A stretch of DNA of 64,000 nucleotides, from assembly GCF_000019905.1 (NCBI RefSeq), contig NC_010556.1, positions 522,001 to 586,000 of the forward strand, in the 5' to 3' direction. Under the pieces are notes generated by a model that saw nothing but the letters and a program-made list of their open reading frames with translations, made no database searches and had not been told where the DNA came from. Numbering within the stretch: position 1 is the first letter of the stretch; every line of letters starts with the position of its first letter. Made by a program: the position numbers and the translations under genes. This document shows positions 1-64,000 of the stretch, one piece after another. This DNA is from Exiguobacterium artemiae 255-15 (GTDB taxonomy: Bacteria > Bacillota > Bacilli > Exiguobacteriales > Exiguobacteriaceae).

Positions 1-1
1 T

Positions 2-205
2 ACGACGGCACGCCGGATTCAAAGTGATTTGATGCCTGTTATCTCAGCATTGTTTAGCGATGTCAATCCGATTCCCGTCAAAGCAGCACTCGAAGAAATC
101 GGCCTTGCTGTCGGGGCACCTCGTCTGCCGCTTGTTCGCCAGTCGGAAGCCGGTCATGCCCATCTGCTTGAGACGATGCGGAGTTACAAAGGAGTGGTTG
201 GATGA
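2..205 (+). CDS. dapA: 4-hydroxy-tetrahydrodipicolinate synthase, C-terminal part (window edge)
   Basis: The open frame runs in from the left edge and ends with TGA at 203-205, overlapping the dapB start by 4 bases (ATGA). The visible 67 residues match the C-terminal helices of DapA (NPIPVKAAL, then GLAVGAPRLPL), the family's usual ending. DapA condenses pyruvate with aspartate semialdehyde in the cytosol, the first committed step of the lysine/diaminopimelate branch. Catalytic residues lie off the window. The overlap shows translational coupling with dapB. The assignment rests on the C-terminal motif plus operon context. Confidence 0.88.
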   Translation, partial: TTARRIQSDLMPVISALFSDVNPIPVKAALEEIGLAVGAPRLPLVRQSEAGHAHLLETMRSYKGVVG

Positions 206-948
206 GACTCGCCATTCACGGATACGGAGCGACCGGACATTACGTGCATGAACTGGCACCGGATGCCGTCGTCGCCGTCATCGACAAAACGAAAACAGCG
301 GAACAGGTGCCCTCATACGGCACGCTCGCCGAAATGACGGAGTCGGTCGATGCGATCATTGATTTTTCACATCCGAGTCTCTTACCGGATTTGCTTGCTT
401 ACGGGATCAAAACGAAAACCCCGCTCGTCATTGCGACGACCGGTTTCTCGGAAGCAGAACTGCAGACGATTCGCGATGCTTCGACACAAATTCCGATTTT
501 CCAATCGTATAACATGTCGTTTGGGATCGCGATGATGCAACAGCTGTTAAAAACACTCGTTCCGCTCGCCGGAGCATTCGACATCGAACTGCTTGAGAAA
601 CACCACAATCAAAAAGTCGATGCACCGAGCGGGACGGCGGAGCTGTTGCTCCGGACCATCCAGGATTTACGAGATGTCCAACCGGTCTACGAACGGGAGT
701 CGACGCGTGAGAAGCGGGAGCCAAACGAGATCGGGATGCACTCGATGCGTGGGGGAACGATTTTCGGCGAACATGAAGTATTGTTTGCGGGCGTCGATGA
801 ATTGATTGAAATCAAACACACGGCGTTATCAAAAAAAGTATTCGCTTCAGGTGCGATCAAGGCAGCGGAAGCGCTCATTCAAAAATCAGCGGGACTCTAT
901 ACACTGGAGACGCTTTACACACAGGAGGATTCACATGTTATTAACTGA
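202..948 (+). CDS. dapB: 4-hydroxy-tetrahydrodipicolinate reductase
   Basis: Cytosolic NAD(P)H-dependent reductase producing tetrahydrodipicolinate, second step of the lysine/DAP branch. The 248-residue protein has an N-terminal Rossmann glycine motif (GYGATG, residues 7-12) and the DapB signature [18 protein letters not shown] at about 129-146, containing the catalytic His134/His135 and Lys138. Length is normal for Gram-positive DapB. The start overlaps the dapA stop and the 3' end overlaps dapH by 14 bases, so the three genes are tightly coupled. The glycine motif lacks the usual GRMG ending, a mild divergence. Confidence 0.95.
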
Positions 949-1642
949 TGCTTATGAAATTGCAAAATTCATTAAAGATGCTAAAAAACAAACACCGGTT
1001 AAACTATACGTCAATGGTGACTTGGCAGGACTGACGATTGAAGGAGCGACGGCATTCGGAACGGATCAATCAAAAATTTTCTTCGCGGATGCAGGACTTG
1101 CTTCAACTTTCTTAGAAGAATATGCAGACCGGATTACTGAAGTGCATGTCGAATATGACCGCCGCAACAGTGCCGTGCCGATGCTTGATACACGTCATTT
1201 GAATGCCCGGATCGAACCGGGTTCATGGATTCGCGATCATGTCGTCATCGGTGATAACGCGGTCATCATGATGGGCGCAATCATTAATATCGGTGCATCA
1301 ATCGGAGATGGTACAATGATTGATATGAACGCTGTTGTCGGAGCACGTGGCACAATCGGCAAAAACGTTCATGTCGGCGCCGGTGCCGTGGTCGCAGGGG
1401 TTCTTGAACCACCTTCAAAAACACCGGTCATCATTGAAGATGGTGTCTTAATCGGAGCGAATGCCGTCATTCTTGAAGGTGTCCGCGTCGGAAAAGATGC
1501 CGTCGTCGCAGCAGGCAGTGTCGTCACAGAAGACGTTCCTGCCGGTAGCGTAGTTGCTGGTACTCCAGCACGCGTCATCAAACAGAAAGACGAAAAAACA
1601 GCAGAGAAGACGCAATTGGTGGATGATTTACGTTCACTCTGA
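935..1642 (+). CDS. dapH: 2,3,4,5-tetrahydropyridine-2,6-dicarboxylate N-acetyltransferase
   Basis: Transfers an acetyl group to tetrahydrodipicolinate, committing the cell to the acetylated DAP branch used by Bacillus and Staphylococcus. The ATG at 935 follows AGGAGG at 922-927 and lies inside the end of dapB; a longer upstream extension would be entirely within dapB and is rejected. The 235-residue length fits DapH. Residues about 85-215 form left-handed beta-helix hexapeptide repeats ([34 protein letters not shown]). The next step needs an aminotransferase and a deacetylase (DapL); no DapL is found beside it here. Confidence 0.95.
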
Positions 1643-1667
1643 TTGACGTCGAAGAGGAGGAAAACAC

Positions 1668-2600
1668 ATGGCAGTGGATACACAGTATGGAGAAGCAATT
1701 TGGTTAGACGGAGTTTTTCATGATCCAAAAGAGGCAAATACGAGCGTCATGTCCCATGCGATTCATTACGGAAGCGGATTCTTCGAAGGTATCCGTGCGT
1801 ATGCGACACCGGATGGTCCGGCGATTTTCCAATTGACGGAACACATTGAACGTCTGTTCCGCAGTTGCGCGTTCTATCACGTGACGATTCCTTATACAGT
1901 GGAAGAACTTGTCCAAGCGACAATTGATCTGGTCGCCAAAAACGGCTTTGAATCTTGTTACATCCGCCCGTTTGTTTTCCTCGGTACACCGTGGCAGGCA
2001 TTGATGGCAAAAGATACGACGGTTCACGTCGGAATTTCTTGTTGGGAACTGGGCGAGTACTTCGATAAAGGCGCCGGTATCCGCGCGAAAGTCGCTTCTT
2101 ACCGCCGCGTTTCGTCGACAATGATGCCGATGCAGGCAAAAGCTGCCGCCAACTACATGAACTCGCAGCTCTTAAAAGGCGAAGCACAACGTGACGGATT
2201 CGACGAGGCGATTGCCCTCGATATGAACGGAAACGTCAGTGAAGCGAGTGTCGCCAACCTGTTCATGTTGAAAAACGGCACGATTTATACACCTTCACTC
2301 GACTGCTCGGTATTAGACGGCATCACACGTCAAGTCATCATGCGTTTGGCGCAGGATCAAGGGTATCCGGTCGTCGAGCGTCATATCGGCCGTGATGAGT
2401 TATACGTCGCAGACGAAATCTTCTTGACGGGTACAGCAGCAGAAATTACAAGTGTCGGAGAAATTGATCACATCGTCATCAACGGCGGAACACGGACTGT
2501 CGCGGATGAGTTGCTTGATCTTTACCGACAGACGGTCTCAGGTCAATTGCCGCAATATGCGGACTGGTTGACACATGTGACACCTGCTGTCGCCGAATGA
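1668..2600 (+). CDS. ilvE: class IV aminotransferase, branched-chain (IlvE) type, in the DAP operon
   Basis: PLP-dependent class IV aminotransferase of 310 residues, the size of E. coli IlvE. Visible marks are GSGFFEGIRAY (about 35-45), YIRPFVF (98-104) and the PLP lysine Lys158 in QAKAAANYMNSQL. Family knowledge says interconversion of branched-chain 2-oxo acids and amino acids with glutamate. It starts 25 bases after dapH with GAGGAGG in front, and its stop overlaps the next start (ATGA), so it belongs to the lysine operon. In the comparable Staphylococcus aureus operon this slot holds the deacetylase gene. It may therefore serve N-acetyl-DAP transamination, but that is inference. Confidence 0.85.
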   Translation: MAVDTQYGEAIWLDGVFHDPKEANTSVMSHAIHYGSGFFEGIRAYATPDGPAIFQLTEHIERLFRSCAFYHVTIPYTVEELVQATIDLVAKNGFESCYIRPFVFLGTPWQALMAKDTTVHVGISCWELGEYFDKGAGIRAKVASYRRVSSTMMPMQAKAAANYMNSQLLKGEAQRDGFDEAIALDMNGNVSEASVANLFMLKNGTIYTPSLDCSVLDGITRQVIMRLAQDQGYPVVERHIGRDELYVADEIFLTGTAAEITSVGEIDHIVINGGTRTVADELLDLYRQTVSGQLPQYADWLTHVTPAVAE

Positions 2601-3655
2601 GTTCAAGAACTGTCGTTACCATTGATCGGGAAGCGGTGCGGCATAATGTCGCATCGGTTTTCGCCCGGTCTAACAAGCAGATTTTTGCCGTGGTCAAAAA
2701 CAATGCTTACAACTTAGGGATGATTGAAATGGTCGCCACATTGATGGAAGCCGGTGTCCGGCATTTCGCAGTGGCGGAAGTCTATGAAGCAATTGAAATC
2801 AAAACGAATTTTCCAGACAGTTATGTCCTGGCGATGAATCCGGCATCGGATTTTAAAGAGGTCCGCTTGCATGGAGTAGCGCTCGGAATTCCTTCGCTCG
2901 ATTGGCTGACACGTCATCAGGCGGATTTATCGGGAATTGAACTGCATCTAAAAATAAATGTCGGGATGAACCGTTTTGGTGTCAGTTCGCTCGAAGAAGC
3001 ATTAGCGGTGCTTGAAACCGTACGGGAGCAAGAGCTGACGTTAACAGGGCTCTACACGCATTTCCCGCTTGCCGATGAACCGGGAGCCGATCACGACGGT
3101 CAGGTTGAACGGTTCCTTGAAATCGGAAATCCGTTACAGGCGAAACATAGCTTTACTTATATCCATGCCGAAAACAGTGCAACGATCGTCAAGCATGATC
3201 CGCGCCTCGCCTGTTGCAATTACGTCCGGCCCGGTATATTCCTGTTTGGCTATTCGCCGATCGAAAAAATGGATTGGCTCGTCCCCTCACTCCGGATGAC
3301 GACGGAAGTCGTTGAGATTCGTCAAGTGGAAGCAGGGGAACATGTCGGCTACGGTACGTCGTATACGGCACCGACAGCGATTCGTGTCGCCGTTCTGCCG
3401 GTCGGCTACGGGGACGGGGTTGTCCGCGGACGGTCGTCACTGCCGGTCATCATCAACGGAAAACGTTATCCGATCATCAGTAAGTTATTTATGAGTCATA
3501 CGTTCATCGCCGTCGATTCGACGGTGGAAATCGGTGATAAAGTTGTTCTGTACGGAGACGGCATCGAAATTGATGACATCACCCGGACCGGGACAGCCAA
3601 TAATTCGGAACAGATGTGTGCCCGTTCGTGGCGTTTAACACATCGTTATTTATAA
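2597..3655 (+). CDS. alanine racemase-like fold III PLP enzyme
   Basis: Fold type III PLP racemase-like protein of 352 residues. The N-terminal PLP lysine is Lys34 in AVVKNNAYNLG (classical alanine racemases read AVVKADAYGHG). The second catalytic region keeps HVGYGTSYTA, while the usual RVCMDQ stretch is replaced by SKLFMSHTF, so the active site is divergent. It overlaps the aminotransferase stop by 4 bases and precedes lysA by 12 bases. S. aureus has an alr2 gene at the same position before lysA. The true substrate (alanine, lysine or a DAP derivative) cannot be read from sequence; I leave the symbol empty. Confidence 0.8.
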   Translation: MSSRTVVTIDREAVRHNVASVFARSNKQIFAVVKNNAYNLGMIEMVATLMEAGVRHFAVAEVYEAIEIKTNFPDSYVLAMNPASDFKEVRLHGVALGIPSLDWLTRHQADLSGIELHLKINVGMNRFGVSSLEEALAVLETVREQELTLTGLYTHFPLADEPGADHDGQVERFLEIGNPLQAKHSFTYIHAENSATIVKHDPRLACCNYVRPGIFLFGYSPIEKMDWLVPSLRMTTEVVEIRQVEAGEHVGYGTSYTAPTAIRVAVLPVGYGDGVVRGRSSLPVIINGKRYPIISKLFMSHTFIAVDSTVEIGDKVVLYGDGIEIDDITRTGTANNSEQMCARSWRLTHRYL

Positions 3656-3667
3656 GGGGGAAGCAAG

Positions 3668-4981
3668 ATGTACGGAAGCCGCTATTTGACGGAACAAAAC
3701 AATGAACTACAGATTGACGGGGTGGCAGTAACAGAGCTTGCCAAACAATACGGGACACCGCTTTATGTCATGGCAGAACGTGAATTGACGGACCGTCTGG
3801 CGACCGTACGCGACGCCTTTTTAAAGAAATATCCGAATACGTATGCTTCGTTTGCTTCTAAAGCCTTGACAATCGGTGCCGTTTACCAGCAAGTTGTCCG
3901 ACATGGTCTTGGCATTGACGTCGTCACAGGCGGCGAACTGTTCATCGCCCGTAAAGCCGGTGTGCCGGCGGAACGGATTTATTTCCACGGTTCAAATAAA
4001 TCGACGCAGGATTTACAGTATGCCGTCAAAGAGGGTGTCGGGAAAATCGTCATCGATCATTACGGGGAAATCGCTCAACTCAACCAGATTGCGGGCGATA
4101 CCTGTCAAACCGTTCAGGTTCTGATCCGGATTGTTCCGCAAGTCATCGGTGGTGCGCACACGAAAATCCAGACCGGTGGTGTCGATACGAAGTTTGGTTT
4201 TTCGACGCATGATGATTCGTACCTGCAAGCCGTCGAAGCTGTTTTAGCAGCGGAACATTTGGTGTTACTCGGTATTCATTGCCATGTCGGATCGCAAATT
4301 CAAGAAATTGAACTGTTTGAGCGGACGGCTCGGACGATGATGGGATTCGTCGAAACGATTCGCGAGCGGACTTCTTTCGTCGCAAGCGAAGTCAATCTCG
4401 GCGGTGGATTTGGAATTGCCTATACGCAAGATGATCAGCCGCTTGATTTCGAACAAACGATGGAGCGGGTTATGGCGATCATCGATGAAGAAACAACGCG
4501 TCTTGCGATCGATCGTCCGCGAATCGGGATTGAACCGGGGCGGTGGGTCGTCGCAAATGCCGGAACGACGCTGTACACGGTTGGTGCTATCAAGGAAGTA
4601 CAAGGTGTACGAACGTACCTATCGGTGGACGGCGGAATGGCGGATAATATCCGGCCTGCTCTATACGGAGCGGTGTACGAAACCGTCATTGCCAATCGAA
4701 TCAAAGGAGAAACACGTCATGTGACAGTTGTCGGTGCAGCGTGCGAATCCGGCGACTTGGTTGCCGAGTCTGCTGATTTAGCAGAACCCGTCAGTGGAGA
4801 TACATTAGCGGTCTTCGGGACAGGCGCTTATAACTATTCGATGGCAAGCAACTACAACCAATTTTTACGACCGGCTGTTGTTTTCGTTAATCAAGGTGAA
4901 TCGCGTGAAGTTGTCCGTCGCCAGACTTACGCCGATTTAATTCAATGTGATCTGGGTCTTGAAAATATCCCGTCTTCTTAA
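3668..4981 (+). CDS. lysA: diaminopimelate decarboxylase
   Basis: Last step of lysine synthesis: PLP-dependent decarboxylation of meso-DAP. The 437-residue protein shows the PLP lysine Lys65 in YASFASKALT, the HCHVGSQI segment, the glycine-rich phosphate loop GGGFGI, EPGRW, and the C-terminal substrate residues in ACESGD and YNYSMASNYN. Length is normal. GGGGGAAGC precedes the ATG. It closes the operon and is followed by a strong intrinsic terminator. Confidence 0.96.
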   Translation: MYGSRYLTEQNNELQIDGVAVTELAKQYGTPLYVMAERELTDRLATVRDAFLKKYPNTYASFASKALTIGAVYQQVVRHGLGIDVVTGGELFIARKAGVPAERIYFHGSNKSTQDLQYAVKEGVGKIVIDHYGEIAQLNQIAGDTCQTVQVLIRIVPQVIGGAHTKIQTGGVDTKFGFSTHDDSYLQAVEAVLAAEHLVLLGIHCHVGSQIQEIELFERTARTMMGFVETIRERTSFVASEVNLGGGFGIAYTQDDQPLDFEQTMERVMAIIDEETTRLAIDRPRIGIEPGRWVVANAGTTLYTVGAIKEVQGVRTYLSVDGGMADNIRPALYGAVYETVIANRIKGETRHVTVVGAACESGDLVAESADLAEPVSGDTLAVFGTGAYNYSMASNYNQFLRPAVVFVNQGESREVVRRQTYADLIQCDLGLENIPSS

Positions 4982-4996
4982 GAACTGAAACCATTC

Positions 4997-5031
4997 AAAA
5001 GCGTCCTGGTCGTAAAGACCGGGACGCTTTT
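4997..5031. terminator. bidirectional intrinsic terminator (lysA / deacetylase)
   Basis: Hairpin AAAAGCGTCCTGGTC, loop GTAAA, then GACCGGGACGCTTTT, with A/T runs on both sides. It lies between convergent lysA and the minus-strand deacetylase gene and can serve both. Confidence 0.85.
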
Positions 5032-5034
5032 GTG

Positions 5035-6057
5035 TTACTTCGGAATGACAAGGACTTGCCCGACGGAAATCAAATTGACATTCGTGATTTTATTGGCACT
5101 GGCAAGCGCGGTGACCGTCACGCCGTACTTCGTTGCAATGGAGTAGAGCGTGTCCCCGGCTTTGACGGTATAGGTGACTGTTGTTGGCGGAGGAGGTGTC
5201 GTTCCCGGAATGACAAGCACTTGTCCGACAGTGATCAGATTGTAGTTCGTGATGTTATTGGCTTTAGCGAGAGCAGCGACGGTGACATTGTAGAGGTTGG
5301 CGATTTTATAAAGGGTATCGCCCGATTTAACCGTATACGTTTTACTGCCGCTTGGAGGCAATTTTAATAATTCGGAGATTGTGACGAATTTATAGCCTTT
5401 CGCTTTAAGTTGCGAAATCATCGATGGAAGTGCAACCGGTGTACCGGGTGCACCAGCCCCCGTATGCATCAGAACGATGGATCCCGGGACGATGTTCGGA
5501 ACGACACGCGCCAAAATGGCTGTTGAACTGATACCTTTCCAGTCAGTTGTATCGATGTTCCACTGAATCGTTTTCGTGTATCCGGCATTCCCGACGGCGG
5601 CAAGGACAGCGCTGTTGCTCGCGCCAAATGGTGCGCGGAAAATCGGTTTAGTCGTCCGTCCGGTCAATGACTTGATTAAGTTTTCGGTTTTTGAGAGTTC
5701 ACTCGTCATCTGAGTGGCGGTTAATTTCGTAAAATCAGGATGCGTATAGGAGTGATTTCCAAGCTGATGCGTCGGAGTTGCAGTGGCGATGTTTTTAATC
5801 AATTGTGGATGATTATTGGCACCGGTACCTGTTAAGAAAAAGGTTGCTTTGACATTGTTGGCTTTTAAGATACTCAAAATCTTAGTGATGTTTCCACCAT
5901 CTGCTCCGTCATCAAACGTCAGTGCGACGACTTTACTCGTCGTCGATCCTTTTGTGACAAACGTCGAACTGGCTGCATCTGCCGTCAAACCGTAACTAAA
6001 GAAAGGAAAAAGCGATATTAACATGATCATTATGATCCGAATCCATTTCCCGTGCAT
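5035..6057 (-). CDS. secreted polysaccharide deacetylase with two LysM domains
   Basis: Exported NodB-type deacetylase acting on peptidoglycan or chitin-like glycans. Residues 1-28 are a signal peptide ending ADAAS. The NodB motifs follow in order: LTFDDG (metal-binding Asp pair), HSYTHPDF, RAPFGA, DWKG and LMHTG. Two LysM repeats of about 45 residues close the protein, each starting YTVK(S/A)GDTLY and ending GQVLVIP, joined by a short Pro/Thr linker; they should anchor it to the wall. Total 340 residues. Single-gene unit convergent with lysA. The deacetylase family and localisation are clear, the precise sugar is not. Confidence 0.93.
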   Translation of the reverse strand: MHGKWIRIIMIMLISLFPFFSYGLTADAASSTFVTKGSTTSKVVALTFDDGADGGNITKILSILKANNVKATFFLTGTGANNHPQLIKNIATATPTHQLGNHSYTHPDFTKLTATQMTSELSKTENLIKSLTGRTTKPIFRAPFGASNSAVLAAVGNAGYTKTIQWNIDTTDWKGISSTAILARVVPNIVPGSIVLMHTGAGAPGTPVALPSMISQLKAKGYKFVTISELLKLPPSGSKTYTVKSGDTLYKIANLYNVTVAALAKANNITNYNLITVGQVLVIPGTTPPPPTTVTYTVKAGDTLYSIATKYGVTVTALASANKITNVNLISVGQVLVIPK

Positions 6058-6199
6058 GTGTACGTCGCCTCCTTTTTCTAGGATGACTGCCTCTCACTTG
6101 ACTCTACTTATCTATTACCCTTTTTGAGCAAAAAAACTAAAAAATAGGGAAATAATTCCCGAATTTTTATGAGTCTAAACGGATTAATCTTAAATAATT

Positions 6200-6225
6200 G
6201 TTTAGCCCTGAAATGAATAGGGAAC
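6200..6225 (+). promoter_or_regulatory. candidate SigB-type promoter of the osmoprotectant ABC operon
   Basis: GTTTAG (6200-6205), a 14-base spacer, then GGGAAC (6220-6225), close to the general-stress SigB consensus GTTTAA-N12-15-GGGTAT. It ends 37 bases before the ATP-binding gene. The last three bases of the -10 element deviate, so this is a candidate only. Confidence 0.45.
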
Positions 6226-6262
6226 ATATGGTATATGGAAATAGTAAAAGGAGTGGAAACGA

Positions 6263-7390
6263 ATGATTGAATTTAAAAACGTCGGGAAGCAATTTAAAGA
6301 CAACGTTGTCTTAAAAGGCTTAACTCTCGAAATCAAAGAGGGCGAGCTGGTTGTGTTCATCGGACCGAGTGGATGTGGGAAAACGACATCCTTAAAAATG
6401 ATCAATCGTTTGATTGAACCCTCGTCAGGAACGATTTTAGTCAACGGAAAGGACATCATGAAGACGGATACGATTGAATTGCGTCGTCATATGGGATACG
6501 TCATCCAACAGACCGGTCTCTTTCCGCACATGACTGTCCGGGAGAACATTCAATTGATTGCCGGGCTTGAAGGGAAAGACCACGATCAGATGGATGTTCG
6601 GACGGAAGAACTGTTACAGATGGTCGGTCTTGATCCTAAACAATTCATTGACCGTTATCCGAGTGAACTCAGTGGTGGACAACAACAACGCGTCGGGTTT
6701 GCCCGTGCCTTAATGAATGACCCGGACGTCATCCTGATGGATGAACCGTTCAGTGCGCTTGACCCCGTCACACGAAATGACCTCCAAGAAGAATTATTCA
6801 ACCTCCAGGAAGAAGTCAAGAAGACGATTGTTTTCGTCACACATGATATGGATGAGGCGATCAAGCTGGCTGATCGGATTTGTATCATGCGCGATGGGGA
6901 AATCGTTCAGTTTGATACACCGGAAGAAATCTTACGTCATCCGAAAGACGAATACGTCGAATCCTTTATTGGGAAAAATAAGATTTGGAGCAGTCCGGCG
7001 TTCATTAAAGCAGAGGACATCATGATTGAAGATCCTGTCTCGATCAGTGGGAAACGGACTCTGTTGCAGGGGATTGAAATCATGCGGGGACGTAAAGTCG
7101 ACAGCCTGTTGATCACAGACCGCGATCGTATCCTCCAGGGAATCGTCAAACTGAAGAACATTCAAACGGCTCCTGATAAAGGTGTCCGGATTGAAGACGT
7201 CATGGAAGGGGAGCTGGTTGCTGTTGATGAGCAGGACTCCTTGCTTGATGTACTTGAAGTCATGAACCATGAAGAGACAGGGTATCTGCCGGTAACAAAT
7301 AAATCAGGACAATTACGTGGATTAATTACAAGAAGTAGCTTGCTTTCCGTCTTGAGTGAGCAGTTCATTCAGGAGGAGGAAGTTCAATGA
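6263..7390 (+). CDS. quaternary-amine type ABC transporter, ATPase with CBS pair
   Basis: ATP-binding subunit of a glycine betaine/carnitine/choline (OpuC/ProV) family importer. Walker A GPSGCGKTT (about 35-43), Q-loop, signature LSGGQQQR, Walker B VILMDEPFSALD and the switch histidine in FVTHDMDEA are all present in the first 240 residues. The C-terminal 120 residues form two CBS modules, which in OpuA/OpuC couple transport to ionic strength or c-di-AMP. The ATG follows AAAGGAG. The stop overlaps the permease start by 4 bases. A SigB-like promoter lies just upstream. The substrate could also be ergothioneine, as in the related EgtU/BilE systems. Confidence 0.9.
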   Translation: MIEFKNVGKQFKDNVVLKGLTLEIKEGELVVFIGPSGCGKTTSLKMINRLIEPSSGTILVNGKDIMKTDTIELRRHMGYVIQQTGLFPHMTVRENIQLIAGLEGKDHDQMDVRTEELLQMVGLDPKQFIDRYPSELSGGQQQRVGFARALMNDPDVILMDEPFSALDPVTRNDLQEELFNLQEEVKKTIVFVTHDMDEAIKLADRICIMRDGEIVQFDTPEEILRHPKDEYVESFIGKNKIWSSPAFIKAEDIMIEDPVSISGKRTLLQGIEIMRGRKVDSLLITDRDRILQGIVKLKNIQTAPDKGVRIEDVMEGELVAVDEQDSLLDVLEVMNHEETGYLPVTNKSGQLRGLITRSSLLSVLSEQFIQEEEVQ

Positions 7391-8970
7391 ATGGATTTTT
7401 AGATTATGTTCAAAATAATACCGGTCAAATTTTTGACTTATTGCTCGAACACTTACAGTTGACTGTGTTGGCAGTCGTCATTGCCGTTGTACTAGGAATT
7501 CCAATCGGTATTCTCATCACGCGGTATCAACGTTTTGCGAAGCCGATCCTTGCATTGACAAGTGTCGTCCAAGCTGTGCCAAGTCTTGCCTTGCTCGGAT
7601 TCCTGATTCCGTTCATCGGAATCGGTTCAACACCTGCTATTATCATGGTCGTTCTCTACTCACTGCTTCCGATTGTCAAAAACACGTACACCGGGTTATC
7701 AAGTATTCCGGGAGACATGCTGGAAGCAGCGAAAGGAATCGGGTTAACGGATCGTCAGATTTTGGGTAAAGTTCAAATTCCACTGGCGTTACCGATCATG
7801 ATGGCCGGAATTCGGATCTCTGCCGTGACGGCTGTCGGTCTGATGACGATCTCTGCCTTCATCGGTGCAGGTGGACTGGGGTATCTGGTCTTCTCCGGTA
7901 TTCAAACTGTTGATAACAATCAGATTCTTGCCGGTGCCATTCCTGCAGGCATCTTAGCATTAGCGATTGATTTCATCGTTAGCCGGATTGAGTATTCCGT
8001 CGCGCCGAACGGAATTCCGCTTGCGGACGGTCGGGTGAAAAGCAGAGCCCGTAAACGCCGGAAAGCAATGTCGGCCGGAAAGAAAATTGCAATTGCAGCG
8101 ATTGTTTTCCTATTGATTGGCGGAACCGTTGCCTATTCGTTCTTAAAAACGGATAAAATCGTCATCGGTTCAAAAAACTTTACGGAACAATTGATTTTAG
8201 GAAATATGTTAGCCGATTTAATTGAAGATAAAACCGATTTGGAAGTCGAACGCCAGCTCAATCTCGGAGGCACAAAAGTTGCCTATGGAGCGCTTGAAAC
8301 GGGTGAAATCGATGCCTATGTCGAATATACCGGTACATTATTGATTGATGTCCTGAAACAAAAACTGGAAACCGATCCGGAAGCCGTCTATAAGAAGGTC
8401 GGAAAAATGATTCCGGAAAAGAGCCAGGTTGATGTTCTGGAGCCAATCGGCTTTAACAACACGTACGCTCTTGCGATGACAAAAGAAGATATCAAAAAAT
8501 ATGATTTAAAAACGGTCTCTGATATGGCGGGCGTCAGTAATCGCCTCATTTTAGGATCGACGATTGAGTTTGCGAACCGCGAAGATGGATACCTCGGATT
8601 GAAAGAGAAATATCCTGATATGAAATTCAAAGATGTTCAGCCTGTCGATGGTGGTCTTCGTTATACTGCATTGACAAATGGAAAAACAAATGTCATCGAC
8701 AGCTTCTCGACAGACGGCTTATTGAAAAAGTTTGATCTGACAGTTCTTGAAGATGATAAAGAATTTTTCCCACCGTACTATGCAGTCCCGATTGTACGTC
8801 AAGAAACACTCGAAGAACATCCGGAACTAAAAGAAGTCCTGAACCTGTTGAAAGATAAGATTACGGATAAAAAGATGCAGGAATTGAACTTTAAAGCCGA
8901 TGTTGAAAAAGAACGCCCGGAAGATGTGGCACGTGAATTCTTGATTGAAGAAGAACTCATTAAAAAGTAA
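7387..8970 (+). CDS. fused permease plus substrate-binding protein of the same ABC importer
   Basis: One 527-residue chain holds both partners. Residues 1-210 are a BPD_transp_1 permease with several membrane segments and the EAA-type loop (MLEAAKGIGLTDRQILGKVQIPLALP). Residues about 230-250 are a further membrane helix that leads to an extracellular OpuAC-type binding domain starting KIVIGSKNFTEQLILG and containing EIDAYVEYTGTLL. The fusion puts the binding domain permanently on the translocator. Listeria BilEB and pneumococcal EgtU have this architecture; the former was first described as a bile exclusion system, the latter as an ergothioneine importer. Substrate therefore open between betaine-like compounds and ergothioneine. 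Confidence 0.88.
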   Translation: MNGFLDYVQNNTGQIFDLLLEHLQLTVLAVVIAVVLGIPIGILITRYQRFAKPILALTSVVQAVPSLALLGFLIPFIGIGSTPAIIMVVLYSLLPIVKNTYTGLSSIPGDMLEAAKGIGLTDRQILGKVQIPLALPIMMAGIRISAVTAVGLMTISAFIGAGGLGYLVFSGIQTVDNNQILAGAIPAGILALAIDFIVSRIEYSVAPNGIPLADGRVKSRARKRRKAMSAGKKIAIAAIVFLLIGGTVAYSFLKTDKIVIGSKNFTEQLILGNMLADLIEDKTDLEVERQLNLGGTKVAYGALETGEIDAYVEYTGTLLIDVLKQKLETDPEAVYKKVGKMIPEKSQVDVLEPIGFNNTYALAMTKEDIKKYDLKTVSDMAGVSNRLILGSTIEFANREDGYLGLKEKYPDMKFKDVQPVDGGLRYTALTNGKTNVIDSFSTDGLLKKFDLTVLEDDKEFFPPYYAVPIVRQETLEEHPELKEVLNLLKDKITDKKMQELNFKADVEKERPEDVAREFLIEEELIKK

Positions 8971-8972
8971 AA

Positions 8973-9008
8973 AAAGAGAGCCGAGGCGGGAATCCGCTTC
9001 GTCTCTTT
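8973..9008. terminator. bidirectional intrinsic terminator
   Basis: Imperfect stem AAAGAGAGCCGAGGCGG / CCGCTTCGTCTCTTT with a GAAT loop, 3 bases after the permease stop. A-rich on the left and T-rich on the right, so it can also end the minus-strand micro-operon coming from 9312. Confidence 0.75.
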
Positions 9009-9064
9009 ATCATGCGCGCTGACGCGCTATATCGTTTTGGAAAATAGGTAATCCTGGTAGATCA

Positions 9065-9118
9065 TTATTTTTTGATTCGACTAGCGAGCCAAGCGCGAAC
9101 TGTATTTTGCTGAATCAT
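9065..9118 (-). CDS. candidate 17-residue basic peptide, coupled to the 65-aa gene
   Basis: Reads MIQQNTVRAWLASRIKK then TAA. Its ATG overlaps the TGA of the preceding 65-residue gene in an ATGA arrangement, and AGAGAGGAAGA lies a suitable distance upstream inside that gene. The peptide is cationic with a Trp-Leu core and could form a short amphipathic helix. I do not recognise it. It could be an expressed micro-protein or a chance frame; the coupled start and ribosome site are the only support. Confidence 0.4.
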   Translation of the reverse strand: MIQQNTVRAWLASRIKK

Positions 9119-9312
9119 ACATGTTCTTCCTCTCTTGATTGAATTATTCCTAAACTCAAGGATTTTTGCTCGGCATCATTAACAATACGTGCTTGCAACT
9201 CTTTCGTCAACCCATCTGTTTCGTATACAGGTAAAGTCGGCAAACCGTAACTCGGATTATTTGTGGATGAAAACAAGTCAGCCATCAACCGTTCTTCGAA
9301 TAATGGTGTCAT
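9115..9312 (-). CDS. small hypothetical protein (65 aa)
   Basis: Unrecognised acidic/polar 65-residue protein with no signal peptide or membrane helix. A very strong GGGGGAGG ribosome site lies 7 bases before the ATG, which makes expression likely. The middle is Pro/Tyr rich (NPSYGLPTLPVYE) and the C-terminus is charged (REEEHV). It is followed by the overlapping 17-residue frame and shares the terminator at 8973-9008. A perfect catabolite-responsive element match lies about 100 bases upstream. No function can be assigned. Confidence 0.65.
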   Translation of the reverse strand: MTPLFEERLMADLFSSTNNPSYGLPTLPVYETDGLTKELQARIVNDAEQKSLSLGIIQSREEEHV

Positions 9313-9408
9313 TTTAAATCCTCCCCCGTCGTGATTCCTGCCTTACTTCTACAGTGTAAGGGAGAGATGTAAACAAACGAGAGGTAAATTGTTAAAAACA
9401 GGTGAACT

Positions 9409-9423
9409 TTGTAAACGTTTTCA
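9409..9423. promoter_or_regulatory. perfect cre-box match (CcpA site)
   Basis: TTGTAAACGTTTTCA fits WTGNAANCGNWNNCW at every position. It overlaps the stop codon of the gamma-carbonic-anhydrase gene and lies about 100 bases upstream of the 65-aa gene, so CcpA could control that small operon. Binding is inferred only from the consensus. Confidence 0.55.
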
Positions 9424-9960
9424 CATTGTCGTCAAATCTTCTTCGAGTGGCGTGCAGTCAGCAGCATATTGTTGACCCCGTTTGACGTATTTCCGGATCG
9501 TCCGTTCCATGATGAACCGGTCATGATCACTGATTTCACGAACGATTTTTGCCGGAACGCCCATGACCATCGAATTCGGAGGAACGACCATTTTAGGTGG
9601 GACCAGACTGCCGGCTGCAACGAATGCACCGCTTCCGATTTCAGCTTGGTCCAAAATCGTCGCCGACATCCCGATCAAAGCGCCTTGGCGAATGATTCCC
9701 CCGTGAATCATTGCCATGTGTCCGATCGTGACATCATCTTCAATGATGGTCGGATACCCTTCATACTGATGAATCATGGATCCGTCCTGAATATTGACAC
9801 GCTCGCCAATTTTAATCGGACCTTCATCTCCCCGGATGACCGTATTGAACCACACAGTCGAATCTTTACCGATTTCGACCTCTCCGATGACTTTGGCGCC
9901 GTCTGCGATGTAGACGCTCGGATCGACGTTTGGAACCAATTGACCTACACGATATTTCAT
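9421..9960 (-). CDS. gamma-carbonic anhydrase family protein (YtoA-like)
   Basis: Left-handed beta-helix protein of 179 residues. Hexapeptide repeats run from about residue 18 to 140 (IADGAKVIGEVEIGKDSTVWFNTVIRGD). The three metal-ligand histidines expected for gamma carbonic anhydrases are visible in SMIHQYEG and IGHMAMIHGG. The C-terminus is a helix ending TTM. Many bacterial members have no proven anhydrase activity, so the reaction (CO2 hydration) is possible rather than certain. Monocistronic; AGGGAGGAACAG lies before the ATG. Confidence 0.85.
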   Translation of the reverse strand: MKYRVGQLVPNVDPSVYIADGAKVIGEVEIGKDSTVWFNTVIRGDEGPIKIGERVNIQDGSMIHQYEGYPTIIEDDVTIGHMAMIHGGIIRQGALIGMSATILDQAEIGSGAFVAAGSLVPPKMVVPPNSMVMGVPAKIVREISDHDRFIMERTIRKYVKRGQQYAADCTPLEEDLTTM

Positions 9961-10084
9961 GTCTGTTCCTCCCTTTTACTTTCAAGTGTACGTTTTCATC
10001 TTGACTGTTGGAAAAATAAATTGCAACTGCTTACATACTAATTGTAAGATGGTAAAAATACCGTTCACACCAGGAGGAAACAGG

Positions 10085-11815
10085 ATGAATCAGACAATTC
10101 GGGCACGACTTATTACCATTGCCGCCAAAAAAGAGAAAGCAGCGGTCGTCTATCAAGGCATTCAGGTCATCGATGTCATGACACGTGAGACGTATCAAGC
10201 GGATGTTGCGGTAGATTCCGGCTACATTGCCGCTGTCGGCGACGGATATGAAGGAATTGAAATGATTGACGGAACAGGAAAATTCATTGCGCCGAGTTTC
10301 ATTGACGGCCATGTCCATATCGAGTCATCGATGGTGACACCAAGTGAATACGAACAGGCGATTTTACCGCTCGGTGTAACGACCGTCATTGCCGATCCGC
10401 ATGAGATTGCGAACGTAAAGGGAGCGGAAGGGCTCCAGTTCATGTTGGACGATGCAGCAGGACTGTCGCTTGACGTGCGAATGATGTTGCCGAGCTGTGT
10501 TCCGGCGACATCATTTGAACATGCCGGGGCATCGCTCGATGCAGCGGCACTCGCACCTTTTGTTAAGCATCCGGGAGTGCATGGCTTAGGGGAAGTCATG
10601 GACTATCCTGCTGTCGAACGGGCTGATCGTGATATGCTGAAAAAAATTGAACAAATCGAGAGTGCTGGTAAACTGGTCGATGGTCATGCCGCAGGACTTG
10701 GCGCACGTGAATTGAATATCTATGGTGTAGCAGGTATTCGGACGGATCACGAAGCAGTCAGTAAACAAGAGGCAATTGAGCGGGCACGTCGCGGATTATA
10801 CGTCGAAGTCCGGGAAGGATCGGCTGCCCGGAATCTCCAGGAAGTGCTTGATGCGGTCACGGAAAGCAATGCCGGTCGATTCCTTTTCTGTACGGACGAT
10901 AAGCACCTGGACGACACGTTACGTGAAGGAACGATCGACTATAATATCCGCTATGCCATACAGCACGGTATTAAGCGTGAAACGGCCTATGCAATGGCTT
11001 CTCTTCATGCAGCTAATGCGTATCAACTAAATGACCGTGGAGCAATCGTCCCGGGACGTCGTGCCGACTTTGTCATCTTGCAGGATGCCGATCAAGTGAT
11101 CATTGATGAAGTGTTTGTCAGTGGAGAGCCGGTCGCCCGAGCCGGTAAAACAATCATCTCATCCCAAAAGATAGCGGTCCCGTCGACATTGCGCGGCGAA
11201 CTGAAAACGAAGCCGATCACGGATCAAGTTTTTGAACTCGTATTAGAAAAAACGAAAGCGCATGTCATCGGAATCATCCCGAAAAGTATTGTCACGGAAC
11301 ATTTGATTTTGGATGTGCCTTTACAGGACGGGAAATTTGTCCCCGTCCCGGAACAAGACTTATTGAAAATCGCCGTCATCGAGCGTCATAATGCGACCAA
11401 CTTCTCAGCAGTCGGCATCGTTAAAGGGTTTGGCATGAAGCGAGGTGCCATTGCGGCGACGGTCGCCCATGATTCGCATAACCTTGTCATCGTCGGAACA
11501 TCGGATGCCGAGATGAAACTTGCGGCAGAGCGTCTGATTAAGGCGGGTGGAGGTGTCATTGCGGTCAATGGGACAGAAGTTCTGGCGGAGTTGCCGCTTG
11601 AAATCGCGGGACTCATGACGAGTCGTCCTTTCCAGGAAGTCGGAGATACACTCGAAGCGCTCAATGATGCACTTGATGTATTAGAAGCCGACCGTTCCTT
11701 TAATCCGTACTTGACGATGTCGTTCCTCTGTTTGCCTGTCATCCCGAATCTGAAGTTAACGGACAGCGGATTGTTTGACGTTAAAACGTTCCAACATATT
11801 GCAGTACAAGCTTAA
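10085..11815 (+). CDS. adeC: adenine deaminase
   Basis: Hydrolyses adenine to hypoxanthine and ammonia in purine salvage. The ATG at 10085 follows CCAGGAGGAAACAGG; a longer in-frame extension upstream has no ribosome site and is rejected. The 576-residue protein has the amidohydrolase metal motif IDGHVHIESSM, the DGHAAG and TDHEAVS ligand segments, CTDDKHLDD, and the AdeC-specific C-terminal domain (VAHDSHNLVIVGTSD). Length is typical. It stands alone between a minus-strand gene and its own long-stemmed terminator. Confidence 0.95.
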   Translation: MNQTIRARLITIAAKKEKAAVVYQGIQVIDVMTRETYQADVAVDSGYIAAVGDGYEGIEMIDGTGKFIAPSFIDGHVHIESSMVTPSEYEQAILPLGVTTVIADPHEIANVKGAEGLQFMLDDAAGLSLDVRMMLPSCVPATSFEHAGASLDAAALAPFVKHPGVHGLGEVMDYPAVERADRDMLKKIEQIESAGKLVDGHAAGLGARELNIYGVAGIRTDHEAVSKQEAIERARRGLYVEVREGSAARNLQEVLDAVTESNAGRFLFCTDDKHLDDTLREGTIDYNIRYAIQHGIKRETAYAMASLHAANAYQLNDRGAIVPGRRADFVILQDADQVIIDEVFVSGEPVARAGKTIISSQKIAVPSTLRGELKTKPITDQVFELVLEKTKAHVIGIIPKSIVTEHLILDVPLQDGKFVPVPEQDLLKIAVIERHNATNFSAVGIVKGFGMKRGAIAATVAHDSHNLVIVGTSDAEMKLAAERLIKAGGGVIAVNGTEVLAELPLEIAGLMTSRPFQEVGDTLEALNDALDVLEADRSFNPYLTMSFLCLPVIPNLKLTDSGLFDVKTFQHIAVQA

Positions 11816-11818
11816 ATG

Positions 11819-11863
11819 AAAAGGTAAAGTCCACGAAAGGTGATGACGTGGACTTTACCTTTT
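11819..11863 (+). terminator. intrinsic terminator of adeC
   Basis: A perfect 17-bp stem (AAAAGGTAAAGTCCACG and its complement) with an 11-base loop, closed by T-rich sequence. It begins 4 bases after the adeC stop. Confidence 0.9.
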
Positions 11864-11879
11864 CTTAATAGTTTTCCGG

Positions 11880-11908
11880 TTGAATCATTATTTGATCCTT
11901 GTTATAGT
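11880..11908 (+). promoter_or_regulatory. SigA-type promoter of the 85-aa gene
   Basis: TTGAAT (11880-11885), 17-base spacer, TATAGT (11903-11908). It leaves an untranslated leader of roughly 85-90 bases before the ATG at 12003. Confidence 0.6.
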
Positions 11909-12002
11909 AGGTCTTATATCTTTGTGAAAAGTGTAGCTTAATGAAACTTTTCAGGAGGATACTCCGTAGAAAAGAAGAGAACAATCAGAAAGGACAGATT
12001 CA

Positions 12003-12260
12003 ATGGATAAGTCATATTTTGAAGGTCATGAAAAGTTGATTGCTGATGTATACCGTTCGTTTATCGACCAGTTTCATGAGTTACCAAACAACCGGCGTAC
12101 AAAACGTCAGTTACGAAATCTTGCGTTTTCAGTGATTCGACAGGCTGGTCCGACCTATCAGGAACGAACCGTCTTATACGCATTTTTTGCTGAATTTTTC
12201 CGTGCTGTCGAAGAAGGACAGCGGGAAGAAATCGAATTTTATAAACAAATCGCACAGTAA
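12003..12260 (+). CDS. small hypothetical protein (85 aa)
   Basis: Unrecognised cytosolic protein of 85 residues, predicted largely helical (FEGHEKLIADVYRSFIDQFHEL ... ERTVLYAFFAEFFRAVEEGQ shown in two parts). A basic patch NNRRTKRQLRN sits in the middle. AGAAAGGACAG precedes the ATG. It has its own SigA-type promoter and terminator, so it is a genuine monocistronic gene. No catalytic motif, membrane helix or signal peptide is visible. Confidence 0.75.
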   Translation: MDKSYFEGHEKLIADVYRSFIDQFHELPNNRRTKRQLRNLAFSVIRQAGPTYQERTVLYAFFAEFFRAVEEGQREEIEFYKQIAQ

Positions 12261-12293
12261 AGACCCCGATCGGCTCCGGCAGAAGGGGTCTTT
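12259..12293 (+). terminator. intrinsic terminator of the 85-aa gene
   Basis: AAAGACCCC and GGGGTCTTT arms around a 17-base loop, overlapping the stop codon and followed by T-rich sequence. Confidence 0.75.
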
Positions 12294-12301
12294 GTTGTAT
12301 A

Positions 12302-12337
12302 CAAAAACCGGTCACCAAGGGAAGCCTGGTAACCGGT
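12302..12337 (-). terminator. intrinsic terminator of oppA
   Basis: ACCGGTTACCA / TGGTGACCGGT stem read on the minus strand followed by TTTTTG, 10 bases after the oppA stop. Confidence 0.8.
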
Positions 12338-12347
12338 AGGAGGATAC

Positions 12348-13982
12348 TTATTTTACTTCCATCCATTTGAAGCTCATGTCTGCTCCGAATGGGTGACGAT
12401 ATAGTTTGTCGATATTCGCACGTTGCAAGTATGCTTCACCTTTTTGGTAGATTGGAGCAATCGCATAGTCTTCTGCCAAGAGCATTTTTTCAGCTTCTTG
12501 AAGCGTCGACCAACGTTTTGCTTCATCCGGCTCTGCTTTAGCTTCTTTAATCATCTTATCGAACTCTTTGTTCGAGTATTCCATACGGTTAAAGCTTCCG
12601 CCTGTTAAACACATATCGAGGAACGTCATTGGATCCTGGTAGTCAGGGCCCCAACCGGCAGCAGAGATGTCGTAATCGCCTTTAGACTCGAGGTCCAGGA
12701 AGTTTTTGAACGGTTGTTGCTTGATGTTGACCGTAAGACCCGGTAAGTTTTTCTCGAGATCACCTTTTAAGAATTCAGAAACTTTCTTGAAGGCATCTTC
12801 ATCACGTGACAACATATCGAGTTCTACTGTTTTGACACCGAGTTCTTTTAGGCCGGAATCCCATGCTTTTTTCGCTTCTGTTGCATCAAAGCTTTGGAGA
12901 TCTGGATATTTGGCACGGAAATCTTCCCCATCCGGTGTGAATGTAAAGTCTTTTGCGACGATGAAGTTAGCCGGTTTTGAACCGTCATTTAAGATGACGT
13001 CTGTAATTCCTTGTTTTTCAAAACCAAGTGCAAGCGCTTTACGGATGTTTTCGTTTTTAAGTGCTTTATTTTTTTGGTTGAATCGGAGGAAGTTGATCCG
13101 TGCATCTGGACGTGTCTTGTAGTTGTCGGATTTTTCGTATTGTGAGACGAACTCCGATGTGATAGGTGCGAAGTCGACGTCTTTCGACTCGAACAAGTTG
13201 ACACCAGTCGAAATTTCTTTAACGACTTTTACATCGATTTTTTCCATTTTGACGTTTGCTTTATCCCAGTAATCCGGGTTTTTCTTATATGTCCAACCGG
13301 AATTAGATTGCCACTTATCCAAAATGAATGGTCCGTTGAAGAGCATCGAGTCGACGTTTGTCGCAAACTTGTCGCCTTTTTCTTCGACAAACGATTGCTT
13401 GAGTGGTAAGTAAGTAGGGAAACTTGTCAATCCGAGGAAGTATGGAGCAGGAGCTTCCAATTGCACTTCAAGAGTTTGATCGTCTACTTTCTTGACACCG
13501 AGCGAATCGAGTTCTGCTTCACCGGCTAAGATTTTGTTAGCATTTTTTAAATCCTGAAGGATGTATGCGTACTCTGCTCCTGTTTTTGGATCGAGTGCAC
13601 GTTTCCAAGAGTAGATGAAGTCGTCTGCCGTAACAGCTGAACCATCTGACCACTTGGCATCTTTACGGAGTTTAAATGTATATGTTTTCTTATCATCTGA
13701 TACTTCGACACTTTCTGCGATTCCGGCAGTCGGTTTGTTGTCGCCGTCAAGACGGTAGAGACCTTCAAAGACGTTGTTCGTAACGATGATGGATGTTGAG
13801 TCCGTTGTTTTTGTTGGATCAAGTTGTGGCACATCCGTAGTCGAGATGAGTGTCACCTCTTGTTTTTTTTCTTTTGAGGAAGAAGAGTTTCCATCTGATT
13901 CATTGCTTTGGCCACAAGCTGCTACTGCGAGCAGCGCCATGCTGGATAGTCCAGCAAAGGCAATTTTAGTTTGTTTCTTCAT
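12348..13982 (-). CDS. oppA: oligopeptide ABC transporter substrate-binding lipoprotein (orphan)
   Basis: SBP family 5 lipoprotein of 544 residues that captures peptides outside the membrane. The start chosen gives MKKQTKIAFAG and a lipobox LLAVAACGQ with the lipidated Cys at about residue 24, then a Ser-rich linker; the upstream in-frame extension has no signal character. Family marks include LDPTKTTDS, TYTFKLRKDAKWSDGS, a DDFIYSWKRALDP segment and AAGWGPDYQDPMTFLD. No permease or ATPase genes are adjacent, so it must dock on a transporter encoded elsewhere. Upstream is GGGGGGTCA about 11 bases from the ATG. Confidence 0.92.
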   Translation of the reverse strand: MKKQTKIAFAGLSSMALLAVAACGQSNESDGNSSSSKEKKQEVTLISTTDVPQLDPTKTTDSTSIIVTNNVFEGLYRLDGDNKPTAGIAESVEVSDDKKTYTFKLRKDAKWSDGSAVTADDFIYSWKRALDPKTGAEYAYILQDLKNANKILAGEAELDSLGVKKVDDQTLEVQLEAPAPYFLGLTSFPTYLPLKQSFVEEKGDKFATNVDSMLFNGPFILDKWQSNSGWTYKKNPDYWDKANVKMEKIDVKVVKEISTGVNLFESKDVDFAPITSEFVSQYEKSDNYKTRPDARINFLRFNQKNKALKNENIRKALALGFEKQGITDVILNDGSKPANFIVAKDFTFTPDGEDFRAKYPDLQSFDATEAKKAWDSGLKELGVKTVELDMLSRDEDAFKKVSEFLKGDLEKNLPGLTVNIKQQPFKNFLDLESKGDYDISAAGWGPDYQDPMTFLDMCLTGGSFNRMEYSNKEFDKMIKEAKAEPDEAKRWSTLQEAEKMLLAEDYAIAPIYQKGEAYLQRANIDKLYRHPFGADMSFKWMEVK

Positions 13983-14090
13983 GTGAAAGATGACCCCCCG
14001 ATTAGACTGAAATGATTTCAGAAAAGTGTGAACATAATGTAAATTTAAGTGAAAGCGAGTAAAAATGCAACACAAATTTTCTGACAATTT

Positions 14091-14774
14091 CTATTGATCA
14101 AGGTCTATATGCTCAATTCCGAGTGTTTTCAAGTAGTCATAAAGTATGAATATCGTCAGTTTATGAGGAGAATACATCCGTAAAGTCAACTGCCGCGCAT
14201 GACCGCGTAACCGGATATTAGTAATGCGGACTCCTTTTTTTTCTAATGCTGTTTTGACCGTTTGAGCATCCGTATCCGCTGCGAGAGTCAGGTGGGCAAC
14301 GATGACGTTAGCTTCGAATCGGCTATTGTTGACCCGCTTCATGACCCAAGTCAGTCCTTCCAATGAAAAAAATAAAAAGAGGACTAAAAACGTGGCTTCT
14401 AGGATAAAGCCAGCTCCGAGTGCAATGCCAATTCCACTGGCTGCCCAAATGATGGCAGCAGTCGTCAAACCACTGACGATATCGTGCGGACGTCTTAAAA
14501 TCACGCCGGCGCCGATGAAGCCGATTCCGGCGACGACTTGAGCGACAAGACGCATCGGATCCATTTGGGCATTGGGGGCAATCGTACTGTACAGCACGAC
14601 AGACTTAATGGATACGATGGTTAACAGACAACTGATCAGGGTAATTACGAGGCTAGTACGTATACCAACAGGCTTATTTTTGATTTCGCGTTCGAATCCG
14701 ATGATGATACCGAACAGTGCGGCTATCATCAATTTAAAAAAGTCCTCTAGTTGGAACGAATGGATCCAATTCAT
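14091..14774 (-). CDS. MgtC/SapB family membrane protein
   Basis: About 227 residues. The first 140 carry four to five hydrophobic helices with the MgtC signature (GIIIGFEREIKNKPVGIRTS, VVAGIGFIGAGVILRR and GLTTAAIIWAASGIGIALGAG, each partial); the last 80 are a soluble ACT-like domain. Family members adapt cells to low magnesium and in some species modulate the F-type ATPase. ATG at 14774 with AAAGGA 10 bases upstream is preferred over an upstream TTG lying directly against the ribosome site. Divergent from the antiporter gene. No M-box was seen upstream. Confidence 0.88.
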   Translation of the reverse strand: MNWIHSFQLEDFFKLMIAALFGIIIGFEREIKNKPVGIRTSLVITLISCLLTIVSIKSVVLYSTIAPNAQMDPMRLVAQVVAGIGFIGAGVILRRPHDIVSGLTTAAIIWAASGIGIALGAGFILEATFLVLFLFFSLEGLTWVMKRVNNSRFEANVIVAHLTLAADTDAQTVKTALEKKGVRITNIRLRGHARQLTLRMYSPHKLTIFILYDYLKTLGIEHIDLDQ

Positions 14775-14791
14775 ATTGATCAAATCCTTTC

Positions 14792-14819
14792 TTTACAATG
14801 GCTTTGATTTTGTTATAAT
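14792..14819 (+). promoter_or_regulatory. SigA-type promoter of the amino acid antiporter gene
   Basis: TTTACA (14792-14797), 16-base spacer, TATAAT (14814-14819) about 75 bases before the ATG. Confidence 0.6.
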
Positions 14820-14892
14820 GAATTTTGTGTCTTTCGAATTAATATACATTTGATATGAATAGATATACAAGAAATAAAGGACGTGTTAGAGG

Positions 14893-16287
14893 ATGAATCA
14901 ACAAAAAATCGGCTTTTTTGCTTTAGCCGCAATGGTCATTGGATCGATGGTCGGTGGAGGTGCCTTCAATCTGCCGGGAGCAATGGCTCAAAAAGCGAGT
15001 GCAGGTCCGATTCTAATCGGATGGGGAATTACTGGTCTTGGCATGATTATGCTGGCGCTGGTCTTTCAACACTTGGCAAACAGTAAACCGGAACTTGAAG
15101 GCGGCATTTACGCATATGCCCGTGAAGGATTCGGACGATTTGTCGGTTTTAACAGCGCCTGGGGATATTGGGTCTCGGCCTGGATCGGGACAGTTGCCAA
15201 CATAACGTTGGTCTTTAATGCACTCAGTTACTTTTTCCCGATTTTCTCATCAGAAAATCGTGTATTTTTGTTAGTGATGAGTATCGTTGTCGTATGGGGA
15301 CTGTTTTTCATCGTCTCGAGCGGGATTAAAGAAGCGACACTTGTCAACCTGATTACGACGATCGCAAAGCTCGTTCCCATTTTGATTTTTATTTTATTGG
15401 TAGCAATTGCTTTTAATGTGAAGACGTTTAACCTGAATTTTTGGGGAGAAGGAACGGAATTAGGCAGTATCTTTACGCAAGTCAAAGGAACGATGCTTGT
15501 GACGCTTTGGGCCTTCGTCGGGATTGAAGGGGCTGTCGTCTTGTCGACACGCGCCAACAAACGGAGTGATGTCGGGAAGGCGACAGTCGTAGGGCTTGTC
15601 GGAGTACTTGTCATCTACATCCTGATTTCCGTCTTATCGCTCGGTGTTTTGAACCAGGAACAGTTAGCAGGATTACAAGAACCAACAATGGCTTATGTGC
15701 TCGAAGCTGCGATTGGTCCGTTTGGAGCAACGTTGATTATGGTCGGACTGATCATTTCGTTATCCGGAGCACTGCTCGGATGGACGATTCTGGCGTCTGA
15801 AATTTCTTATCTCGTGGCTAAAGACGGTGCTTTTCCAAAGTTCTTTGCCAAAACGAACCGGAAAGGGGCGCCGGTCGGTGCGTTGCTGATCACTCAAATT
15901 GCGACCCAGTTCGTTGCAGGTATCGCCTTATTTTCTGCACAGACGTATTTAGTCTTATCCAGTATTGCCGGAATTTGTGCATTGTTGCCGTATCTGTTGT
16001 CTGCCGTGTACAGTGTCCGTTTTTCACGGGCAGAACGCAATACAAAGATGCTGATCTTCTCGACGATTGCCGCCGCCTATTCACTGTGGCTCGTCTACGC
16101 TTCAGGGATTTGGTATATCGTCATCGCAGCCCTCGTCTATGCACCGGGTATCATCGCCTATCTGATGGCGGAGCGGGAGCAGAAGCGGGGCGGTATGTCG
16201 CGTTACGAAATGATTGCGAGTGGAATTTTAATTATCTTAGCTGCGGTTGCAGTTTACGGGATGATCGGTGGACAAATTCAATTGTAA
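14893..16287 (+). CDS. basic amino acid/polyamine antiporter (APC family, ArcD/LysP-like)
   Basis: Integral membrane protein of 464 residues with about 12 to 13 hydrophobic segments. The first helix contains IGSMVGGGAFNLPGAMA, the APC substrate-loop signature of the basic amino acid/polyamine antiporter subgroup, and GGIYAYAREGFG follows at about residue 75. The subgroup exchanges arginine/ornithine, lysine/cadaverine or related pairs. Linked arginine deiminase genes are absent, although the ornithine aminotransferase gene lies 2.3 kb downstream. Specific substrate uncertain. TAGAGG precedes the ATG. Confidence 0.85.
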   Translation: MNQQKIGFFALAAMVIGSMVGGGAFNLPGAMAQKASAGPILIGWGITGLGMIMLALVFQHLANSKPELEGGIYAYAREGFGRFVGFNSAWGYWVSAWIGTVANITLVFNALSYFFPIFSSENRVFLLVMSIVVVWGLFFIVSSGIKEATLVNLITTIAKLVPILIFILLVAIAFNVKTFNLNFWGEGTELGSIFTQVKGTMLVTLWAFVGIEGAVVLSTRANKRSDVGKATVVGLVGVLVIYILISVLSLGVLNQEQLAGLQEPTMAYVLEAAIGPFGATLIMVGLIISLSGALLGWTILASEISYLVAKDGAFPKFFAKTNRKGAPVGALLITQIATQFVAGIALFSAQTYLVLSSIAGICALLPYLLSAVYSVRFSRAERNTKMLIFSTIAAAYSLWLVYASGIWYIVIAALVYAPGIIAYLMAEREQKRGGMSRYEMIASGILIILAAVAVYGMIGGQIQL

Positions 16288-16335
16288 GACAATGGACGAA
16301 TCTCATCGGCGGACTTCAAAAACCGTCTTTATACG

Positions 16336-16375
16336 AAAAACAGGAGCCGGAGTCTAGTCCGGCTCCTGTTTTTTA
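16336..16375. terminator. bidirectional intrinsic terminator
   Basis: AAAACAGGAGCCGGA / TCCGGCTCCTGTTTT with a 6-base loop between the convergent antiporter and GGDEF-EAL genes; the right arm reaches the stop codon of the latter. Confidence 0.9.
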
Positions 16376-18430
16376 GTTGTCCTTATTGTCCGGTTCTTCA
16401 GGATTGGATGAACCAAAACGCAGTTCTACTTCCTCAACAGACAACGGTTCGGAAAAAATGAATCCTTGCATCTGCTGGCAGGCGGTCGCTTCCAGATAAC
16501 TCAGGGCAGTCGTCGTTTCGACGCCTTCTGCGACCAGATTCAACTTTAAGTTTTGACCAAGTTGAATGATTGAGTCGAGCAACCCGTTTTCTCCTAAATC
16601 GATGCCGTCAATGAAGACTTTATCGATCTTGAGTTCATCAATCGGAAAAGCACGCAAATATTGTAAGGAAGAATAACCTGTTCCAAAATCATCAATCGAT
16701 AATCGGAAACCAAGCGCTTGGATCAGTTGCATCCGTTCAATTGTCCGCTGTGTCTGTAAAATTGCGATATTTTCCGTCAGTTCGAGTGTCACGAATCGGG
16801 GATCGATCTTTTTTTGAGACACGACATGCTGTAAGGTCCGGACAAACGAATCGCTTTGGAACTGATGCGGTGAAATGTTGATGGCCATCGTCAAATCAGG
16901 TGCAATCTGTTTCTGCCAAAGTGCGAGTCGTTCGCAGGCTTCGATGACGACCCAGTTGTTGATGGGTGTAATCAAAGCCGCTTCTTCGGCAAGGGGAATG
17001 AACTCATCCGGAGGAATGCTCCCGAGTGCCGTATGATTCCAACGCAACAGCGCTTCAAAACCATCGACATGCTTGGTTTTCAAGTTGATGATGGGTTGAT
17101 AGACCAAATGAAGGGCTTGATCCTCTAAAGCCGTAAATAATGAGCGTTCGAGCTGTAATTTCCGGGTGAACTGCTCATCCATTTCATGGGTCAAATACTG
17201 GATTGTTCCTGTGCCGATTGATTTTCCGGCATACAGGGCCATCTCCGAACGACGGTACAAATCTTCAAGTGATTTGGCTTCCGAAGGATAGACGGTAATT
17301 CCGAACGTACAGGAGATGATTAAGGAATGCCCATTAATATAATAGGGACGTTGCAATACTTGTTGCAGTTTCCGGGCATATTGGAACAAGGCATTCCGGT
17401 CTGTGACTTCGAGCACCACACCAAACAAGTCACTCGTCGGATGGAACGTTAACAGCTGTTTTGCATGTTCGGACAAACGTTTGGCTAACGCTTGTAAAAG
17501 TTGGTCGCCGACATGTGTCCCGAAGGAATCGTTGATGACTTTAAAACGATCAATATCAAATAAGATGAGTGAGATCGGGAGATCATCAGATGCTTTGGAG
17601 AATAAGACCTGACCTTCCCGAAGAAAGCCACGTCTATTCAGCAGATGGGTCAATTCATTATGATGGACTAAAAAATCAAGTTCCTGTTCGAGATGTTCGG
17701 TTTCCGTAATATCGGTACCAATGAAAAGATGTTGGAAACGGACACCGTTTACGTCATAAACCGGAATCAAAGTGGCATGAAACACTTTTTTAGACTCATC
17801 CTGTGTCGATATGGACAGCTTCCCGGACCAGGCTTTTTTCTTCTTGATTTGAGAGCGAATCATGGGAAGGACGTCTTCAGACGAATCTAGTAATATCGTC
17901 CAAGGTTGACCGAGCAACAGGTGTGGGCAAAAACCCGTAATATCCGTCAAATTGGTATTGGCGTATTGAATCGTTCCCCGTGCGTCGAATATTGCGACAC
18001 AAGCGATTTGATCAAACGCATAGCGTAAGTCCATCAATCCTTGAAATAACGGTTTGGTTGCATTCTGTTGAGTGGAAGAAGGCAGCTGACAGAAAAAAGC
18101 ACCAGAAGGTTCGTTTTTTTCATCAAAGAGCGGTGAGACGAGCAACGTCGATGTCGAACGGTCACCTGATTTATGAAGAAATGTTGTATTCGGTAATTGC
18201 ATCGATTGCCGCTTTTCTAAAAATGAATACCAGATTTGCCGGCTGAACGCAGCATCTTCCGGGTCAAGGAGCGGGACCAGTTGTCCGGTAACTTCTTGTG
18301 CCGACCAGCCCCAGCAGGATTCGGCAGCCTCATTCCAAGAATGGACGGTTAAATCGACGTGTAGGATAAATGCAGGTAAAGGAAATCCTTGCATGACAGT
18401 TTCGTAGGAACTAATGGTCGAACGATCCAT
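16373..18430 (-). CDS. PAS-PAS-GGDEF(degenerate)-EAL protein, probable c-di-GMP phosphodiesterase
   Basis: Soluble signalling protein of 685 residues. Residues about 10-125 and 135-250 are two PAS folds. Residues 255-420 are a GGDEF-like domain in which the catalytic signature is replaced by SDLFG (333-337), so no cyclase activity is expected; it may still bind GTP or act as a regulator. Residues 430-675 are an EAL domain with EALLRW (459-464), the DDFGTGYSSL loop (580-589), KIDKVFI and AEGVET all intact, so hydrolysis of c-di-GMP is likely. No membrane helix. Monocistronic and convergent with the antiporter. Confidence 0.92.
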   Translation of the reverse strand: MDRSTISSYETVMQGFPLPAFILHVDLTVHSWNEAAESCWGWSAQEVTGQLVPLLDPEDAAFSRQIWYSFLEKRQSMQLPNTTFLHKSGDRSTSTLLVSPLFDEKNEPSGAFFCQLPSSTQQNATKPLFQGLMDLRYAFDQIACVAIFDARGTIQYANTNLTDITGFCPHLLLGQPWTILLDSSEDVLPMIRSQIKKKKAWSGKLSISTQDESKKVFHATLIPVYDVNGVRFQHLFIGTDITETEHLEQELDFLVHHNELTHLLNRRGFLREGQVLFSKASDDLPISLILFDIDRFKVINDSFGTHVGDQLLQALAKRLSEHAKQLLTFHPTSDLFGVVLEVTDRNALFQYARKLQQVLQRPYYINGHSLIISCTFGITVYPSEAKSLEDLYRRSEMALYAGKSIGTGTIQYLTHEMDEQFTRKLQLERSLFTALEDQALHLVYQPIINLKTKHVDGFEALLRWNHTALGSIPPDEFIPLAEEAALITPINNWVVIEACERLALWQKQIAPDLTMAINISPHQFQSDSFVRTLQHVVSQKKIDPRFVTLELTENIAILQTQRTIERMQLIQALGFRLSIDDFGTGYSSLQYLRAFPIDELKIDKVFIDGIDLGENGLLDSIIQLGQNLKLNLVAEGVETTTALSYLEATACQQMQGFIFSEPLSVEEVELRFGSSNPEEPDNKDN

Positions 18431-18531
18431 TACGGACGCACACTCCTTTTAAATGATCAGAGATGACGGTTCACTTGTCTTGTCTATTCCCAGTATATTC
18501 AATTTTCATGCGAATAAATCCTGTATTTCGA

Positions 18532-18562
18532 TTGAAGATTATCCGTGTGAATCTGTTATAAT
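18532..18562 (+). promoter_or_regulatory. promoter of rocD
   Basis: TATAAT at 18557-18562 is a perfect -10. The best -35 is TTGAAG at 18532-18537 with a long 19-base spacer, which suggests help from an activator or a weaker alternative -35. Confidence 0.55.
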
Positions 18563-18566
18563 CAGA

Positions 18567-18581
18567 ATGAAAGCGTTTTCC
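18567..18581 (+). promoter_or_regulatory. cre box just downstream of the rocD -10
   Basis: ATGAAAGCGTTTTCC matches the cre consensus except for its last base. Starting 5 bases after TATAAT, it covers the transcription start, the classical position for CcpA repression. Confidence 0.6.
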
Positions 18582-18603
18582 AAGCGAAAAAGGGGGATTT
18601 ATC

Positions 18604-19806
18604 ATGAATCAAACAGAGAAAATCATTACACAGACAGAGAAATTCGGGGCACACAACTATCATCCGCTTCCAATCGTCATCTCGGAGGCAGAAGGGGTGT
18701 TCGTCAAAGATCCTGAAGGCCGCGAATATATGGATATGCTTAGTGCCTATTCAGCTGTGAACCAAGGACACCGTCATCCGAAAATCATCGAAGCCTTAAA
18801 ACGGCAAGCGGATAAAATTACGCTGACATCGCGCGCGTTTCACAATGACCAGTTGGGGTTCTTTTATGAGAAGGTCGCGCAATTGACAGGAAAAGATATG
18901 GTCCTGCCGATGAATACGGGAGCGGAAGCGGTCGAGACGGCAGTTAAGGCAGCACGTCGCTGGGCGTACGAAGTCAAACAAATTCCTGGAGATGCCGAAA
19001 TCATCGTCTGCGAAGGGAACTTCCATGGTCGGACGATGACGGCTGTTTCGATGTCAACAGAAGCCGAGTATCAACGTGGATTCGGACCACTCTTACCGGG
19101 CATCAAAACGATTCCATACGGGGATTTGGAAGCACTGAAAGGCGCCATCACGGAAAATACAGCTGCCTTCATCGTTGAGCCGATCCAAGGTGAAGCGGGT
19201 ATCCTGATTCCGTACGAAGGATTCTTGAAAGATGCCCAGGACGTCTGTAAGGAACAAAACGTATTGCTCGTCTCGGATGAAATCCAATCAGGACTGGGCC
19301 GTTCGGGTAAATGGTTTGCTTCGGACTGGGACAATGTAACACCAGATATGTACATCTTAGGAAAAGCACTGGGGGGCGGCGTGTTCCCGATTTCTTGTGT
19401 GGCTGCCAACCACGATATCCTGAGTGTCTTTAATCCGGGATCGCATGGTTCGACATTCGGCGGAAATCCATTGGCCTGTGCGGTATCTGTCGCTTCACTT
19501 GAAGTTTTGGAAGAAGAGAAGTTACCGGAACGTTCACTAGAGCTCGGAACATACTTTATGAACCGTCTAAAAGAAATCGACAATCCGATGATTAAAGAAG
19601 TTCGTGGGCGCGGATTATTCATCGGTGTCGAATTGACAGAAGCGGCTCGTCCGTATTGCGAAGCATTAAAAGAAAAAGGATTGCTCTGCAAGGAAACACA
19701 TGAGACAGTCATTCGTTTTGCACCACCACTCGTCATTACAAAAGAAGAATTAGACTGGGCATTCGAACGGATTGAACAAGTCCTCGGCGTCTCGGTTGCA
19801 CAGTGA
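18604..19806 (+). CDS. rocD: ornithine--oxo-acid aminotransferase
   Basis: PLP-dependent class III aminotransferase of 400 residues, converting ornithine plus 2-oxoglutarate into glutamate semialdehyde and glutamate. Near the N-terminus is [12 protein letters not shown], typical of RocD; then [45 protein letters not shown] and the PLP lysine in [18 protein letters not shown] lies 7 bases before the ATG. A single-gene unit whose promoter carries a cre box, in line with arginine/ornithine use when glucose is absent. Followed by a terminator. Confidence 0.95.
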
Positions 19807-19812
19807 CAGTCC

Positions 19813-19843
19813 ACTCCCTATCGGAAAGCGATAGGGAGTTTTT
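19813..19843 (+). terminator. intrinsic terminator of rocD
   Basis: ACTCCCTATCG / CGATAGGGAGT with a 5-base loop and a T-run, 7 bases after the stop. Confidence 0.88.
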
Positions 19844-19889
19844 CGATTGATGGACCCCTAAGACTGGGAGCAAATGAGAGCAGAGAAAT

Positions 19890-19914
19890 GTTTGAATCTG
19901 TTTCAGGTGGGAAC
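19890..19914 (+). promoter_or_regulatory. candidate SigB promoter of the csbD-like gene
   Basis: GTTTGA (19890-19895), 13-base spacer, GGGAAC (19909-19914). csbD of B. subtilis is a known SigB-controlled gene, which supports the reading. The same GGGAAC variant occurs upstream of the ABC importer at 6220. Confidence 0.5.
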
Positions 19915-19951
19915 ATACTACTATGCGTTAAAAAAATAGGGGGTAATGAAC

Positions 19952-20149
19952 ATGTCACATGATAGCGGATTAAACAAAAAAGCTGATGGTTTAGTTGATA
20001 AAGTTGCCGGAAAAGCGAAAGAAGCGCTCGGAAAAGCAACAGGAGATAAATCAACAGAACGTGAAGGCAAAAAAGATCAGCTTAAAGGCGATGCTAAAAA
20101 AACAGTTGGTAATGTTCAACAGAATCTCGAAGATACGAATCGTCGTTAA
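19952..20149 (+). CDS. csbD: CsbD family general stress protein
   Basis: Small, highly charged, Lys/Gly/Ala-rich protein of 65 residues with the CsbD pattern (KADGLVDKVAGKAKEALGKATGD, in two halves, then KGDAKKTVGNVQ). Cytosolic and probably disordered; the molecular function of the family is unknown. ATG at 19952 is chosen because AGGGGGT at 19938-19944 is 8 bases upstream; an ATG six bases earlier is too close. A SigB-like promoter precedes it and a terminator follows. Confidence 0.88.
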   Translation: MSHDSGLNKKADGLVDKVAGKAKEALGKATGDKSTEREGKKDQLKGDAKKTVGNVQQNLEDTNRR

Positions 20150-20161
20150 TCTGTACCCGTA

Positions 20162-20190
20162 AGGTCCCTTATCTAAAGGGATCTTTTTTT
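20162..20190 (+). terminator. intrinsic terminator of csbD
   Basis: AGGTCCCTT / AAGGGATCT imperfect stem followed by seven T residues. Confidence 0.7.
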
Positions 20191-20207
20191 ATGAAAAAAT
20201 ATGTATA

Positions 20208-20264
20208 AAGGTCTAGTCATTTAGACGTGTATGTGGAATAATAATAGATGTTAAAGCGTTTTCA
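20208..20264 (+). promoter_or_regulatory. nagP control region: dre-like and cre-like sites
   Basis: AAGGTCTAGTCATT at 20208-20221 resembles the NagR/DasR dre operator (core GGTCTAGACC). A cre-like site, GTTAAAGCGTTTTCA at 20250-20264, keeps the right half of the consensus with two mismatches in the left. Together they suggest amino-sugar induction and catabolite repression of nagP. Neither is a perfect match. Confidence 0.4.
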
Positions 20265-20308
20265 TCGTCATGTCATTATTTGTTTTTATTTAGGAAAGGA
20301 TGAAGTAT

Positions 20309-21817
20309 ATGTTGCAGTTTCTTCAACGAATCGGTAAAGCTTTAATGCTGCCGATCGCCGTTTTACCAGCCGCGGGAATTGTCCTTCGACTCGGTTCAGC
20401 CGATATGTTGGATATTCCGTTAATGGTGGCAGCAGGTGGTGCGATTTTTGATAATCTTCCACTAATTTTTGCGATTGGTGTCGCGATCGGATTATCGATT
20501 GATGCAAGTGGCGCTGCCGGCTTGGCAGGAGCAGTCGGGTATCTGGTCTTAAAAACGGGTGTCGACTCCATGAACAAGGATTATTCGAACGCTCAAATTC
20601 AGGCTAAGTACGATGCAATCGCCGCCATTGTCAATGACTCCTCGACGAAAGTGGATGGGGCGACCTTAAGTTCCATTGCCAATCAGGCAACTTTAGGTTC
20701 GATGGTCAATATGGCTGTGTTCGGCGGGATCATTGCCGGTATTGTCGCCGGTTTGTTGTACAACCGATTTTACAATATTAAATTACCGGATTGGTTAGCA
20801 TTCTTCGGCGGACGCCGTTTTGTTCCGATCATCACGTCAGCCGCTATGCTGGTCTTAGCGTTTGTCTTTGGTTACTTATGGCCGTTCATTGAAGACGGAA
20901 TCAATAATGCGGGAGAATGGATGGTCAGCCTTGGAGCAGGAGGGGCCGCACTGTTTGGATTCTTCAACCGTCTGTTAATTCCTGTCGGTCTTCACCATGT
21001 CTTGAACAATATTTTCTGGTTTGTCTTCGGTTCATATGAAAAAGCGGATGGAACAATTGCGAATGGAGATATCGCACGCTTCTTCGCTGGAGATCCGACA
21101 GCCGGTATTTATCAAGCCGGATTTTTCCCGATCATGATGTTCGCTTTACCGGCTGCAGCAGCAGCCATGGTCATGGCGGCACGCAAAGAAAATCGGAAAG
21201 CCGTCGCAGGGGCGATGATTGGTCTTGGATTAACATCATTCCTGACAGGGATTACGGAACCGATTGAGTTTTCATTCATGTTCTTGTCACCGGTCTTATA
21301 TGTCATGCACGCCGTGTTGACGGGTGTTTCCATGGCAGTCGTCAATTTACTCGGTATCTTGCACGGGTTCTCCTTCTCTGCCGGTTTCATTGACTATGTC
21401 CTGAACTTCGGAATCGCGACAAAACCGTTGCTTTTACTCGTTGTCGGTCTCGTATTCGCCGTCATTTATTACTTCCTGTTCTACTTCATGATCACGAAAT
21501 TTGATCTGAAAACGCCGGGTCGTGAAGATGAATCACTTGTAACGGATGCAGGCCCTGTCACGGGTGTATCAGACGATAAGTACGAGCAACAAGCAGCGCG
21601 GATTTTTGCAGGCTTACAAGGAACGGACAACGTCACAGCGATTGATAACTGTGCGACACGTCTCCGTCTCCAGGTAAAAGATTCAACGATCATTGACGAA
21701 GCGGCAATTAAAGCGGCCGGCGCAAAAGGTGTGATGAAGATGGGCGCGAAAAACGTCCAAATCATCATCGGTACGGATGTTGAGTTCGTCGCTGATGCGA
21801 TGAAACGTCAAAAATAA
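20309..21817 (+). CDS. nagP: PTS N-acetylglucosamine-type EIICB permease
   Basis: Membrane sugar phosphotransferase of 502 residues. Residues 1-400 are an EIIC domain (MLQFLQRIGKALMLPIAVLP start, GLHHVLNN and GITEPIEFSFMF signature regions). Residues about 420-500 are an EIIB domain with the phosphorylated Cys in IDNCATRLRL. There is no EIIA, as in B. subtilis NagP, which borrows EIIA-Glc. The ATG at 20309 has AAAGGA 8 bases upstream; an in-frame ATG at 20300 is too close. A glucose transporter is the alternative, but the N-terminus and GLHHVLNN favour GlcNAc. Confidence 0.85.
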   Translation: MLQFLQRIGKALMLPIAVLPAAGIVLRLGSADMLDIPLMVAAGGAIFDNLPLIFAIGVAIGLSIDASGAAGLAGAVGYLVLKTGVDSMNKDYSNAQIQAKYDAIAAIVNDSSTKVDGATLSSIANQATLGSMVNMAVFGGIIAGIVAGLLYNRFYNIKLPDWLAFFGGRRFVPIITSAAMLVLAFVFGYLWPFIEDGINNAGEWMVSLGAGGAALFGFFNRLLIPVGLHHVLNNIFWFVFGSYEKADGTIANGDIARFFAGDPTAGIYQAGFFPIMMFALPAAAAAMVMAARKENRKAVAGAMIGLGLTSFLTGITEPIEFSFMFLSPVLYVMHAVLTGVSMAVVNLLGILHGFSFSAGFIDYVLNFGIATKPLLLLVVGLVFAVIYYFLFYFMITKFDLKTPGREDESLVTDAGPVTGVSDDKYEQQAARIFAGLQGTDNVTAIDNCATRLRLQVKDSTIIDEAAIKAAGAKGVMKMGAKNVQIIIGTDVEFVADAMKRQK

Positions 21818-21830
21818 TGCTACAAAAAAA

Positions 21831-21864
21831 AACGACCTTTCCTGATTGCTCAGGAGAGGTCGTT
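21831..21864. terminator. bidirectional intrinsic terminator (nagP / EamA gene)
   Basis: AACGACCTTTCCTG / CAGGAGAGGTCGTT with one mismatch and a 6-base loop between convergent genes; the right arm lies in the last codons of the minus-strand gene. Confidence 0.8.
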
Positions 21865-22755
21865 TTGACGTGGAACAGAAGTAGTCGATTGTTTCAGACT
21901 GCTGACATAAATCGGATAGAAAATCCCGATCAGGATGATGATGATCCCGATCCACTGTGAACCGGAAAGATGCTCTCCGAGGATGAGGACGGAACAAATG
22001 ACGGCAGTCGGCAGTTCGGCTGCACCAAGCAAAGAGACGCTGGCCGGGCTTAAGTGTGGGGCACCTGCTGCGAATAACAGCGGTGGTAGGATCAAGGCGA
22101 ACAGACCGAGTGGAAGTGCGTACCAGATCAGTCCCTGTTCGAAATTCGTTGCAGTCAGGAAAGTCGTCGGCGGATACATGATCATGACGAACAGAAGTCC
22201 GCCTGTCATCATGTAAAAGCTTTTTTTTATGACCGGTACATGGTTTGCGACCCGTCCGCTCGCAAGCAGGAAGATCGAGAAACTGACGGCTGCGCCGAGT
22301 CCGAACAACGTACCGCGCACATCAAGGGCACTCGTATAAGCTGCACTGGCTAAAACGGCACCGCCGATCAATAGGACGGCAGATAAGAAATGAGAACGCG
22401 ACGGCAGACGTTTTGCCAAAATTGAATCAATCACGACACCAATCCATGTGAATTGGAAGAGGAGAATGATGGCAACTGAAGCGGAAACAGTTTGTAGGCT
22501 TTGGTAATACAGATAACCGGTCGTCCCGCTTGAAATTCCGATGGCCATTAAAGTAAGAGCTGTTTTCGGATGTAAACGAAGATTTTTTGACAGCAGGGCC
22601 AAGACAAAAATCATCAACCATCCGAAGAAGAATTGACTTCCGGAAACAGCGGCGGAGTCAAAGCCGGCACCGTAAGCCAGTTTGACGATAGTCGACAGAA
22701 CGCCGTAACTGATGGCGCCGATTAAGACGAAAAGTGTTGCTTTTGAACGATTCAT
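21850..22755 (-). CDS. EamA/DMT family transporter
   Basis: Ten-helix drug/metabolite transporter of 301 residues made of two EamA repeats (first about 5-140, second about 150-285). The C-terminal repeat shows LGAAELPTAVICSVLILGEHLS, typical of the family (quoted in part). It is expected in the cytoplasmic membrane as an exporter of amino acids or metabolites; the substrate is unknown. ATG at 22755 with GGAGGG upstream is chosen over a longer reading that runs into the preceding terminator. Confidence 0.85.
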   Translation of the reverse strand: MNRSKATLFVLIGAISYGVLSTIVKLAYGAGFDSAAVSGSQFFFGWLMIFVLALLSKNLRLHPKTALTLMAIGISSGTTGYLYYQSLQTVSASVAIILLFQFTWIGVVIDSILAKRLPSRSHFLSAVLLIGGAVLASAAYTSALDVRGTLFGLGAAVSFSIFLLASGRVANHVPVIKKSFYMMTGGLLFVMIMYPPTTFLTATNFEQGLIWYALPLGLFALILPPLLFAAGAPHLSPASVSLLGAAELPTAVICSVLILGEHLSGSQWIGIIIILIGIFYPIYVSSLKQSTTSVPRQNDLS

Positions 22756-22783
22756 ACAGATCCCTCCATGTTTTAGAACGCAC

Positions 22784-22843
22784 AAAAAAGGTTGCAACGG
22801 GGCCTTGTCCAGGTTTTTTGGACAGGGTTTGGTTGCAACCTGT
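22784..22843 (-). terminator. two-tier hairpin terminator of the ykyA-like gene
   Basis: On the minus strand GGTTGCAAC pairs with GTTGCAACC, enclosing a second stem CCTGTCC/GGACAAGG, and six T residues follow. It ends transcription of the lipoprotein gene and is only about 30 bases before the EamA start. Confidence 0.75.
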
Positions 22844-22848
22844 GTGAG

Positions 22849-23499
22849 TTATTTAATGTTGAGTCCAGCCTTTTTATAAAAGGTGGGCTTTAATTCATTG
22901 TATCGGACGGTCAATCGATTAAAGGTTTTGAGTGCTTCTGTCGCTTGACGGGAAGTCCGGTTTAAATCAGCTGTCGCTTCGTCAATCTTAACGAAGTTCG
23001 GTTTTTCGGTCAAGTAGGAAAGCACTTTCTTTTCTGACACGATTGCTGCCGTGTAACGTTTTAAAAACGTATCAAAAGCTTTCTCCCGCTCTTTAAAGAC
23101 CTTGATAAGAGCGGTCCCGTCTTTTTTAGCGGCGGGTAACGAAGATAAACTGCCCGTTAGTTCCGAAAGATCCAACTTATCAAAAGCACGGGTACGAATG
23201 GTTTTTTCCTGCTTTAACAAATCGGCACGATTTTGATTCAAAGCGGTTAATTCTTCCCGTTCATTTTGTGCCCGTTTGATGTCATCGGCTCCGGCTTCGA
23301 GAACGGCTTGATACGTATTAACGGAAATTTCGTCTTGGCGCGTCCGTTGTTCAGCAATCGCTGCGGCTTTTCGTTCAGACTTGGCCTGTTCTTCCAACTG
23401 GTTATATATCGAAGCAGCGGGATCGCTCGAGCAGGCACTGAGAAACAAGAGGCCGAGACAGGTCAAACAACTGGTGAGGATCATCCGTTTATTAATCAT
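22849..23499 (-). CDS. YkyA-like putative cell-wall-binding lipoprotein
   Basis: Exported lipoprotein of 216 residues with lipobox FLSAC (Cys at about 23). The mature part is almost all helical coiled coil (QLEEQAKSERKAAAIAEQRT; REELTALNQNRADLL), as in the YkyA family. The role of the family is not known; an envelope location is likely. The start lies 12 bases after the stop of the deacetylase gene upstream, so both form one transcript. Confidence 0.75.
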   Translation of the reverse strand: MINKRMILTSCLTCLGLLFLSACSSDPAASIYNQLEEQAKSERKAAAIAEQRTRQDEISVNTYQAVLEAGADDIKRAQNEREELTALNQNRADLLKQEKTIRTRAFDKLDLSELTGSLSSLPAAKKDGTALIKVFKEREKAFDTFLKRYTAAIVSEKKVLSYLTEKPNFVKIDEATADLNRTSRQATEALKTFNRLTVRYNELKPTFYKKAGLNIK

Positions 23500-23511
23500 G
23501 AAAGGAACTCC

Positions 23512-24360
23512 TTATAAATTAGAGAATTTTGCGAAATTATACGGGACATGAAAATCTTCATCATAGATGGAAAATTGATAGCCTTTTTTCTTTAATCCGG
23601 CGACAATCGCAGGCAATGCCTGCAATGTTTGTGGTTGTTCATGCAACAGGATGATTTCGACCGGGCCTTCCGCACGGCTGATGACAGTGTTGGCAACTTC
23701 CTTGGCACTATCTTTGTAGTACCAGTCCATCGAATCGATCGACCAGTCCCACACCCGAAGTTTCGCCTGTTCGATCTCTTTTGCAATCGACTTGGTAATG
23801 CCGGGTGTTGATCCATAAGGAGGACGTGTCAACAACGGGCTGTGATTCGTCAGTTGGTTGATTTGTTTCTGTACCCGCAGCATCTCGGGAACATACTGCT
23901 TTTTCTTATACAACGTGTCGTAATCATGAGTTTCACTGTGTGGTCCGATGTAATGTCCAGCCTTTGCCATCGAGCGGACGACATCCGGTTGCTCATTGAT
24001 GTTACTTCCGATCAAAAAGAAAGTCGCTTTAACTTCTTGTTCTTTTAATGATTTCAAGATGTCTGAAGTCAAAGCGGTCGGTCCGTCTTCAAATGTCAGA
24101 TACGCCACTTTTTTAGTAATCCCGTTCCATTTCTCGACGCGTGCCTTGTCCAGGTTCGGAGTCGGAACTTCCTGTAAAGATTGAACGGATTTTACATCCG
24201 CTTGTTGTTGTGTTGAAGTCAGGTATTGATAAACGATATAACCACCAAGCGGAAGAAGGATAAGTGCCATTAGAATAAAAAGCTTGGCGAAATATTTTCG
24301 TTTTGGTTTTCGATGCCTTGGACCAAGTCCGAGGGGATTGCCTGAGTTGTATGGATCCAT
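23512..24360 (-). CDS. membrane-anchored polysaccharide deacetylase family protein
   Basis: NodB-fold deacetylase of 282 residues. A basic N-terminus (RHRKPKRK) leads to one membrane helix at about residues 26-46, then the extracellular catalytic domain. Motif 1 reads TFEDGP, with Glu in place of the first Asp of the usual TFDDG; HSETHDYD, RPPYGS, DWSIDSMDW and ILLHEQP give motifs 2 to 5. The D-to-E change is known in active Firmicute relatives but could alter metal use. ATG at 24360 has AAAGGAGCT 9 bases upstream. Probable role: N-deacetylation of peptidoglycan or another wall glycan. Confidence 0.85.
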   Translation of the reverse strand: MDPYNSGNPLGLGPRHRKPKRKYFAKLFILMALILLPLGGYIVYQYLTSTQQQADVKSVQSLQEVPTPNLDKARVEKWNGITKKVAYLTFEDGPTALTSDILKSLKEQEVKATFFLIGSNINEQPDVVRSMAKAGHYIGPHSETHDYDTLYKKKQYVPEMLRVQKQINQLTNHSPLLTRPPYGSTPGITKSIAKEIEQAKLRVWDWSIDSMDWYYKDSAKEVANTVISRAEGPVEIILLHEQPQTLQALPAIVAGLKKKGYQFSIYDEDFHVPYNFAKFSNL

Positions 24361-24400
24361 TGATGTCTGAGCTCCTTTACGGAAAATCTTATGACTTAAA

Positions 24401-24443
24401 TGTAACATTTTGTCTGTTTCATTTGTAACAAATATGTTACAAA
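24401..24443. promoter_or_regulatory. triple TGTAACA motif / palindrome upstream of the deacetylase gene
   Basis: TGTAACA occurs at 24401-24407 and 24425-24431, and inverted (TGTTACA) at 24435-24441. The last two form a perfect 9-bp palindrome TTTGTAACA-AATA-TGTTACAAA (24422-24443). It overlaps -35-like elements in both directions: minus TTACAA-18-TACATT, plus TTACAA-18-TATAAT. Likely an operator; the regulator is unknown. Confidence 0.5.
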
Positions 24444-24517
24444 GAGATGACTCGTAGAGCTATAATCTAAAAAAACGTTATTAAAATAGAAAACTAAAAA
24501 GTTTTTTAACAGACGAA

Positions 24518-25560
24518 TTGTAATATTAAGTGCAACACCTAGCTGAAAACACAAAAAAAACCCATAACGGCCTCGTGTAGAATAGAGTTACCACACAAAA
24601 TTCAACGGAGGATTCGTTATGAGCTATATTCATCTTACCATATCAGAAAGAGTCAAAATAGAGACGTATCTCGAGCTAGGTTTCTCTGTCCGAAAGATTG
24701 CGGGACGCCTGGGGCGTCAACCTTCTACGATTTCACGAGAATTGAAACGAAATCCTCATTACGATTCTTCTCATGCTGGCCAGCGTTATGTGGAGCGAAA
24801 AAAGAAGTGCGGTGCACGTACGAAGTTTACGCTCGAAAAAGGAATCTGCATCCTCGAAAAATTACGGGAGACGTGGTCCCCTGAACAAATTGCCGGACGA
24901 TTATTCCAAGAAGAAGGACTCTCGTTCAAGACAATTTATCGTTGGATTTATAGTGGCCTCGTCGAGGCCGATTCTGGACTTCTTCGGCAAAAGGGAAAGC
25001 GTCAGAAACCACGTGAGACGCGCGGACGCTTCAACGTCGGACTGCCAATCAGTAAACGTCCGTCCGACGTCAAAGGGCGTCAAACGTTTGGACATTGGGA
25101 GCTTGATACTGTTGTATCGGGTAGAGGAACGTCAAAAGCCTGTGTCGCAACGTTCGTCGAGCGAAAGAGTCGTTTTTATCTCGCTGTACCGATGGAAAAT
25201 CGGTCCGCTCAATCGATGGAGTCTGCGATTCAAGCATTACATCTTTCCTTCCCGTTGGGAACGTTCCAAACTGCGACGACAGATCGTGGAAAAGAGTTTA
25301 GCTGTCATGAACGAATTCGTGACACGTTAGGCTTACCCATGTATTTTGCAGATCCGTATTCTTCTTGGCAGCGTGGTAGTAACGAGAACGCCAATGGTCT
25401 TCTCCGTGAATTTTTCCCGAAGGGGACAGATTTCGGAAAGGTCAGTCGTTCTGAAATCGCTCAAGCGCTCGCCTGGATTAATGGGAGACCACGAAAATGT
25501 CTTAACTGGAAAACTGCATACGAGGTCTTCACGGAAGAAGTGTTGCACTTAATTTGACAA
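24518..25560 (+). mobile_element. IS30 family insertion sequence, about 1.04 kb, intact
   Basis: Imperfect terminal inverted repeats of about 21 bases: left TTGTAATATTAAGTGCAACA from 24518, right (reverse complement) TTGTCAAATTAAGTGCAACA ending at 25560; a 14-base core ATTAAGTGCAACAC is identical. They enclose one full-length transposase gene. I see no clear 2-3 bp target duplication (GAA left, ACC right). It lies between the palindromic region upstream of the deacetylase gene and the yhfH terminator. Confidence 0.85.
24619..25557 (+). CDS. IS30 family transposase
   Basis: DDE transposase of 312 residues. The N-terminal half holds a helix-turn-helix (SVRKIAGRLGRQPSTISREL) and a second DNA-binding segment (WSPEQIAGRL). 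The catalytic core shows GHWELDTVV (first Asp), TTDRGKEF (second Asp) and the IS30-type NENANGLLREFFPKG with the Glu. CGGAGG precedes the ATG. No frameshift or stop, so it may be active. The stop codon lies in the right inverted repeat. Confidence 0.95.
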   Translation: MSYIHLTISERVKIETYLELGFSVRKIAGRLGRQPSTISRELKRNPHYDSSHAGQRYVERKKKCGARTKFTLEKGICILEKLRETWSPEQIAGRLFQEEGLSFKTIYRWIYSGLVEADSGLLRQKGKRQKPRETRGRFNVGLPISKRPSDVKGRQTFGHWELDTVVSGRGTSKACVATFVERKSRFYLAVPMENRSAQSMESAIQALHLSFPLGTFQTATTDRGKEFSCHERIRDTLGLPMYFADPYSSWQRGSNENANGLLREFFPKGTDFGKVSRSEIAQALAWINGRPRKCLNWKTAYEVFTEEVLHLI

Positions 25561-25569
25561 ACCGTCAAC

Positions 25570-25608
25570 AAAAAAAGAAGTCCATCCGTTATCGGAGACT
25601 TCTTTTTT
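25570..25608 (-). terminator. intrinsic terminator of the yhfH-like gene
   Basis: Stem AAAAAAGAAGTC..CCG / CGG..GACTTCTTTTTT with a TTAT loop. The T-run on the minus strand fits termination of the yhfH-like transcript; it may also stop transcription leaving the IS30 element. Confidence 0.75.
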
Positions 25609-25622
25609 CGGATAATTCTCGA

Positions 25623-25769
25623 TCAGTGTTCTGTAACAGCGCACTCATCACATTCTGTTTTATATGATTCGCACTGTTCATCCATTTCTTTTCCGCAATG
25701 AGAGCAGGTCTTGACCGGAAGTTGACGGTAAAACTCCGGAGAAGTTTCTTGGTAAAAGGGTTGTTCCAT
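25623..25769 (-). CDS. YhfH family small zinc-ribbon-like protein
   Basis: 48-residue protein beginning MEQPFYQETSPEFYRQLP and carrying CSHCGKEMDEQCESY...CDEC, two Cys pairs able to hold a zinc ion. This matches the short YhfH family of Bacilli, of unknown function. AGGAGG lies 10 bases before the chosen ATG at 25769; a longer frame reads through the promoter and is rejected. It has a near-consensus SigA promoter with a palindrome across the -10. Confidence 0.8.
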   Translation of the reverse strand: MEQPFYQETSPEFYRQLPVKTCSHCGKEMDEQCESYKTECDECAVTEH

Positions 25770-25827
25770 GATTATATTCCTCCTCTTAATGTATGGATCT
25801 GGCAGCAAGAAACACTGAATTTCTTTT

Positions 25828-25856
25828 ATTGTACTAGTACAGAATATGTATGTCAA
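25828..25856 (-). promoter_or_regulatory. yhfH promoter with overlapping palindrome
   Basis: On the minus strand TTGACA (25856-25851), 17-base spacer, TACAAT (25833-25828). The perfect palindrome GTACTAGTAC (25831-25840) covers the -10 and adjoining spacer, a typical repressor position. TACT/AGTA half sites recall MarR/DUF24-type redox regulators such as YodB. Confidence 0.6.
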
Positions 25857-25898
25857 TCACTGTTTTATAACAGATAGAATATCAGCGAGTCTTGTCGT

Positions 25899-25927
25899 AT
25901 GACAGTTGGCGCAGAGGGTGATACGAT
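25899..25927 (+). promoter_or_regulatory. extended -10 promoter of the nitroreductase gene
   Basis: ATGACA, 17-base spacer, TACGAT preceded by TGA (extended -10), about 37 bases upstream of the ATG. Confidence 0.45.
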
Positions 25928-25963
25928 AACAAAGTAAACAGATGTACTTAAGGGGGGATCATT

Positions 25964-26590
25964 ATGAATCAAACACTATCCGACACACTATCACTTTTGA
26001 CAGAACGCCGTTCAGTTCGTCATTACGATGAGACATTCACGCTTTCGCATGAAGACGTACAAGAATTGATTGAATTGACGACAGCTGCGCCAAGTGCTTG
26101 GAACTTGCAACATTGGCATTTCGTCGCCTTCCATTCGGAAGAAGCGAAGCAGCAATTGGCTCCAATCGCTTACAATCAGCCTGCCATCAGTTCTTCTTCA
26201 GTCGTCATTGCCGTACTAGGGGATTTACAGGCAAACCGAAACTATAATCCGGTTTATGGTCCAGCCGTAGAAGCAGGAGGTATGACGGAAGACTTGTTCG
26301 ACTCGATCAAAGGACAAGTGGAAGGAGCTTACCAAAGCGAGGCTTATGCGAGAGATGCAGCCATGTCAAACGCAAGTCTAGCAGCGATGCAACTCATGTT
26401 GGTCGCTGAAGCAAAAGGATTATCAACACTTGCGATGGGGGGATTCAATCACCAACTCTTTACGGAAACGTTTATTACAGATGAACGTTATGTTCCGGTC
26501 ATGTTGATTGCCGTCGGTAAAGCAGTGGAAGATGCGAAAAAACGTCCGGCCCTTCGTCTGCCGGTTGATCAAGTCACGACAATTCTATAA
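25964..26590 (+). CDS. nitroreductase family protein (MhqN/YodC-like)
   Basis: FMN-dependent NAD(P)H oxidoreductase of 208 residues. ERRSVRHYDE near the N-terminus and APSAWNLQHWHFV are the flavin phosphate-binding segments of the nitroreductase fold; GLSTLAMGGF gives the C-terminal flavin contact. Such enzymes reduce quinones, nitro compounds or dehydrogenate other substrates in the cytosol. Divergent from yhfH with a palindrome between them, which would suit quinone/electrophile stress control. Substrate unknown. Confidence 0.85.
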   Translation: MNQTLSDTLSLLTERRSVRHYDETFTLSHEDVQELIELTTAAPSAWNLQHWHFVAFHSEEAKQQLAPIAYNQPAISSSSVVIAVLGDLQANRNYNPVYGPAVEAGGMTEDLFDSIKGQVEGAYQSEAYARDAAMSNASLAAMQLMLVAEAKGLSTLAMGGFNHQLFTETFITDERYVPVMLIAVGKAVEDAKKRPALRLPVDQVTTIL

Positions 26591-26601
26591 GTAAATGTGA
26601 A

Positions 26602-26635
26602 GGGACCGACTCGAAATCATGGTTCGGTCCCGTTC
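26602..26635 (+). terminator. intrinsic terminator of the nitroreductase gene
   Basis: GGGACCGA / TCGGTCCC stem with a 14-base loop, followed by CGTTCATTTT. Confidence 0.6.
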
Positions 26636-26666
26636 ATTTTTATTTTTAATTTTTTTAGAAAAGTAC

Positions 26667-26695
26667 TTGTCAGATGGTTAGTTTCTTGCTATATT
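26667..26695 (+). promoter_or_regulatory. promoter of tRNA-Val copy 1
   Basis: TTGTCA (26667-26672), 17-base spacer, TATATT (26690-26695), 38 bases upstream of the mature tRNA 5' end. Confidence 0.65.
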
Positions 26696-26733
26696 AATAC
26701 ATGTCCTAGCAAGTACATAACGTACTGCATCAT

Positions 26734-26806
26734 GATTCTGTAGCTCAGCTGGGAGAGCGCTACCTTGACAGGGTAGAGGTCGCTGGTTCGAGCCCAGTCA
26801 GAATCA
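26734..26806 (+). tRNA. tRNA-Val (anticodon GAC), copy 1
   Basis: 73-base cloverleaf: acceptor GATTCTG/CAGAATC plus discriminator A; D arm GCTCAGCTGGGAGAGC; anticodon arm CTACC-TTGACAG-GGTAG giving GAC; TTCGAGC T-loop between GCTGG and CCAGT. The CCA end is not encoded (TACC follows). Reads GUC and GUU codons. Identical to the copy at 37237. Confidence 0.95.
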
Positions 26807-26810
26807 TACC

Positions 26811-26848
26811 AAAAACTCCGTTCATCCTTGGATGAACGGAGTTTTTTT
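26811..26848. terminator. terminator of tRNA-Val copy 1 and of the ydhK-like gene
   Basis: Perfect 17-bp stem AAAAACTCCGTTCATCC with a 2-base loop and T-runs on both strands; it lies between the tRNA and the convergent ydhK-like gene. Confidence 0.9.
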
Positions 26849-26850
26849 AT

Positions 26851-27417
26851 TTAATTTTTGGCTTGAAGTTCGTCTTCCGTCACCCATTTATGGTTCTTAA
26901 TGGTTTTCCCACCAGTTGTCGGTTTAAAATCGACCATATACACGGTTGTTTCATCGGCTTGATCAATCGTCGCTTTAGCCCCATCCATGCCCTTCATGTG
27001 GTCCGCCGCTAACGTCACTTTGTCACCTGCTTTTAGCGGTGAATCCGGAACCGGACTCAGTTCTTCCTGAATCACCCATTTATGATTGCTGACTTTTTTT
27101 CCGCCGTTTGTTGGTGTAAAGCTGACGGCATAGACCGTCGTATCAAATGAATCGACGACGGTTGCTTCTGCGCCGTCCATGCCTTTCATATGATCTGACG
27201 ATAAAACGACATTCGCACCGTCCTTAAATTTTGGATTTTCGGCTTGTTTGAGTCCGGCTGGAATTTTTCCGTCACTTGAATGCATCATTCCTGCGTGAGA
27301 ATCCTTCATATCATCGTGCATATCGTGCGAATTAGACGAATTCGAATCAGATCCGCAAGCACTTAAACCTATGACGGCAGAAAGTGCCAGTGATGTGACG
27401 AACAGTTGTTTTTTCAT
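26851..27417 (-). CDS. YdhK family lipoprotein, two DUF1541 repeats
   Basis: Exported lipoprotein of 188 residues, lipobox GLSACG (Cys at 21). A His/Met/Asp-rich linker (HDMHDDMKDSHAGMMHSS) looks able to bind soft metals. Two DUF1541 repeats of about 60 residues follow, each with DHMKGMDGA, TVY.V.F.PT.GGK and NHKWV. Function unknown; members often sit near metal-resistance genes. It is divergent from a histidine kinase/response regulator operon, and its promoter region carries paired direct repeats, so it is a probable target of that system. Confidence 0.85.
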   Translation of the reverse strand: MKKQLFVTSLALSAVIGLSACGSDSNSSNSHDMHDDMKDSHAGMMHSSDGKIPAGLKQAENPKFKDGANVVLSSDHMKGMDGAEATVVDSFDTTVYAVSFTPTNGGKKVSNHKWVIQEELSPVPDSPLKAGDKVTLAADHMKGMDGAKATIDQADETTVYMVDFKPTTGGKTIKNHKWVTEDELQAKN

Positions 27418-27455
27418 GAAAAATGACCTCCTGTAAGTAATCTGGTTATGTCATT

Positions 27456-27491
27456 ACTATACCCATGTTTTGTGCAGAAACCGTGCAGAAA
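27456..27491 (-). promoter_or_regulatory. activator-type promoter of the ydhK-like gene with direct repeats
   Basis: Minus-strand -10 TATAGT (27461-27456) lacks a recognisable -35. Two direct repeats GTGCAGAAA (plus strand 27472-27480 and 27483-27491) are 11 bases apart and cover the -35 position. Such spacing is typical of OmpR-family regulator dimers, and an OmpR-family gene is encoded just across the intergenic region. Confidence 0.55.
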
Positions 27492-27569
27492 AGGTGACGA
27501 TTCAATGGTCTGACTGAATAAGCTTTTAAAAAAGTGTATCGTAAGAGTGAAGAGAGGAGGGGGCGGGAC

Positions 27570-28931
27570 ATGCGACATATTTCTTACTACATCGGTCTGC
27601 TTTTTTTGACTGCGATTCTTGTCATCGGCGGTATTCTGTTCAGTACCCTCTACTTTAATCTTGTGAATCAACGGACGGACGAAGTGGTCCTTGGTTTGTT
27701 GAACCGGGGAAATACACACCGTGATGTCCTCGAGGAATCTTTTAATGCAGAAACATTGGAACATGTCAGTTTGATGGAATCAGCATCCGAATTTACCGTC
27801 GTTATCACGGATCAAAAAGGAAAAATTTTAAAGGCTTCGCATCCACTTACTCCCAAAATGAAAGTAGAGCTTATCCATACGGAATTTCAAACACAACGAA
27901 AAGATCGGATTTTAAGAGCTCAAGCGGAAACGAAGGGTTTTTTTATGACAGATAGTCCAATCACGATTTCAGGTGTTCATCGTGGGCATGTCTTCATGTT
28001 TGCTCCGGAAACGTTAATTCAACAAGTCGTCGACCCGTTAAGACAACAATTCATTCAAGTTGGTATCATTGCCGTCCTTCTGTCGCTTACGACTGTCGTG
28101 CTGTGTACACGATTGATTTCAAGACCACTCATTGAGATGGAGCGTGCGACGGCCAAGTTGAAAGAAGGAAACCTTGACGTGGATTTACCGGTAAACCGCT
28201 CGGATGAGCTTGGGGCACTGGCACGCTCCATCACACAGTTGGCAAAAGATCTTGATTTTTTGAATCGTGAACGGACAGAATTTTTAGCAAATATCTCGCA
28301 CGAACTTCGAACTCCGCTGACCTACATGAAGGGTTATGCGGATATATTACATCGTCCAAACTTGCCGGAATCTGAAAAAACAGCTTATCTGTCGATTATC
28401 AAAGAAGAAAGCGATCATTTGAGCACATTGATTGAACAGATGATGTTACTGGCACGTTCCGATACGAATGCATTCTCAGTCGAACGAGTGCCGCTTGCGC
28501 TCGATCAATTGATTGTCTCGACGACAGAGAAAATGCGACCTGCAATTGAAGAAAAAGGGCTGCATTTGCATGTATCAGGGGAACCGGTAGAGATAGCAGG
28601 AGATGAAATTCGGCTCAAGCAAGTGCTGATAAATGTATTGGATAACGCAAAAAAATATACAGCAACCGGTGAAATCGTCGTCCGATACGGCAGGAATGAA
28701 ACAGGACCGTATTTTCAAGTACGTGATACAGGAAGCGGCATCAGCCAAGAAAGTTTACCCCATGTGACAAAACGTCTGTACCGCAGTGAACCGTCACGAT
28801 CACGAAGCCGGGGCGGATCAGGGCTTGGTTTGACGATTGCCTTGGCAATCGTTCAAGCACACGATGCGACATTAGATATCAAGAGTGAAAAGAATGCCGG
28901 GACGAGTGTGATGATTCAATGGAAGGTGTGA
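27570..28931 (+). CDS. membrane sensor histidine kinase (OmpR-pair type)
   Basis: 453-residue kinase. Membrane helices at about 7-30 and 162-182 enclose a 130-residue extracytoplasmic sensor domain with a PAS-like core (FTVVITDQKGKIL). HAMP follows (ISRPLIEMERATAKLKEGN). The phosphorylated His is His244 in ANISHELRTPL; N-box LINVLDNAKKYT, G1 VRDTGSGIS and G2 GGSGLGLTIA are intact. ATG at 27570 with GGAGG upstream is preferred to an upstream start. Stop lies 4 bases before the regulator gene, kinase-first order being the less common one. The neighbouring YdhK lipoprotein suggests metal or envelope stress as the signal. Confidence 0.92.
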   Translation: MRHISYYIGLLFLTAILVIGGILFSTLYFNLVNQRTDEVVLGLLNRGNTHRDVLEESFNAETLEHVSLMESASEFTVVITDQKGKILKASHPLTPKMKVELIHTEFQTQRKDRILRAQAETKGFFMTDSPITISGVHRGHVFMFAPETLIQQVVDPLRQQFIQVGIIAVLLSLTTVVLCTRLISRPLIEMERATAKLKEGNLDVDLPVNRSDELGALARSITQLAKDLDFLNRERTEFLANISHELRTPLTYMKGYADILHRPNLPESEKTAYLSIIKEESDHLSTLIEQMMLLARSDTNAFSVERVPLALDQLIVSTTEKMRPAIEEKGLHLHVSGEPVEIAGDEIRLKQVLINVLDNAKKYTATGEIVVRYGRNETGPYFQVRDTGSGISQESLPHVTKRLYRSEPSRSRSRGGSGLGLTIALAIVQAHDATLDIKSEKNAGTSVMIQWKV

Positions 28932-28935
28932 AGAA

Positions 28936-29616
28936 ATGGCTCGAATTTTAATCGTTGATGATGAACAACGGATGCTTCAATTAATGAAATTATATTTGAC
29001 ACCGTATGGTCATACGTGCCATTTGGTCGATTCCGCTGAAAAAGCAATCGAAATCGTCAAAACAGTTCCGATTGATATCGCTTTACTGGATGTCATGATG
29101 CCTGAAATGGATGGTTGGACACTATGTGAAAATATAAGACGAATCGCTGATTTCCCGATCATCATGGTAACGGCACGGAATCAAATGGAAGATGTCGTTC
29201 GGGGACGTACAGTCGGCGCCGATGATTATGTGGCGAAACCGATTCATGAAGGTGAACTATTAGGACGGATTGAGTTATTGATTGGACGAGAAAAGCGGGA
29301 ACAGTATACATTTCATGGTCTGCATTATGATGCTAAGGGATATGATTGTAGTTTTGATGAACAAAAAATCTTACTGACCAAAACAGAGTTTCAGCTGTTA
29401 GGAAAACTCCTGGCTTCCGTAAATAGAATCTTATCGAGAGAGCAATTAGTGCGGTCGCTTTGGAGTGACGACCAATCGATTGAACCACGAACCATCGATT
29501 CTCATATGCGCCACCTTCGTGAAAAACTGCGGCGTTCCGGCTTTCCAATCGATGAGTATTTGGAGACTGTCCGAGGTGTGGGTTATCGTTTACTGGAGCA
29601 GACAAAAGACAGCTAA
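28936..29616 (+). CDS. OmpR/PhoB family response regulator
   Basis: 226-residue regulator. Receiver domain residues 1-120 with acidic pair Asp8/Asp9, phosphoacceptor Asp52 (ALLDVMMPEMDG), the Thr in MVTARN and Lys101 in VAKP. The winged-helix effector follows (TKTEFQLLGKLL, SREQLVRSLW, IDSHMRHLREKL, TVRGVGYRL). It is co-transcribed with the kinase and probably binds the GTGCAGAAA direct repeats at 27472-27491. AGGTG ribosome site near the kinase stop. Confidence 0.95.
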   Translation: MARILIVDDEQRMLQLMKLYLTPYGHTCHLVDSAEKAIEIVKTVPIDIALLDVMMPEMDGWTLCENIRRIADFPIIMVTARNQMEDVVRGRTVGADDYVAKPIHEGELLGRIELLIGREKREQYTFHGLHYDAKGYDCSFDEQKILLTKTEFQLLGKLLASVNRILSREQLVRSLWSDDQSIEPRTIDSHMRHLREKLRRSGFPIDEYLETVRGVGYRLLEQTKDS

Positions 29617-29629
29617 AAGGAGAATTGAA

Positions 29630-30190
29630 ATGACAACGACAATTTATTTGGTCCGTCATGCGCATTCGACCTATTCTACAGACGAAAAAGCGCGTCCTTT
29701 ATCAGAACAAGGGAGATACGATGCGGAACAACTGACGACTCTTTTTGAAGGGATTAAACCGGACCAGATTTACGCGAGTCCGTATCGGCGAGCGATTGAG
29801 ACGGTCCAGCCTTTAGCAGAACAATATGGATTAGTCATTCAAGAAGCAGCGGCTTTTCAAGAACGGTTATTGGCGCCCGAAGAACTGCCGGATTTTCAAC
29901 AGGCTGTCGGTTATGTATGGGAACATCCGGATGAAAATCCGTATGGAGGTGAATCAAACGTTACGGCACAACGGCGGATCGTGCCTGAAATCAAACGATT
30001 ACTAGAAAAACATAAAGATCAAACCGTCGTCATCGGAACACACGGGAATATCATGGTGTTATTAATGCAACATTTTGATCCGGCATATGGATATGCGTTC
30101 TGGAAAACGCTAAAGATGCCGGCTGTGTATCAAATGACATTTAAAGACGAAACCTTCCTTCAGATTGAAGAAGTTTGTCAGCATAACTAA
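29630..30190 (+). CDS. histidine phosphatase family protein
   Basis: Phosphoglycerate-mutase-like phosphatase of 186 residues. The catalytic phospho-histidine lies in LVRHAHST (RHG motif, here RHA), the second arginine in SPYRRAIET, the acid in EERL-like FQERLLAPEE and the second His in IGTHGNIM. Substrate unknown (sugar phosphate or phosphoprotein). AAAGGAG precedes the ATG, 13 bases after the regulator stop, so it is probably the third gene of the two-component operon. Confidence 0.88.
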   Translation: MTTTIYLVRHAHSTYSTDEKARPLSEQGRYDAEQLTTLFEGIKPDQIYASPYRRAIETVQPLAEQYGLVIQEAAAFQERLLAPEELPDFQQAVGYVWEHPDENPYGGESNVTAQRRIVPEIKRLLEKHKDQTVVIGTHGNIMVLLMQHFDPAYGYAFWKTLKMPAVYQMTFKDETFLQIEEVCQHN

Positions 30191-30192
30191 AA

Positions 30193-30234
30193 AAACAGGA
30201 GATTGTCCCTTCGATAAGGGACCTTCTCCTGTTT
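30193..30234. terminator. bidirectional intrinsic terminator
   Basis: AAAACAGGAG...GTCCCTT / AAGGGAC...CTCCTGTTTT stem with a small internal loop between the convergent phosphatase and crtP-like genes. Confidence 0.88.
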
Positions 30235-30237
30235 TGA

Positions 30238-31722
30238 TTATGCTTTTACCTTTTCATGTTTTTGGATTAAATCAGCTGTCAGCTGACCTGATAAGGTGAC
30301 CATCGGGACACCACCACCTGGATGTGTGGAACCACCGACGAAATAGAGACCTTCGTAGAGATCACTCTTCGATGGAATCTTAAATCCACCGTTCTTTTTC
30401 CGATCGGCTGCCACACCATAAATCGAGCCACCGTTCGGACCATATAGGGATTTCAAGTCTTCTGGTGTAAAGCGGTATTCAAATTCAATCGATTCGCGTA
30501 AATCAGTCAGTCCCATCCGTTCCAATTTATCGAGGACGACTTCACGGTACGCATCCCAATCGGTTTTTCCATCTTGTTTCGTCAGTGGTGGCACGTGTGT
30601 CAAGACGAACAAATTATCTTTTCCTTCAGGAGCCTGTGACGCATCGGATTTAGAAGAAACACCGACATAAATCGTTGGATCTTCTGGCGGAACACCATCC
30701 TTGAACATTTGGGCAAATTCCCGTTCCGGATCATCAGAGAAGAAGAAGTTATGGTGTTTCAAGTCTTTGTATTCACGGTTAACCCCAAGTAACAGAACAA
30801 GACCGGAAACGGAAGGCACGAATGACTGATTTAATTTTTTAGCCTGTTTTGGTCCTTTTTTCTCTGAAATGAGATGTTGATAGGTCGGAATGACCTCAAG
30901 GTTCGAGACGACGACATCAGCCGGATAAAATGTACCGTCTGTCGTTTCCACGCCGATTGCACGCTTGCCTTCTGTGACGACACGTGCGACAGGTGTGTTG
31001 ACGTGAATGGTCACCCGGAGTTCGTCAAGCACCGTCTTCATGGCACGGGCGATATTGTACATACCACCTTTGACATAATAGATGCCGAGACCCATCTGAA
31101 CATAAATCATTTGATTGAAGACAGCAGGAGCTTCGTAAGGGTTGGATCCGACGTACATGACCATATAATTAAACAGCTGCTCCAGATATTTGTTGTTCAA
31201 ATGTTTTTTTGTACCGCTTGCTACTGTATTGAGTGGATCCATCTTAAGTAATTCAGACATCGTATGGTATTTTTTTAAGTCTTTTAAATCTTCGAGACTG
31301 TATTTGTAGAAACTGTCTAAACACAGGTCATACATCTTTTTAGAATAACTGAACAATTCGACGAAATCCGCTTGATCGGAAACTTTTTTAAATTCCTCAA
31401 GCATTCCCGGGAGATCGCCTTTGACGTCAAGTTGTGTACCGTCTTCAAAGAAAGTCCGCCATTGCGGTTCGATGCGTTCGATTTCCAAATAGTCGTCGAG
31501 TCGACGGTGGACGCTCGTAAACAATTGTTCGAGTACCCAAGGCATCGTCAAGATTGAAGGACCGGTATCGAACGTAAATCCTTGGCCGCTACGTTGGTTT
31601 AATTTCCCGCCAACATTTCCATTTTGTTCTAGCATCGTGACTTCATAACCGTCTCCCGCAAGGCGGATTGCTGCTGACATACCTGCTAAACCTGCTCCAA
31701 TAACGACTGCCTGTTTCTTCAA
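30238..31722 (-). CDS. crtP: CrtP/CrtNb-type carotenoid oxygenase (phytoene desaturase superfamily)
   Basis: FAD-dependent carotenoid enzyme of about 494 residues. The N-terminal dinucleotide motif is VIGAGLAGMSAA, followed by LEQN.NVGGK and FDTGPSILTMPWVL; the C-terminus has YFVGGSTHPGGGVPMVTLSG. KHHNFFFSDD, IPTYQHL and GSIYGVAADRKKNGGF resemble diaponeurosporene oxygenase (CrtP) of S. aureus more than the desaturase CrtN. It would oxidise the terminal methyl of a C30 carotenoid. AAGGAG suits a TTG at 31722; a GTG at 31731 is almost on top of it. Co-transcribed with the upstream methyltransferase gene. Confidence 0.82.
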   Translation of the reverse strand: MKKQAVVIGAGLAGMSAAIRLAGDGYEVTMLEQNGNVGGKLNQRSGQGFTFDTGPSILTMPWVLEQLFTSVHRRLDDYLEIERIEPQWRTFFEDGTQLDVKGDLPGMLEEFKKVSDQADFVELFSYSKKMYDLCLDSFYKYSLEDLKDLKKYHTMSELLKMDPLNTVASGTKKHLNNKYLEQLFNYMVMYVGSNPYEAPAVFNQMIYVQMGLGIYYVKGGMYNIARAMKTVLDELRVTIHVNTPVARVVTEGKRAIGVETTDGTFYPADVVVSNLEVIPTYQHLISEKKGPKQAKKLNQSFVPSVSGLVLLLGVNREYKDLKHHNFFFSDDPEREFAQMFKDGVPPEDPTIYVGVSSKSDASQAPEGKDNLFVLTHVPPLTKQDGKTDWDAYREVVLDKLERMGLTDLRESIEFEYRFTPEDLKSLYGPNGGSIYGVAADRKKNGGFKIPSKSDLYEGLYFVGGSTHPGGGVPMVTLSGQLTADLIQKHEKVKA

Positions 31723-31744
31723 AAAAATCACATCTCCTTATGTT

Positions 31745-32290
31745 TTAGTAAATAAACGGAATCAAACGTTTTCTTTTGCGGGCCCAGTCCGTGTAAGCAG
31801 GACCAAATCCTTTGGTTAACATCTGTTCCTCGATTCGAATACGGTGAAGCAAAGCGATGAACATCAGGATTCCGGCACATAACGTGACAAACAAATTCCC
31901 GAAGTATAACGGGAAACCTAACGTGATAAAAAACAGACCGGAATAGAGGGGGTGGCGTAATGCCCGATAAGGACCCGTGCTGACAAGCCGGTCGCCCGGA
32001 TTGACAGCAACATGGCGGGTGAACTGATGCTTGAGATGATAAATCCCCCAATAGCGCAGAACGACACCGGAAGTCAAAAGGAGCAATCCGATTTCACGTG
32101 ACAAGGGAAGTCGAATTGAATCACTGAACAGAACGGAAAAAAGGATTGTGGTGATTAACGTAGCTAAAATCCAATAAAAACTTTGCCGTTCTTCCAGTGG
32201 AGAAGGTTCCTTCTTACGGTTTCGGAACAGAAACAATTCGAATAACCAAAGAAGAGAGACGGCAATGAACACTTTATCTAAAATGGTCAT
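31745..32290 (-). CDS. isoprenylcysteine carboxyl methyltransferase-family membrane protein
   Basis: Integral membrane SAM-dependent methyltransferase family (ICMT/PEMT) protein of 181 residues with about five hydrophobic segments. The C-terminal SAM site is clear: GPYRALRHPLYSG, RIRIEEQML, FG.AY..WA.KRLIPFIY. The family O-methylates carboxyl groups of lipophilic substrates. It lies 22 bases upstream of crtP in one transcript, so a carboxylated carotenoid (apo-lycopenoate type) is an attractive substrate, by inference. GGGG with 8-base spacing precedes the ATG. Confidence 0.82.
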   Translation of the reverse strand: MTILDKVFIAVSLLWLFELFLFRNRKKEPSPLEERQSFYWILATLITTILFSVLFSDSIRLPLSREIGLLLLTSGVVLRYWGIYHLKHQFTRHVAVNPGDRLVSTGPYRALRHPLYSGLFFITLGFPLYFGNLFVTLCAGILMFIALLHRIRIEEQMLTKGFGPAYTDWARKRKRLIPFIY

Positions 32291-32525
32291 AAGATTCGCC
32301 CCTGACTGATACTAATCATTATTTAAAGAAAACGCATACAAGAAATCTTTACCCGAAAGGCTGAACATTCAATCCTTGTGTCGGACAATCCAGCTTCTTT
32401 TGGCAAACTGAGAATTAATTCATTTTGATTACACCTGTACAAAAAATGGTGGCATTTTGAAATGAATGTTATTCTAAAATTAAAGACTAATTACCCTGTT
32501 TTGGAAAAAAGGAGTTTTAAGAGAT

Positions 32526-33338
32526 ATGAAAAAATTAAAGCAAACGGTGATCGGGTTACTGGCGATTCTCCTCTCACTCGTCAGTTTTTCACTGGCCGCA
32601 GAAGCATCCAGTTACCGCCAGGCGAAAACACCGCTCAATCTTCGAAGCGGGGCTTCGACAACAAAAGCAGTCGTCGCAGTGATTCCGACTACTGTCTATG
32701 TCAATGAAATCAGCCGACTCGGGACATGGTCAAAAGTTCGTTATGGAACACAGACAGGGTATGCCAGTACAAAATATTTACTGACCGATCAACAAATCGG
32801 TGGGTTACGCATCGGCAAGACATTAATCGTTAATCCAAATCTTCCGTTACGTTCGACGTATGCGCCGGGAGAAAGTACAGTTGCACGGGCCGCATTTGAA
32901 AAAATGAAACGGGCTGCCAAAGCGGAAAAGATTACGCTGGTCGCATTCAGTACATACCGTTCATATGCGTATCAAAAAGCCTTATTTGAAAAATATGTGG
33001 CACGGGATGGTTTTGAGAAAGCCAGCACGTACAGTGCCCAGCCGGGAAAAAGTGAACATCAAACAGGACTGGGTTTTGATATCGGAGGCGCCGATTCATC
33101 AAAATATGCCAAGTTCAGCTTCTCAAGTACAAAAGAAGCAAAATGGCTGGCTGCCAATGCCCACCGTTTTGGATTCCATCTCCGTTACCCGCTCGGAAAA
33201 GAATCATGGACAGGCTACACATATGAAAGTTGGCATTACCGTTATGTCGGAGCAACGCTTGCGGCGCAGCTGAAAATGACCGGATTGACAATGGAAGAAT
33301 ACTATCAATTGGCACCGGGTAAACCAAGTACACCGTAA
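32526..33338 (+). CDS. secreted D-alanyl-D-alanine carboxypeptidase (VanY type) with SH3b domain
   Basis: 270-residue exported wall enzyme. Signal peptide 1-27 (LAAEAS cleavage). Residues 28-88 are a bacterial SH3 domain (LNLRSGASTTKAVVAVIP ... GYASTKYL). Residues 95-260 are the VanY metallopeptidase with the zinc ligands in SEHQTGLGFDIG (His and Asp) and SWHYRYVG (His). It trims the terminal D-Ala of stem peptides. AAAAAAGGAG lies upstream of the ATG. The 235-base gap before it is A/T rich and shows no clear promoter pair. Confidence 0.92.
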   Translation: MKKLKQTVIGLLAILLSLVSFSLAAEASSYRQAKTPLNLRSGASTTKAVVAVIPTTVYVNEISRLGTWSKVRYGTQTGYASTKYLLTDQQIGGLRIGKTLIVNPNLPLRSTYAPGESTVARAAFEKMKRAAKAEKITLVAFSTYRSYAYQKALFEKYVARDGFEKASTYSAQPGKSEHQTGLGFDIGGADSSKYAKFSFSSTKEAKWLAANAHRFGFHLRYPLGKESWTGYTYESWHYRYVGATLAAQLKMTGLTMEEYYQLAPGKPSTP

Positions 33339-33432
33339 CAGGTTTCACTTTAAGCTTTAAATGGTAAAGAAATGGTGTATTCCTCATCGTCAGCAGCAGC
33401 GGTCTGCCTTTTTTCGAAAGAGGTGGAAAGTT

Positions 33433-33911
33433 GTGGCGAAAAAAGAAGAAAAGCACCATATCATGACCTTTACATTTGAAGAAGAAGCGACCTCGTATCA
33501 GGTATTCAGTGAATTAAAGAAATATCATGCGAATGGCCAAGTCGATTTTGAACAAATCGCTGTCATTAAACGAAGTGAAAAGCGGAGCTTTTTCCTTTGA
33601 AGATGCTGTCGACTTGAGCGGCTCCAACAAAGCCTTTAAAGGTTCTTTAATCGGTATGGCAGTCGGGATTCTCGGGGGACCGTTCGGTATTTTATTAGGT
33701 TCGATGACCGGGATGCTGATTGGCGGATCAAAAGACTTAAAAAGAGAATCAAGCTGTTCAAGAAACATTTAAACGGACACTTGGTGTGATTCCACCTGGT
33801 AAGACGGGAATCATTGCAATCGGGGAAGAATTCGAACCATCCGTACTGGATGGACTGGTCGCGAAACATAATGGAACGATTGATCGGACAGATGAATTGC
33901 TCGAAAAATAA
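33433..33911 (+). pseudogene. DUF1269 family membrane protein gene, broken by two frameshifts
   Basis: Three consecutive frames join into one DUF1269-like protein. The first starts at GTG 33433 (AGGTGG upstream) and gives FTFEEEATSYQVFSELKKYH...AVIKRSEK; it shifts near 33582 into AFSFEDAVDLSGSNKAFKGSLIG and a glycine-rich membrane hairpin (GGPFGILLGSMTGMLIGG); it shifts again in the A-run at about 33740-33744 into LKENQAVQETF, TLGVIPPGKTG and ELLEK, ending at TAA 33909. Both shifts equal a net +1. The third part has no start of its own. Either a recent pseudogene or two sequencing indels, since one lies in a homopolymer. Confidence 0.85.
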
Positions 33912-33913
33912 TC

Positions 33914-33952
33914 AAAAAAATCCTTCCCTCATCAAGAGGGGAGGATTTTTTT
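33914..33952. terminator. bidirectional intrinsic terminator
   Basis: AAAAAATCCTTCCCTC / GAGGGGAGGATTTTTT with a 5-base loop between the DUF1269 locus and the RND pump gene. Confidence 0.9.
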
Positions 33953-33955
33953 AGA

Positions 33956-36900
33956 TTAAGATTGACGTTCTTTTTTTACTTTTTTGAAGAAGAAGAGCTC
34001 GTAGACGACCGGGACGATGATGAGCGTCAAGAGTGTTGACGTCGTCAATCCGCCGATGACAGTCAAGGCGAGACCTTTTGAAATCAGGGTACCGGATGAC
34101 GTTGTCAGCGCGAGCGGGACAAGCGCCATGATAGTAGCGAATGCCGTCATCAGGATGGGACGAAGTCGTGTCTTACCGGCTTCAATCAAGGATTCCCGAA
34201 CCGGAAGTCCACGTGTGATGTTCTGACCAATCCGGTCAACAAGCACAATCGCGTTGGTCGTGACGATTCCGATCAGCATGAGGAATCCGATCATAACACT
34301 GACAGACAATGGTTCGTTAGCTAGGAACAGTGTAACGAGCGAACCGATCGGAACGAAAATGAGCGATGACAAGATGATGAACGGAATCCGTGCTTTTCCG
34401 AACGTGATTAACATCGTCAAGTAAACGAGACCGATGGCAACGACGATGGCAATTCCGAGAGATTGGAAGATTTCAACCGTATCATCATTTCCGCCGCCAC
34501 TTGTTAAGGAAACGCCGTCCGGCAAGTCAATTTTTTCGACAGCAGCTTTGACGTCACTGGAGACCGTTTGGACGTTATCGCCTTTGACTTGACCCGAAAC
34601 GCGGGCATAGACTTTACCGTCCAGTTTTTGAATCGATGTGAAGGTATCGACTTCATTGACGGTTGCGACATCTTTTAAGGCGACAGGACCGGCAGCCGAG
34701 AAGAGCTGGACATTTTCAAGATCTTCTTTCGACGTCAAGTCTTCCTTGTAAGACAATTGGACGTCCTGATCTTTGTCATCAAGGTTCAGTGTACCGACCG
34801 TGACAGGTTTAGTCTGGTCGTTGACCGTACCAAGAATCTGGAAGCCGGATAAACCACGATCACTGGCTTTTTCAGAATCAATTTCGACAAGGAATTGTTT
34901 TTGTTTCTCGCTAAAGTTATTCGTAACATATTTCAAATCATTGTTTTTGTTCATATTGTCTTCCACCAGTTTAGCTGCTTTTTGGAGCGCTTCTAAATCA
35001 GTCGAGAACAAATCAACATCTACATTATTATTGGATGGGGGACCACCTGTCGACAGTTCAGCAACGCTGATTTTGACGTCGACACCATCTTCTTTTGCGA
35101 TATCATCCATTTTGGTTTCGAGGGATTTGATCGTTTTTTCGACATCAGCCCCGTCTTTTAAATTCAAGAAGTAGCTGGCTTTGTTGTCAAGTCGCAATCC
35201 GGTCGTGAAGTCACGTGCTCCGACGGATGTCGTGACATCAGCAATGGCGTTTTCCTGATCAAACATTTTTTCCATGTTCAGCGAAACATCACTTGTTTTC
35301 TCAAGCGACGTTGCAGCAGGAAGCTCCAGTGAAGCAGTCAATGTTTTTGAAGCTTCATTCGGAATGAACGTAAAGCCGAGTTGCGGTACGATGGCAAGCG
35401 AACCACCGAGTAACAAGAAGGAAACAACTAAGATGATCGCTTTATGCGACAATGATTTTTCAATCAGTGTGCCGTACCACCGTTGTAAGACGCCTTCTTT
35501 TTCTTCCGCCGGTACCTTTTTAAAGGCGAACTTCGCTAAGATCGGTACAATTGTAATCGCGACAAGTAGGGAAGCGAGTAACGAGAAGATGATGGTTAAG
35601 GCGAACGGTAAGAAGAATTTACCTGTGATACCGCCGACAAAGCCGATCGGCAAGAAGACGACGACGGTCGTAAGCGTCGAAGACGTGATGGCTTTTAAAA
35701 TCTCTTTTGTTGATTGTTCGATGACTTCATCTGTCATACCGCCATCTGATTTTCGGACCCGTCGGAAAATGTTTTCAATGACGACGATACTGTCATCGAC
35801 GACCCGGCCGACAGCAACTGCCATACCACCGAGTGTCATGATATTTAATGAAATAGCCTGCCAGTTCAAGAAGATGGCCGCAATCAAGAGTGACAGCGGA
35901 ATTGAGACGATTGCAATGATCGTCGCCCGGATATTCCGTAGGAACAAAAGGACAGCCAGTGAAGCGAACAAGGCCCCGAGTAATCCTTCTTTGACAAGCG
36001 TAGCGACGGATTCTTCGATGTCTTTCGCAGAATCAATACCAATCGTATAATCGATTTGGTCATCATATTTGTTTAAGATTTTTGTGACGCCGTCAGCAAT
36101 TTCAACCGTATTAGCGTCTTGTTTTTTGGTAATCGCCATCGAGAGAGAATCTTTTAAATCATAACGTGTTTTTTCACTTTGCTTCGAGACAGCTTCAATG
36201 GTAGCGATGTCTGAAAGACGAACCGGTTCCGCTTGTTCTGTCGGAGCACCCGTTTCGCCGGTAGCACCAGCCGGGGGTCCTGATTGGGCAGGTTGACCCT
36301 GGCCGCCGGAAGCAGCACCGGAAGCAACACTTGACGTCAATTGAAGATTTTTTAATTTATCCAAGTTTTCCAGTTTTTCTTCGACCCGGATCGGAATCTT
36401 CGAATCACCTTCTGCGAGCTGACCAGACGGGAAGGAAACATATTTGGCATTGATTTGTTCTTTAATGCTTGATAACGATAAACCGGCCGCTGTTGCCTTT
36501 TTGTTGTCGACAGTAATCTGGACTAAATCATCTTTGTAACCACCAACAGAAACACTGTTGATGCCCGGAATTTTATTCAGTTCCGGTTCGATTTCATTTT
36601 TTAGAAGGGACTCAATCTCTTTTCCGTCTTTACTAAAGAAGGAAATGTTGTAGATTGGGAACGATCCAAATGAGAAGCGGTTTAACTTCGTTGTCGCTTC
36701 TTCCGGAAGGTTAGCATCCTGGATCGCAGCATCGATTTGTTGTTCGACCTTGTCCATATCGGTATCAAATGGGAATTCGATATTGATGATCCCGATACTT
36801 TCATAAGCAGAGCTCGTGATTTTTGTCGAGCCCTCGATCCCTTTCAGTGCTGTCTCGAGTTTTGAGACGACCTGTTTATCGACATCATCCGGAGATGCGC

Positions 36901-37060
36901 CTGGATACACAGCTTCTACTGAAATTTGAGGAAATTCAATTTCAGGAAATTGATCCACTTTAAGCTGAGAAAACGAATATACGCCGCCCAAAACTAATAA
37001 AATAGCAATAATAAATACAGCGACAGAGTTCTTTAAACTAAACCTTGTTAAAAAATTCAA
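33956..37060 (-). CDS. RND superfamily efflux permease (SwrC/AcrB-like)
   Basis: 1034-residue transporter with the AcrB layout: one helix (about 10-30), a large extracytoplasmic loop, helices 2 to 6, helix 7, a second large loop and helices 8 to 12. The proton-relay motif is GRVVDDSIVVIEN in helix 4. The first loop carries an extra Gly/Ala/Pro/Gln-rich insert at about residues 243-285. Start is TTG at 37060 with AAGGAGG 8 bases upstream. No membrane-fusion gene adjoins, as for B. subtilis SwrC, which exports surfactin. Likely exports amphipathic compounds. Confidence 0.92.
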   Translation of the reverse strand: MNFLTRFSLKNSVAVFIIAILLVLGGVYSFSQLKVDQFPEIEFPQISVEAVYPGASPDDVDKQVVSKLETALKGIEGSTKITSSAYESIGIINIEFPFDTDMDKVEQQIDAAIQDANLPEEATTKLNRFSFGSFPIYNISFFSKDGKEIESLLKNEIEPELNKIPGINSVSVGGYKDDLVQITVDNKKATAAGLSLSSIKEQINAKYVSFPSGQLAEGDSKIPIRVEEKLENLDKLKNLQLTSSVASGAASGGQGQPAQSGPPAGATGETGAPTEQAEPVRLSDIATIEAVSKQSEKTRYDLKDSLSMAITKKQDANTVEIADGVTKILNKYDDQIDYTIGIDSAKDIEESVATLVKEGLLGALFASLAVLLFLRNIRATIIAIVSIPLSLLIAAIFLNWQAISLNIMTLGGMAVAVGRVVDDSIVVIENIFRRVRKSDGGMTDEVIEQSTKEILKAITSSTLTTVVVFLPIGFVGGITGKFFLPFALTIIFSLLASLLVAITIVPILAKFAFKKVPAEEKEGVLQRWYGTLIEKSLSHKAIILVVSFLLLGGSLAIVPQLGFTFIPNEASKTLTASLELPAATSLEKTSDVSLNMEKMFDQENAIADVTTSVGARDFTTGLRLDNKASYFLNLKDGADVEKTIKSLETKMDDIAKEDGVDVKISVAELSTGGPPSNNNVDVDLFSTDLEALQKAAKLVEDNMNKNNDLKYVTNNFSEKQKQFLVEIDSEKASDRGLSGFQILGTVNDQTKPVTVGTLNLDDKDQDVQLSYKEDLTSKEDLENVQLFSAAGPVALKDVATVNEVDTFTSIQKLDGKVYARVSGQVKGDNVQTVSSDVKAAVEKIDLPDGVSLTSGGGNDDTVEIFQSLGIAIVVAIGLVYLTMLITFGKARIPFIILSSLIFVPIGSLVTLFLANEPLSVSVMIGFLMLIGIVTTNAIVLVDRIGQNITRGLPVRESLIEAGKTRLRPILMTAFATIMALVPLALTTSSGTLISKGLALTVIGGLTTSTLLTLIIVPVVYELFFFKKVKKERQS

Positions 37061-37181
37061 CAGTTACCCCTCCTTTATTTTATATGTGCTTATTTACATA
37101 GTAGAGGACGAAACGAAACCCTGCAACTTTGAACTGTAGAGCAGAAAGAAAAAATATAATAAAAAAAATCAGAGAAAAGTC

Positions 37182-37209
37182 TTTACAGTTTTCAATATGT
37201 TGCTATAAT
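37182..37209 (+). promoter_or_regulatory. promoter of tRNA-Val copy 2
   Basis: TTTACA (37182-37187), 16-base spacer, TATAAT (37204-37209), 27 bases upstream of the mature tRNA. Confidence 0.65.
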
Positions 37210-37236
37210 AAACATATACCCAGGACACACGATCAT

Positions 37237-37309
37237 GATTCTGTAGCTCAGCTGGGAGAGCGCTACCTTGACAGGGTAGAGGTCGCTGGTTCGAGCCCAG
37301 TCAGAATCA
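37237..37309 (+). tRNA. tRNA-Val (anticodon GAC), copy 2
   Basis: Base-for-base identical to the tRNA at 26734-26806, again without encoded CCA (TACC follows). Both copies share the flanking ATCAT and ATACC, so ATGATTCTG/CAGAATCAT could pair as an extended precursor stem. It is a separate transcription unit with its own promoter and terminator. Confidence 0.95.
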
Positions 37310-37315
37310 TACCGA

Positions 37316-37347
37316 GCTCCCGTTCATCACACGATGAATGGGAGTTT
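37316..37347 (+). terminator. terminator of tRNA-Val copy 2
   Basis: CTCCCGTTCATC / GATGAATGGGAG stem (one G-T pair), ACAC loop, six T residues. Confidence 0.85.
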
Positions 37348-37354
37348 TTTCATG

Positions 37355-37390
37355 TAAAAAAGCTGTTCCTTCATTATATGAGGGAACAGC
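37355..37390 (-). terminator. intrinsic terminator of the EIIC-like gene
   Basis: GCTGTTCC.TCAT / ATGA.GGAACAGC with a short loop; six T residues follow on the minus strand. Confidence 0.85.
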
Positions 37391-37401
37391 AACGTGAGCA
37401 T

Positions 37402-38424
37402 CTATTGAATTTCTAATCGAAGGTCGCCCATCTTTGTCCAACCGGCCATCGTCGTCATGCGGTAAAAGACGAGCGTCAAGACACCGGGAAGGACGACGCC
37501 GGTTGCAAAAAAGATCAGGAACGCATTAAAACCCTGATTAACGAAGATGTTGAGTGGGGCAATCATTGAATTTAATCCGAGACCCGCAAGTTCATAAGGG
37601 ACTTCAAGTGAAAGAACAAGTGTGGCGATGGGTGCCGAGATCATCGCGGCCAGGAACGGAGCGACGACAAGTCTTGGATTCTTAACGATGTTCGGAAACT
37701 GAACCTTTGGTGTGACGAAGAACGAAGCAATCAAACCGCCGGGATCTGTTTGACGATATGCCATCAATGTAAATCCGACAAACTGAGCTGAACAACCGAT
37801 TAAAGCAGCGGCACTGGCGACCGGGTCGAGTTGAAGGGCGATTGCGAGTGCAGCCGATGAAGCGGGTGACATCAATAAGACACTAAAGATAAGAGCAATA
37901 ACAAGTGATGTTGCAATCGGTGAAGACTCGACGGACGCAGTAACCATTGCGCTGAATCGTGTGAGGAGAGGTGTTGTGACGGCAGCGGCACCAAGACCGG
38001 TAAAACCGCCGGCGAGAACAGCACTGACCGGGATGACCATCATGTCGAATTTTGTTTTCCCTGTCATCCGTTTTCCGACGAAGACGGCCACAGCAGCTGC
38101 GAGTAACGCACTGATTGGTTGACCCGGTACGAGGACAAGACCGGCATCCGTCGGTTGAAGTGCGGCTCCGCCAATCGTCGCGGCAATCATCGCACTGAAT
38201 AAGACTAAGGTGTTTCCGCCAAGCTGATAAGCAATTCCGGCTCCGAGTGCGGGGGCGAGTAAGACTTTGGCGACGCCGCCGATTGTCAGTAACATTTCAA
38301 TATGTAAGAGATTTCCGAACGTCTCAATCAATAATCCTACCCCTAACGTCACTAACACGGCATTTGCCATCCCGGCAGATACTTTCACCATTCGATCCAT
38401 CGCATATTCTTTCAACTCACTCAT
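37402..38424 (-). CDS. PTS EIIC-like membrane protein (PTS_EIIC_2 / PfoR family)
   Basis: Polytopic membrane protein of 340 residues with about nine or ten helices rich in Gly/Ala (GGVAKVLLAPALGAGIAYQLG, in part; LLMSPASSAALAIALQLDP; LNIFVNQGFNAF). It belongs to the stand-alone EIIC group related to clostridial PfoR. No EIIA/EIIB is encoded nearby, so sugar phosphotransfer is not supported; proposed roles are transport or sensing, with unknown ligand. A structured leader with a terminator hairpin lies directly upstream. Confidence 0.8.
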   Translation of the reverse strand: MSELKEYAMDRMVKVSAGMANAVLVTLGVGLLIETFGNLLHIEMLLTIGGVAKVLLAPALGAGIAYQLGGNTLVLFSAMIAATIGGAALQPTDAGLVLVPGQPISALLAAAVAVFVGKRMTGKTKFDMMVIPVSAVLAGGFTGLGAAAVTTPLLTRFSAMVTASVESSPIATSLVIALIFSVLLMSPASSAALAIALQLDPVASAAALIGCSAQFVGFTLMAYRQTDPGGLIASFFVTPKVQFPNIVKNPRLVVAPFLAAMISAPIATLVLSLEVPYELAGLGLNSMIAPLNIFVNQGFNAFLIFFATGVVLPGVLTLVFYRMTTMAGWTKMGDLRLEIQ

Positions 38425-38446
38425 CCTCTATCTATTTCGCTTTGCC

Positions 38447-38610
38447 ATGAAAAAAACCTATCCGGTATCGGATAGGCGCCAGTATTCCTGCGGGCGCCTC
38501 ATTCGATGCATCGAAAGGAGGGCCCAAAATCAATTCCGAAAATCAGCGGAAAAGGTTTCAGTCCCTCGAGCATAGAATAATCAGTCGGCCAGCAATGTGG
38601 TTTACATACA
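38447..38610 (-). ncRNA. structured 5' leader with terminator, unassigned class
   Basis: Read on the minus strand: a long-range GAGGG/CCCTC stem (38567-38563 with 38522-38518) enclosing a CCG/CGG hairpin, a perfect palindromic hairpin at 38515-38502, a GGCGCC-N12-GGCGCC stem (38498-38475), and a terminator CCTATCCG-ATAC-CGGATAGG with an 8-base T-run (38476-38449). The terminator and GGCGCC stem share two bases and could be alternatives. A weak promoter (TTCACG-17-TATGTA) lies upstream near 38630. It resembles no riboswitch I can name. Confidence 0.55.
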
Positions 38611-38762
38611 TAAAGTGTATTCCCCTCTCCGTGAATTTTTCTAAGCCTAACACGGGTAAGATGAATAATCAATATTTTCTGACAATTTATTTTTCGTGAT
38701 TTTTGAACTTAAAATCAGGGGAAAGATAAGAATGGCATAAGTTGAACATTGGAGGCGGTTTC

Positions 38763-39497
38763 ATGAAATTTGCAGTCATTACGGATATTCACGGCAATGC
38801 AACGGCATTAGAAGCAGTTTTAAAAAGAATAACGGAAGAAGCAGATGTCTCAGAAATTTTCTGTCTCGGAGATTTGATTGGCATCGGACCACAAACGAAT
38901 GAAGTCATCGAAATTGTGCGATCGACACCACACATGACGACCATCAGCGGAAATCATGACGAAAATGTCCTTGCGTTGATCCATGGTCAAAAATATCCGG
39001 ATAGTTACCGTCATGCGAAAAAACATCATCAATGGATTGCCGATCAGTTAACACCGGACAATCAACGTTTTTTGGAGCAGCTCCCAAGAACCGTCCGAAA
39101 AACATTTTCGGAACAGGAAGCATTGTTTACACATTATGCGTATCTGGATGAAACAAAAGCGATTGGAGAGGAACCGTTGGCAGATACGGTGGACGGAACA
39201 GAACAATCCCTGCCCGAGCTCTTTAAAGGCGAGCAGGCGAGTCTGATTTGCTTTGGGCATCATCATCCGAAACAGTTGGTCCGGGCGATGGGGATAACTT
39301 ACCTGAATCCGGGGGCGCTAGGCTGTCAGCCGGAAGCTGTAGCACCATTTGCGGTAGTCGAACTGAACAGCGGAGAGTGGAACGTGAATGTCATTGAAGT
39401 GAAGTACGATGACCGACCGTACCTTGAAGCGTTTAATGCGGCACCGATGCCGGAAAAAGAACTGTTGCGTAAACTGTTTTTAGGCGGAAGAACATGA
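38763..39497 (+). CDS. metallophosphoesterase family protein
   Basis: Calcineurin-like phosphoesterase of 244 residues. Metal motifs in order: DIHGN (8-12), GDLIGIGP, GNHDEN, then the late histidines in FTHYAY and CFGHHHPKQL, ending NPGALG. Members hydrolyse phosphodiesters or nucleotides; the substrate is unknown. ATG at 38763 with GGAGG 7 bases upstream is chosen over an upstream start without a site. The 340-base interval before it holds the divergent leader RNA. Confidence 0.88.
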   Translation: MKFAVITDIHGNATALEAVLKRITEEADVSEIFCLGDLIGIGPQTNEVIEIVRSTPHMTTISGNHDENVLALIHGQKYPDSYRHAKKHHQWIADQLTPDNQRFLEQLPRTVRKTFSEQEALFTHYAYLDETKAIGEEPLADTVDGTEQSLPELFKGEQASLICFGHHHPKQLVRAMGITYLNPGALGCQPEAVAPFAVVELNSGEWNVNVIEVKYDDRPYLEAFNAAPMPEKELLRKLFLGGRT

Positions 39498-39533
39498 AAA
39501 AACGATCCGCTTGAATAAGCACGGATCGTTCGA
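39498..39533 (+). terminator. intrinsic terminator of the metallophosphoesterase gene
   Basis: AACGATCCG / CGGATCGTT stem with a 12-base loop; upstream A-run, short downstream T content. Confidence 0.6.
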
Positions 39534-39549
39534 TGGATGACACATGTGA

Positions 39550-39867
39550 TTATAAAAAACGGCTTACAAGAACGAGCATTAAAGGGACGGCGATAAGTAA
39601 AATCCCGATGATCCGTTTCGTCCGGCTTCGTTTCCATTGAAAGGCAAGCGCAAGGAAAGGGGATACAAGAAATCCGATAAATAAGGTGATCAATGTTAAA
39701 ATGAAAAACAGAAAATCTGTTTTGGAGCTGGTGCGGGTGTACGATTTCCACATATCAACGAGCGATACAATGACGTAGACCAGCAAAGCTAACGTGAACA
39801 GAAAATTGGACAGTAAAAGCTGGGACAAATAAAACACTCCATTCAAGTACGAGTAAGGATCGATCAC
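39550..39867 (-). CDS. small hypothetical membrane protein (about 105 aa)
   Basis: About three hydrophobic segments (FLFTLALLVYVIVSLVDMW; FLFFILTLITLFIGFLV; IIGILLIAVPLMLVLVS) with basic loops; expected in the cytoplasmic membrane. No family recognised. The ATG at 39867 adjoins the terminator of the next gene and has only a remote AGAGG, so a downstream TTG or GTG start is possible. Its status as a gene rests on frame length and membrane-like composition. Confidence 0.5.
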   Translation of the reverse strand: MIDPYSYLNGVFYLSQLLLSNFLFTLALLVYVIVSLVDMWKSYTRTSSKTDFLFFILTLITLFIGFLVSPFLALAFQWKRSRTKRIIGILLIAVPLMLVLVSRFL

Positions 39868-39905
39868 GCAAAAACAGCCTCTCCATTCATCGAGAGGCTG
39901 TTTTC
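39868..39905 (-). terminator. intrinsic terminator of tetR-yhgE
   Basis: Perfect AAAACAGCCTCTC / GAGAGGCTGTTTT stem, 8-base loop, immediately after the regulator stop. Confidence 0.9.
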
Positions 39906-39906
39906 A

Positions 39907-40467
39907 TTATAACAATTTTAACATCGCTTGACTGATTGTTTTTAAATCAAGCGGTTTCCCAATCAGCGGCCATTCAGAAATCAAGGCAATATACGTCTTG
40001 AACAGTAAGAACGCAGTTACTTCGACCGGAACGGCCGGAGAACGTTTTTCAAGTTCCAACCGTGTTTCCAGCAGATTCTTTATATATTCGACGATATGCT
40101 GCTCGATTCGAATCCGTAGCTCCGACATCTCCTGAAGTTTCAGTGTCTGGGTTTCTTGTGTGATTTGTAAGATAAACAGATGCTGCTGTTGATGATTGAC
40201 AATGGCATCAATCATCGCCTGTTTATTTTCTTCGACCGAAGCTGTCGTCGTATAGGCATTTTCCGCTTCTGCCTTCATCTCCTGCAACACCCGTGTGACG
40301 AGGGATTCAAACAAATCAAGTTTACTTTCAAACAATTGATAGACGGTTGGTTTTCCGACATGAGCCCGTTTGGCAACCCGTTCGATAGTCGTTCCTTTAT
40401 ATCCGAGTTCTGAAAAGCAGGCCATCGCCGCATCTAAAATGAGATGTTCTTTATCAGACAGTGTCAT
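39907..40467 (-). CDS. TetR/AcrR family repressor
   Basis: 186-residue regulator. The N-terminal helix-turn-helix is clear (ILDAAMACFSELGYKGTTIERVAKRA; VGKPTVYQLFESKLDLF, quoted in part); residues 60-186 are the helical ligand/dimer domain. The ATG at 40467 overlaps the yhgE end by 14 bases, implying translational coupling; the ribosome site is weak. It probably represses the yhgE-tetR operon, and an inverted repeat upstream of yhgE (42914-42938) is a candidate operator. Confidence 0.88.
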   Translation of the reverse strand: MTLSDKEHLILDAAMACFSELGYKGTTIERVAKRAHVGKPTVYQLFESKLDLFESLVTRVLQEMKAEAENAYTTTASVEENKQAMIDAIVNHQQQHLFILQITQETQTLKLQEMSELRIRIEQHIVEYIKNLLETRLELEKRSPAVPVEVTAFLLFKTYIALISEWPLIGKPLDLKTISQAMLKLL

Positions 40468-42895
40468 GGCGTTTTCTCGCTTTCGTTGAGAGTAAGATGC
40501 GTTTTCCACCTAATGCACCAGCGAAGCTGATAGCGAGAGCAGAAAACAGAATCAAACCAAGAATCTGACCGTTTGTGATGAGTGTATCGGTAACTCCGAT
40601 TCCAAGTGCCTCACGGAAACCTGTGACCGAGTAAGTCATCGGCAGGAAGCGGTGAATCGTTTGGAAGAAGCTTGGAGTCATTTCGACCGGGAATGTTCCG
40701 CCGCTGCCGCCAATTTGCAGTAACAACAGTAGGAAGGCGCTGAATTGTCCGACCCGACCAAAGAGCATGGTTAACATAAAGAGTAGTGTGATGAACGTCA
40801 TCCCTGTCAAAGCAGCGAAACCATACAGTGCAGGGGTGCTTGCAACATCCGCATCAAGTACATAAATAATGGCGACGGAAGCCGCAATCCCTTGTAACGC
40901 ACCAATCGGTAAGATGATCGACAGTTTTCCGACGAGGAACCGCCACGTTAATGTTTCACCATGTTCAGGACGGATCTGGTAAACAGAAGAGAACATCAAG
41001 GCACCGGCAAACAAGGCGATGCTGAGGATGTAAGCCGCAAGACCTGATCCGTAGTTGTTGACGGTCGAATAATCATGTTCTTTTAAGACAACCGGTTCAG
41101 CGAGCATGTTGTCCCGGGCGTTGGATGGTTTGACAGTCGCATCTTTCGCGCCTTTACCGAGTTCGGTTTTCAATGTGTTGGCACCATCGGCAAGTTTCGA
41201 GTTTCCATCTGCCAAGCGTGAAGCGCCATCCGTCAGTTGACCGGCACCGGAAGAAATGGCGACGGCACCGTCTGACAGCTGACCGAGACCAGAAGTCAAT
41301 TGACCGGATGCTGTACTGGCATCGTTCGCACCGGTTGCCAGTTGCTGGGCACCAGCCGTTAATTGGGTGCTTCCGACAGCTGCTTTATGCACGCCGTCTG
41401 TATAGGCCGTCAAACCTTGCGTGAGCGTGCCTTGTCCTTGTTCGAGACTTTTTGCACCGGCAAGTAGTTGAGTTTGTCCTTGCTCTAATTGTTTTGAACC
41501 AGCAAGTAGTTGGGTTTGTCCTTGTTCCAATCGTTTTGAACCGTCAAGCAGTTGTGCGAGCCCACCATCGAGTTGCGAGACGGCAGAAGCAATACTTTGA
41601 CCACCAACCGCAAGCTGATTAATTTTTTCTGTTGCATCATTCGCTTTAGCGAGGCTTGCATCAAGTATCGATTCTTGCTGTGCTAAATTTTGAACGTTTT
41701 GTTCCATCGTTGCGATGGATTGAAGCAAAGCACCTTTTTCTTCTTCCGTTAAAGTTTCAGATGAAGCAATGACTGCCTTGATACTCGCGATATTTTCTTC
41801 AAGTGCTTCACGACGAGTACTTAACTCTTGTTTTAACGTATCCGCCGCATCGTTGACTGCTACCAGCGAGGCATTGGCTTCTTGAGCCCGGGCGTTCAGT
41901 TGATCGAGACCGGCTGTGAACTCCGGCAGGTTGTTGTCGAGCTTCGACGCACCGGCCGAAGCTGTTTCGAGACCTTGACGGAGTTCCGTCGATCCGGCAG
42001 CTGAACTTTCGAGACCTTGACGAAGTTTTGTGGATCCGGCAGCTGAACTTTCGAGACCTTGGCGGAGTTTTGTCGATCCGGCCTGTAGATCGGCTGAACC
42101 TTTCATTAACTTTCCGCTGTTGTCATCGAGTTGATTGAGGCCGCTCGATAATTCACCGGACTTCTCTGCCAGTGTTTTTGTTCCACCGCTTAACGTGTTG
42201 AGACCGCTTGTAAGCTGGACGGAACCGTCCGCGGCTTTTGTTAAATTCGTGGACAACTCATTTGTCCCACTCGTTAGTTTACTGAGATTCGTCGTCAGTG
42301 TTTTTGCGCCATCTGTCGTTTTCTTCGCGCCATCTTCCAGTTTGGCTGAACCTTCGGATGCATCTTCTAGTCCTTTGGCAATTTTTTTAAGGGATCCGAA
42401 AATCGCACTGCTGTATTGTTTCGTGACGGATTTCCGGATTTTTTCGTTCAATTGCTTAGCGGCAGCGCTGGAAATCTGCGTACCGGAATAGTTTTTGGCT
42501 GGATTCAGATAATATTCCAACTCAATTTTTTTCGGATGATCGTCGAGTAAAGTAGTCGCATTATGAGAAAACTTCTTTGGGATGACGACTGTCATGTAAA
42601 TATCACCGGCGCGAAGCTTTTTAGCCGCATCTTTACGTGAGAGATACTGCCAGTCAAAGTCATCATTTTTTTTCAGTTTTTTGACGAACTGATTTCCGAT
42701 ATCAATTTTTTCTCCCTCGAACTTCGTCGCCTTGTCTTCATTGACGACTGCGACCTTAATGTTTTCTGTCTTACCATACGGATCCCAAAAAGCAGATAAA
42801 AAGATCGAGTTATAAAGAAACGGGACGAGGATAAGTGCAAGAATCACGATGATCATCATCGGGCTTTTTAATTTTTTCCATTCTGAACGAAACAT
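40454..42895 (-). CDS. yhgE: YhgE/Pip family membrane protein with long repeat region
   Basis: 813-residue protein with one N-terminal helix (about 13-33), a roughly 580-residue extracytoplasmic region and five C-terminal helices of ABC-2 permease type. The outer region is built from degenerate heptad/14-residue units (LxxGxxxLxxGxxxL), including two nearly perfect 14-residue tandem arrays. Pip-type proteins act as phage receptors in Lactococcus, and the related EsaA belongs to type VII secretion; YhgE itself has no settled function. No other type VII genes are here. AAGGAG precedes the ATG. Confidence 0.88.
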   Translation of the reverse strand: MFRSEWKKLKSPMMIIVILALILVPFLYNSIFLSAFWDPYGKTENIKVAVVNEDKATKFEGEKIDIGNQFVKKLKKNDDFDWQYLSRKDAAKKLRAGDIYMTVVIPKKFSHNATTLLDDHPKKIELEYYLNPAKNYSGTQISSAAAKQLNEKIRKSVTKQYSSAIFGSLKKIAKGLEDASEGSAKLEDGAKKTTDGAKTLTTNLSKLTSGTNELSTNLTKAADGSVQLTSGLNTLSGGTKTLAEKSGELSSGLNQLDDNSGKLMKGSADLQAGSTKLRQGLESSAAGSTKLRQGLESSAAGSTELRQGLETASAGASKLDNNLPEFTAGLDQLNARAQEANASLVAVNDAADTLKQELSTRREALEENIASIKAVIASSETLTEEEKGALLQSIATMEQNVQNLAQQESILDASLAKANDATEKINQLAVGGQSIASAVSQLDGGLAQLLDGSKRLEQGQTQLLAGSKQLEQGQTQLLAGAKSLEQGQGTLTQGLTAYTDGVHKAAVGSTQLTAGAQQLATGANDASTASGQLTSGLGQLSDGAVAISSGAGQLTDGASRLADGNSKLADGANTLKTELGKGAKDATVKPSNARDNMLAEPVVLKEHDYSTVNNYGSGLAAYILSIALFAGALMFSSVYQIRPEHGETLTWRFLVGKLSIILPIGALQGIAASVAIIYVLDADVASTPALYGFAALTGMTFITLLFMLTMLFGRVGQFSAFLLLLLQIGGSGGTFPVEMTPSFFQTIHRFLPMTYSVTGFREALGIGVTDTLITNGQILGLILFSALAISFAGALGGKRILLSTKARKRHDTV
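41432..41557. repeat. 42-base tandem repeat array inside yhgE (array 1, 3 units)
   Basis: Units begin at 41432, 41474 and 41516 with TTGTCCTTG. They encode 14-residue copies of the LEQGQTQLLAGSKQ type. The DNA similarity shows recent duplication. Confidence 0.85.
41949..42084. repeat. 42-base tandem repeat array inside yhgE (array 2, about 3 units)
   Basis: GATCCGGCAGCTGAACTTTC units at 41991 and 42033, with a degenerate copy before and a partial one at 42075. They encode LRQGLESSAAGSTK repeats (14 residues). Units are almost identical, so slippage or recombination could vary copy number in frame. Confidence 0.88.
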
Positions 42896-42913
42896 AAATC
42901 AAATCTCCTTCTT

Positions 42914-42938
42914 GAAACTAAAAACTAATTTAAGTTTC
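42914..42938. promoter_or_regulatory. inverted repeat upstream of yhgE, candidate TetR operator
   Basis: GAAACT and AGTTTC arms 13 bases apart in the yhgE 5' region. A promoter-like TTGCTT-17-TAAAGT lies further upstream, so a bound repressor would block early transcription. Assignment to the linked TetR protein is inference. Confidence 0.35.
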
Positions 42939-43046
42939 TGGTTTTGATGAAATTTACTTTACGCCTTTTTATGAAGGAAAGCAACTACTTAAGTCGATGA
43001 ATTGCTGAGAAAAAGAATTGTTTCTCTTTTGTAATCATTCCAGACG

Positions 43047-43083
43047 AAAAAACACCCAACCTAATGAAGGAAGAGTGCATTTC
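43047..43083 (-). terminator. intrinsic terminator of the quinone oxidoreductase gene
   Basis: CACTCTTCC / GGTTGGGTG stem with a two-base internal mismatch, then six T residues on the minus strand. Confidence 0.6.
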
Positions 43084-43086
43084 AGA

Positions 43087-44052
43087 TTAAGGGAGTAATA
43101 AGATTTTTCCGGTGCTCTGACGGCTTTCCAAGTAATCATGAGCCCGTTGCCCGTCCGAGAGGGAGAAGGTAGTCGGAGAAGCGATTTGCAGTTGACCGGA
43201 TTCCAACCAACTGAACAATTCTCCGGCCCGACGGATACGTTCTTCACGAGTCGTCAGGACGTTCCATAAATCACCGCCGGTCAGTGTTTTCGAAGTATCC
43301 ATCAGGAACCGTGGGTCGACAGAAACCGGATCACCGCCGGCCATGCCGTAAAAGACGACTGTTCCATGGATTTTCGTCACTTCGAAACTGTTCATCAACG
43401 TCGATCCGACCGATTCGTAGACGACATCGACGCCACGCTGATCCGTCAGTGTTAAAATCTGTTCGACCCAGTTATCCGAATATAAAAAGACATGTTCGGC
43501 ACCGGCTTGTTTAGCGATATCCGCCTTTTCCATCGATGACGTTAAACCAATCGGAATGGCTCCGTGTAATCGGACAATCTGTGTCAACAATTGACCGACG
43601 CCACCGGCTGCTGCGTGGACCAATACCAAATCTTTCGGCCGGATGGTATAGCTGTCCCGTGTCAGGTAGTGCGCAGTCAAACCTTGTAATAGAACGGAAG
43701 CCGCTGTTTCGTACGAAACAAAATCCGGTAAAGGAATCACTTTATCGACGGGTGCGGCAACGAATTCGGCATTCGCGTTCGGGACGTCGGCAAAGGCTAC
43801 CCGTTGCCCGACTTGAAGATCAGTCACAGCAGCACCGATTTGTGTGATGATCCCTGAACCCTCGTAACCGAGCAGGTAAGGCGGCGTGCCTTCCAAATGA
43901 TAATTGCCTTTCCGGCGGTAGATGTCGGCAAAGTTTAATCCGATGGCCTTCATTTCAATTAATACTTCATTCGACTTGATTTCAGGAGTCGGATATTCTT
44001 CGTAATGCAGTACACTCGAATCTCCGAAGGTACGAAATCTAAGAGCTCGCAT
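43087..44052 (-). CDS. zinc-independent quinone oxidoreductase (MDR family)
   Basis: NADPH-dependent medium-chain reductase of 321 residues. GroES-like N-terminal half with GLNFADIYRRKGNY and LGYEGSGI; NADPH-binding half with HAAAGGVGQLLTQI (about 143-156). The structural and catalytic zinc cysteines of alcohol dehydrogenases are absent. The family reduces quinones or enoyl-type carbonyls. Monocistronic; AAAGGACGTG precedes the ATG. The physiological substrate is unknown. Confidence 0.9.
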   Translation of the reverse strand: MRALRFRTFGDSSVLHYEEYPTPEIKSNEVLIEMKAIGLNFADIYRRKGNYHLEGTPPYLLGYEGSGIITQIGAAVTDLQVGQRVAFADVPNANAEFVAAPVDKVIPLPDFVSYETAASVLLQGLTAHYLTRDSYTIRPKDLVLVHAAAGGVGQLLTQIVRLHGAIPIGLTSSMEKADIAKQAGAEHVFLYSDNWVEQILTLTDQRGVDVVYESVGSTLMNSFEVTKIHGTVVFYGMAGGDPVSVDPRFLMDTSKTLTGGDLWNVLTTREERIRRAGELFSWLESGQLQIASPTTFSLSDGQRAHDYLESRQSTGKILLLP

Positions 44053-44158
44053 GGTAAATACACGTCCTTTTTAGTAGTTGTCAAAGGTAGTATAATTCAC
44101 TTAAGCAGAAAATCCTCTTCATATGCGTTAGAGTAAGGGAAAAGAAGGTGAGACCACA

Positions 44159-44425
44159 TTGAAACAAGTCCTACTCGGTGGGATTCATTTTTATCAAAAA
44201 GTGATTTCGCCGATGAAACCGGCGACCTGCCGATTTTATCCGACCTGCTCGCATTACGGAAAAGAAGCAATCGAGAAGCATGGTGCCTTAAGAGGCGGTT
44301 ATTTAACGACCCGTCGTTTGTTACGTTGCCAACCGTTTCATCCGGGCGGACTCGACTTTGTACCGGAGACATTTGACTGGAAGGCGCCGTTACAACGGGA
44401 AAACCCGGCAGAACATCAAAAGTAA
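44159..44425 (+). CDS. yidD: membrane protein insertion efficiency factor YidD
   Basis: 88-residue peripheral membrane protein that assists YidC-mediated insertion. The HYQ..ISP start ([11 protein letters not shown]) and the Cys motif [15 protein letters not shown], followed by [17 protein letters not shown], are diagnostic. Start is TTG at 44159 with AAGGTGA 7 bases upstream. It is a separate unit, with its own terminator, away from rpmH/yidC. Confidence 0.95.
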
Positions 44426-44427
44426 TT

Positions 44428-44469
44428 CAAAAAGAGTCTGAGCTCGTTAAACGAGTTCAGACTCTTTTT
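44428..44469. terminator. bidirectional intrinsic terminator (yidD / tautomerase gene)
   Basis: AAAAAGAGTCTGAGCTCGTT / ACGAG..CAGACTCTTTTT stem between convergent genes. Confidence 0.85.
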
Positions 44470-44474
44470 GAATG

Positions 44475-44864
44475 TTACAAATCACCGGTTAAAAATTGTG
44501 CTTTTCCTAAACCGAAACTCCAGTCAGCTGCATCATTCTCGACGATTGAGACCATCAGATCAGCAGGCGAGAGTCCACATACAGCTTCCAACCGTTCAGC
44601 CAGTAAACGATAGAGTGCCTGCTTTTTCTCCTCTGTCCGTGTTTTACTTGTCACGCTGATAACGACGACTTGATTGGAACGTGTCAACCCGAGTCCGGTA
44701 TCCTCAATGATCATTTCGTTCGCTTTATGCGTATGAACGATTTGATAACGATCCCGTTCCGGTACGTCAAAAGCTTCCAGCATCGCCTCATGGGCAGTAT
44801 CGAGTAAAAGTTTCAGTTCTTCATCCGAGCGCCCTTCAATGACATCAAAACGCAGTAGTGGCAT
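44475..44864 (-). CDS. tautomerase family protein
   Basis: Two tandem half-units of the tautomerase fold, 129 residues. Choosing ATG at 44864 gives MPLLRF, so Met removal exposes the catalytic Pro1; AAAGGA lies 8 bases upstream, whereas an ATG two codons earlier is too close. [20 protein letters not shown] and [14 protein letters not shown] are the helices typical of this family. Substrates are small 2-oxo or enol acids; the exact one is unknown. The neighbouring aldehyde dehydrogenase gene is separated by a hairpin. Confidence 0.82.
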
Positions 44865-44891
44865 AGTCATCTTCCTTTCTATCTATATGTA

Positions 44892-44915
44892 GAAGTACGG
44901 GAAACCCCGTACTTC
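44892..44915 (-). terminator. hairpin after the aldehyde dehydrogenase gene
   Basis: GAAGTACGGG-GTTT-CCCGTACTTC, a perfect 10-bp stem, but no proper T-run follows on the minus strand. It may be a weak terminator that lets some transcription into the tautomerase gene. Confidence 0.5.
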
Positions 44916-44930
44916 ATATTTAAGCTTATC

Positions 44931-46415
44931 TTATTCAAAGAATGGTTTGTACTGACGGCGTTCGTGCATGACAGACAACCACTGCACAGTCGAGAATTCT
45001 TCAAGGACCCATTCTCCGTTGAAGCGGCCGAGACCTGAGTCTTTTTCGCCGCCGAACGGCATATGCGGCTCATCGTTGACGGATTGGTCATTGATGTGAA
45101 TCATGCCTGTTTCAACCTGAAGTGCAAATTCTGTTGCGCGTTCAATTGAAGAACCGTGAACAGCACCGCTTAATCCGTAAGGAAGTGAGTTGGCGAGTTC
45201 AAGTGCCTCTGCGTCGTCTTTAAATGGAATGATGACAGCGACTGGTCCGAAGATTTCGTTTTTAGCAAGCGGCATATCGTTTGTAACGCCTGTTACGACC
45301 GTAGGAGCGATGACGTTTCCGTCTGCTTCACCGCCGACACGGACTGTTGCACCCGCTGCTTTAGTTTTTTCGATTTCTTCCATGATGCGGTCGACTTGCG
45401 ATTGGTTGATCAACGGTCCGACTTGTGTGCGTCCGTTTGATGGATCACCAAATTGAAGTTCTTTGACACGCGCAACGTATTTTTCAACGAATTCATCATG
45501 AATGGATTGAGCAACCAAAATCCGGTTCGTCGACATACAAATTTGACCTTGGTGATAGAACTTGCTGTAAACCGCTGATTCGACGGCACGATCAAGATCA
45601 GCATCGTCCAGTACGACGAATACATTGTTTCCGCCGAGTTCAAGCGCTGTCTTTTTCAAGTGTTTTCCTGCAAGTTCACCGATGTGACGGCCGACTTCAG
45701 TAGAACCCGTGAATGAAATCAAACGTGGAACCGGATGCTCGACGATGGAGTCGCCGATTTCTGATCCGCGACCGACGATGACGTTTAAAACACCTTTTGG
45801 TAAGCCGGCTTTTTCAAAAAGACTGGCGAAAATCAAACCGCCTGAAACCGGTGTATCAGTTGCCGGTTTGACGACGACCGCGTTCCCGATAGCGATAGCT
45901 GTTGCGATTGAACGGACAGCAAGGTGGAACGGGAAGTTCCATGGGCTGATGACGCCGATGACACCAAGCGCTTTCCGGTAAATCCGGTTTTCTTTGCCAG
46001 GTACGACAGACGGACGAATTTCGCCGTGCATCCGTAATGGGAAAGTAGCAGCTTCTTTGACGATCAAGACAGAGGCAAGGAACTCGCCTTCAGCTTTAAT
46101 GCGTGTACTGCCGGACTCCTTAATCAGCCAATTGACGATTGTTTCTTTTTCTTCGTACATGACTTTTAAAAATTCTTCAATCAATCCTTGGCGTTTCAGT
46201 GCCGGCACTTTTGCCCACTCTTTTTGGGCGACTTTGGCAGATTGGTAAGCATCATCCAAGTCATCGTTGTTAGCTGCTGAAATCTCAAACAGCGTTTCGC
46301 CCGTGAAAGGGTTCGTATTCGTCATATTGCTGTCACTTGCGCCTTTGCGCCACTGACCGTTAATGAAAATTTTAGTGAAGTCTGTATTGAGTGATGATTT
46401 TGTATGTTGTTGCAT
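44931..46415 (-). CDS. aldehyde dehydrogenase (benzaldehyde/vanillin dehydrogenase-like)
   Basis: NAD(P)-dependent aldehyde dehydrogenase of about 494 residues. The cofactor segment is SPWNFPFHLAVR with VVKPATDTP and FTGSTEVGRHIG; the general base is in LELGGNN; the nucleophile in GQICMSTNR; EIFGPV and the C-terminal GGEKDSGLGRFNG complete the fold. Short N-termini and this GRFNG ending resemble aromatic aldehyde dehydrogenases (YfmT group). ATG at 46415 has GGAG 9 bases upstream; a TTG five codons earlier overlaps that site. Two inverted repeats lie in the promoter region. Confidence 0.92.
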   Translation of the reverse strand: MQQHTKSSLNTDFTKIFINGQWRKGASDSNMTNTNPFTGETLFEISAANNDDLDDAYQSAKVAQKEWAKVPALKRQGLIEEFLKVMYEEKETIVNWLIKESGSTRIKAEGEFLASVLIVKEAATFPLRMHGEIRPSVVPGKENRIYRKALGVIGVISPWNFPFHLAVRSIATAIAIGNAVVVKPATDTPVSGGLIFASLFEKAGLPKGVLNVIVGRGSEIGDSIVEHPVPRLISFTGSTEVGRHIGELAGKHLKKTALELGGNNVFVVLDDADLDRAVESAVYSKFYHQGQICMSTNRILVAQSIHDEFVEKYVARVKELQFGDPSNGRTQVGPLINQSQVDRIMEEIEKTKAAGATVRVGGEADGNVIAPTVVTGVTNDMPLAKNEIFGPVAVIIPFKDDAEALELANSLPYGLSGAVHGSSIERATEFALQVETGMIHINDQSVNDEPHMPFGGEKDSGLGRFNGEWVLEEFSTVQWLSVMHERRQYKPFFE

Positions 46416-46454
46416 AGTTTTCATCTCCAATTCGTTTTGATAACACTTAAGTTA

Positions 46455-46505
46455 TTCACGTTATGTGAAGAAGTAAAACACAAACCGACACTTTCACAAA
46501 GTGAA
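46455..46505. promoter_or_regulatory. paired TTCAC/GTGAA inverted repeats upstream of the aldehyde dehydrogenase gene
   Basis: TTCAC-N5-GTGAA at 46455-46469 and TTCAC-N3-GTGAA at 46493-46505. The first falls between minus-strand elements TTTACT and TAACTT (17-base spacer), a repressor-like position. The protein that binds is unknown. Confidence 0.4.
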
Positions 46506-46608
46506 TCGACTCGGCGGATTTTTAAAAAGATGAGGCGAAGACGTTTTACTATATGAAGAAACAGGAATTAAAAAATATACCGATATATTAGAGTGGAGTG
46601 GATGAAAT

Positions 46609-47814
46609 GTGCAGAAGCTGAAACTGGTGTACCGGGAAACGAATTGGTGGTGGCCGCTCCTTTATGGAGTAGGGGGAGCCGTATTGACGGCGGTTGTTCT
46701 GATGGTGGATTTGTATGCAAAAGAACTGTTTCCGAATGACTGGAAAACAACACTCGGTTTGGCTCAGACCATTCACAGTGCAGTCTTTACCGGATTATTG
46801 ACGATGATGACATTTACGTTCTCGACGATTTTGGTCGTCCTGACAACCTATTCTTCACAATTTTCTCCCCGCACCTTACCGAACTTTATTGAAAATCGAC
46901 AAGTTCAACATATTTTCGGGATTTTTATCGGAACCGTCACATATTCGATTACTATGCTGTTCTTCATGCGATCGTCGCTGAAAGACAGTGTCGTCGCTTC
47001 TGCCGTCGCCGTCATCGTTGTATTGATCGCGGTTATTGCCTTTGTCGCATTCGTGCATATCGTCAGTCAATCGATTCGGGTCACGACGTTACTCGATCGT
47101 TTACATGAAGAAGGCTGTACGCTGATTGAAGAGCATGTGGAAGCGATAAACGGAGGTCAGTATCAATTGGTGCCGGAAAACCGGTCGACGTATTCATTCG
47201 GACTTACCGCTCTGCAAACCGGTTATTTACAGGCAATTGATTATGAATTACTGATGAAGTCAGGTGAACGCGTCGCGATTGAGGTGACGATCGGAAGTTA
47301 CGTCACGCAAGGACAACGGATCGGCAGTGCCGAAAAAGAGAACGTGGAACAAGGAATTCTTGTCGGCCCAACGCGTTCGGCAGAACAAGATTTTGCGTTT
47401 GTGATTCAAAAGCTGTCTGAGGTGGCACTTCGGGCGATTTCACCCGGTATCAATGACCCGAATACAGCACGCCATGCGATGCGGCAAATCGGTGATTTAT
47501 TCAGACGGTACACCATGCTTCTGGACGGTAATCTCCTGGTCAACGGGGAAGGGTCGGTGACAGTCAAGCGGCTCGCGTTTTCTGAACTGTTGTACTTGAC
47601 GTTTTATCAACTGCGGCATTACGGCGAAGAGGATATTTCAGTCCTTTCGACGATGCTTGAGTCACTTGAAATCATGAAACGGAATGCTTTACCGGAACAT
47701 AGAGCGAGCATTGACCGGTTCATTCCATTTGTCTGCTCGGAGGTCGACTGGTCGGCATTAAACGACTGGGACCGTCAACATTTGGAGCAGGCTCAAAAAA
47801 GGGCACTTTCATGA
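46609..47814 (+). CDS. DUF2254 family membrane protein
   Basis: 401-residue protein with four N-terminal hydrophobic helices (about 14-36, 58-82, 103-122, 130-152) and a soluble C-terminal half. FSTILVVLTTYSSQFSPR in the second helix/loop and AISPGINDPNTA in the soluble part are the DUF2254 conserved segments. Function unknown. Start is GTG at 46609, with GTGGAG about 10 bases upstream. The DUF456 gene follows after 63 bases, possibly in one transcript. Confidence 0.85.
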   Translation: MQKLKLVYRETNWWWPLLYGVGGAVLTAVVLMVDLYAKELFPNDWKTTLGLAQTIHSAVFTGLLTMMTFTFSTILVVLTTYSSQFSPRTLPNFIENRQVQHIFGIFIGTVTYSITMLFFMRSSLKDSVVASAVAVIVVLIAVIAFVAFVHIVSQSIRVTTLLDRLHEEGCTLIEEHVEAINGGQYQLVPENRSTYSFGLTALQTGYLQAIDYELLMKSGERVAIEVTIGSYVTQGQRIGSAEKENVEQGILVGPTRSAEQDFAFVIQKLSEVALRAISPGINDPNTARHAMRQIGDLFRRYTMLLDGNLLVNGEGSVTVKRLAFSELLYLTFYQLRHYGEEDISVLSTMLESLEIMKRNALPEHRASIDRFIPFVCSEVDWSALNDWDRQHLEQAQKRALS

Positions 47815-47877
47815 AACCAGTCGCAGCTTTTTAACGTAATCAAGAGAAGAAAGAACAGCAGAAAGTAGGAGATTGGC

Positions 47878-48360
47878 ATGACTATCATATTATGGAGTTT
47901 GATTGCAGTCTGTTTTTTGGTTGCGTTCGCAGGACTTGTCTATCCTGTCATTCCAAGTGCACCGTTACTCATCATTGGATTTTTGATTTATGGATTTGGA
48001 TTCGGTTTTACCGAGTTGACCGTCAGTTTCTGGGTCATTCAAGCTATCTTCGTTATCCTGTTATTTACGTTAGATTATTTGGTTAGCTCTTATACCGTTG
48101 ATCGACGCGGCGGTTCACAGGCCGCAAAAATCGCGACGACCGTCGGTTTGATTGCCGGTCCCTTTATCCTGCCTGGGATTGGATTGTTGATTTTCCCGTT
48201 CGTCTTTGCGATTTTAACGGAAAAAATCATCAGTAAGAAAACATGGAAGGATTCTGTTTCAATCGGAATCGGGACTGTGTTGGGCATTCTGTCGAGTGCC
48301 TTATTAAAAGGGATCGCCATGCTGTTAATGATTGTCGTATTCATCCTGTATGTCGTGTAA
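47878..48360 (+). CDS. DUF456 family small membrane protein
   Basis: 160-residue protein with about five hydrophobic segments and conserved PVIPSAPLLIIGFLIYG and LIAGPFILPGIGLLIFPF regions characteristic of DUF456. Glycine-zipper-like motifs suggest helix packing in the membrane. Function unknown. AGGAGATTGGC precedes the ATG. Confidence 0.82.
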   Translation: MTIILWSLIAVCFLVAFAGLVYPVIPSAPLLIIGFLIYGFGFGFTELTVSFWVIQAIFVILLFTLDYLVSSYTVDRRGGSQAAKIATTVGLIAGPFILPGIGLLIFPFVFAILTEKIISKKTWKDSVSIGIGTVLGILSSALLKGIAMLLMIVVFILYVV

Positions 48361-48384
48361 GGGAAAAGAAAGATTATCTGCAAG

Positions 48385-48535
48385 TACACATTTTCCGAGA
48401 GTTCCGTTATAGTATGAATATGAAAAAGTAGAGAAGCTTGTTCATTAAAAACAAGCTTCTTTTTGGTGGAGAAGACCGATGAGAAGCTGATCGGCTTAAT
48501 TTAAATGGAGGTGAATCCCCTTAGTTTGGGGAAAC
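48385..48535 (+). promoter_or_regulatory. promoter and structured leader of the CorC/CNNM gene
   Basis: TACACA-17-TATAGT (48385-48413) is a possible promoter. Directly after it comes a terminator-like hairpin, GAAGCTTGTT / AACAAGCTTC plus five T residues (48433-48464). A second hairpin CCGAT/ATCGG follows, then GGAGGTGA next to a CCCC/GGGG pair. If the promoter is used, the first hairpin would attenuate the gene; otherwise it simply ends the DUF456 transcript. Confidence 0.4.
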
Positions 48536-49890
48536 GATTGGACAGTACACACGCAGTGGAGACATTCGATACAACAACGATTATCATTCGGCTTTTGATT
48601 ATTGCACTTTTAATTGTGCTGACCGCTTTTTTTGTCGCAGCAGAATTTTCAGTTGTCAAAATGAGAATGTCCCGAATCGATCAATTGATTACAGAAGGCA
48701 GTAAAACCGCGAAGACGGCGAAAAAATTATTAGACAACCTGGATTATTATTTATCTGCCTGTCAGCTCGGGATTACCGTGACGGCCCTTGGACTGGGTTG
48801 GTTAGGCGAATCGACGGTTGGTGCGATTCTCGCGATGGTATTCAAGGAGATTGCACTTCCGGAATCCGTCTCGACGGTCGTTTCCTTTACGTTAGCCTTT
48901 TCCGTCGTGACATTTTTACACGTCGTCCTCGGAGAACTGGCACCGAAATCACTGGCGATTCAAAAAACGGAAGCCATTACGATGTTGCTTGCCCCTCCGC
49001 TTTATTGGTTCGGGAAAGTAATGAAACCCGTCATTTGGCTGCTCAACGGCTCAGCACGGGTCTTCTTGCGCCTGTTTGGTGTCGAACCCGTTGGTCATGA
49101 AGACGCTCACTCGGAAGAAGAAATCAAAATCATCATGACACAAAGCTACAAAAGCGGTGAAATCAATCAAACTGAGTTGTCGTACATGCAAAACATCTTT
49201 TCGTTTGATGAACGGATCGCGAAAGATATCATGTTGCCGCGGACGGATCTGATTACGATCTCAAACGATGCATCGATGGAGGACATCATTGCCCTTGTTG
49301 AAGAATACCAGTTCACCCGGTATCCGGTTGCAGAAGAAGGCGACAAAGATAAAATCTTAGGATTTATCAATGCGAAACAATTGTTCACGGATCATATGGC
49401 GAACAAAGGGAAAGCACTGAGCTTTTATGTGCACAACCTGCCGATTGTATCGGAATATTCTCCGTTACAAGACGCGATGCTGAAGATGCAGGTCGAACGT
49501 ACACCGATGGCGCTTGTCATCGATGAGTACGGTGGAACAGCCGGCGTCATCACGATGGAAGATATCCTGGAGGAAATCGTCGGTGAAATTCGCGATGAGT
49601 TTGATAAAGATGAAAAAGCGGACATCGAACAGATTCATGAGCGCTTGTACCGGATTTCAGGTCGTGTCTTGATTGACGACTTGAACGAACGGTTTAATCT
49701 CGGAATTGAAGAAGAAGACATTGATACAATTGGCGGCTGGGTCATGGCACAGGATACGGAAGTATCGAGCGGTCAGGAATTCCGTTATAAAAACCATACG
49801 GTCAAAGTCATGGAAGTCGACAATCATCAAGTTAAATCGATTTATCTACAGTTGCCGGAAAAAGAACCGGTGACGGAAGAAATCGTTTGA
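48505..49890 (+). CDS. CNNM/HlyC-CorC family transporter (CBS pair)
   Basis: 461 residues: a DUF21/CNNM membrane domain (about 25-200, with FFVAAEFSVVKMRMSR and HVVLGELAPKSLAIQ), two CBS modules (about 215-345, PRTDLITI and EYGGTAGVITMEDILEEIVGEI, in part) and a C-terminal CorC_HlyC domain (DDLNERFNLGI.EEDIDTIGG). Members export magnesium or resist divalent cation stress. The N-terminus is uncertain: ATG 48505 has no upstream ribosome site, while GGAGGTGA lies inside the first codons and would suit a TTG at 48526 or 48538. Confidence 0.88.
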   Translation: MEVNPLSLGKRLDSTHAVETFDTTTIIIRLLIIALLIVLTAFFVAAEFSVVKMRMSRIDQLITEGSKTAKTAKKLLDNLDYYLSACQLGITVTALGLGWLGESTVGAILAMVFKEIALPESVSTVVSFTLAFSVVTFLHVVLGELAPKSLAIQKTEAITMLLAPPLYWFGKVMKPVIWLLNGSARVFLRLFGVEPVGHEDAHSEEEIKIIMTQSYKSGEINQTELSYMQNIFSFDERIAKDIMLPRTDLITISNDASMEDIIALVEEYQFTRYPVAEEGDKDKILGFINAKQLFTDHMANKGKALSFYVHNLPIVSEYSPLQDAMLKMQVERTPMALVIDEYGGTAGVITMEDILEEIVGEIRDEFDKDEKADIEQIHERLYRISGRVLIDDLNERFNLGIEEEDIDTIGGWVMAQDTEVSSGQEFRYKNHTVKVMEVDNHQVKSIYLQLPEKEPVTEEIV

Positions 49891-49902
49891 ATGTAAGACG
49901 GA

Positions 49903-49930
49903 AGACTACACTTCGGTGTAGTCTTTTTTT
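49903..49930 (+). terminator. intrinsic terminator of the CorC/CNNM gene
   Basis: AGACTACAC-TTCG-GTGTAGTCT, a UUCG tetraloop hairpin, followed by a T-run. Confidence 0.92.
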
Positions 49931-50036
49931 GTGAAAAAGAACACCTTTCATTGTTTATTCTTGTCGAGACAGTGGTAATACAGTCTATGTGGCCGAAACA
50001 AGCTACTAAAATTAGCGGATAAAGGGGTTCTTATTC

Positions 50037-50477
50037 ATGACGAAAACAATTCTTACTTCACGTGCAACTGCAGTAGGGGGACGCGATGGAAAGGTCGCCT
50101 CTGACGATAACGTAATTAATTTAGATCTTGTCATGCCAGGTACGAAAGGCAAAGAAGATATTCCTACTTCAAATCCAGAACAATTATTCGCAGCAGGATA
50201 CGCTGCATGCTTTGACGGGGCATTCAACCTGATGGCTCGCCAAGATAAAAAACGTGTTGAGACACGTACGAATTCTGAAGTCAGCTTACTTGAAGACGAA
50301 GAAGCAGGCGGCGTCAAAATTGCTGCTAAACTTGTTGTCGAAGTAGTTGGCGTAACAGAAGAAGAAGCACAGGACTTGCTGGAAAAAACGCATCAGTTCT
50401 GCCCGTATTCAAAAGCAACACGCGGCAACATCGATGTGGATTTGTCAGTAAAAGTCGTGGATTCTTTAGACAACTAA
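50037..50477 (+). CDS. ohr: organic hydroperoxide resistance protein (Ohr family)
   Basis: Thiol peroxidase of 146 residues that reduces organic hydroperoxides using lipoyl partners. The catalytic cysteine pair lies in AAGYAACFDGAF and HQFCPYSKATRGN; the Arg/Glu pair of the active site is in ATAVGGRDGKV and nearby. Cytosolic dimer. No OhrR gene or clear OhrR operator is adjacent. First gene of a small stress cluster with the 56-aa and PfpI genes. Confidence 0.95.
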   Translation: MTKTILTSRATAVGGRDGKVASDDNVINLDLVMPGTKGKEDIPTSNPEQLFAAGYAACFDGAFNLMARQDKKRVETRTNSEVSLLEDEEAGGVKIAAKLVVEVVGVTEEEAQDLLEKTHQFCPYSKATRGNIDVDLSVKVVDSLDN

Positions 50478-50508
50478 AATTTTATCCTCGTTGAAGGAGG
50501 GGAAGCAG

Positions 50509-50679
50509 ATGGCTCCAAAAGAAACGGAACGACCAAACGAACAGTTTGAAGACGAACGAAAACGTTTGACGGACAAGGAACGTGAGCTTTCACCCGAACA
50601 ACAGGAAGAAGTATTAAAAGGAAAAGACGAGATGCCGGACGATCCGGTTTCACCGCGAGACCGGGGAATGGACAAGTAA
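50509..50679 (+). CDS. small charged hypothetical protein (56 aa)
   Basis: MAPKETERPNEQFEDERKRL onwards: almost entirely charged or polar, probably disordered, with no Cys or hydrophobic core. AAGGAGGGG 8 bases upstream of the ATG supports translation. It lies 31 bases after ohr and 30 before the PfpI gene, so it is probably co-expressed in a stress operon. No family recognised. Confidence 0.65.
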   Translation: MAPKETERPNEQFEDERKRLTDKERELSPEQQEEVLKGKDEMPDDPVSPRDRGMDK

Positions 50680-50709
50680 CAAAAACTTTAATTTGGGGGA
50701 TGAGCAACA

Positions 50710-51222
50710 ATGGGTAAAAAAGTAGCAGTCGTGCTTGCTGATCATTTTGAAGATGTCGAGTTTACAGGTCCTGTCGATGCGTTAAAAGAAGCTGGTCATG
50801 AAGTAACAGTCATCGGAACAGAAAAAGGTGCAGAACTCGTCGGGAAACAAGAAGAAGCAAAAGTAACAGTCGATGTAACGATTGATGAAACATCTTCTTC
50901 AGACTTTGACGCACTATTGATTCCAGGCGGTTTTTCTCCGGACTTACTCCGTGAAGACGATCGTTTCGTCACATTTACGGAAGAGTTTGATACATCTAAA
51001 AAGCCAATCTTCTCAATCTGTCACGGTCCACAATTGATGATTAACGCGAAAATCGTCAAGGGACGCAAAATGACAGGATATAAATCGATTCGAATCGATT
51101 TAGAGAATGCGGGAGTGTCGTATGAAGACAAGGAAGTAGTCGTCGATGACAACTTCGTGTCGAGCCGTCAACCGGATGATATTCCGGCATTTAATCGCGA
51201 AATGCTAGCTAAATTAGGATAA
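50710..51222 (+). CDS. DJ-1/PfpI family protein (general stress, YfkM-like)
   Basis: 170-residue class I glutamine-amidotransferase-like protein. The nucleophile elbow is FSICHGPQLM with the conserved Cys and His; the Glu partner is in LADHFEDVEF. The family includes deglycase/chaperone candidates and B. subtilis general stress protein 18. Cytosolic oligomer expected. GGGGGAT precedes the ATG. Exact activity not determined by sequence. Confidence 0.88.
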   Translation: MGKKVAVVLADHFEDVEFTGPVDALKEAGHEVTVIGTEKGAELVGKQEEAKVTVDVTIDETSSSDFDALLIPGGFSPDLLREDDRFVTFTEEFDTSKKPIFSICHGPQLMINAKIVKGRKMTGYKSIRIDLENAGVSYEDKEVVVDDNFVSSRQPDDIPAFNREMLAKLG

Positions 51223-51234
51223 CTGCTTAAAGTG

Positions 51235-51279
51235 AAAATGAGCGCCCGCTGACTTCGATCAGCGGACGCTCATTTTTTA
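51235..51279. terminator. bidirectional intrinsic terminator
   Basis: AAATGAGCGCCCGCTGA / TCAGCGGACGCTCATTT (one mismatch) with a 6-base loop between the PfpI gene and the convergent VOC gene. Confidence 0.9.
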
Positions 51280-51684
51280 GTTTTCCGGATAATCACAAAG
51301 TTCCGTAATGACCCCATGCGAATGACGGGGGTCCATATAGATTAATCGTCGGCCGAGCGGAGTTTGACGGTAGGTGTCCTCTAAAAATGTAATTCCCCGT
51401 TGTTTTGCTTCCAAAATGGCTTGGTCCAAATCATCAACACGATAGGCAATATGATGAACGCCTTTTCCCCGTTGTTTTAAAAAGCGGGCAATCGGACTTT
51501 CCGGACTTGTCGGAGTCAACAATTCAATATGCGCATCTTCAAATTCAATGACAGCAATATTAGACGCAACCCCCGGTGTCGGATTGCTGTACTCACGAAT
51601 TAACGTTCCTCCTAAAACGGTCGTATAAAACGTAATCGCTTCCTGCATATCCCGAACAGCGATGCCGGTATGATCTAAATACAT
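51277..51684 (-). CDS. VOC family protein, methylmalonyl-CoA epimerase-like
   Basis: Vicinal-oxygen-chelate protein of 135 residues. Two beta-alpha-beta-beta-beta modules: LDHTGIAVRDMQEAITFYTTVLG and VHHIAYRVDDLDQAILEAKQ (in part), with metal ligands His4, the Glu in AHIELL, the His in GVHHIAY and the Glu in ITELCD. This pattern and length match methylmalonyl-CoA epimerase, though a lactoylglutathione-lyase-like relative is possible. ATG at 51684 has AGGAGG upstream; a much longer frame is rejected. No mutase genes adjoin. Confidence 0.82.
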   Translation of the reverse strand: MYLDHTGIAVRDMQEAITFYTTVLGGTLIREYSNPTPGVASNIAVIEFEDAHIELLTPTSPESPIARFLKQRGKGVHHIAYRVDDLDQAILEAKQRGITFLEDTYRQTPLGRRLIYMDPRHSHGVITELCDYPEN

Positions 51685-51835
51685 AACAGTTCCTCCTTTA
51701 CTTCGATAGTCATAGTGTGTCAAACTCTTTTCCAACACGCAATGAAGAAGATCCGGTTGGGGTGTCTGGATAGGAGCGAAAAGAGAACTTATCCAAAATG
51801 ACATCTCACTGAAATATAATACAAGGAAAATGAAT

Positions 51836-51843
51836 GCTATAAT
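51836..51843 (+). promoter_or_regulatory. extended -10 promoter of M23 gene 1
   Basis: GCTATAAT preceded by T (TGCTATAAT), an extended -10 without a good -35. An untranslated leader of about 90 bases, A/T rich, precedes the gene. The same ATGCTATAATCAA block recurs before the second M23 gene. Confidence 0.5.
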
Positions 51844-51939
51844 CAAAAACGTTCTTATAATTTTTAAAAAGTATTACTAAATTTAAATATCATCATTCGA
51901 TTACTTATATAAACTACACAGAAAAAGAGGGAATACTAC

Positions 51940-53364
51940 ATGAAAAAAACGTTCGCGTCGCTCATCGTTTCGGCACTTATTCTTTCATCGACTTCTCACT
52001 TCGTAGCAGCAGATGACTTAAGTGAACAAAAAGCTAAAAACGAACAGAAGCAACAAGAAAATGCCAAAACACAAAAAAACTTAGAATCGTCCGTTAATCA
52101 AGAAGGACAAAAAATTTCCAAGACTCAGCAAGAAGTTAACCGCTTGGACGAAGCATTAAACGAAAAAATGTTTGCAGTTGAAACAAAAGACCGTCAGATC
52201 AAAGCAACTGAAGCAGAAATCGTTGAACTTGGAAAGCAGATCGAAAAGTACAAAGCGAAATTAAAACGCCAAGAAAAACTGCTTGGTGACCGTCTTCGTG
52301 TCATGCAAGAAAATGATGGGAACTCCATTAAATGGGAAGAAGTCATTTTTGGATCAAAAGATGTCGGGGATCTGGTCAGCCGCGTTTTAGCGGGGAAATC
52401 CATCTCACAACAAGATGATAAAATGATTACCGATTATCAAAACACACAAAAAAAATTAGCAGCTGCTCAACAAGAATTAAAAGATAAAAAAGCAAAACTT
52501 GTGACGGAGAAACAAGAGTTGAAACGTCAACAAGCGGAACTTGAGCAACAGCTCAAAGAACGTAACAAACGCTTAAAAGAACTCCGGAAACAGAAAAAGA
52601 AATTTGAAACTCAGTTGATGGATGCAAAAGAAGTACAACAAATTTTGATCGCGCAAGAGCAAGCAATTGCAGCTGAAAAAGCAGCTCGCGAACGTGAAGC
52701 ACGAATCGAAAAAGAGCGTCAAGCGCAAGCGGCACGTGAAGCAAAAGCACGTGCAGAAGCACAGGCAGCACAAGCAGCAGCTGAACAACAGGCGGCAGAA
52801 GCAGCCGCTGCTAAAGCAGCAGCCAAAGCGGAACAAAAATCGTCAACACCTGCTACGTCGACGAAACAATCTACGCCATCTGTGACTGTGCCGAAAGCAG
52901 CACCGGCACCAACACCGGAACCGGCAGCACCAACACCTGCTCCATCATCTTCTTCTATGTTTATTCACCCGACAAGTGGATCAATCACACAAGGATATGG
53001 TTCAGCAAGCGGTTCGAACGGTTATTCTTTCCACAATGGAATTGATTTCGGAGCGCCGGTCGGTACGCCGATTGTTGCAGCAGCAACAGGAACGGTTATC
53101 ACTGCATCAAGTGGTGGTCCGTACGGTAATCATGTCATGATCGCACACCAATTAAATGGAAAAACATATACAACGGTTTACGCGCATATGAGTTCATTAA
53201 ATGCACATGCTGGACAACGTGTCAGTCAAGGACAACAAATCGGTGCCCTTGGCAGCACAGGGAATTCAACAGGCCCGCACTTACACTTTGAAATTCATGT
53301 AGGTGGTTACAGCTACAGTGCTTCAGGACCGGCGAATTCTGTAAATCCAATGTCGATGTTATAA
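51940..53364 (+). CDS. secreted peptidoglycan endopeptidase, coiled coil plus M23 (copy 1)
   Basis: 474 residues. Signal peptide 1-24 (ending VAA). A long coiled coil (about 27-245) resembles the CwlO/EnvC N-terminal domain. An Ala/Glu/Gln-rich segment and a Pro/Ala/Thr linker (about 245-335) follow. The C-terminal M23/LytM domain has zinc ligands in HNGIDFGAP (His, Asp), the catalytic VYAHMS, and HLHFEIHVGG. It cleaves stem-peptide cross-links outside the cell. Close paralogue of the next gene: RLRVMQENDGNSIKWEEVIF occurs in both with one change. AGAGGG precedes the ATG. Confidence 0.93.
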   Translation: MKKTFASLIVSALILSSTSHFVAADDLSEQKAKNEQKQQENAKTQKNLESSVNQEGQKISKTQQEVNRLDEALNEKMFAVETKDRQIKATEAEIVELGKQIEKYKAKLKRQEKLLGDRLRVMQENDGNSIKWEEVIFGSKDVGDLVSRVLAGKSISQQDDKMITDYQNTQKKLAAAQQELKDKKAKLVTEKQELKRQQAELEQQLKERNKRLKELRKQKKKFETQLMDAKEVQQILIAQEQAIAAEKAAREREARIEKERQAQAAREAKARAEAQAAQAAAEQQAAEAAAAKAAAKAEQKSSTPATSTKQSTPSVTVPKAAPAPTPEPAAPTPAPSSSSMFIHPTSGSITQGYGSASGSNGYSFHNGIDFGAPVGTPIVAAATGTVITASSGGPYGNHVMIAHQLNGKTYTTVYAHMSSLNAHAGQRVSQGQQIGALGSTGNSTGPHLHFEIHVGGYSYSASGPANSVNPMSML

Positions 53365-53369
53365 TTACG

Positions 53370-53402
53370 GAAAAAGCGATTGCTATGGCAATCGCTTTTT
53401 TT
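53370..53402 (+). terminator. intrinsic terminator of M23 gene 1
   Basis: AAAGCGATTGC-TATG-GCAATCGCTTT followed by T residues. Confidence 0.9.
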
Positions 53403-53472
53403 TGTGTGTCTTGATCAAAATGAAAAATGTTATATTACAAAAAAACGCTTTCACTTGAAACATAAATGAAAT

Positions 53473-53500
53473 TTTACTGAAACTATTACGATGCTATAAT
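53473..53500 (+). promoter_or_regulatory. promoter of M23 gene 2
   Basis: TTTACT, 16-base spacer, TATAAT at 53495-53500 with upstream TGC (extended -10). Leader of about 70 bases. Confidence 0.6.
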
Positions 53501-53573
53501 CAATCTCAGACATAAATACTTTGAATTAACTACTTTTCAAATAAGAAATCATACATAAGTGAGGAAATGAGAC

Positions 53574-54860
53574 ATGTTAAAAAAATTGTTGTCAACGGTA
53601 TTGTTAGGAGTGTTGCTCGTATCAACTGCGCCGACTTCTGGTCATGCTGCAACGATTAAAGAAAAGAAATCTCAAAATGCGACAGAACAGCGTCGATTGG
53701 AAAAAGCCATTAAAAATCAAGAAGCCAAAATATCGGCGGAACAACGCGAAATCAATAAAATTGATGCAGCGATTAATGAAAATATTTTCCGGATTTCCGA
53801 AAAAAATAAGCAGATTAAACAACTAAACCTTCAGATTGAAGATCTGGAAGCGGAAATCGTCCGCTATGAAATCATGCTCACACGTCAAGAAGAGTTGCTC
53901 GGAGACCGGTTACGTGTACTTCAAGAAAACGACGGTAATTCGATCAAATGGGAAGAAGTCATTTTTGGTTCGAAAGACCTGGGGGATTTATTCAGCCGTG
54001 TCATGGCCGGTAAAAAAATCGCCGAACAAGATGATAAAATGATTTCTGCTTATTTGGAAACACAGGAAAAGCTGGCGGAAATGAAAAAGAACCTCATCAC
54101 TAAAAAAGAAGAGCGTGTTCAAGAAAAAAAATCATTGCTCATTCAAAAGAAACAATTAAAACAACAGATGAAAGAACGGAGCGCAACCCTGAAAAAATTA
54201 CGTAAAGGGAAGACGAAGTTTACGACAAAACTGTTGAGTGCCAAAGAATTACAGGCGACTTTAGAAGCTCAAGAAAGAGCGATTGCGGCAGCAAAAGCAG
54301 CAGCGAAAGCCGCCGCAGAAAAAGCGGCGGCCGAAAAGGCAGCAGCGGAAAAAGCAGCAAAAGCAGCAAAAGAAGCAGCAAAATCAAAGCCTGAATCAAG
54401 TGAATCAACGGTTGTTCCGACTCCTGTCAGCAGTGGACCGACCGGATCGGCGAAGTTTGTTCGTCCGGCTTCGGGTGGTGTCTCACAAGGATTCGGACCG
54501 GCCAGTGGAGCGAACGGTTATACTTTCCATAACGGTGTCGATTTCAGCGGACCTGTCGGATCGCCAATTCGTGCGGCGGCTTCCGGAACAGTCATTACGG
54601 CCGGAAGCGGCGGACCTTACGGGAATCACGTCATGATTTCCCATTTCCTTGACGGTCAAGTGTATACAACGGTGTACGGTCATATGAATTCGTTATCGGT
54701 TTCAGCAGGTCAAACGGTCACTCAAGGTCAAACGCTTGGTACTCTTGGGAGTACGGGTAATTCGACAGGACCGCATTTGCACTTTGAACTGCATATTGGT
54801 GGATATCAATATAGCGCGTCAGGACCTGCTAACACGGTTAACCCACTTGGATACTTGTAA
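53574..54860 (+). CDS. secreted peptidoglycan endopeptidase, coiled coil plus M23 (copy 2)
   Basis: 428 residues, same plan as copy 1: signal peptide 1-25 (SGHAA), coiled coil (about 27-235), a low-complexity AAKAAAEKAAAEKAA block (about 240-270), a short linker, and an intact M23 domain with HNGVDFSGP, VYGHMN and HLHFELHIGG. It has its own promoter and terminator, so the pair arose by tandem duplication but is separately regulated. GAGGAAAT precedes the ATG. Confidence 0.93.
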   Translation: MLKKLLSTVLLGVLLVSTAPTSGHAATIKEKKSQNATEQRRLEKAIKNQEAKISAEQREINKIDAAINENIFRISEKNKQIKQLNLQIEDLEAEIVRYEIMLTRQEELLGDRLRVLQENDGNSIKWEEVIFGSKDLGDLFSRVMAGKKIAEQDDKMISAYLETQEKLAEMKKNLITKKEERVQEKKSLLIQKKQLKQQMKERSATLKKLRKGKTKFTTKLLSAKELQATLEAQERAIAAAKAAAKAAAEKAAAEKAAAEKAAKAAKEAAKSKPESSESTVVPTPVSSGPTGSAKFVRPASGGVSQGFGPASGANGYTFHNGVDFSGPVGSPIRAAASGTVITAGSGGPYGNHVMISHFLDGQVYTTVYGHMNSLSVSAGQTVTQGQTLGTLGSTGNSTGPHLHFELHIGGYQYSASGPANTVNPLGYL

Positions 54861-54885
54861 AAACGAGCTTCGGCTCGTTTTTTTG
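54860..54885 (+). terminator. intrinsic terminator of M23 gene 2
   Basis: AAAACGAGC-TTCG-GCTCGTTTT with a UUCG loop and T-run, overlapping the stop codon. Confidence 0.92.
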
Positions 54886-54921
54886 ATGGTGCTGTGATAC
54901 AGTGAAAAAGAATTTAAATTA

Positions 54922-55020
54922 CGAGCAACTAGGGGAGCTGGAGGAGTCCGGCTGAGAGGAAAACCACTCTGTTTTCGACCCTGTCACCTGAACTGGATAA
55001 TACCAGCGTAGGAAAGTTGA
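54922..55020 (+). promoter_or_regulatory. TPP riboswitch (THI element)
   Basis: The conserved parts are present in order: AGGGGAGCTGG near the 5' end, GGCTGAGAGG, ACCCTG, CACCTGAACTGGATAATACC and AGCGTAGGAAAGT. This is the thiamin pyrophosphate aptamer. With the hairpin at 55065-55101 it should shut down thiD-thiM-thiE when TPP is plentiful. Confidence 0.95.
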
Positions 55021-55064
55021 GATCGAAGACATGAGTACTTTAGCCGGTCAACCTGGTTATTCAT

Positions 55065-55101
55065 GGCGTCGTCTGCTTTTTTACAGCGGACGGCGCTTTT
55101 T
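55065..55101 (+). terminator. riboswitch-controlled terminator before thiD
   Basis: GCGTCGTCTGCT / AGCGGACGGCGC stem with a 7-base loop and five T residues, 45 bases after the aptamer and 48 before thiD. Confidence 0.85.
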
Positions 55102-55148
55102 GTTGTCCGTTTTCTCCTTATTTGCTCACAGGAAAGTGAGGAATTGGA

Positions 55149-55958
55149 ATGAAACACGTATTGACAATCGCCGGATCCGACTCCGGAGGCGGAGCGGGGA
55201 TTCAGGCAGATTTAAAAACATTTTCAGCACTCGGCGTATATGGAATGAGTGTCATCACGGCGATCACGGCACAAAATACACTGGGTGTTCAAGCGGTTGA
55301 AGACGTATCTCCCGAGCTTGTGGAAGCGCAGTTAACCTCGATTTTTTCAGATATCCGTGTCGATGCCGTCAAGATCGGAATGGTTTCTAATCAGGATACG
55401 ATTCAAGTGATTGCCCGACAACTGGAAAAGTATTCTCTGCCGATTGTTCTTGACCCCGTCATGGTCGCAAAAGGCGGCCATGCTTTGTTACAACCGAATG
55501 CGGAACAGGCATTGCTTGAACAGCTGTTACCACTTGCGACTCTTGTGACACCGAATATTCCTGAAATCGAGCGGATGATCGGCGGAACGGTCCACTCACT
55601 TGCGGATATGAAGCAAGCAGCGGTAAAGCTGACTGAACGTCGGGCAGGAGCTGTGTTGCTCAAGGGCGGGCATTTGGAAGGACAAGACGCCACTGATCTT
55701 TTATATACGGACGAACGATATGTCGTCTTTGAACAAGAACGGATAGCGTCCCGCCATACGCATGGGACAGGCTGTACGTTGTCCGCTGCCATCGCCGGCA
55801 ATCTGGCTCTTGGTCATTCACTGGAAGACAGCATCCGTTATGCGAAACGTTATGTGACCGAAGCGATTCGTCACGGTTTTGCTCTTGGACACGGAATTGG
55901 ACCGACACATCATTTTCATGAACTTTGGAGGGATACACATGTTACGACGCATCCATGA
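55149..55958 (+). CDS. thiD: hydroxymethylpyrimidine/phosphomethylpyrimidine kinase
   Basis: Ribokinase-fold kinase of 269 residues that phosphorylates HMP and HMP-P in thiamin synthesis and salvage. TIAGSDSGGGAGIQADLKTF at the N-terminus, DPVMVAKGG, TPNIPE, LLKGGHLEG and the C-terminal HTHGTGCTLSAAIA with the anion hole and catalytic Asp-equivalent region. GAAAGTGAGG precedes the ATG. It overlaps thiM by 20 bases. First gene of the TPP-controlled operon. Confidence 0.95.
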   Translation: MKHVLTIAGSDSGGGAGIQADLKTFSALGVYGMSVITAITAQNTLGVQAVEDVSPELVEAQLTSIFSDIRVDAVKIGMVSNQDTIQVIARQLEKYSLPIVLDPVMVAKGGHALLQPNAEQALLEQLLPLATLVTPNIPEIERMIGGTVHSLADMKQAAVKLTERRAGAVLLKGGHLEGQDATDLLYTDERYVVFEQERIASRHTHGTGCTLSAAIAGNLALGHSLEDSIRYAKRYVTEAIRHGFALGHGIGPTHHFHELWRDTHVTTHP

Positions 55959-56709
55959 TAAAAAACCGTTGATTCATCATTTAACGAATACTGTCACGAT
56001 CAATGATTGTGCCAATATGACACTTGCGCTTGGGGGATCTCCTGTCATGGCAGAGGACCTGCTCGAAGTCGAAGAGATGGTTGGTCTTGCAGACGCCGTC
56101 GTGATTAATACAGGAACCATCAATCCGGACATGCGCAAAGCACAGCTTTTAGCAGGAAAAACAGCTAACCGACTGGGGAAACCGGTCATTTTGGATCCGG
56201 TGGGCGCGGGAGCCACGACATTAAGAACGGATTTTATGAAACAACTGATGGAGGAGATCACCTTTACGGTCATCAAAGGAAACGCTTCGGAAATCAAGAC
56301 GTTGCTCGGACAGGCCGCTCGAACGAAAGGGGTCGATGTAGCGGAAGGGGAATCACTCGATCTTCAAAGTGTTCACGCCTTCGCTTCCCAGACGAAACAA
56401 GTCATCGTCGTCACCGGACCGGTTGATTTTGTGACGGATGGAGTCCGTCAACATCATCTGGATGTCGGGACAAAACGACTCGGTCAAGTGACAGGAACAG
56501 GATGTATGACCGCTTCCTTAATTGCGACGTTTCTGGGAGCAGGATACGGTCGTTTCGACGCAGCTGTATTTGGGACGTACGCCATGGGAAAAGCAGGGGA
56601 AACGGCCGGAAATCGTCCTGGTATCGGCAGTTTTCGGACCGGATTGTTTGATGCGGTCAGTCTGATGACAGAGGAAAGTTTGCCGGAGGTGCAGATGAAT
56701 GGACAGTGA
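55939..56709 (+). CDS. thiM: hydroxyethylthiazole kinase
   Basis: Thiazole salvage kinase of 256 residues. PLIHHLTNTVTINDCAN, ALGGSPVMAE, VINTGTI, LDPVGAGAT, IKGNASEI, VVTGPVDFVTDG and the kinase loop GTGCMTASLI are all present. ATG at 55939 has TTGGAGGG upstream; a start 20 codons earlier within thiD is less likely. It overlaps thiE by 11 bases. The operon has the salvage set thiD-thiM-thiE, with no thiC or thiG in the window. Confidence 0.95.
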   Translation: MLRRIHDKKPLIHHLTNTVTINDCANMTLALGGSPVMAEDLLEVEEMVGLADAVVINTGTINPDMRKAQLLAGKTANRLGKPVILDPVGAGATTLRTDFMKQLMEEITFTVIKGNASEIKTLLGQAARTKGVDVAEGESLDLQSVHAFASQTKQVIVVTGPVDFVTDGVRQHHLDVGTKRLGQVTGTGCMTASLIATFLGAGYGRFDAAVFGTYAMGKAGETAGNRPGIGSFRTGLFDAVSLMTEESLPEVQMNGQ

Positions 56710-57337
56710 ATACTTGATTTATGCAGTGACGGATAGACGTCTGCACCCGCATCTTCCCTTGGAGGATGCTGTCGAAGCAACGATTAAGGGCGGTGCAACG
56801 ATTGTTCAATTACGGGAAAAAGAGATGTCGGGTAAGAATTTTCTCGAATCAGCCGTTGTACTGAAGGATCTGACTGCCAGTTATAATATTCCGTTGATTA
56901 TCAATGACCGGATCGATATCGCTTTATTAGTCGAAGCGGGCCTGCATATCGGTCAAGATGATATTCCTTTAACGGAAGCACGTCGATTGTTACCGACGGC
57001 GACGATCGGTGTTTCCGTTTCAACGGTCGAACAGGCTGTGGCAGCAGAACAGGACGGTGCAGATTATTTAGGAGTCGGGTCACTTTTTCCGACGGCGACG
57101 AAACAAGATGCGACATTCATGTCACGTGTGACATTAGAGCAAATCAGGAAAGCCGTTCGCATCCCGTTAGTAGGCATCGGTGGAATTAGTGAAACAAATG
57201 TATCGTTACTTGATTCTCTCGTAGATGGATATGCCGTGGTGTCCGCTTTGTTTGCCAATCCGGAAATTGAACGAACGACGAAAAAGTTTAAACAGACCGT
57301 CGAACAAGTGCGTCAGAGCGTTTCAGACAGGGTATAA
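56699..57337 (+). CDS. thiE: thiamine-phosphate synthase
   Basis: TIM-barrel enzyme of 212 residues that joins HMP-PP and thiazole phosphate. YAVTDRRL, IVQLREKEMSGKNF, IINDRIDIAL, GLHIGQDD, GVSVSTVEQA, YLGVGSLFPTATKQD and VGIGGISETN follow the family order. GGAGG 9 bases before the ATG lies in thiM. Last clear thiamin gene of the operon; an unknown gene begins 20 bases after its stop. Confidence 0.95.
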   Translation: MDSEYLIYAVTDRRLHPHLPLEDAVEATIKGGATIVQLREKEMSGKNFLESAVVLKDLTASYNIPLIINDRIDIALLVEAGLHIGQDDIPLTEARRLLPTATIGVSVSTVEQAVAAEQDGADYLGVGSLFPTATKQDATFMSRVTLEQIRKAVRIPLVGIGGISETNVSLLDSLVDGYAVVSALFANPEIERTTKKFKQTVEQVRQSVSDRV

Positions 57338-57357
57338 TCCTTCTAGAGGTGATGGTC

Positions 57358-57795
57358 GTGAAATGGCAGTCTGTTCGATTTCGAGGACGATGGATTCGAT
57401 ATAAAATCGAACCGCAAATCATTCGAGTCGAAAATCGCGGGAAATATCATTTAGGGGCAGCTCTATTTCCTTTCCCGAATCGTTATTCCTATCAACTGGC
57501 GGTCTTATTAAAGAATAAATACCAGCAACAGTATAAACGTTCCTTACTCATTCAAACGAGTTCCATCGCAACGGAAATCTGGGGACACACACATCTGGAC
57601 ATTTTTTACCGGATGCTGCTGCCGCTTCCGTTACCCCGTTTTTTACGGGAACGTTACCAGGAGCGTTTGAAAAGTACAGGTGTGATTGATATCGGTGTAC
57701 GTGCCGTCGATTCCAATCGTATCGTATGGGATATCGGAAATTTTTTGGGCGGTTGGTTCTTTTATGCCGTCTCAAGACGAAACCGTGACAAATGA
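57358..57795 (+). CDS. hypothetical protein (145 aa) downstream of thiE
   Basis: Basic, aromatic-rich protein (MKWQSVRFRGRWIRYKIEP start; FLRERYQERLKSTGVID; FLGGWFFYAV end). No signal peptide; one weakly hydrophobic stretch near the C-terminus. GTG at 57358 has AGAGGTG 6 bases upstream. No terminator separates it from thiE, so it could be the last gene of the thiamin operon, although TATAAT at 57333-57338 may give it its own promoter. Function unknown. Confidence 0.65.
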   Translation: MKWQSVRFRGRWIRYKIEPQIIRVENRGKYHLGAALFPFPNRYSYQLAVLLKNKYQQQYKRSLLIQTSSIATEIWGHTHLDIFYRMLLPLPLPRFLRERYQERLKSTGVIDIGVRAVDSNRIVWDIGNFLGGWFFYAVSRRNRDK

Positions 57796-57842
57796 ACAGG
57801 TCTGCTTTCCGCTTTGGATGAACGGGAAGCAGACCTGTTTTG
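57793..57842 (+). terminator. intrinsic terminator
   Basis: ACAGGTCTGCTTTCCG / CGGGAAGCAGACCTGT, strong stem with one mismatch, followed by TTTTG and more T residues. Confidence 0.88.
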
Positions 57843-57955
57843 TTTTTCGATATTCAGTTACCGGATTTAAAGGAGTCAGTCGTTGGAGTCTTGGAGTGAT
57901 TTCCTTGCAATTCATTTGAAACGATGGTGGAATTAAAGGGAAAGAGGTGATGACT

Positions 57956-58321
57956 GTGGATGCACCACGTTGTGAAACGATTGCGATTGATCAGGTACGT
58001 GCGCAAGAGATTGAGCAAGTCGTCGATACGATTCCGACGACAGATATCGGAAAGTTATTCAAAGTCCTGTCAGATGCCACGCGTCTGCGGATTGCTTACG
58101 CCTTAACGGTAGAAGAGGAACTTTGCGTCTGTGATGTCTCGGCTTCGGTAGATTGCTCGATTGCAACAGCTTCTCACCATCTCCGCACCTTGCTGAAACA
58201 AGGTTTGGTGAAATATAGAAAAGAAGGTAAGGTCGTCTACTACTCGTTGGACGATCACCATATCTCATCGCTCGTCCATCTGGCCATGGAGCATGTAAAC
58301 GAGGGGAAAGCGTCCTCATAA
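57956..58321 (+). CDS. ArsR/SmtB family metal-sensing repressor (CadC-like)
   Basis: 121-residue winged-helix repressor. ELCVCDVSASVDCSIATASHHLRTL contains the metal-site CVC motif in the recognition region (quoted in part here as ELCVCD and TASHHLR) and the N-terminus carries a further Cys (PRCETIAI), the CadC arrangement for Cd/Pb/Zn sensing. GTG at 57956 with AGAGGTG 6 bases upstream is preferred; ATG 57950 is closer to the site. No cadA or other metal exporter adjoins, so the target lies elsewhere. Confidence 0.85.
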   Translation: MDAPRCETIAIDQVRAQEIEQVVDTIPTTDIGKLFKVLSDATRLRIAYALTVEEELCVCDVSASVDCSIATASHHLRTLLKQGLVKYRKEGKVVYYSLDDHHISSLVHLAMEHVNEGKASS

Positions 58322-58334
58322 GTCTGCTCCATCA

Positions 58335-58384
58335 CAAAAACAAACACGCATCGTTCTTACGGACGGTACGTGTTTGTTTTGTTT
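58335..58384. terminator. bidirectional intrinsic terminator
   Basis: AAAACAAACACG / CGTGTTTGTTTT stem with a long 20-base loop, between the arsR-like gene and the convergent sensor gene, whose last codons it covers. Confidence 0.75.
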
Positions 58385-59001
58385 TCGAGAATTGGTTTGG
58401 ACCGGTGAAATAAAATAATGGTCGTTGCGATTAACAAAAAAGCTAAAATGGATAAGCTGAAGCACATCCGTTTATATTCTGCCGTCATTTCAGTAGTCAA
58501 TTCCAGTTTTTGCTCCAGATCACGATATAATTTGTCTTTGATCTGCGACAGATCTTCAAGAATTGTTTGAGTCGTTTGAGTCGTTTGTTTCGCCAACTTT
58601 TTCGCACGTTGCGGATGATCTGTTTCGTAGACGGTAAACACCTCTTGAATCTCTTCTTCCCACGTATTGTTGCGTGACAATAAATCTTTTACTGCCCCGG
58701 GGGTCTGATTGGAGGAATTCAGTAATCGCCGTAAATCATGAACTTTAGAGGTGGAAAAATAGTATTGTTCGATGTAACGATCATCTTCGTATAATAGCAG
58801 TCCCCGAACAGCATTCGCCCGGTCGCGATTATGCTCTATCAGTTGGTCCACTTGTTTAATCATTGGAATGTCCTGTGTATGCATCTCTGCCGTCAGCTTC
58901 GAAATCGTACGATACCCGCTGAGAGCGTAGAGGAGGGGGATCGAGGCAAACAGGCTGACGACTAGAATAAGGATGATGCGGTGACGCCATAATTGATTCA
59001 T
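58357..59001 (-). CDS. membrane sensor-only protein, 4HB/CHASE3-like, without output domain
   Basis: 214 residues. A helix at about 9-29, an extracytoplasmic region of about 145 residues predicted as a four-helix bundle (ISKLTAEMHTQDIPMIKQVD; RDRANAVRGLLLYEDDRYIE), and a second helix at about 180-199, then a short basic tail. This is the layout of a chemoreceptor or kinase sensor half, but it stops before any HAMP, kinase, GGDEF or MCP domain. No downstream frame continues it. Could be a stand-alone sensor subunit or a decayed receptor. Confidence 0.7.
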   Translation of the reverse strand: MNQLWRHRIILILVVSLFASIPLLYALSGYRTISKLTAEMHTQDIPMIKQVDQLIEHNRDRANAVRGLLLYEDDRYIEQYYFSTSKVHDLRRLLNSSNQTPGAVKDLLSRNNTWEEEIQEVFTVYETDHPQRAKKLAKQTTQTTQTILEDLSQIKDKLYRDLEQKLELTTEMTAEYKRMCFSLSILAFLLIATTIILFHRSKPILENKTNTYRP

Positions 59002-59118
59002 ACAATCCGTCCTTTTTTTACAAAACGTAATGTCATTAGCTTAACCACTATTTCCCAAAAAGTGAAGGATTCTTCAGAAAAATGTGGAACATTTTCTTTG
59101 GATTTGCGTATTATACAC

Positions 59119-59146
59119 AAAAAAACCGCTACAACGAGTGTAGCGG
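59119..59146 (-). terminator. intrinsic terminator of yitT
   Basis: CCGCTACA / TGTAGCGG stem with a 5-base loop and seven T residues on the minus strand. Confidence 0.88.
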
Positions 59147-59163
59147 CGACAGAATTAAGGCTA

Positions 59164-60033
59164 TTAAAAAGAATAGGAATGCTCTTTATAGTTACCGAAG
59201 ACCGTGTGAATTTCAGAAAATGTAACAAAGGCATTTGATTCGACGGAGGAAACAATTTCCTGAAGCTTAAGAATTTCATTGTTCTGAACAACGACATAGA
59301 CCATCTTTTTCGTTCGTTTCGAATATCCGCCGCGGGCATCGAGAATCGTTACACCGCGCCCAAGTTCTTTTGTAATGACATCATTGATTTCATCGGCTTT
59401 TTCACAAATGATGATACATTGTTTAGAAGCAGAGTAAAAACTGTATACTGTCTGAAGTGCTTTTGCTCGAACGAAACTCATGATTAAAGCATACATGACA
59501 TGTTTTAAATCAAACACGAACCAGACAAGTACATAGATGACTAAATCCTGCATTAAAAAAATACGCGGAAGCGGCCAATTGTGGAAGCGGGTATAAAAGA
59601 ACTTTCCAAGAATATCAAGACCGCCAGTCGAGGCGCCGCCAAAGAAGATTAAAGCCATTGCCAAACCGGAGACAAGTCCGGCAAAAATGGAAGCGACCAG
59701 TGGATCATTTAAAGATTCCGGAACGATTTGAGTCGGAATCCAGTCAATCAGGAATGATGAAGCCAAGACGATGAGACCGGATAAAAACATAAAACGTTTT
59801 CTCAAAAAACGAAATCCTAGTAAAAAAAGTGGAATATTCAAGACCAGTTGTGTCAAGCCGATTGGCGTGTGGAATAATTCCTGAACAATAAGTGTGATTC
59901 CCATGATTCCGCCGGATCCGATATCATTCGGCGATAAGAGAAGACTGATGTACAACGAGTACAGCAACGTCCCGATCAAGAGGAAACCGATTTTCTCTGT
60001 ACGTTTTTTCTTTGCGGGCTGTTTAGTTTTCAT
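59164..60033 (-). CDS. YitT family membrane protein
   Basis: 289 residues: five or six membrane helices (YitT_membrane) with NDIGSGGIMGITLI and FFGGASTGGLDILGKFF as conserved glycine motifs, then a cytosolic DUF2179 domain from about 205 (CIIICEKADEINDVITKEL; GVTILDARGGYSKRTKKM). Function unknown; transport has been proposed. Start ATG follows a weak site. Monocistronic. Confidence 0.88.
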   Translation of the reverse strand: MKTKQPAKKKRTEKIGFLLIGTLLYSLYISLLLSPNDIGSGGIMGITLIVQELFHTPIGLTQLVLNIPLFLLGFRFLRKRFMFLSGLIVLASSFLIDWIPTQIVPESLNDPLVASIFAGLVSGLAMALIFFGGASTGGLDILGKFFYTRFHNWPLPRIFLMQDLVIYVLVWFVFDLKHVMYALIMSFVRAKALQTVYSFYSASKQCIIICEKADEINDVITKELGRGVTILDARGGYSKRTKKMVYVVVQNNEILKLQEIVSSVESNAFVTFSEIHTVFGNYKEHSYSF

Positions 60034-60172
60034 GTTGATTGATGAGTAATCTCATGCTCCTCCTCCATAAAGTATCTGCCTGCAAGAGTACGCTGATATG
60101 AGGATTAATTCAACCCCTGTTTTGAAAAAAGAACAATCAAACCATCTGTTTTTCAGAAAGGAGACCATTTTT

Positions 60173-60781
60173 TTGAAAAAAATCATACTGGTCATTCTCT
60201 GCATTGGACTCGGATTATCGGCAGGATCATGGTTTGTTCTGAATTTACAGCAGCCACCGGAAGAAGAGCGTTTTAAGGATGGTCAGGTGATTGCGCGTCA
60301 TGTCGGGATATCGGTTTCCAATACGGCTGCGATTGAAGAGCTAGTTAAGCAGTTGCCATTTTCCGAAGCGTTGACTGCTGTATCGATAGAGGGGACGTCC
60401 GTGAAGATGACATACGAACCGGCCGGAAAAGAACAGGCGGACTGGACAGGCAGTAATGAAAAGACAATCCGGTCTGCTGGCACTTCTTTTCTCGAGAGCC
60501 GATTATCCAAGCTGATCATGCATCATACATTAGCACTTTTTTTAAGTGTCTCTGATTTATCTGAACTTCAAATCCGTTACACCGACACAGTTTCTGACGT
60601 CACGTTTGAGACGGACCGACAACGGATTGAAGACTATACACCGCGGGATATTGAACGGGCTACTTCTTCCGCAACCAGATTTAACCGCGTCGTTGTCGAA
60701 GACTATGTACTGGTCGAATCCAGACGGTCGGTATTCTTTAAAAAATTCGAGGATGCGTTGCAAATCCTTCCTTCAAACTAG
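60173..60781 (+). CDS. hypothetical membrane-anchored protein (202 aa)
   Basis: TTG start at 60173 has AAAGGAG 9 bases upstream and gives MKKIILVILCIGLGLSAGSW, a single N-terminal membrane anchor or signal. The outer domain of about 175 residues is polar with alternating strands (RHVGISVSNTAAIEELVKQL; VKMTYEPAG). Resembles small Firmicute extracytoplasmic domains of unknown function; no catalytic motif. An upstream ATG frame lacks a ribosome site. Confidence 0.65.
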   Translation: MKKIILVILCIGLGLSAGSWFVLNLQQPPEEERFKDGQVIARHVGISVSNTAAIEELVKQLPFSEALTAVSIEGTSVKMTYEPAGKEQADWTGSNEKTIRSAGTSFLESRLSKLIMHHTLALFLSVSDLSELQIRYTDTVSDVTFETDRQRIEDYTPRDIERATSSATRFNRVVVEDYVLVESRRSVFFKKFEDALQILPSN

Positions 60782-60964
60782 TTGTATTCACCAAGAAAAG
60801 GCACTTTTCACAAACTTGACACAATGGTATCGTTTACATCCTGCTCTTTTAATAAAACGTTAAATAGTGTCTATTTATGACTTGAACATCTTATAAGATG
60901 GAAGTATGATAATAAATGAACAGACATTGTGAAGTGTTGAACAAAAGAAAGCGGGGTTTCTACA

Positions 60965-61801
60965 ATGAATGAAGTAGAAGCATTAGAAGGGTTAAGAAAA
61001 AAAGCTGTCAAATCGACACAAATGCTACGGATGCGTCCGCTGGAATATTTGGTTCGAGCGATGTTAGCTGGAGTATTCATTGGTTTTGCCATCATATTTA
61101 CACTCAAAGCAATCAACGGTTTATATTTAAATGAATCACCGGTTACGACGCTTGTCGGTGGATTGACATTCGGTGTCGCACTCGTCTTGATCGTCTACGG
61201 CGGAGCAGAATTGTTTACCGGAAACACCATGTATTTCACGACGTCGACCATGCGTGGTTTTACTTCGAAAATGGATACATTGAAAGTATGGACACTATGT
61301 TTTATCGGAAACGGTCTTGGTGGACTTGCCTTCGCCTTACTCTTTTCACAGACAGGAATTATCCAGGAGCTCGGAATGGAGAACTGGTTGTTTGCTGTTT
61401 CCGAAACGAAAATTCATCATACGACATGGGAGATCTTCACACGAGCCATCTTCTGTAACTGGATGGTCTGTCTAGCGATTTTCATTCCGAAAAATATGAA
61501 AAACGAACTGGCACAAATCATGATGATGATGATTTTAGTTGCTGTGTTCTTTGCCTCCGGTTTTGATCACGTCATTGCCAACATGGCCTTGTTCTCACTG
61601 GCTTTAGTCGTTCCGCATCCGGAAGCGATTTCCTTTGCCGGTGCGATCCATAACCTGGTTCCGGCACTGCTTGGAAACATCATCGGCGGAGCATTGTTCA
61701 TGGGGATGGTTTACACATGGCTTAATAAATCAAAGCTGGAAGTAGAACAGTCAAACGAACAGGCAGCGACAATCAACATCGCTTCCAAACAAAAAGCTTA
61801 A
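60965..61801 (+). CDS. formate/nitrite transporter family channel
   Basis: Pentameric FNT channel subunit of 278 residues with six helices. AELFTGNTMY (first re-entrant region), FCNWMVCLAIF and GFDHVIANM (equivalent of GFEHSVANM) and NIIGGALFMGMVY mark the pore. Transports formate, nitrite or hydrosulfide; the Asp in GFDH is a variant of the usual Glu. AAGCGGGG lies upstream of the ATG. Its terminator downstream has been split by an IS3 element. Confidence 0.9.
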   Translation: MNEVEALEGLRKKAVKSTQMLRMRPLEYLVRAMLAGVFIGFAIIFTLKAINGLYLNESPVTTLVGGLTFGVALVLIVYGGAELFTGNTMYFTTSTMRGFTSKMDTLKVWTLCFIGNGLGGLAFALLFSQTGIIQELGMENWLFAVSETKIHHTTWEIFTRAIFCNWMVCLAIFIPKNMKNELAQIMMMMILVAVFFASGFDHVIANMALFSLALVVPHPEAISFAGAIHNLVPALLGNIIGGALFMGMVYTWLNKSKLEVEQSNEQAATINIASKQKA

Positions 61802-61829
61802 AAATCGTTAAGGACGTCGTTATAAAAAC

Positions 61830-61847
61830 AAAAAAGAAGGATTCGAT
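61830..61847. terminator. left arm of a terminator split by the IS3 element
   Basis: AAAAAAGAAGGATTCGAT is complementary over 18 bases (one G-T pair) to the right arm at 63537-63554. Before insertion these would have formed a strong bidirectional terminator between the FNT gene and the convergent ykvA-like gene. Confidence 0.8.
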
Positions 61848-61922
61848 GAAATTGATATGCTCCCCAAAAAGTAGACAGTTGAAATAACAAAAACTGTCCA
61901 CTTTTTGAAGGGAGCTATTTCT

Positions 61923-62600
61923 ATGTCTAAATCTAAGTTTTCGCCGGATGAAAAATTACGGATCATTAGGATGTGTGAGGATAGAATGGACTCGATAAAA
62001 TCGATTGCCTCGCTCTTCGAGCTTTCAGTCACGACCTTGAATAGATGGAGAGCAAAATATCGTACATACGGCTCCTCGTCACTCCGTGATCGAACAGAAT
62101 GGACAGGTTATCCAGAAGAACTAAAAATGGAGGCTGTACGCGCAGTTCTGACTCAAGAGGAATCGCTCACTAGCGCTACAGTACGGTTTAATATTTCGAG
62201 TTTAAGCGTACTTGCAAGATGGATTCGGAAGTATACTAGTCATAATACTCAAGGGAAACCATTGAAGGAGCGATCCATTATGACTAAAGGTAGAACCACT
62301 ACGTTTGAAGAGCGTGTCCAGGCAGTTATGGACTGTATACAAAATGGGAAAGACTATCAAAACATCATGAAGACCCATCGGGTCTCCTATCAACAAATCT
62401 ATAGCTGGGTAAGGAAGTTCGAGAAGGACGGAATGGACGCACTGATGGATCGTCGCGGACGTCAGAAGCCGGTAGCAGAATTGACGGATACAGAGCGTTT
62501 TGCGTTGGAACTGAAACGACTAGAGAAAGAAAATGAACGACTACGCATGGAGAACGATTTCCTAAAAAAGTTAGAGGAGATCGAGAGGAGGTCACGTTAA
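61923..62600 (+). CDS. IS3 family OrfA (DNA-binding protein)
   Basis: 225 residues with two helix-turn-helix segments (SIASLFELSVTTLNRWRAKY and YQNIMKTHRVSYQQIYSWVR) and a C-terminal leucine-zipper coiled coil (LKRLEKENERLRMENDFLKK). ATG at 61923 has GGGAG 8 bases upstream. The end contains the slippery heptamer A-AAA-AAG at 62564-62570, allowing a -1 shift into OrfB. Confidence 0.92.
   Translation: MSKSKFSPDEKLRIIRMCEDRMDSIKSIASLFELSVTTLNRWRAKYRTYGSSSLRDRTEWTGYPEELKMEAVRAVLTQEESLTSATVRFNISSLSVLARWIRKYTSHNTQGKPLKERSIMTKGRTTTFEERVQAVMDCIQNGKDYQNIMKTHRVSYQQIYSWVRKFEKDGMDALMDRRGRQKPVAELTDTERFALELKRLEKENERLRMENDFLKKLEEIERRSR
62564..62570 (+). other. programmed -1 frameshift site of the IS3 element
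   Basis: A-AAA-AAG in the OrfA reading frame; slipping back one base enters the OrfB frame. An AGGAGG sequence at 62586-62591 lies downstream in the overlap. Confidence 0.75.
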
Positions 62601-63484
62601 GTCAAATTCGTCTTCAAGATAAATATGAAGCCATTCAATCATCGGTAGAGCAATTCGGTTATCCGATCATCGCCCTATGTCATCTAGCGGATGTCTCGCG
62701 TGCTGCCTACTACAAGTGGTTGCGTCGTATAGGTATACCGAAAGCACATGAGGCTGAGAACATGAAAATCATCGAAGAGATGAACCAGATCCACCTTTCG
62801 GTGAAAGGAATATATGGCTATCGACGAATGAAATTGAACTTGAAACGTCGTTTCGGAAGAAACGTTAATGCGAAGCGTGTCCGGCGCCTGATGCACATCG
62901 CGAGTATTCATTGTGTCATACGCCGGAAACGTCCTTCGTACATTCGTAATCGTCCTCAACAGATTGCCGAAAACATTCTGAACCGTGATTTCAACGCGGC
63001 AGGACCGAATCAAAAATGGGTGACGGATGTCACGGAATTGAAGTACGGTTCCTCTCAGAAGGCGTATTTGAGCGCCATCTTGGACCTATATGACGGCTCC
63101 ATCCGTGCCTTCGTTCTAGGGCACTCTAACAATAATCAGCTCGTGTTTGATACATTCGAACTCGCCCTGCAGGGCGCATCCGGAAGTCGTCCCTTGCTTC
63201 ATAGTGATCGAGGGTTTCAATATACTTCACATGCGTTTCGACACATGACACGCGTGGCAGGCATTACACAAAGTATGTCTTGGGTTGGTAAATGTATTGA
63301 TAACGGTCCGATGGAATCATTTTGGGACGCCTTGAAATGCGAAAGTTATTACCTACATAAGTTTGCGGAGTTCGACGAACTCCAGCTTGCGATTCAGAAG
63401 TATATTCACTTCTACAATGAAGAACGGTACCAACAACGATTAAACGGCTTGGCTCCATTAGAATACAGAGTTCAAGCCGTTTAA
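62570..63484 (+). CDS. IS3 family OrfB transposase domain (by -1 frameshift)
   Basis: In-frame from the slippery site, about 304 residues. An HTH_21 region (IHLSVKGIYGYRRMKLNLKR) precedes the rve core with the DDE triad in WVTDVTELKYG, LLHSDRGFQYTS and GPMESFWDALKCESY. Expected product is an OrfAB fusion. No stop interrupts the frame; likely functional. Confidence 0.92.
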   Translation, partial: VRGDREEVTLSQIRLQDKYEAIQSSVEQFGYPIIALCHLADVSRAAYYKWLRRIGIPKAHEAENMKIIEEMNQIHLSVKGIYGYRRMKLNLKRRFGRNVNAKRVRRLMHIASIHCVIRRKRPSYIRNRPQQIAENILNRDFNAAGPNQKWVTDVTELKYGSSQKAYLSAILDLYDGSIRAFVLGHSNNNQLVFDTFELALQGASGSRPLLHSDRGFQYTSHAFRHMTRVAGITQSMSWVGKCIDNGPMESFWDALKCESYYLHKFAEFDELQLAIQKYIHFYNEERYQQRLNGLAPLEYRVQAV

Positions 63485-63536
63485 GAGATTTTTATTATTT
63501 ATCCTGTCTACTTGACGGGGAGCAGTTCAAAAAAAA

Positions 63537-63554
63537 ATCGGATCCTTCTTTTTT
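63537..63554. terminator. right arm of the terminator split by the IS3 element
   Basis: ATCGGATCCTTCTTTTTT, complementary to 61830-61847. The arms are now 1.69 kb apart, so normal hairpin termination for the FNT gene and for the ykvA-like gene should be lost. Confidence 0.8.
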
Positions 63555-63565
63555 GATGTGTGTCA

Positions 63566-63985
63566 TTATTCGAGATGTTGAAAACGATCGACATCTGCTG
63601 CTAGTTCTTCATAAATGGCTTCGACGATTTGAGCATCATCGAACAGGCCTAAAATATTTTCATCGGGCAGGGCATCAACCGGAGACGTGAAGTACAAAAC
63701 GGCCGTCAATAAAAGTTGTTCCTGTTCTGGTTGCATTTCGAAACGTTTGTTGTACAAAGCACGTAACATCTCGAGCAACTGCTTGAGCTGGAAGTAAAGA
63801 ACAAGTTCTGCTTCGCGTTCGACATCCGAGCCGTCCTCAGAGGCAAGATCTGTCGTCAATCGGGCTAATCCGAGTTCCCCTTGAATCAATAAGTCTTCTT
63901 GCGCTTTTGCATTTCCGACCGCGTTTAACGCTTGGCGGTGAAAATAGGTGTAAGCGGATTTAAAATCGCCTGGTGTAAATTCCAT
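63566..63985 (-). CDS. YkvA-like DUF1232 family protein
   Basis: 139-residue helical protein with the DUF1232 core LLTAVLYFTSPVDALPDENILGLFDDAQIVEAI (about 93-125, quoted here in part as YFTSPVDALPDE and GLFDDAQIV). Function unknown; members are small membrane-associated proteins. ATG at 63985 has AAGGAG 8 bases upstream; a second ATG directly before it is possible. The promoter lies beyond the window edge. Confidence 0.8.
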   Translation of the reverse strand: MEFTPGDFKSAYTYFHRQALNAVGNAKAQEDLLIQGELGLARLTTDLASEDGSDVEREAELVLYFQLKQLLEMLRALYNKRFEMQPEQEQLLLTAVLYFTSPVDALPDENILGLFDDAQIVEAIYEELAADVDRFQHLE

Positions 63986-64000
63986 CATCAACACTCCTTC

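Follow-up and report, generated by a model that had tools for sequence, protein, structure and literature searches.

A probable isoleucine-codon attenuator in the leader of a PfoR-like PTS_EIIC_2 transporter gene of Exiguobacterium

Leader peptides in the control of ilv-leu genes

The ilv-leu leaders of Staphylococcus aureus and Listeria monocytogenes are reported to be peptide attenuators under CodY (PMC5794164, PMC5864092). The S. aureus ilvD attenuator encodes a peptide of 26 aa with three Ile codons followed by two Leu codons, and it responded to Leu. Among the derepressing changes obtained by selection were a Leu-to-stop change in this peptide and loss of the terminator (PMC5794164). In Listeria, start-codon and ribosome-binding-site (RBS) mutants of rli60, which abolish translation of the leader, lowered ilvD expression (PMC5864092).

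The leader described here precedes a gene for a membrane protein of the PTS_EIIC_2 family and lies on the minus strand of the window, that is, the whole stretch of 64,000 nucleotides of Exiguobacterium DNA that was analysed. An initial annotation had described four ordered stems in this leader and had proposed that it is a new riboswitch or protein-binding leader. The stems are real, and the leader is very probably a ribosome-mediated transcription attenuator that senses charged isoleucine (branched-chain amino acid, BCAA) tRNA. This reading is based on a conserved open reading frame (ORF), control codons and their spacing, covariation of alternative helices, computed switching, and a leader common to brnQ and ilvD.

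Architecture of the leader

All four stems are present where they were first placed. In the long-range stem, GAGGG (38567-38563) pairs with CCCUC (38522-38518) and encloses an inner hairpin; it is followed by the palindromic hairpin, the GGCGCC-N12-GGCGCC hairpin (38498-38475 (-), loop CGCAGGAAUACU) and the terminator (Table 1). The T run that had been counted as 8 residues has 7. The terminator does share two bases with the stem before it (CC, 38476-38475), and the overlapping stems support the earlier view of a structured regulatory leader whose expression platform contains a terminator. When the whole leader was folded, z was -2.25 and 1 of 200 shuffles was as stable.

The first description missed a further complementarity, between the 3' strand of the first stem and the 5' strand of the GGCGCC hairpin. 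This alternative helix appears in the minimum free energy fold of the leader. The leader can be written as five segments that pair as 1:2 (-19.3 kcal/mol, z -3.1), 2:3 (-19.2 kcal/mol, z -3.7), 3:4 (-13.0 kcal/mol, z -2.4) and 4:5, the terminator (-13.9 kcal/mol, z -5.4). The palindromic hairpin was considered as an independent switch element and rejected, as in Exiguobacterium it forms the tip of helix 2:3 and other genera do not conserve it.

Table 1. Features of the leader and of the gene that follows it (positions in the window)
Feature	Positions	Strand	Remarks
CodY-box-like site AATTGTCAGAAAATA	38673..38687	(-)	adjoins the -35 upstream; 2 mismatches of 15 to AATTTTCWGAAAATT
Probable promoter	38644..38672	(-)	-35 TTGATT 38672-38667, 17-nt spacer, extended -10 TGTTAGGCT (TAGGCT 38649-38644); read from the sequence
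Shine-Dalgarno region GGAGAGGGG of leader ORF	38622..38630	(-)	from the sequence
Leader ORF MYVNHIAGRLIILCSRD (17 codons + TGA)	38558..38611	(-)	from translation; missed by the initial annotation
Control codons ATT ATT (Ile Ile)	38576..38581	(-)	17 and 14 nt before segment 1
Segment 1	38556..38567	(-)	5' strand of 1:2 hairpin; contains stop codon TGA
Segment 2	38518..38529	(-)	pairs with segment 1 or segment 3
14-nt palindrome UUCGAUGCAUCGAA	38502..38515	(-)	apical part of 2:3 hairpin in Exiguobacterium
Segment 3	38492..38500	(-)	pairs with segment 2 or segment 4
Segment 4	38474..38480	(-)	3' strand of antiterminator 3:4; overlaps terminator 5' strand
Intrinsic terminator (4:5)	38450..38477	(-)	stem 38477-38456, then T run 38456-38450
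Regulated gene PTS_EIIC_2 (PF13303, PfoR-like)	37402..38424	(-)	membrane protein, 340 aa; Pfam E 8e-87

A consensus promoter scan did not list the probable promoter, which scores under its threshold. The match of the adjoining CodY-like box was equalled in none of 60 dinucleotide shuffles of the upstream region, and most leader-bearing loci have such a box within 1-3 mismatches (shuffled mean, 4.9 mismatches). The predicted site at its promoter makes the PTS_EIIC_2 gene a putative member of the CodY regulon. The other PTS_EIIC_2 paralogs of the Exiguobacterium source genome lack the leader; one of them (L144, C1:846400-848600) has a CodY-box-like sequence, TTTTTTCAGAAAATTC, upstream and no attenuator. 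CodY control may therefore be wider than the attenuator within the family. In many Bacillus PTS_EIIC_2 promoters (upstream regions L050-L110), a cre-like sequence, TGAAAGCGTTTTTA, lies beside the CodY-like box, which suggests additional control by CcpA. The window also has two tRNA matches of equal score (26734-26806 and 37237-37309 (+)), the second of which is on the strand opposite to the PTS_EIIC_2 gene, shortly beyond its 3' end.

A conserved leader ORF rich in isoleucine codons

The leader ORF starts upstream of the first stem and runs into it, so that its stop codon falls inside segment 1. An Ile/Leu-rich ORF is found at the same position in Exiguobacterium, Sporolactobacillus, Niallia, Oceanobacillus, Heyndrickxia and several Bacillus species. 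Peptides of the same design encoded upstream of PTS_EIIC_2 orthologs include MKTHAQHGLLIIIRLRD, MKNRMSVQADIILIINT, MKIKANTLPIIILILCS, MEGVSNIIRVNGLIRIILRLRT and MRVREQSSIIIIINLLC, each ending at a stop codon. Their N-termini vary in sequence and length, while the frame, the Ile run and the stop in or beside segment 1 are constant. A fixed rule (Shine-Dalgarno sequence and an ATG ORF that ends at segment 1 and has at least two Ile codons) is satisfied by 30 of 35 leaders and by 0.46% of shuffled upstream sequences. Near the end of the ORF, 104 Ile codons stand in frame versus 12 and 16 in the other frames. The ORF, with its Shine-Dalgarno sequence, thus appears to be conserved as coding and would be translated.

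The last Ile codon lies 8-22 nt, mostly 11-17 nt, before segment 1 across the leaders, which places a putative run of control codons at a fixed distance from the first switching segment. Isoleucine is not the only amino acid that the leader could sense. In the peptides Leu comes second in frequency (106 codons versus 121 for Ile), the Ile pair of the window ORF is flanked by a CTG or CTA codon, and the S. aureus ilvD attenuator is itself Leu-responsive; the leader might thus sense mainly Leu, or all BCAA, rather than Ile. This is somewhat unlikely, since the Ile codons about 11-17 nt before segment 1 are the most constant block of the ORF and a ribosome stalled one step later, at the Leu codon that follows, would mask some of segment 1.

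Mutually exclusive helices

The alternative helices were examined in an alignment of 34 distinct leaders in which all five segments were placed. Segments 2 and 3 can pair with each other (in Bacillus, GUUUGAGUCC with GGCGCUCAAAC; in the window, GGGCCCUC with GAGGCGCCC), and the resulting helix 2:3 excludes both 1:2 and 3:4. Its four core pairs are standard in all 34 leaders and show compensatory types, namely GC/UA/AU at one pair, UA/UG/CG at another and AU/GC/GU at a third. Taken together, 2:3 and 4:5 have 91.6% of cells paired and 46 double-changed cells versus 16.3 in shuffles, a score that is lost when the alignment register is slid, and RNAalifold proposed this pair of helices without guidance. 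The signal for 1:2 and 3:4 is weaker (84.0% paired, 21 double-changed cells versus 9.4 in shuffles), and in the register used, the window's genus has A-C at pair 21:66 of helix 1:2, which counts against it. On partial transcripts of the window leader the two alternatives are balanced, at -36.0 kcal/mol for 1:2 and 3:4 and -36.1 kcal/mol for 2:3 and 4:5.

Covariation across orthologous leaders, whose absence the initial annotation would have taken as refuting its claim, is thus strong, and the alignment argues for a putative antiterminator and terminator that exclude each other. In Psychrobacillus and Paenisporosarcina, the PTS_EIIC_2 genes (L092, L094, L096, L097) are preceded by a terminator-like remnant alone (e.g., GCTCATCCTATCGGAGGGCTTTTTATTT); the ORF and segments 1-3 are gone, as if an attenuator had decayed.

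Related leaders upstream of brnQ and ilvD

The gene brnQ encodes a branched-chain amino acid carrier. BLASTN found a second copy of the leader in two Exiguobacterium genomes (E 1e-31 and 1e-28), in each case before brnQ. The downstream gene matches TIGR00796 (E 4e-119), and the brnQ leader encodes an Ile-Ile peptide and has a CodY-like box of its own. From the leaders of this kind, and not from rli60 sequences, a covariance model (R1) was built. R1 found diverged copies of the leader in six more Exiguobacterium genomes. The three that were inspected all stand before brnQ (confirmed by a family model in one) and encode the peptides LIVIKSRD or LIVIRTRD.

Outside the family, in another genus, R1 matched leaders that precede ilvD, and these are assigned by Rfam to rli60 (RF02414); ilvD was confirmed by a family model as the downstream gene for two rli60-family loci. 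The L191 peptide MTNLNTQHQPTTSNIIILLYSLGLER fits the published S. aureus description (26 aa, three Ile then two Leu codons), and we infer that the genus is Staphylococcus. In all 30 RF02414 loci (Bacilli), R1 picks the rli60 site at the same place, with E values of 3e-6 to 0.03, and this match is one-directional. RF02414 itself scores up to 144 bits at rli60-family loci and gives no match at E up to 10 to the window leader, nor any in the Exiguobacterium genomes listed. The case for common descent is therefore carried by the reverse search with R1. One R1 match (L180, E 2e-5) lies away from the rli60 leader of that genome and lacks the segments; it was judged to be chance or terminator-like. 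The window leader is best read as a divergent relative of the rli60/ilv-leu attenuators with new target genes. The presence of the same leader at brnQ and of a related one at ilvD points to ribosome-mediated attenuation that senses charged tRNA.

Ribosome position and a proposed mechanism

The effect of the ribosome was computed for 30 leaders by constrained folding of transcripts that end before the 3' arm of the terminator. The footprint of the ribosome was assumed to extend 12 nt beyond the first base of the codon in the A site. Segment 1 is then essentially free when the ribosome stands at either Ile codon and covered when it stands at the stop codon. Moving the ribosome from the stop codon to the first Ile codon raises the probability of helix 3:4 in all 30 leaders (mean 0.29 versus 0.93); with the ribosome at the stop codon, 2:3 beats 3:4 in 22 of the 30 and fails to do so in 8. 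The ilvD leaders behave alike when folded as five segments. The mean probability of 3:4 is 0.92 with the ribosome at Ile and that of 2:3 is 0.99 at the stop; 3:4 is higher at Ile than at the stop in 18 of 18, and 2:3 wins at the stop in 18 of 18. For full-length Exiguobacterium leaders at equilibrium, the terminator is preferred in nearly every condition. Control would therefore have to be kinetic and decided during transcription, as is normal for attenuators.

The following mechanism is proposed. RNA polymerase would transcribe the leader with a ribosome translating the 17-codon ORF behind it. A shortage of Ile-tRNA would hold the ribosome on the Ile codons, some 14-17 nt ahead of segment 1, which would then be free; 1:2 would form and 3:4 would follow. 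Once 3:4 has formed, the terminator 4:5 would come too late, and read-through would allow the transporter to be made. When Ile-tRNA is plentiful, the ribosome would reach the stop codon and cover segment 1. Segment 2 would then pair with segment 3, and segment 4, now unpaired, would enter the terminator and so end transcription. At high BCAA and GTP, further repression would come from a CodY-type site at the promoter. Termination in vivo, isoleucine as the signal and binding by CodY are predictions of this scheme.

A four-segment attenuator of the classical type would behave differently, since its leader terminates when it is not translated (super-attenuation). The Listeria start-codon and RBS mutants agree with it (PMC5864092), and their lowered expression conflicts with a strict five-segment device because a free segment 1 would not predict a drop. 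The full-length equilibrium folds computed with no ribosome likewise favour the terminator. However, a four-segment scheme does not need the covariation of 2:3, and ilvD leader folds taken before segment 5 is made, again with no ribosome, have 3:4 at 0.93. An early stop codon would free segment 1, so derepression is expected under five-segment logic, in agreement with the S. aureus mutant. The four-segment alternative is thus rather improbable for the window leader.

Stalling might also depend on the peptide itself and not on the supply of amino acids, as in the antibiotic-induced leaders (macrolide/ketolide type) found before erm, ABC-F and hflX genes. Arg-Leu-Arg occurs in peptides of the sister genus and of Sporolactobacillus (LLIIIRLRD, ILRLRT), and an RLR upstream ORF before hflX has been described in Bacillales (PMC8632094). 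This motif is missing from the window peptide and from most Bacillus peptides, whereas the Ile run is general, and the other genes that carry the leader, brnQ and ilvD, are BCAA genes, which makes antibiotic-induced stalling very improbable. The riboswitch of the initial annotation, with a metabolite-binding aptamer upstream of the terminator, is hardly credible even though the stems are ordered, terminator and antiterminator overlap and Rfam has no family for the leader at E up to 10 (obvious chance matches aside), which bears out the annotation's view that no known class fits. Upstream of the stems stands an Ile-rich ORF that looks translated and whose Shine-Dalgarno sequence, frame and Ile codons are kept while nucleotides vary, the leader alignment contains no conserved unpaired core beyond the switching segments, and the related S. 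aureus and Listeria ilvD leaders are reported as peptide attenuators.

The PTS_EIIC_2 protein

The AlphaFold model of the PTS_EIIC_2 protein (pLDDT 77) has its best PDB matches among EIIC proteins of the PtsG/IICB type, with weak similarity (E 2.7e-5 to 3e-4, TM 0.54-0.66); a PDB search with the protein sequence gave no real match. EIIA and EIIB domains are absent from the protein. The titles and abstracts found on PfoR with isoleucine or CodY, and on PF13303, held nothing about function, and no link of the family to amino acids was found in the literature on PF13303. The one paper found that names PF13303 reportedly concerns fructooligosaccharide uptake by gut bacteria. Genomes of genus f10/g11 (Staphylococcus-like) mostly have 2-7 PF13303 paralogs, above most other Bacilli.

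Since the leader otherwise precedes genes for a BCAA carrier and for BCAA synthesis, the PTS_EIIC_2 gene product most likely serves BCAA nutrition. More tentatively, and with rather more doubt than confidence, it is proposed that the PTS_EIIC_2 (PfoR-like) proteins of this clade are importers (or exchangers) of isoleucine or BCAA. An EIIC fold of the sugar-PTS type, free of EIIA and EIIB, would in that case have come to serve amino acids, and it would share with brnQ and ilv-leu its control by CodY and a five-segment Ile-codon attenuator. A possible riboswitch becomes a readable sensor, and an orphan family of membrane proteins gains a likely context in BCAA supply that is hidden from the protein sequence.

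Comparison with known systems

As in the enterobacterial trp, his and ilv attenuators, the window leader has putative control codons for the sensed amino acid, and the position of the ribosome would select the fold. It differs from them in its five segments and its independent sequence, and stalling would free segment 1 in the window leader whereas it masks segment 1 in trp. T-box leaders, which precede Bacillus ilv-leu and amino acid transporter genes, also sense tRNA charging and control BCAA genes, but the sensor of the window leader would be coded as a peptide. Rfam scans for T-boxes and riboswitches gave nothing relevant in the window or at 40 other loci, mostly PTS_EIIC_2 genes (20 paralogous PTS_EIIC_2 loci and 20 loci with no clear leader). 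Elsewhere in the window there is a TPP riboswitch (RF00059, 54921-55031 (+), 70.1 bits).

The most similar known leaders are those of rli60 (RF02414), represented by Listeria ilv-leu. They share with the window leader a short BCAA-rich peptide, a stop codon beside the first stem, an antiterminator that overlaps the terminator, and upstream CodY control (PMC5864092), which is predicted for the window, and the hairpin GGACUGGAAC / GUUUAAGUCC matches. The sequences of segments 3-5 are unlike, RF02414 does not match the window leader, and the published rli60 scheme has four segments. Whereas rli60 precedes the ilv-leu operon, the window leader precedes PTS_EIIC_2 and its sibling copies precede brnQ.

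The S. aureus ilvD leader likewise combines CodY with an attenuator, and such leaders can be drawn with the same five segments, which switch when folded, but it controls BCAA synthesis rather than a transporter. Its published antiterminator pairs GAAUGG with the poly-U tail, whereas the window scheme pairs segment 3 with segment 4. The published S. aureus and Listeria ilv-leu folds differ from the five-segment scheme. That scheme now has covariation behind it, fits the S. aureus genetics and could be tried directly on those leaders.
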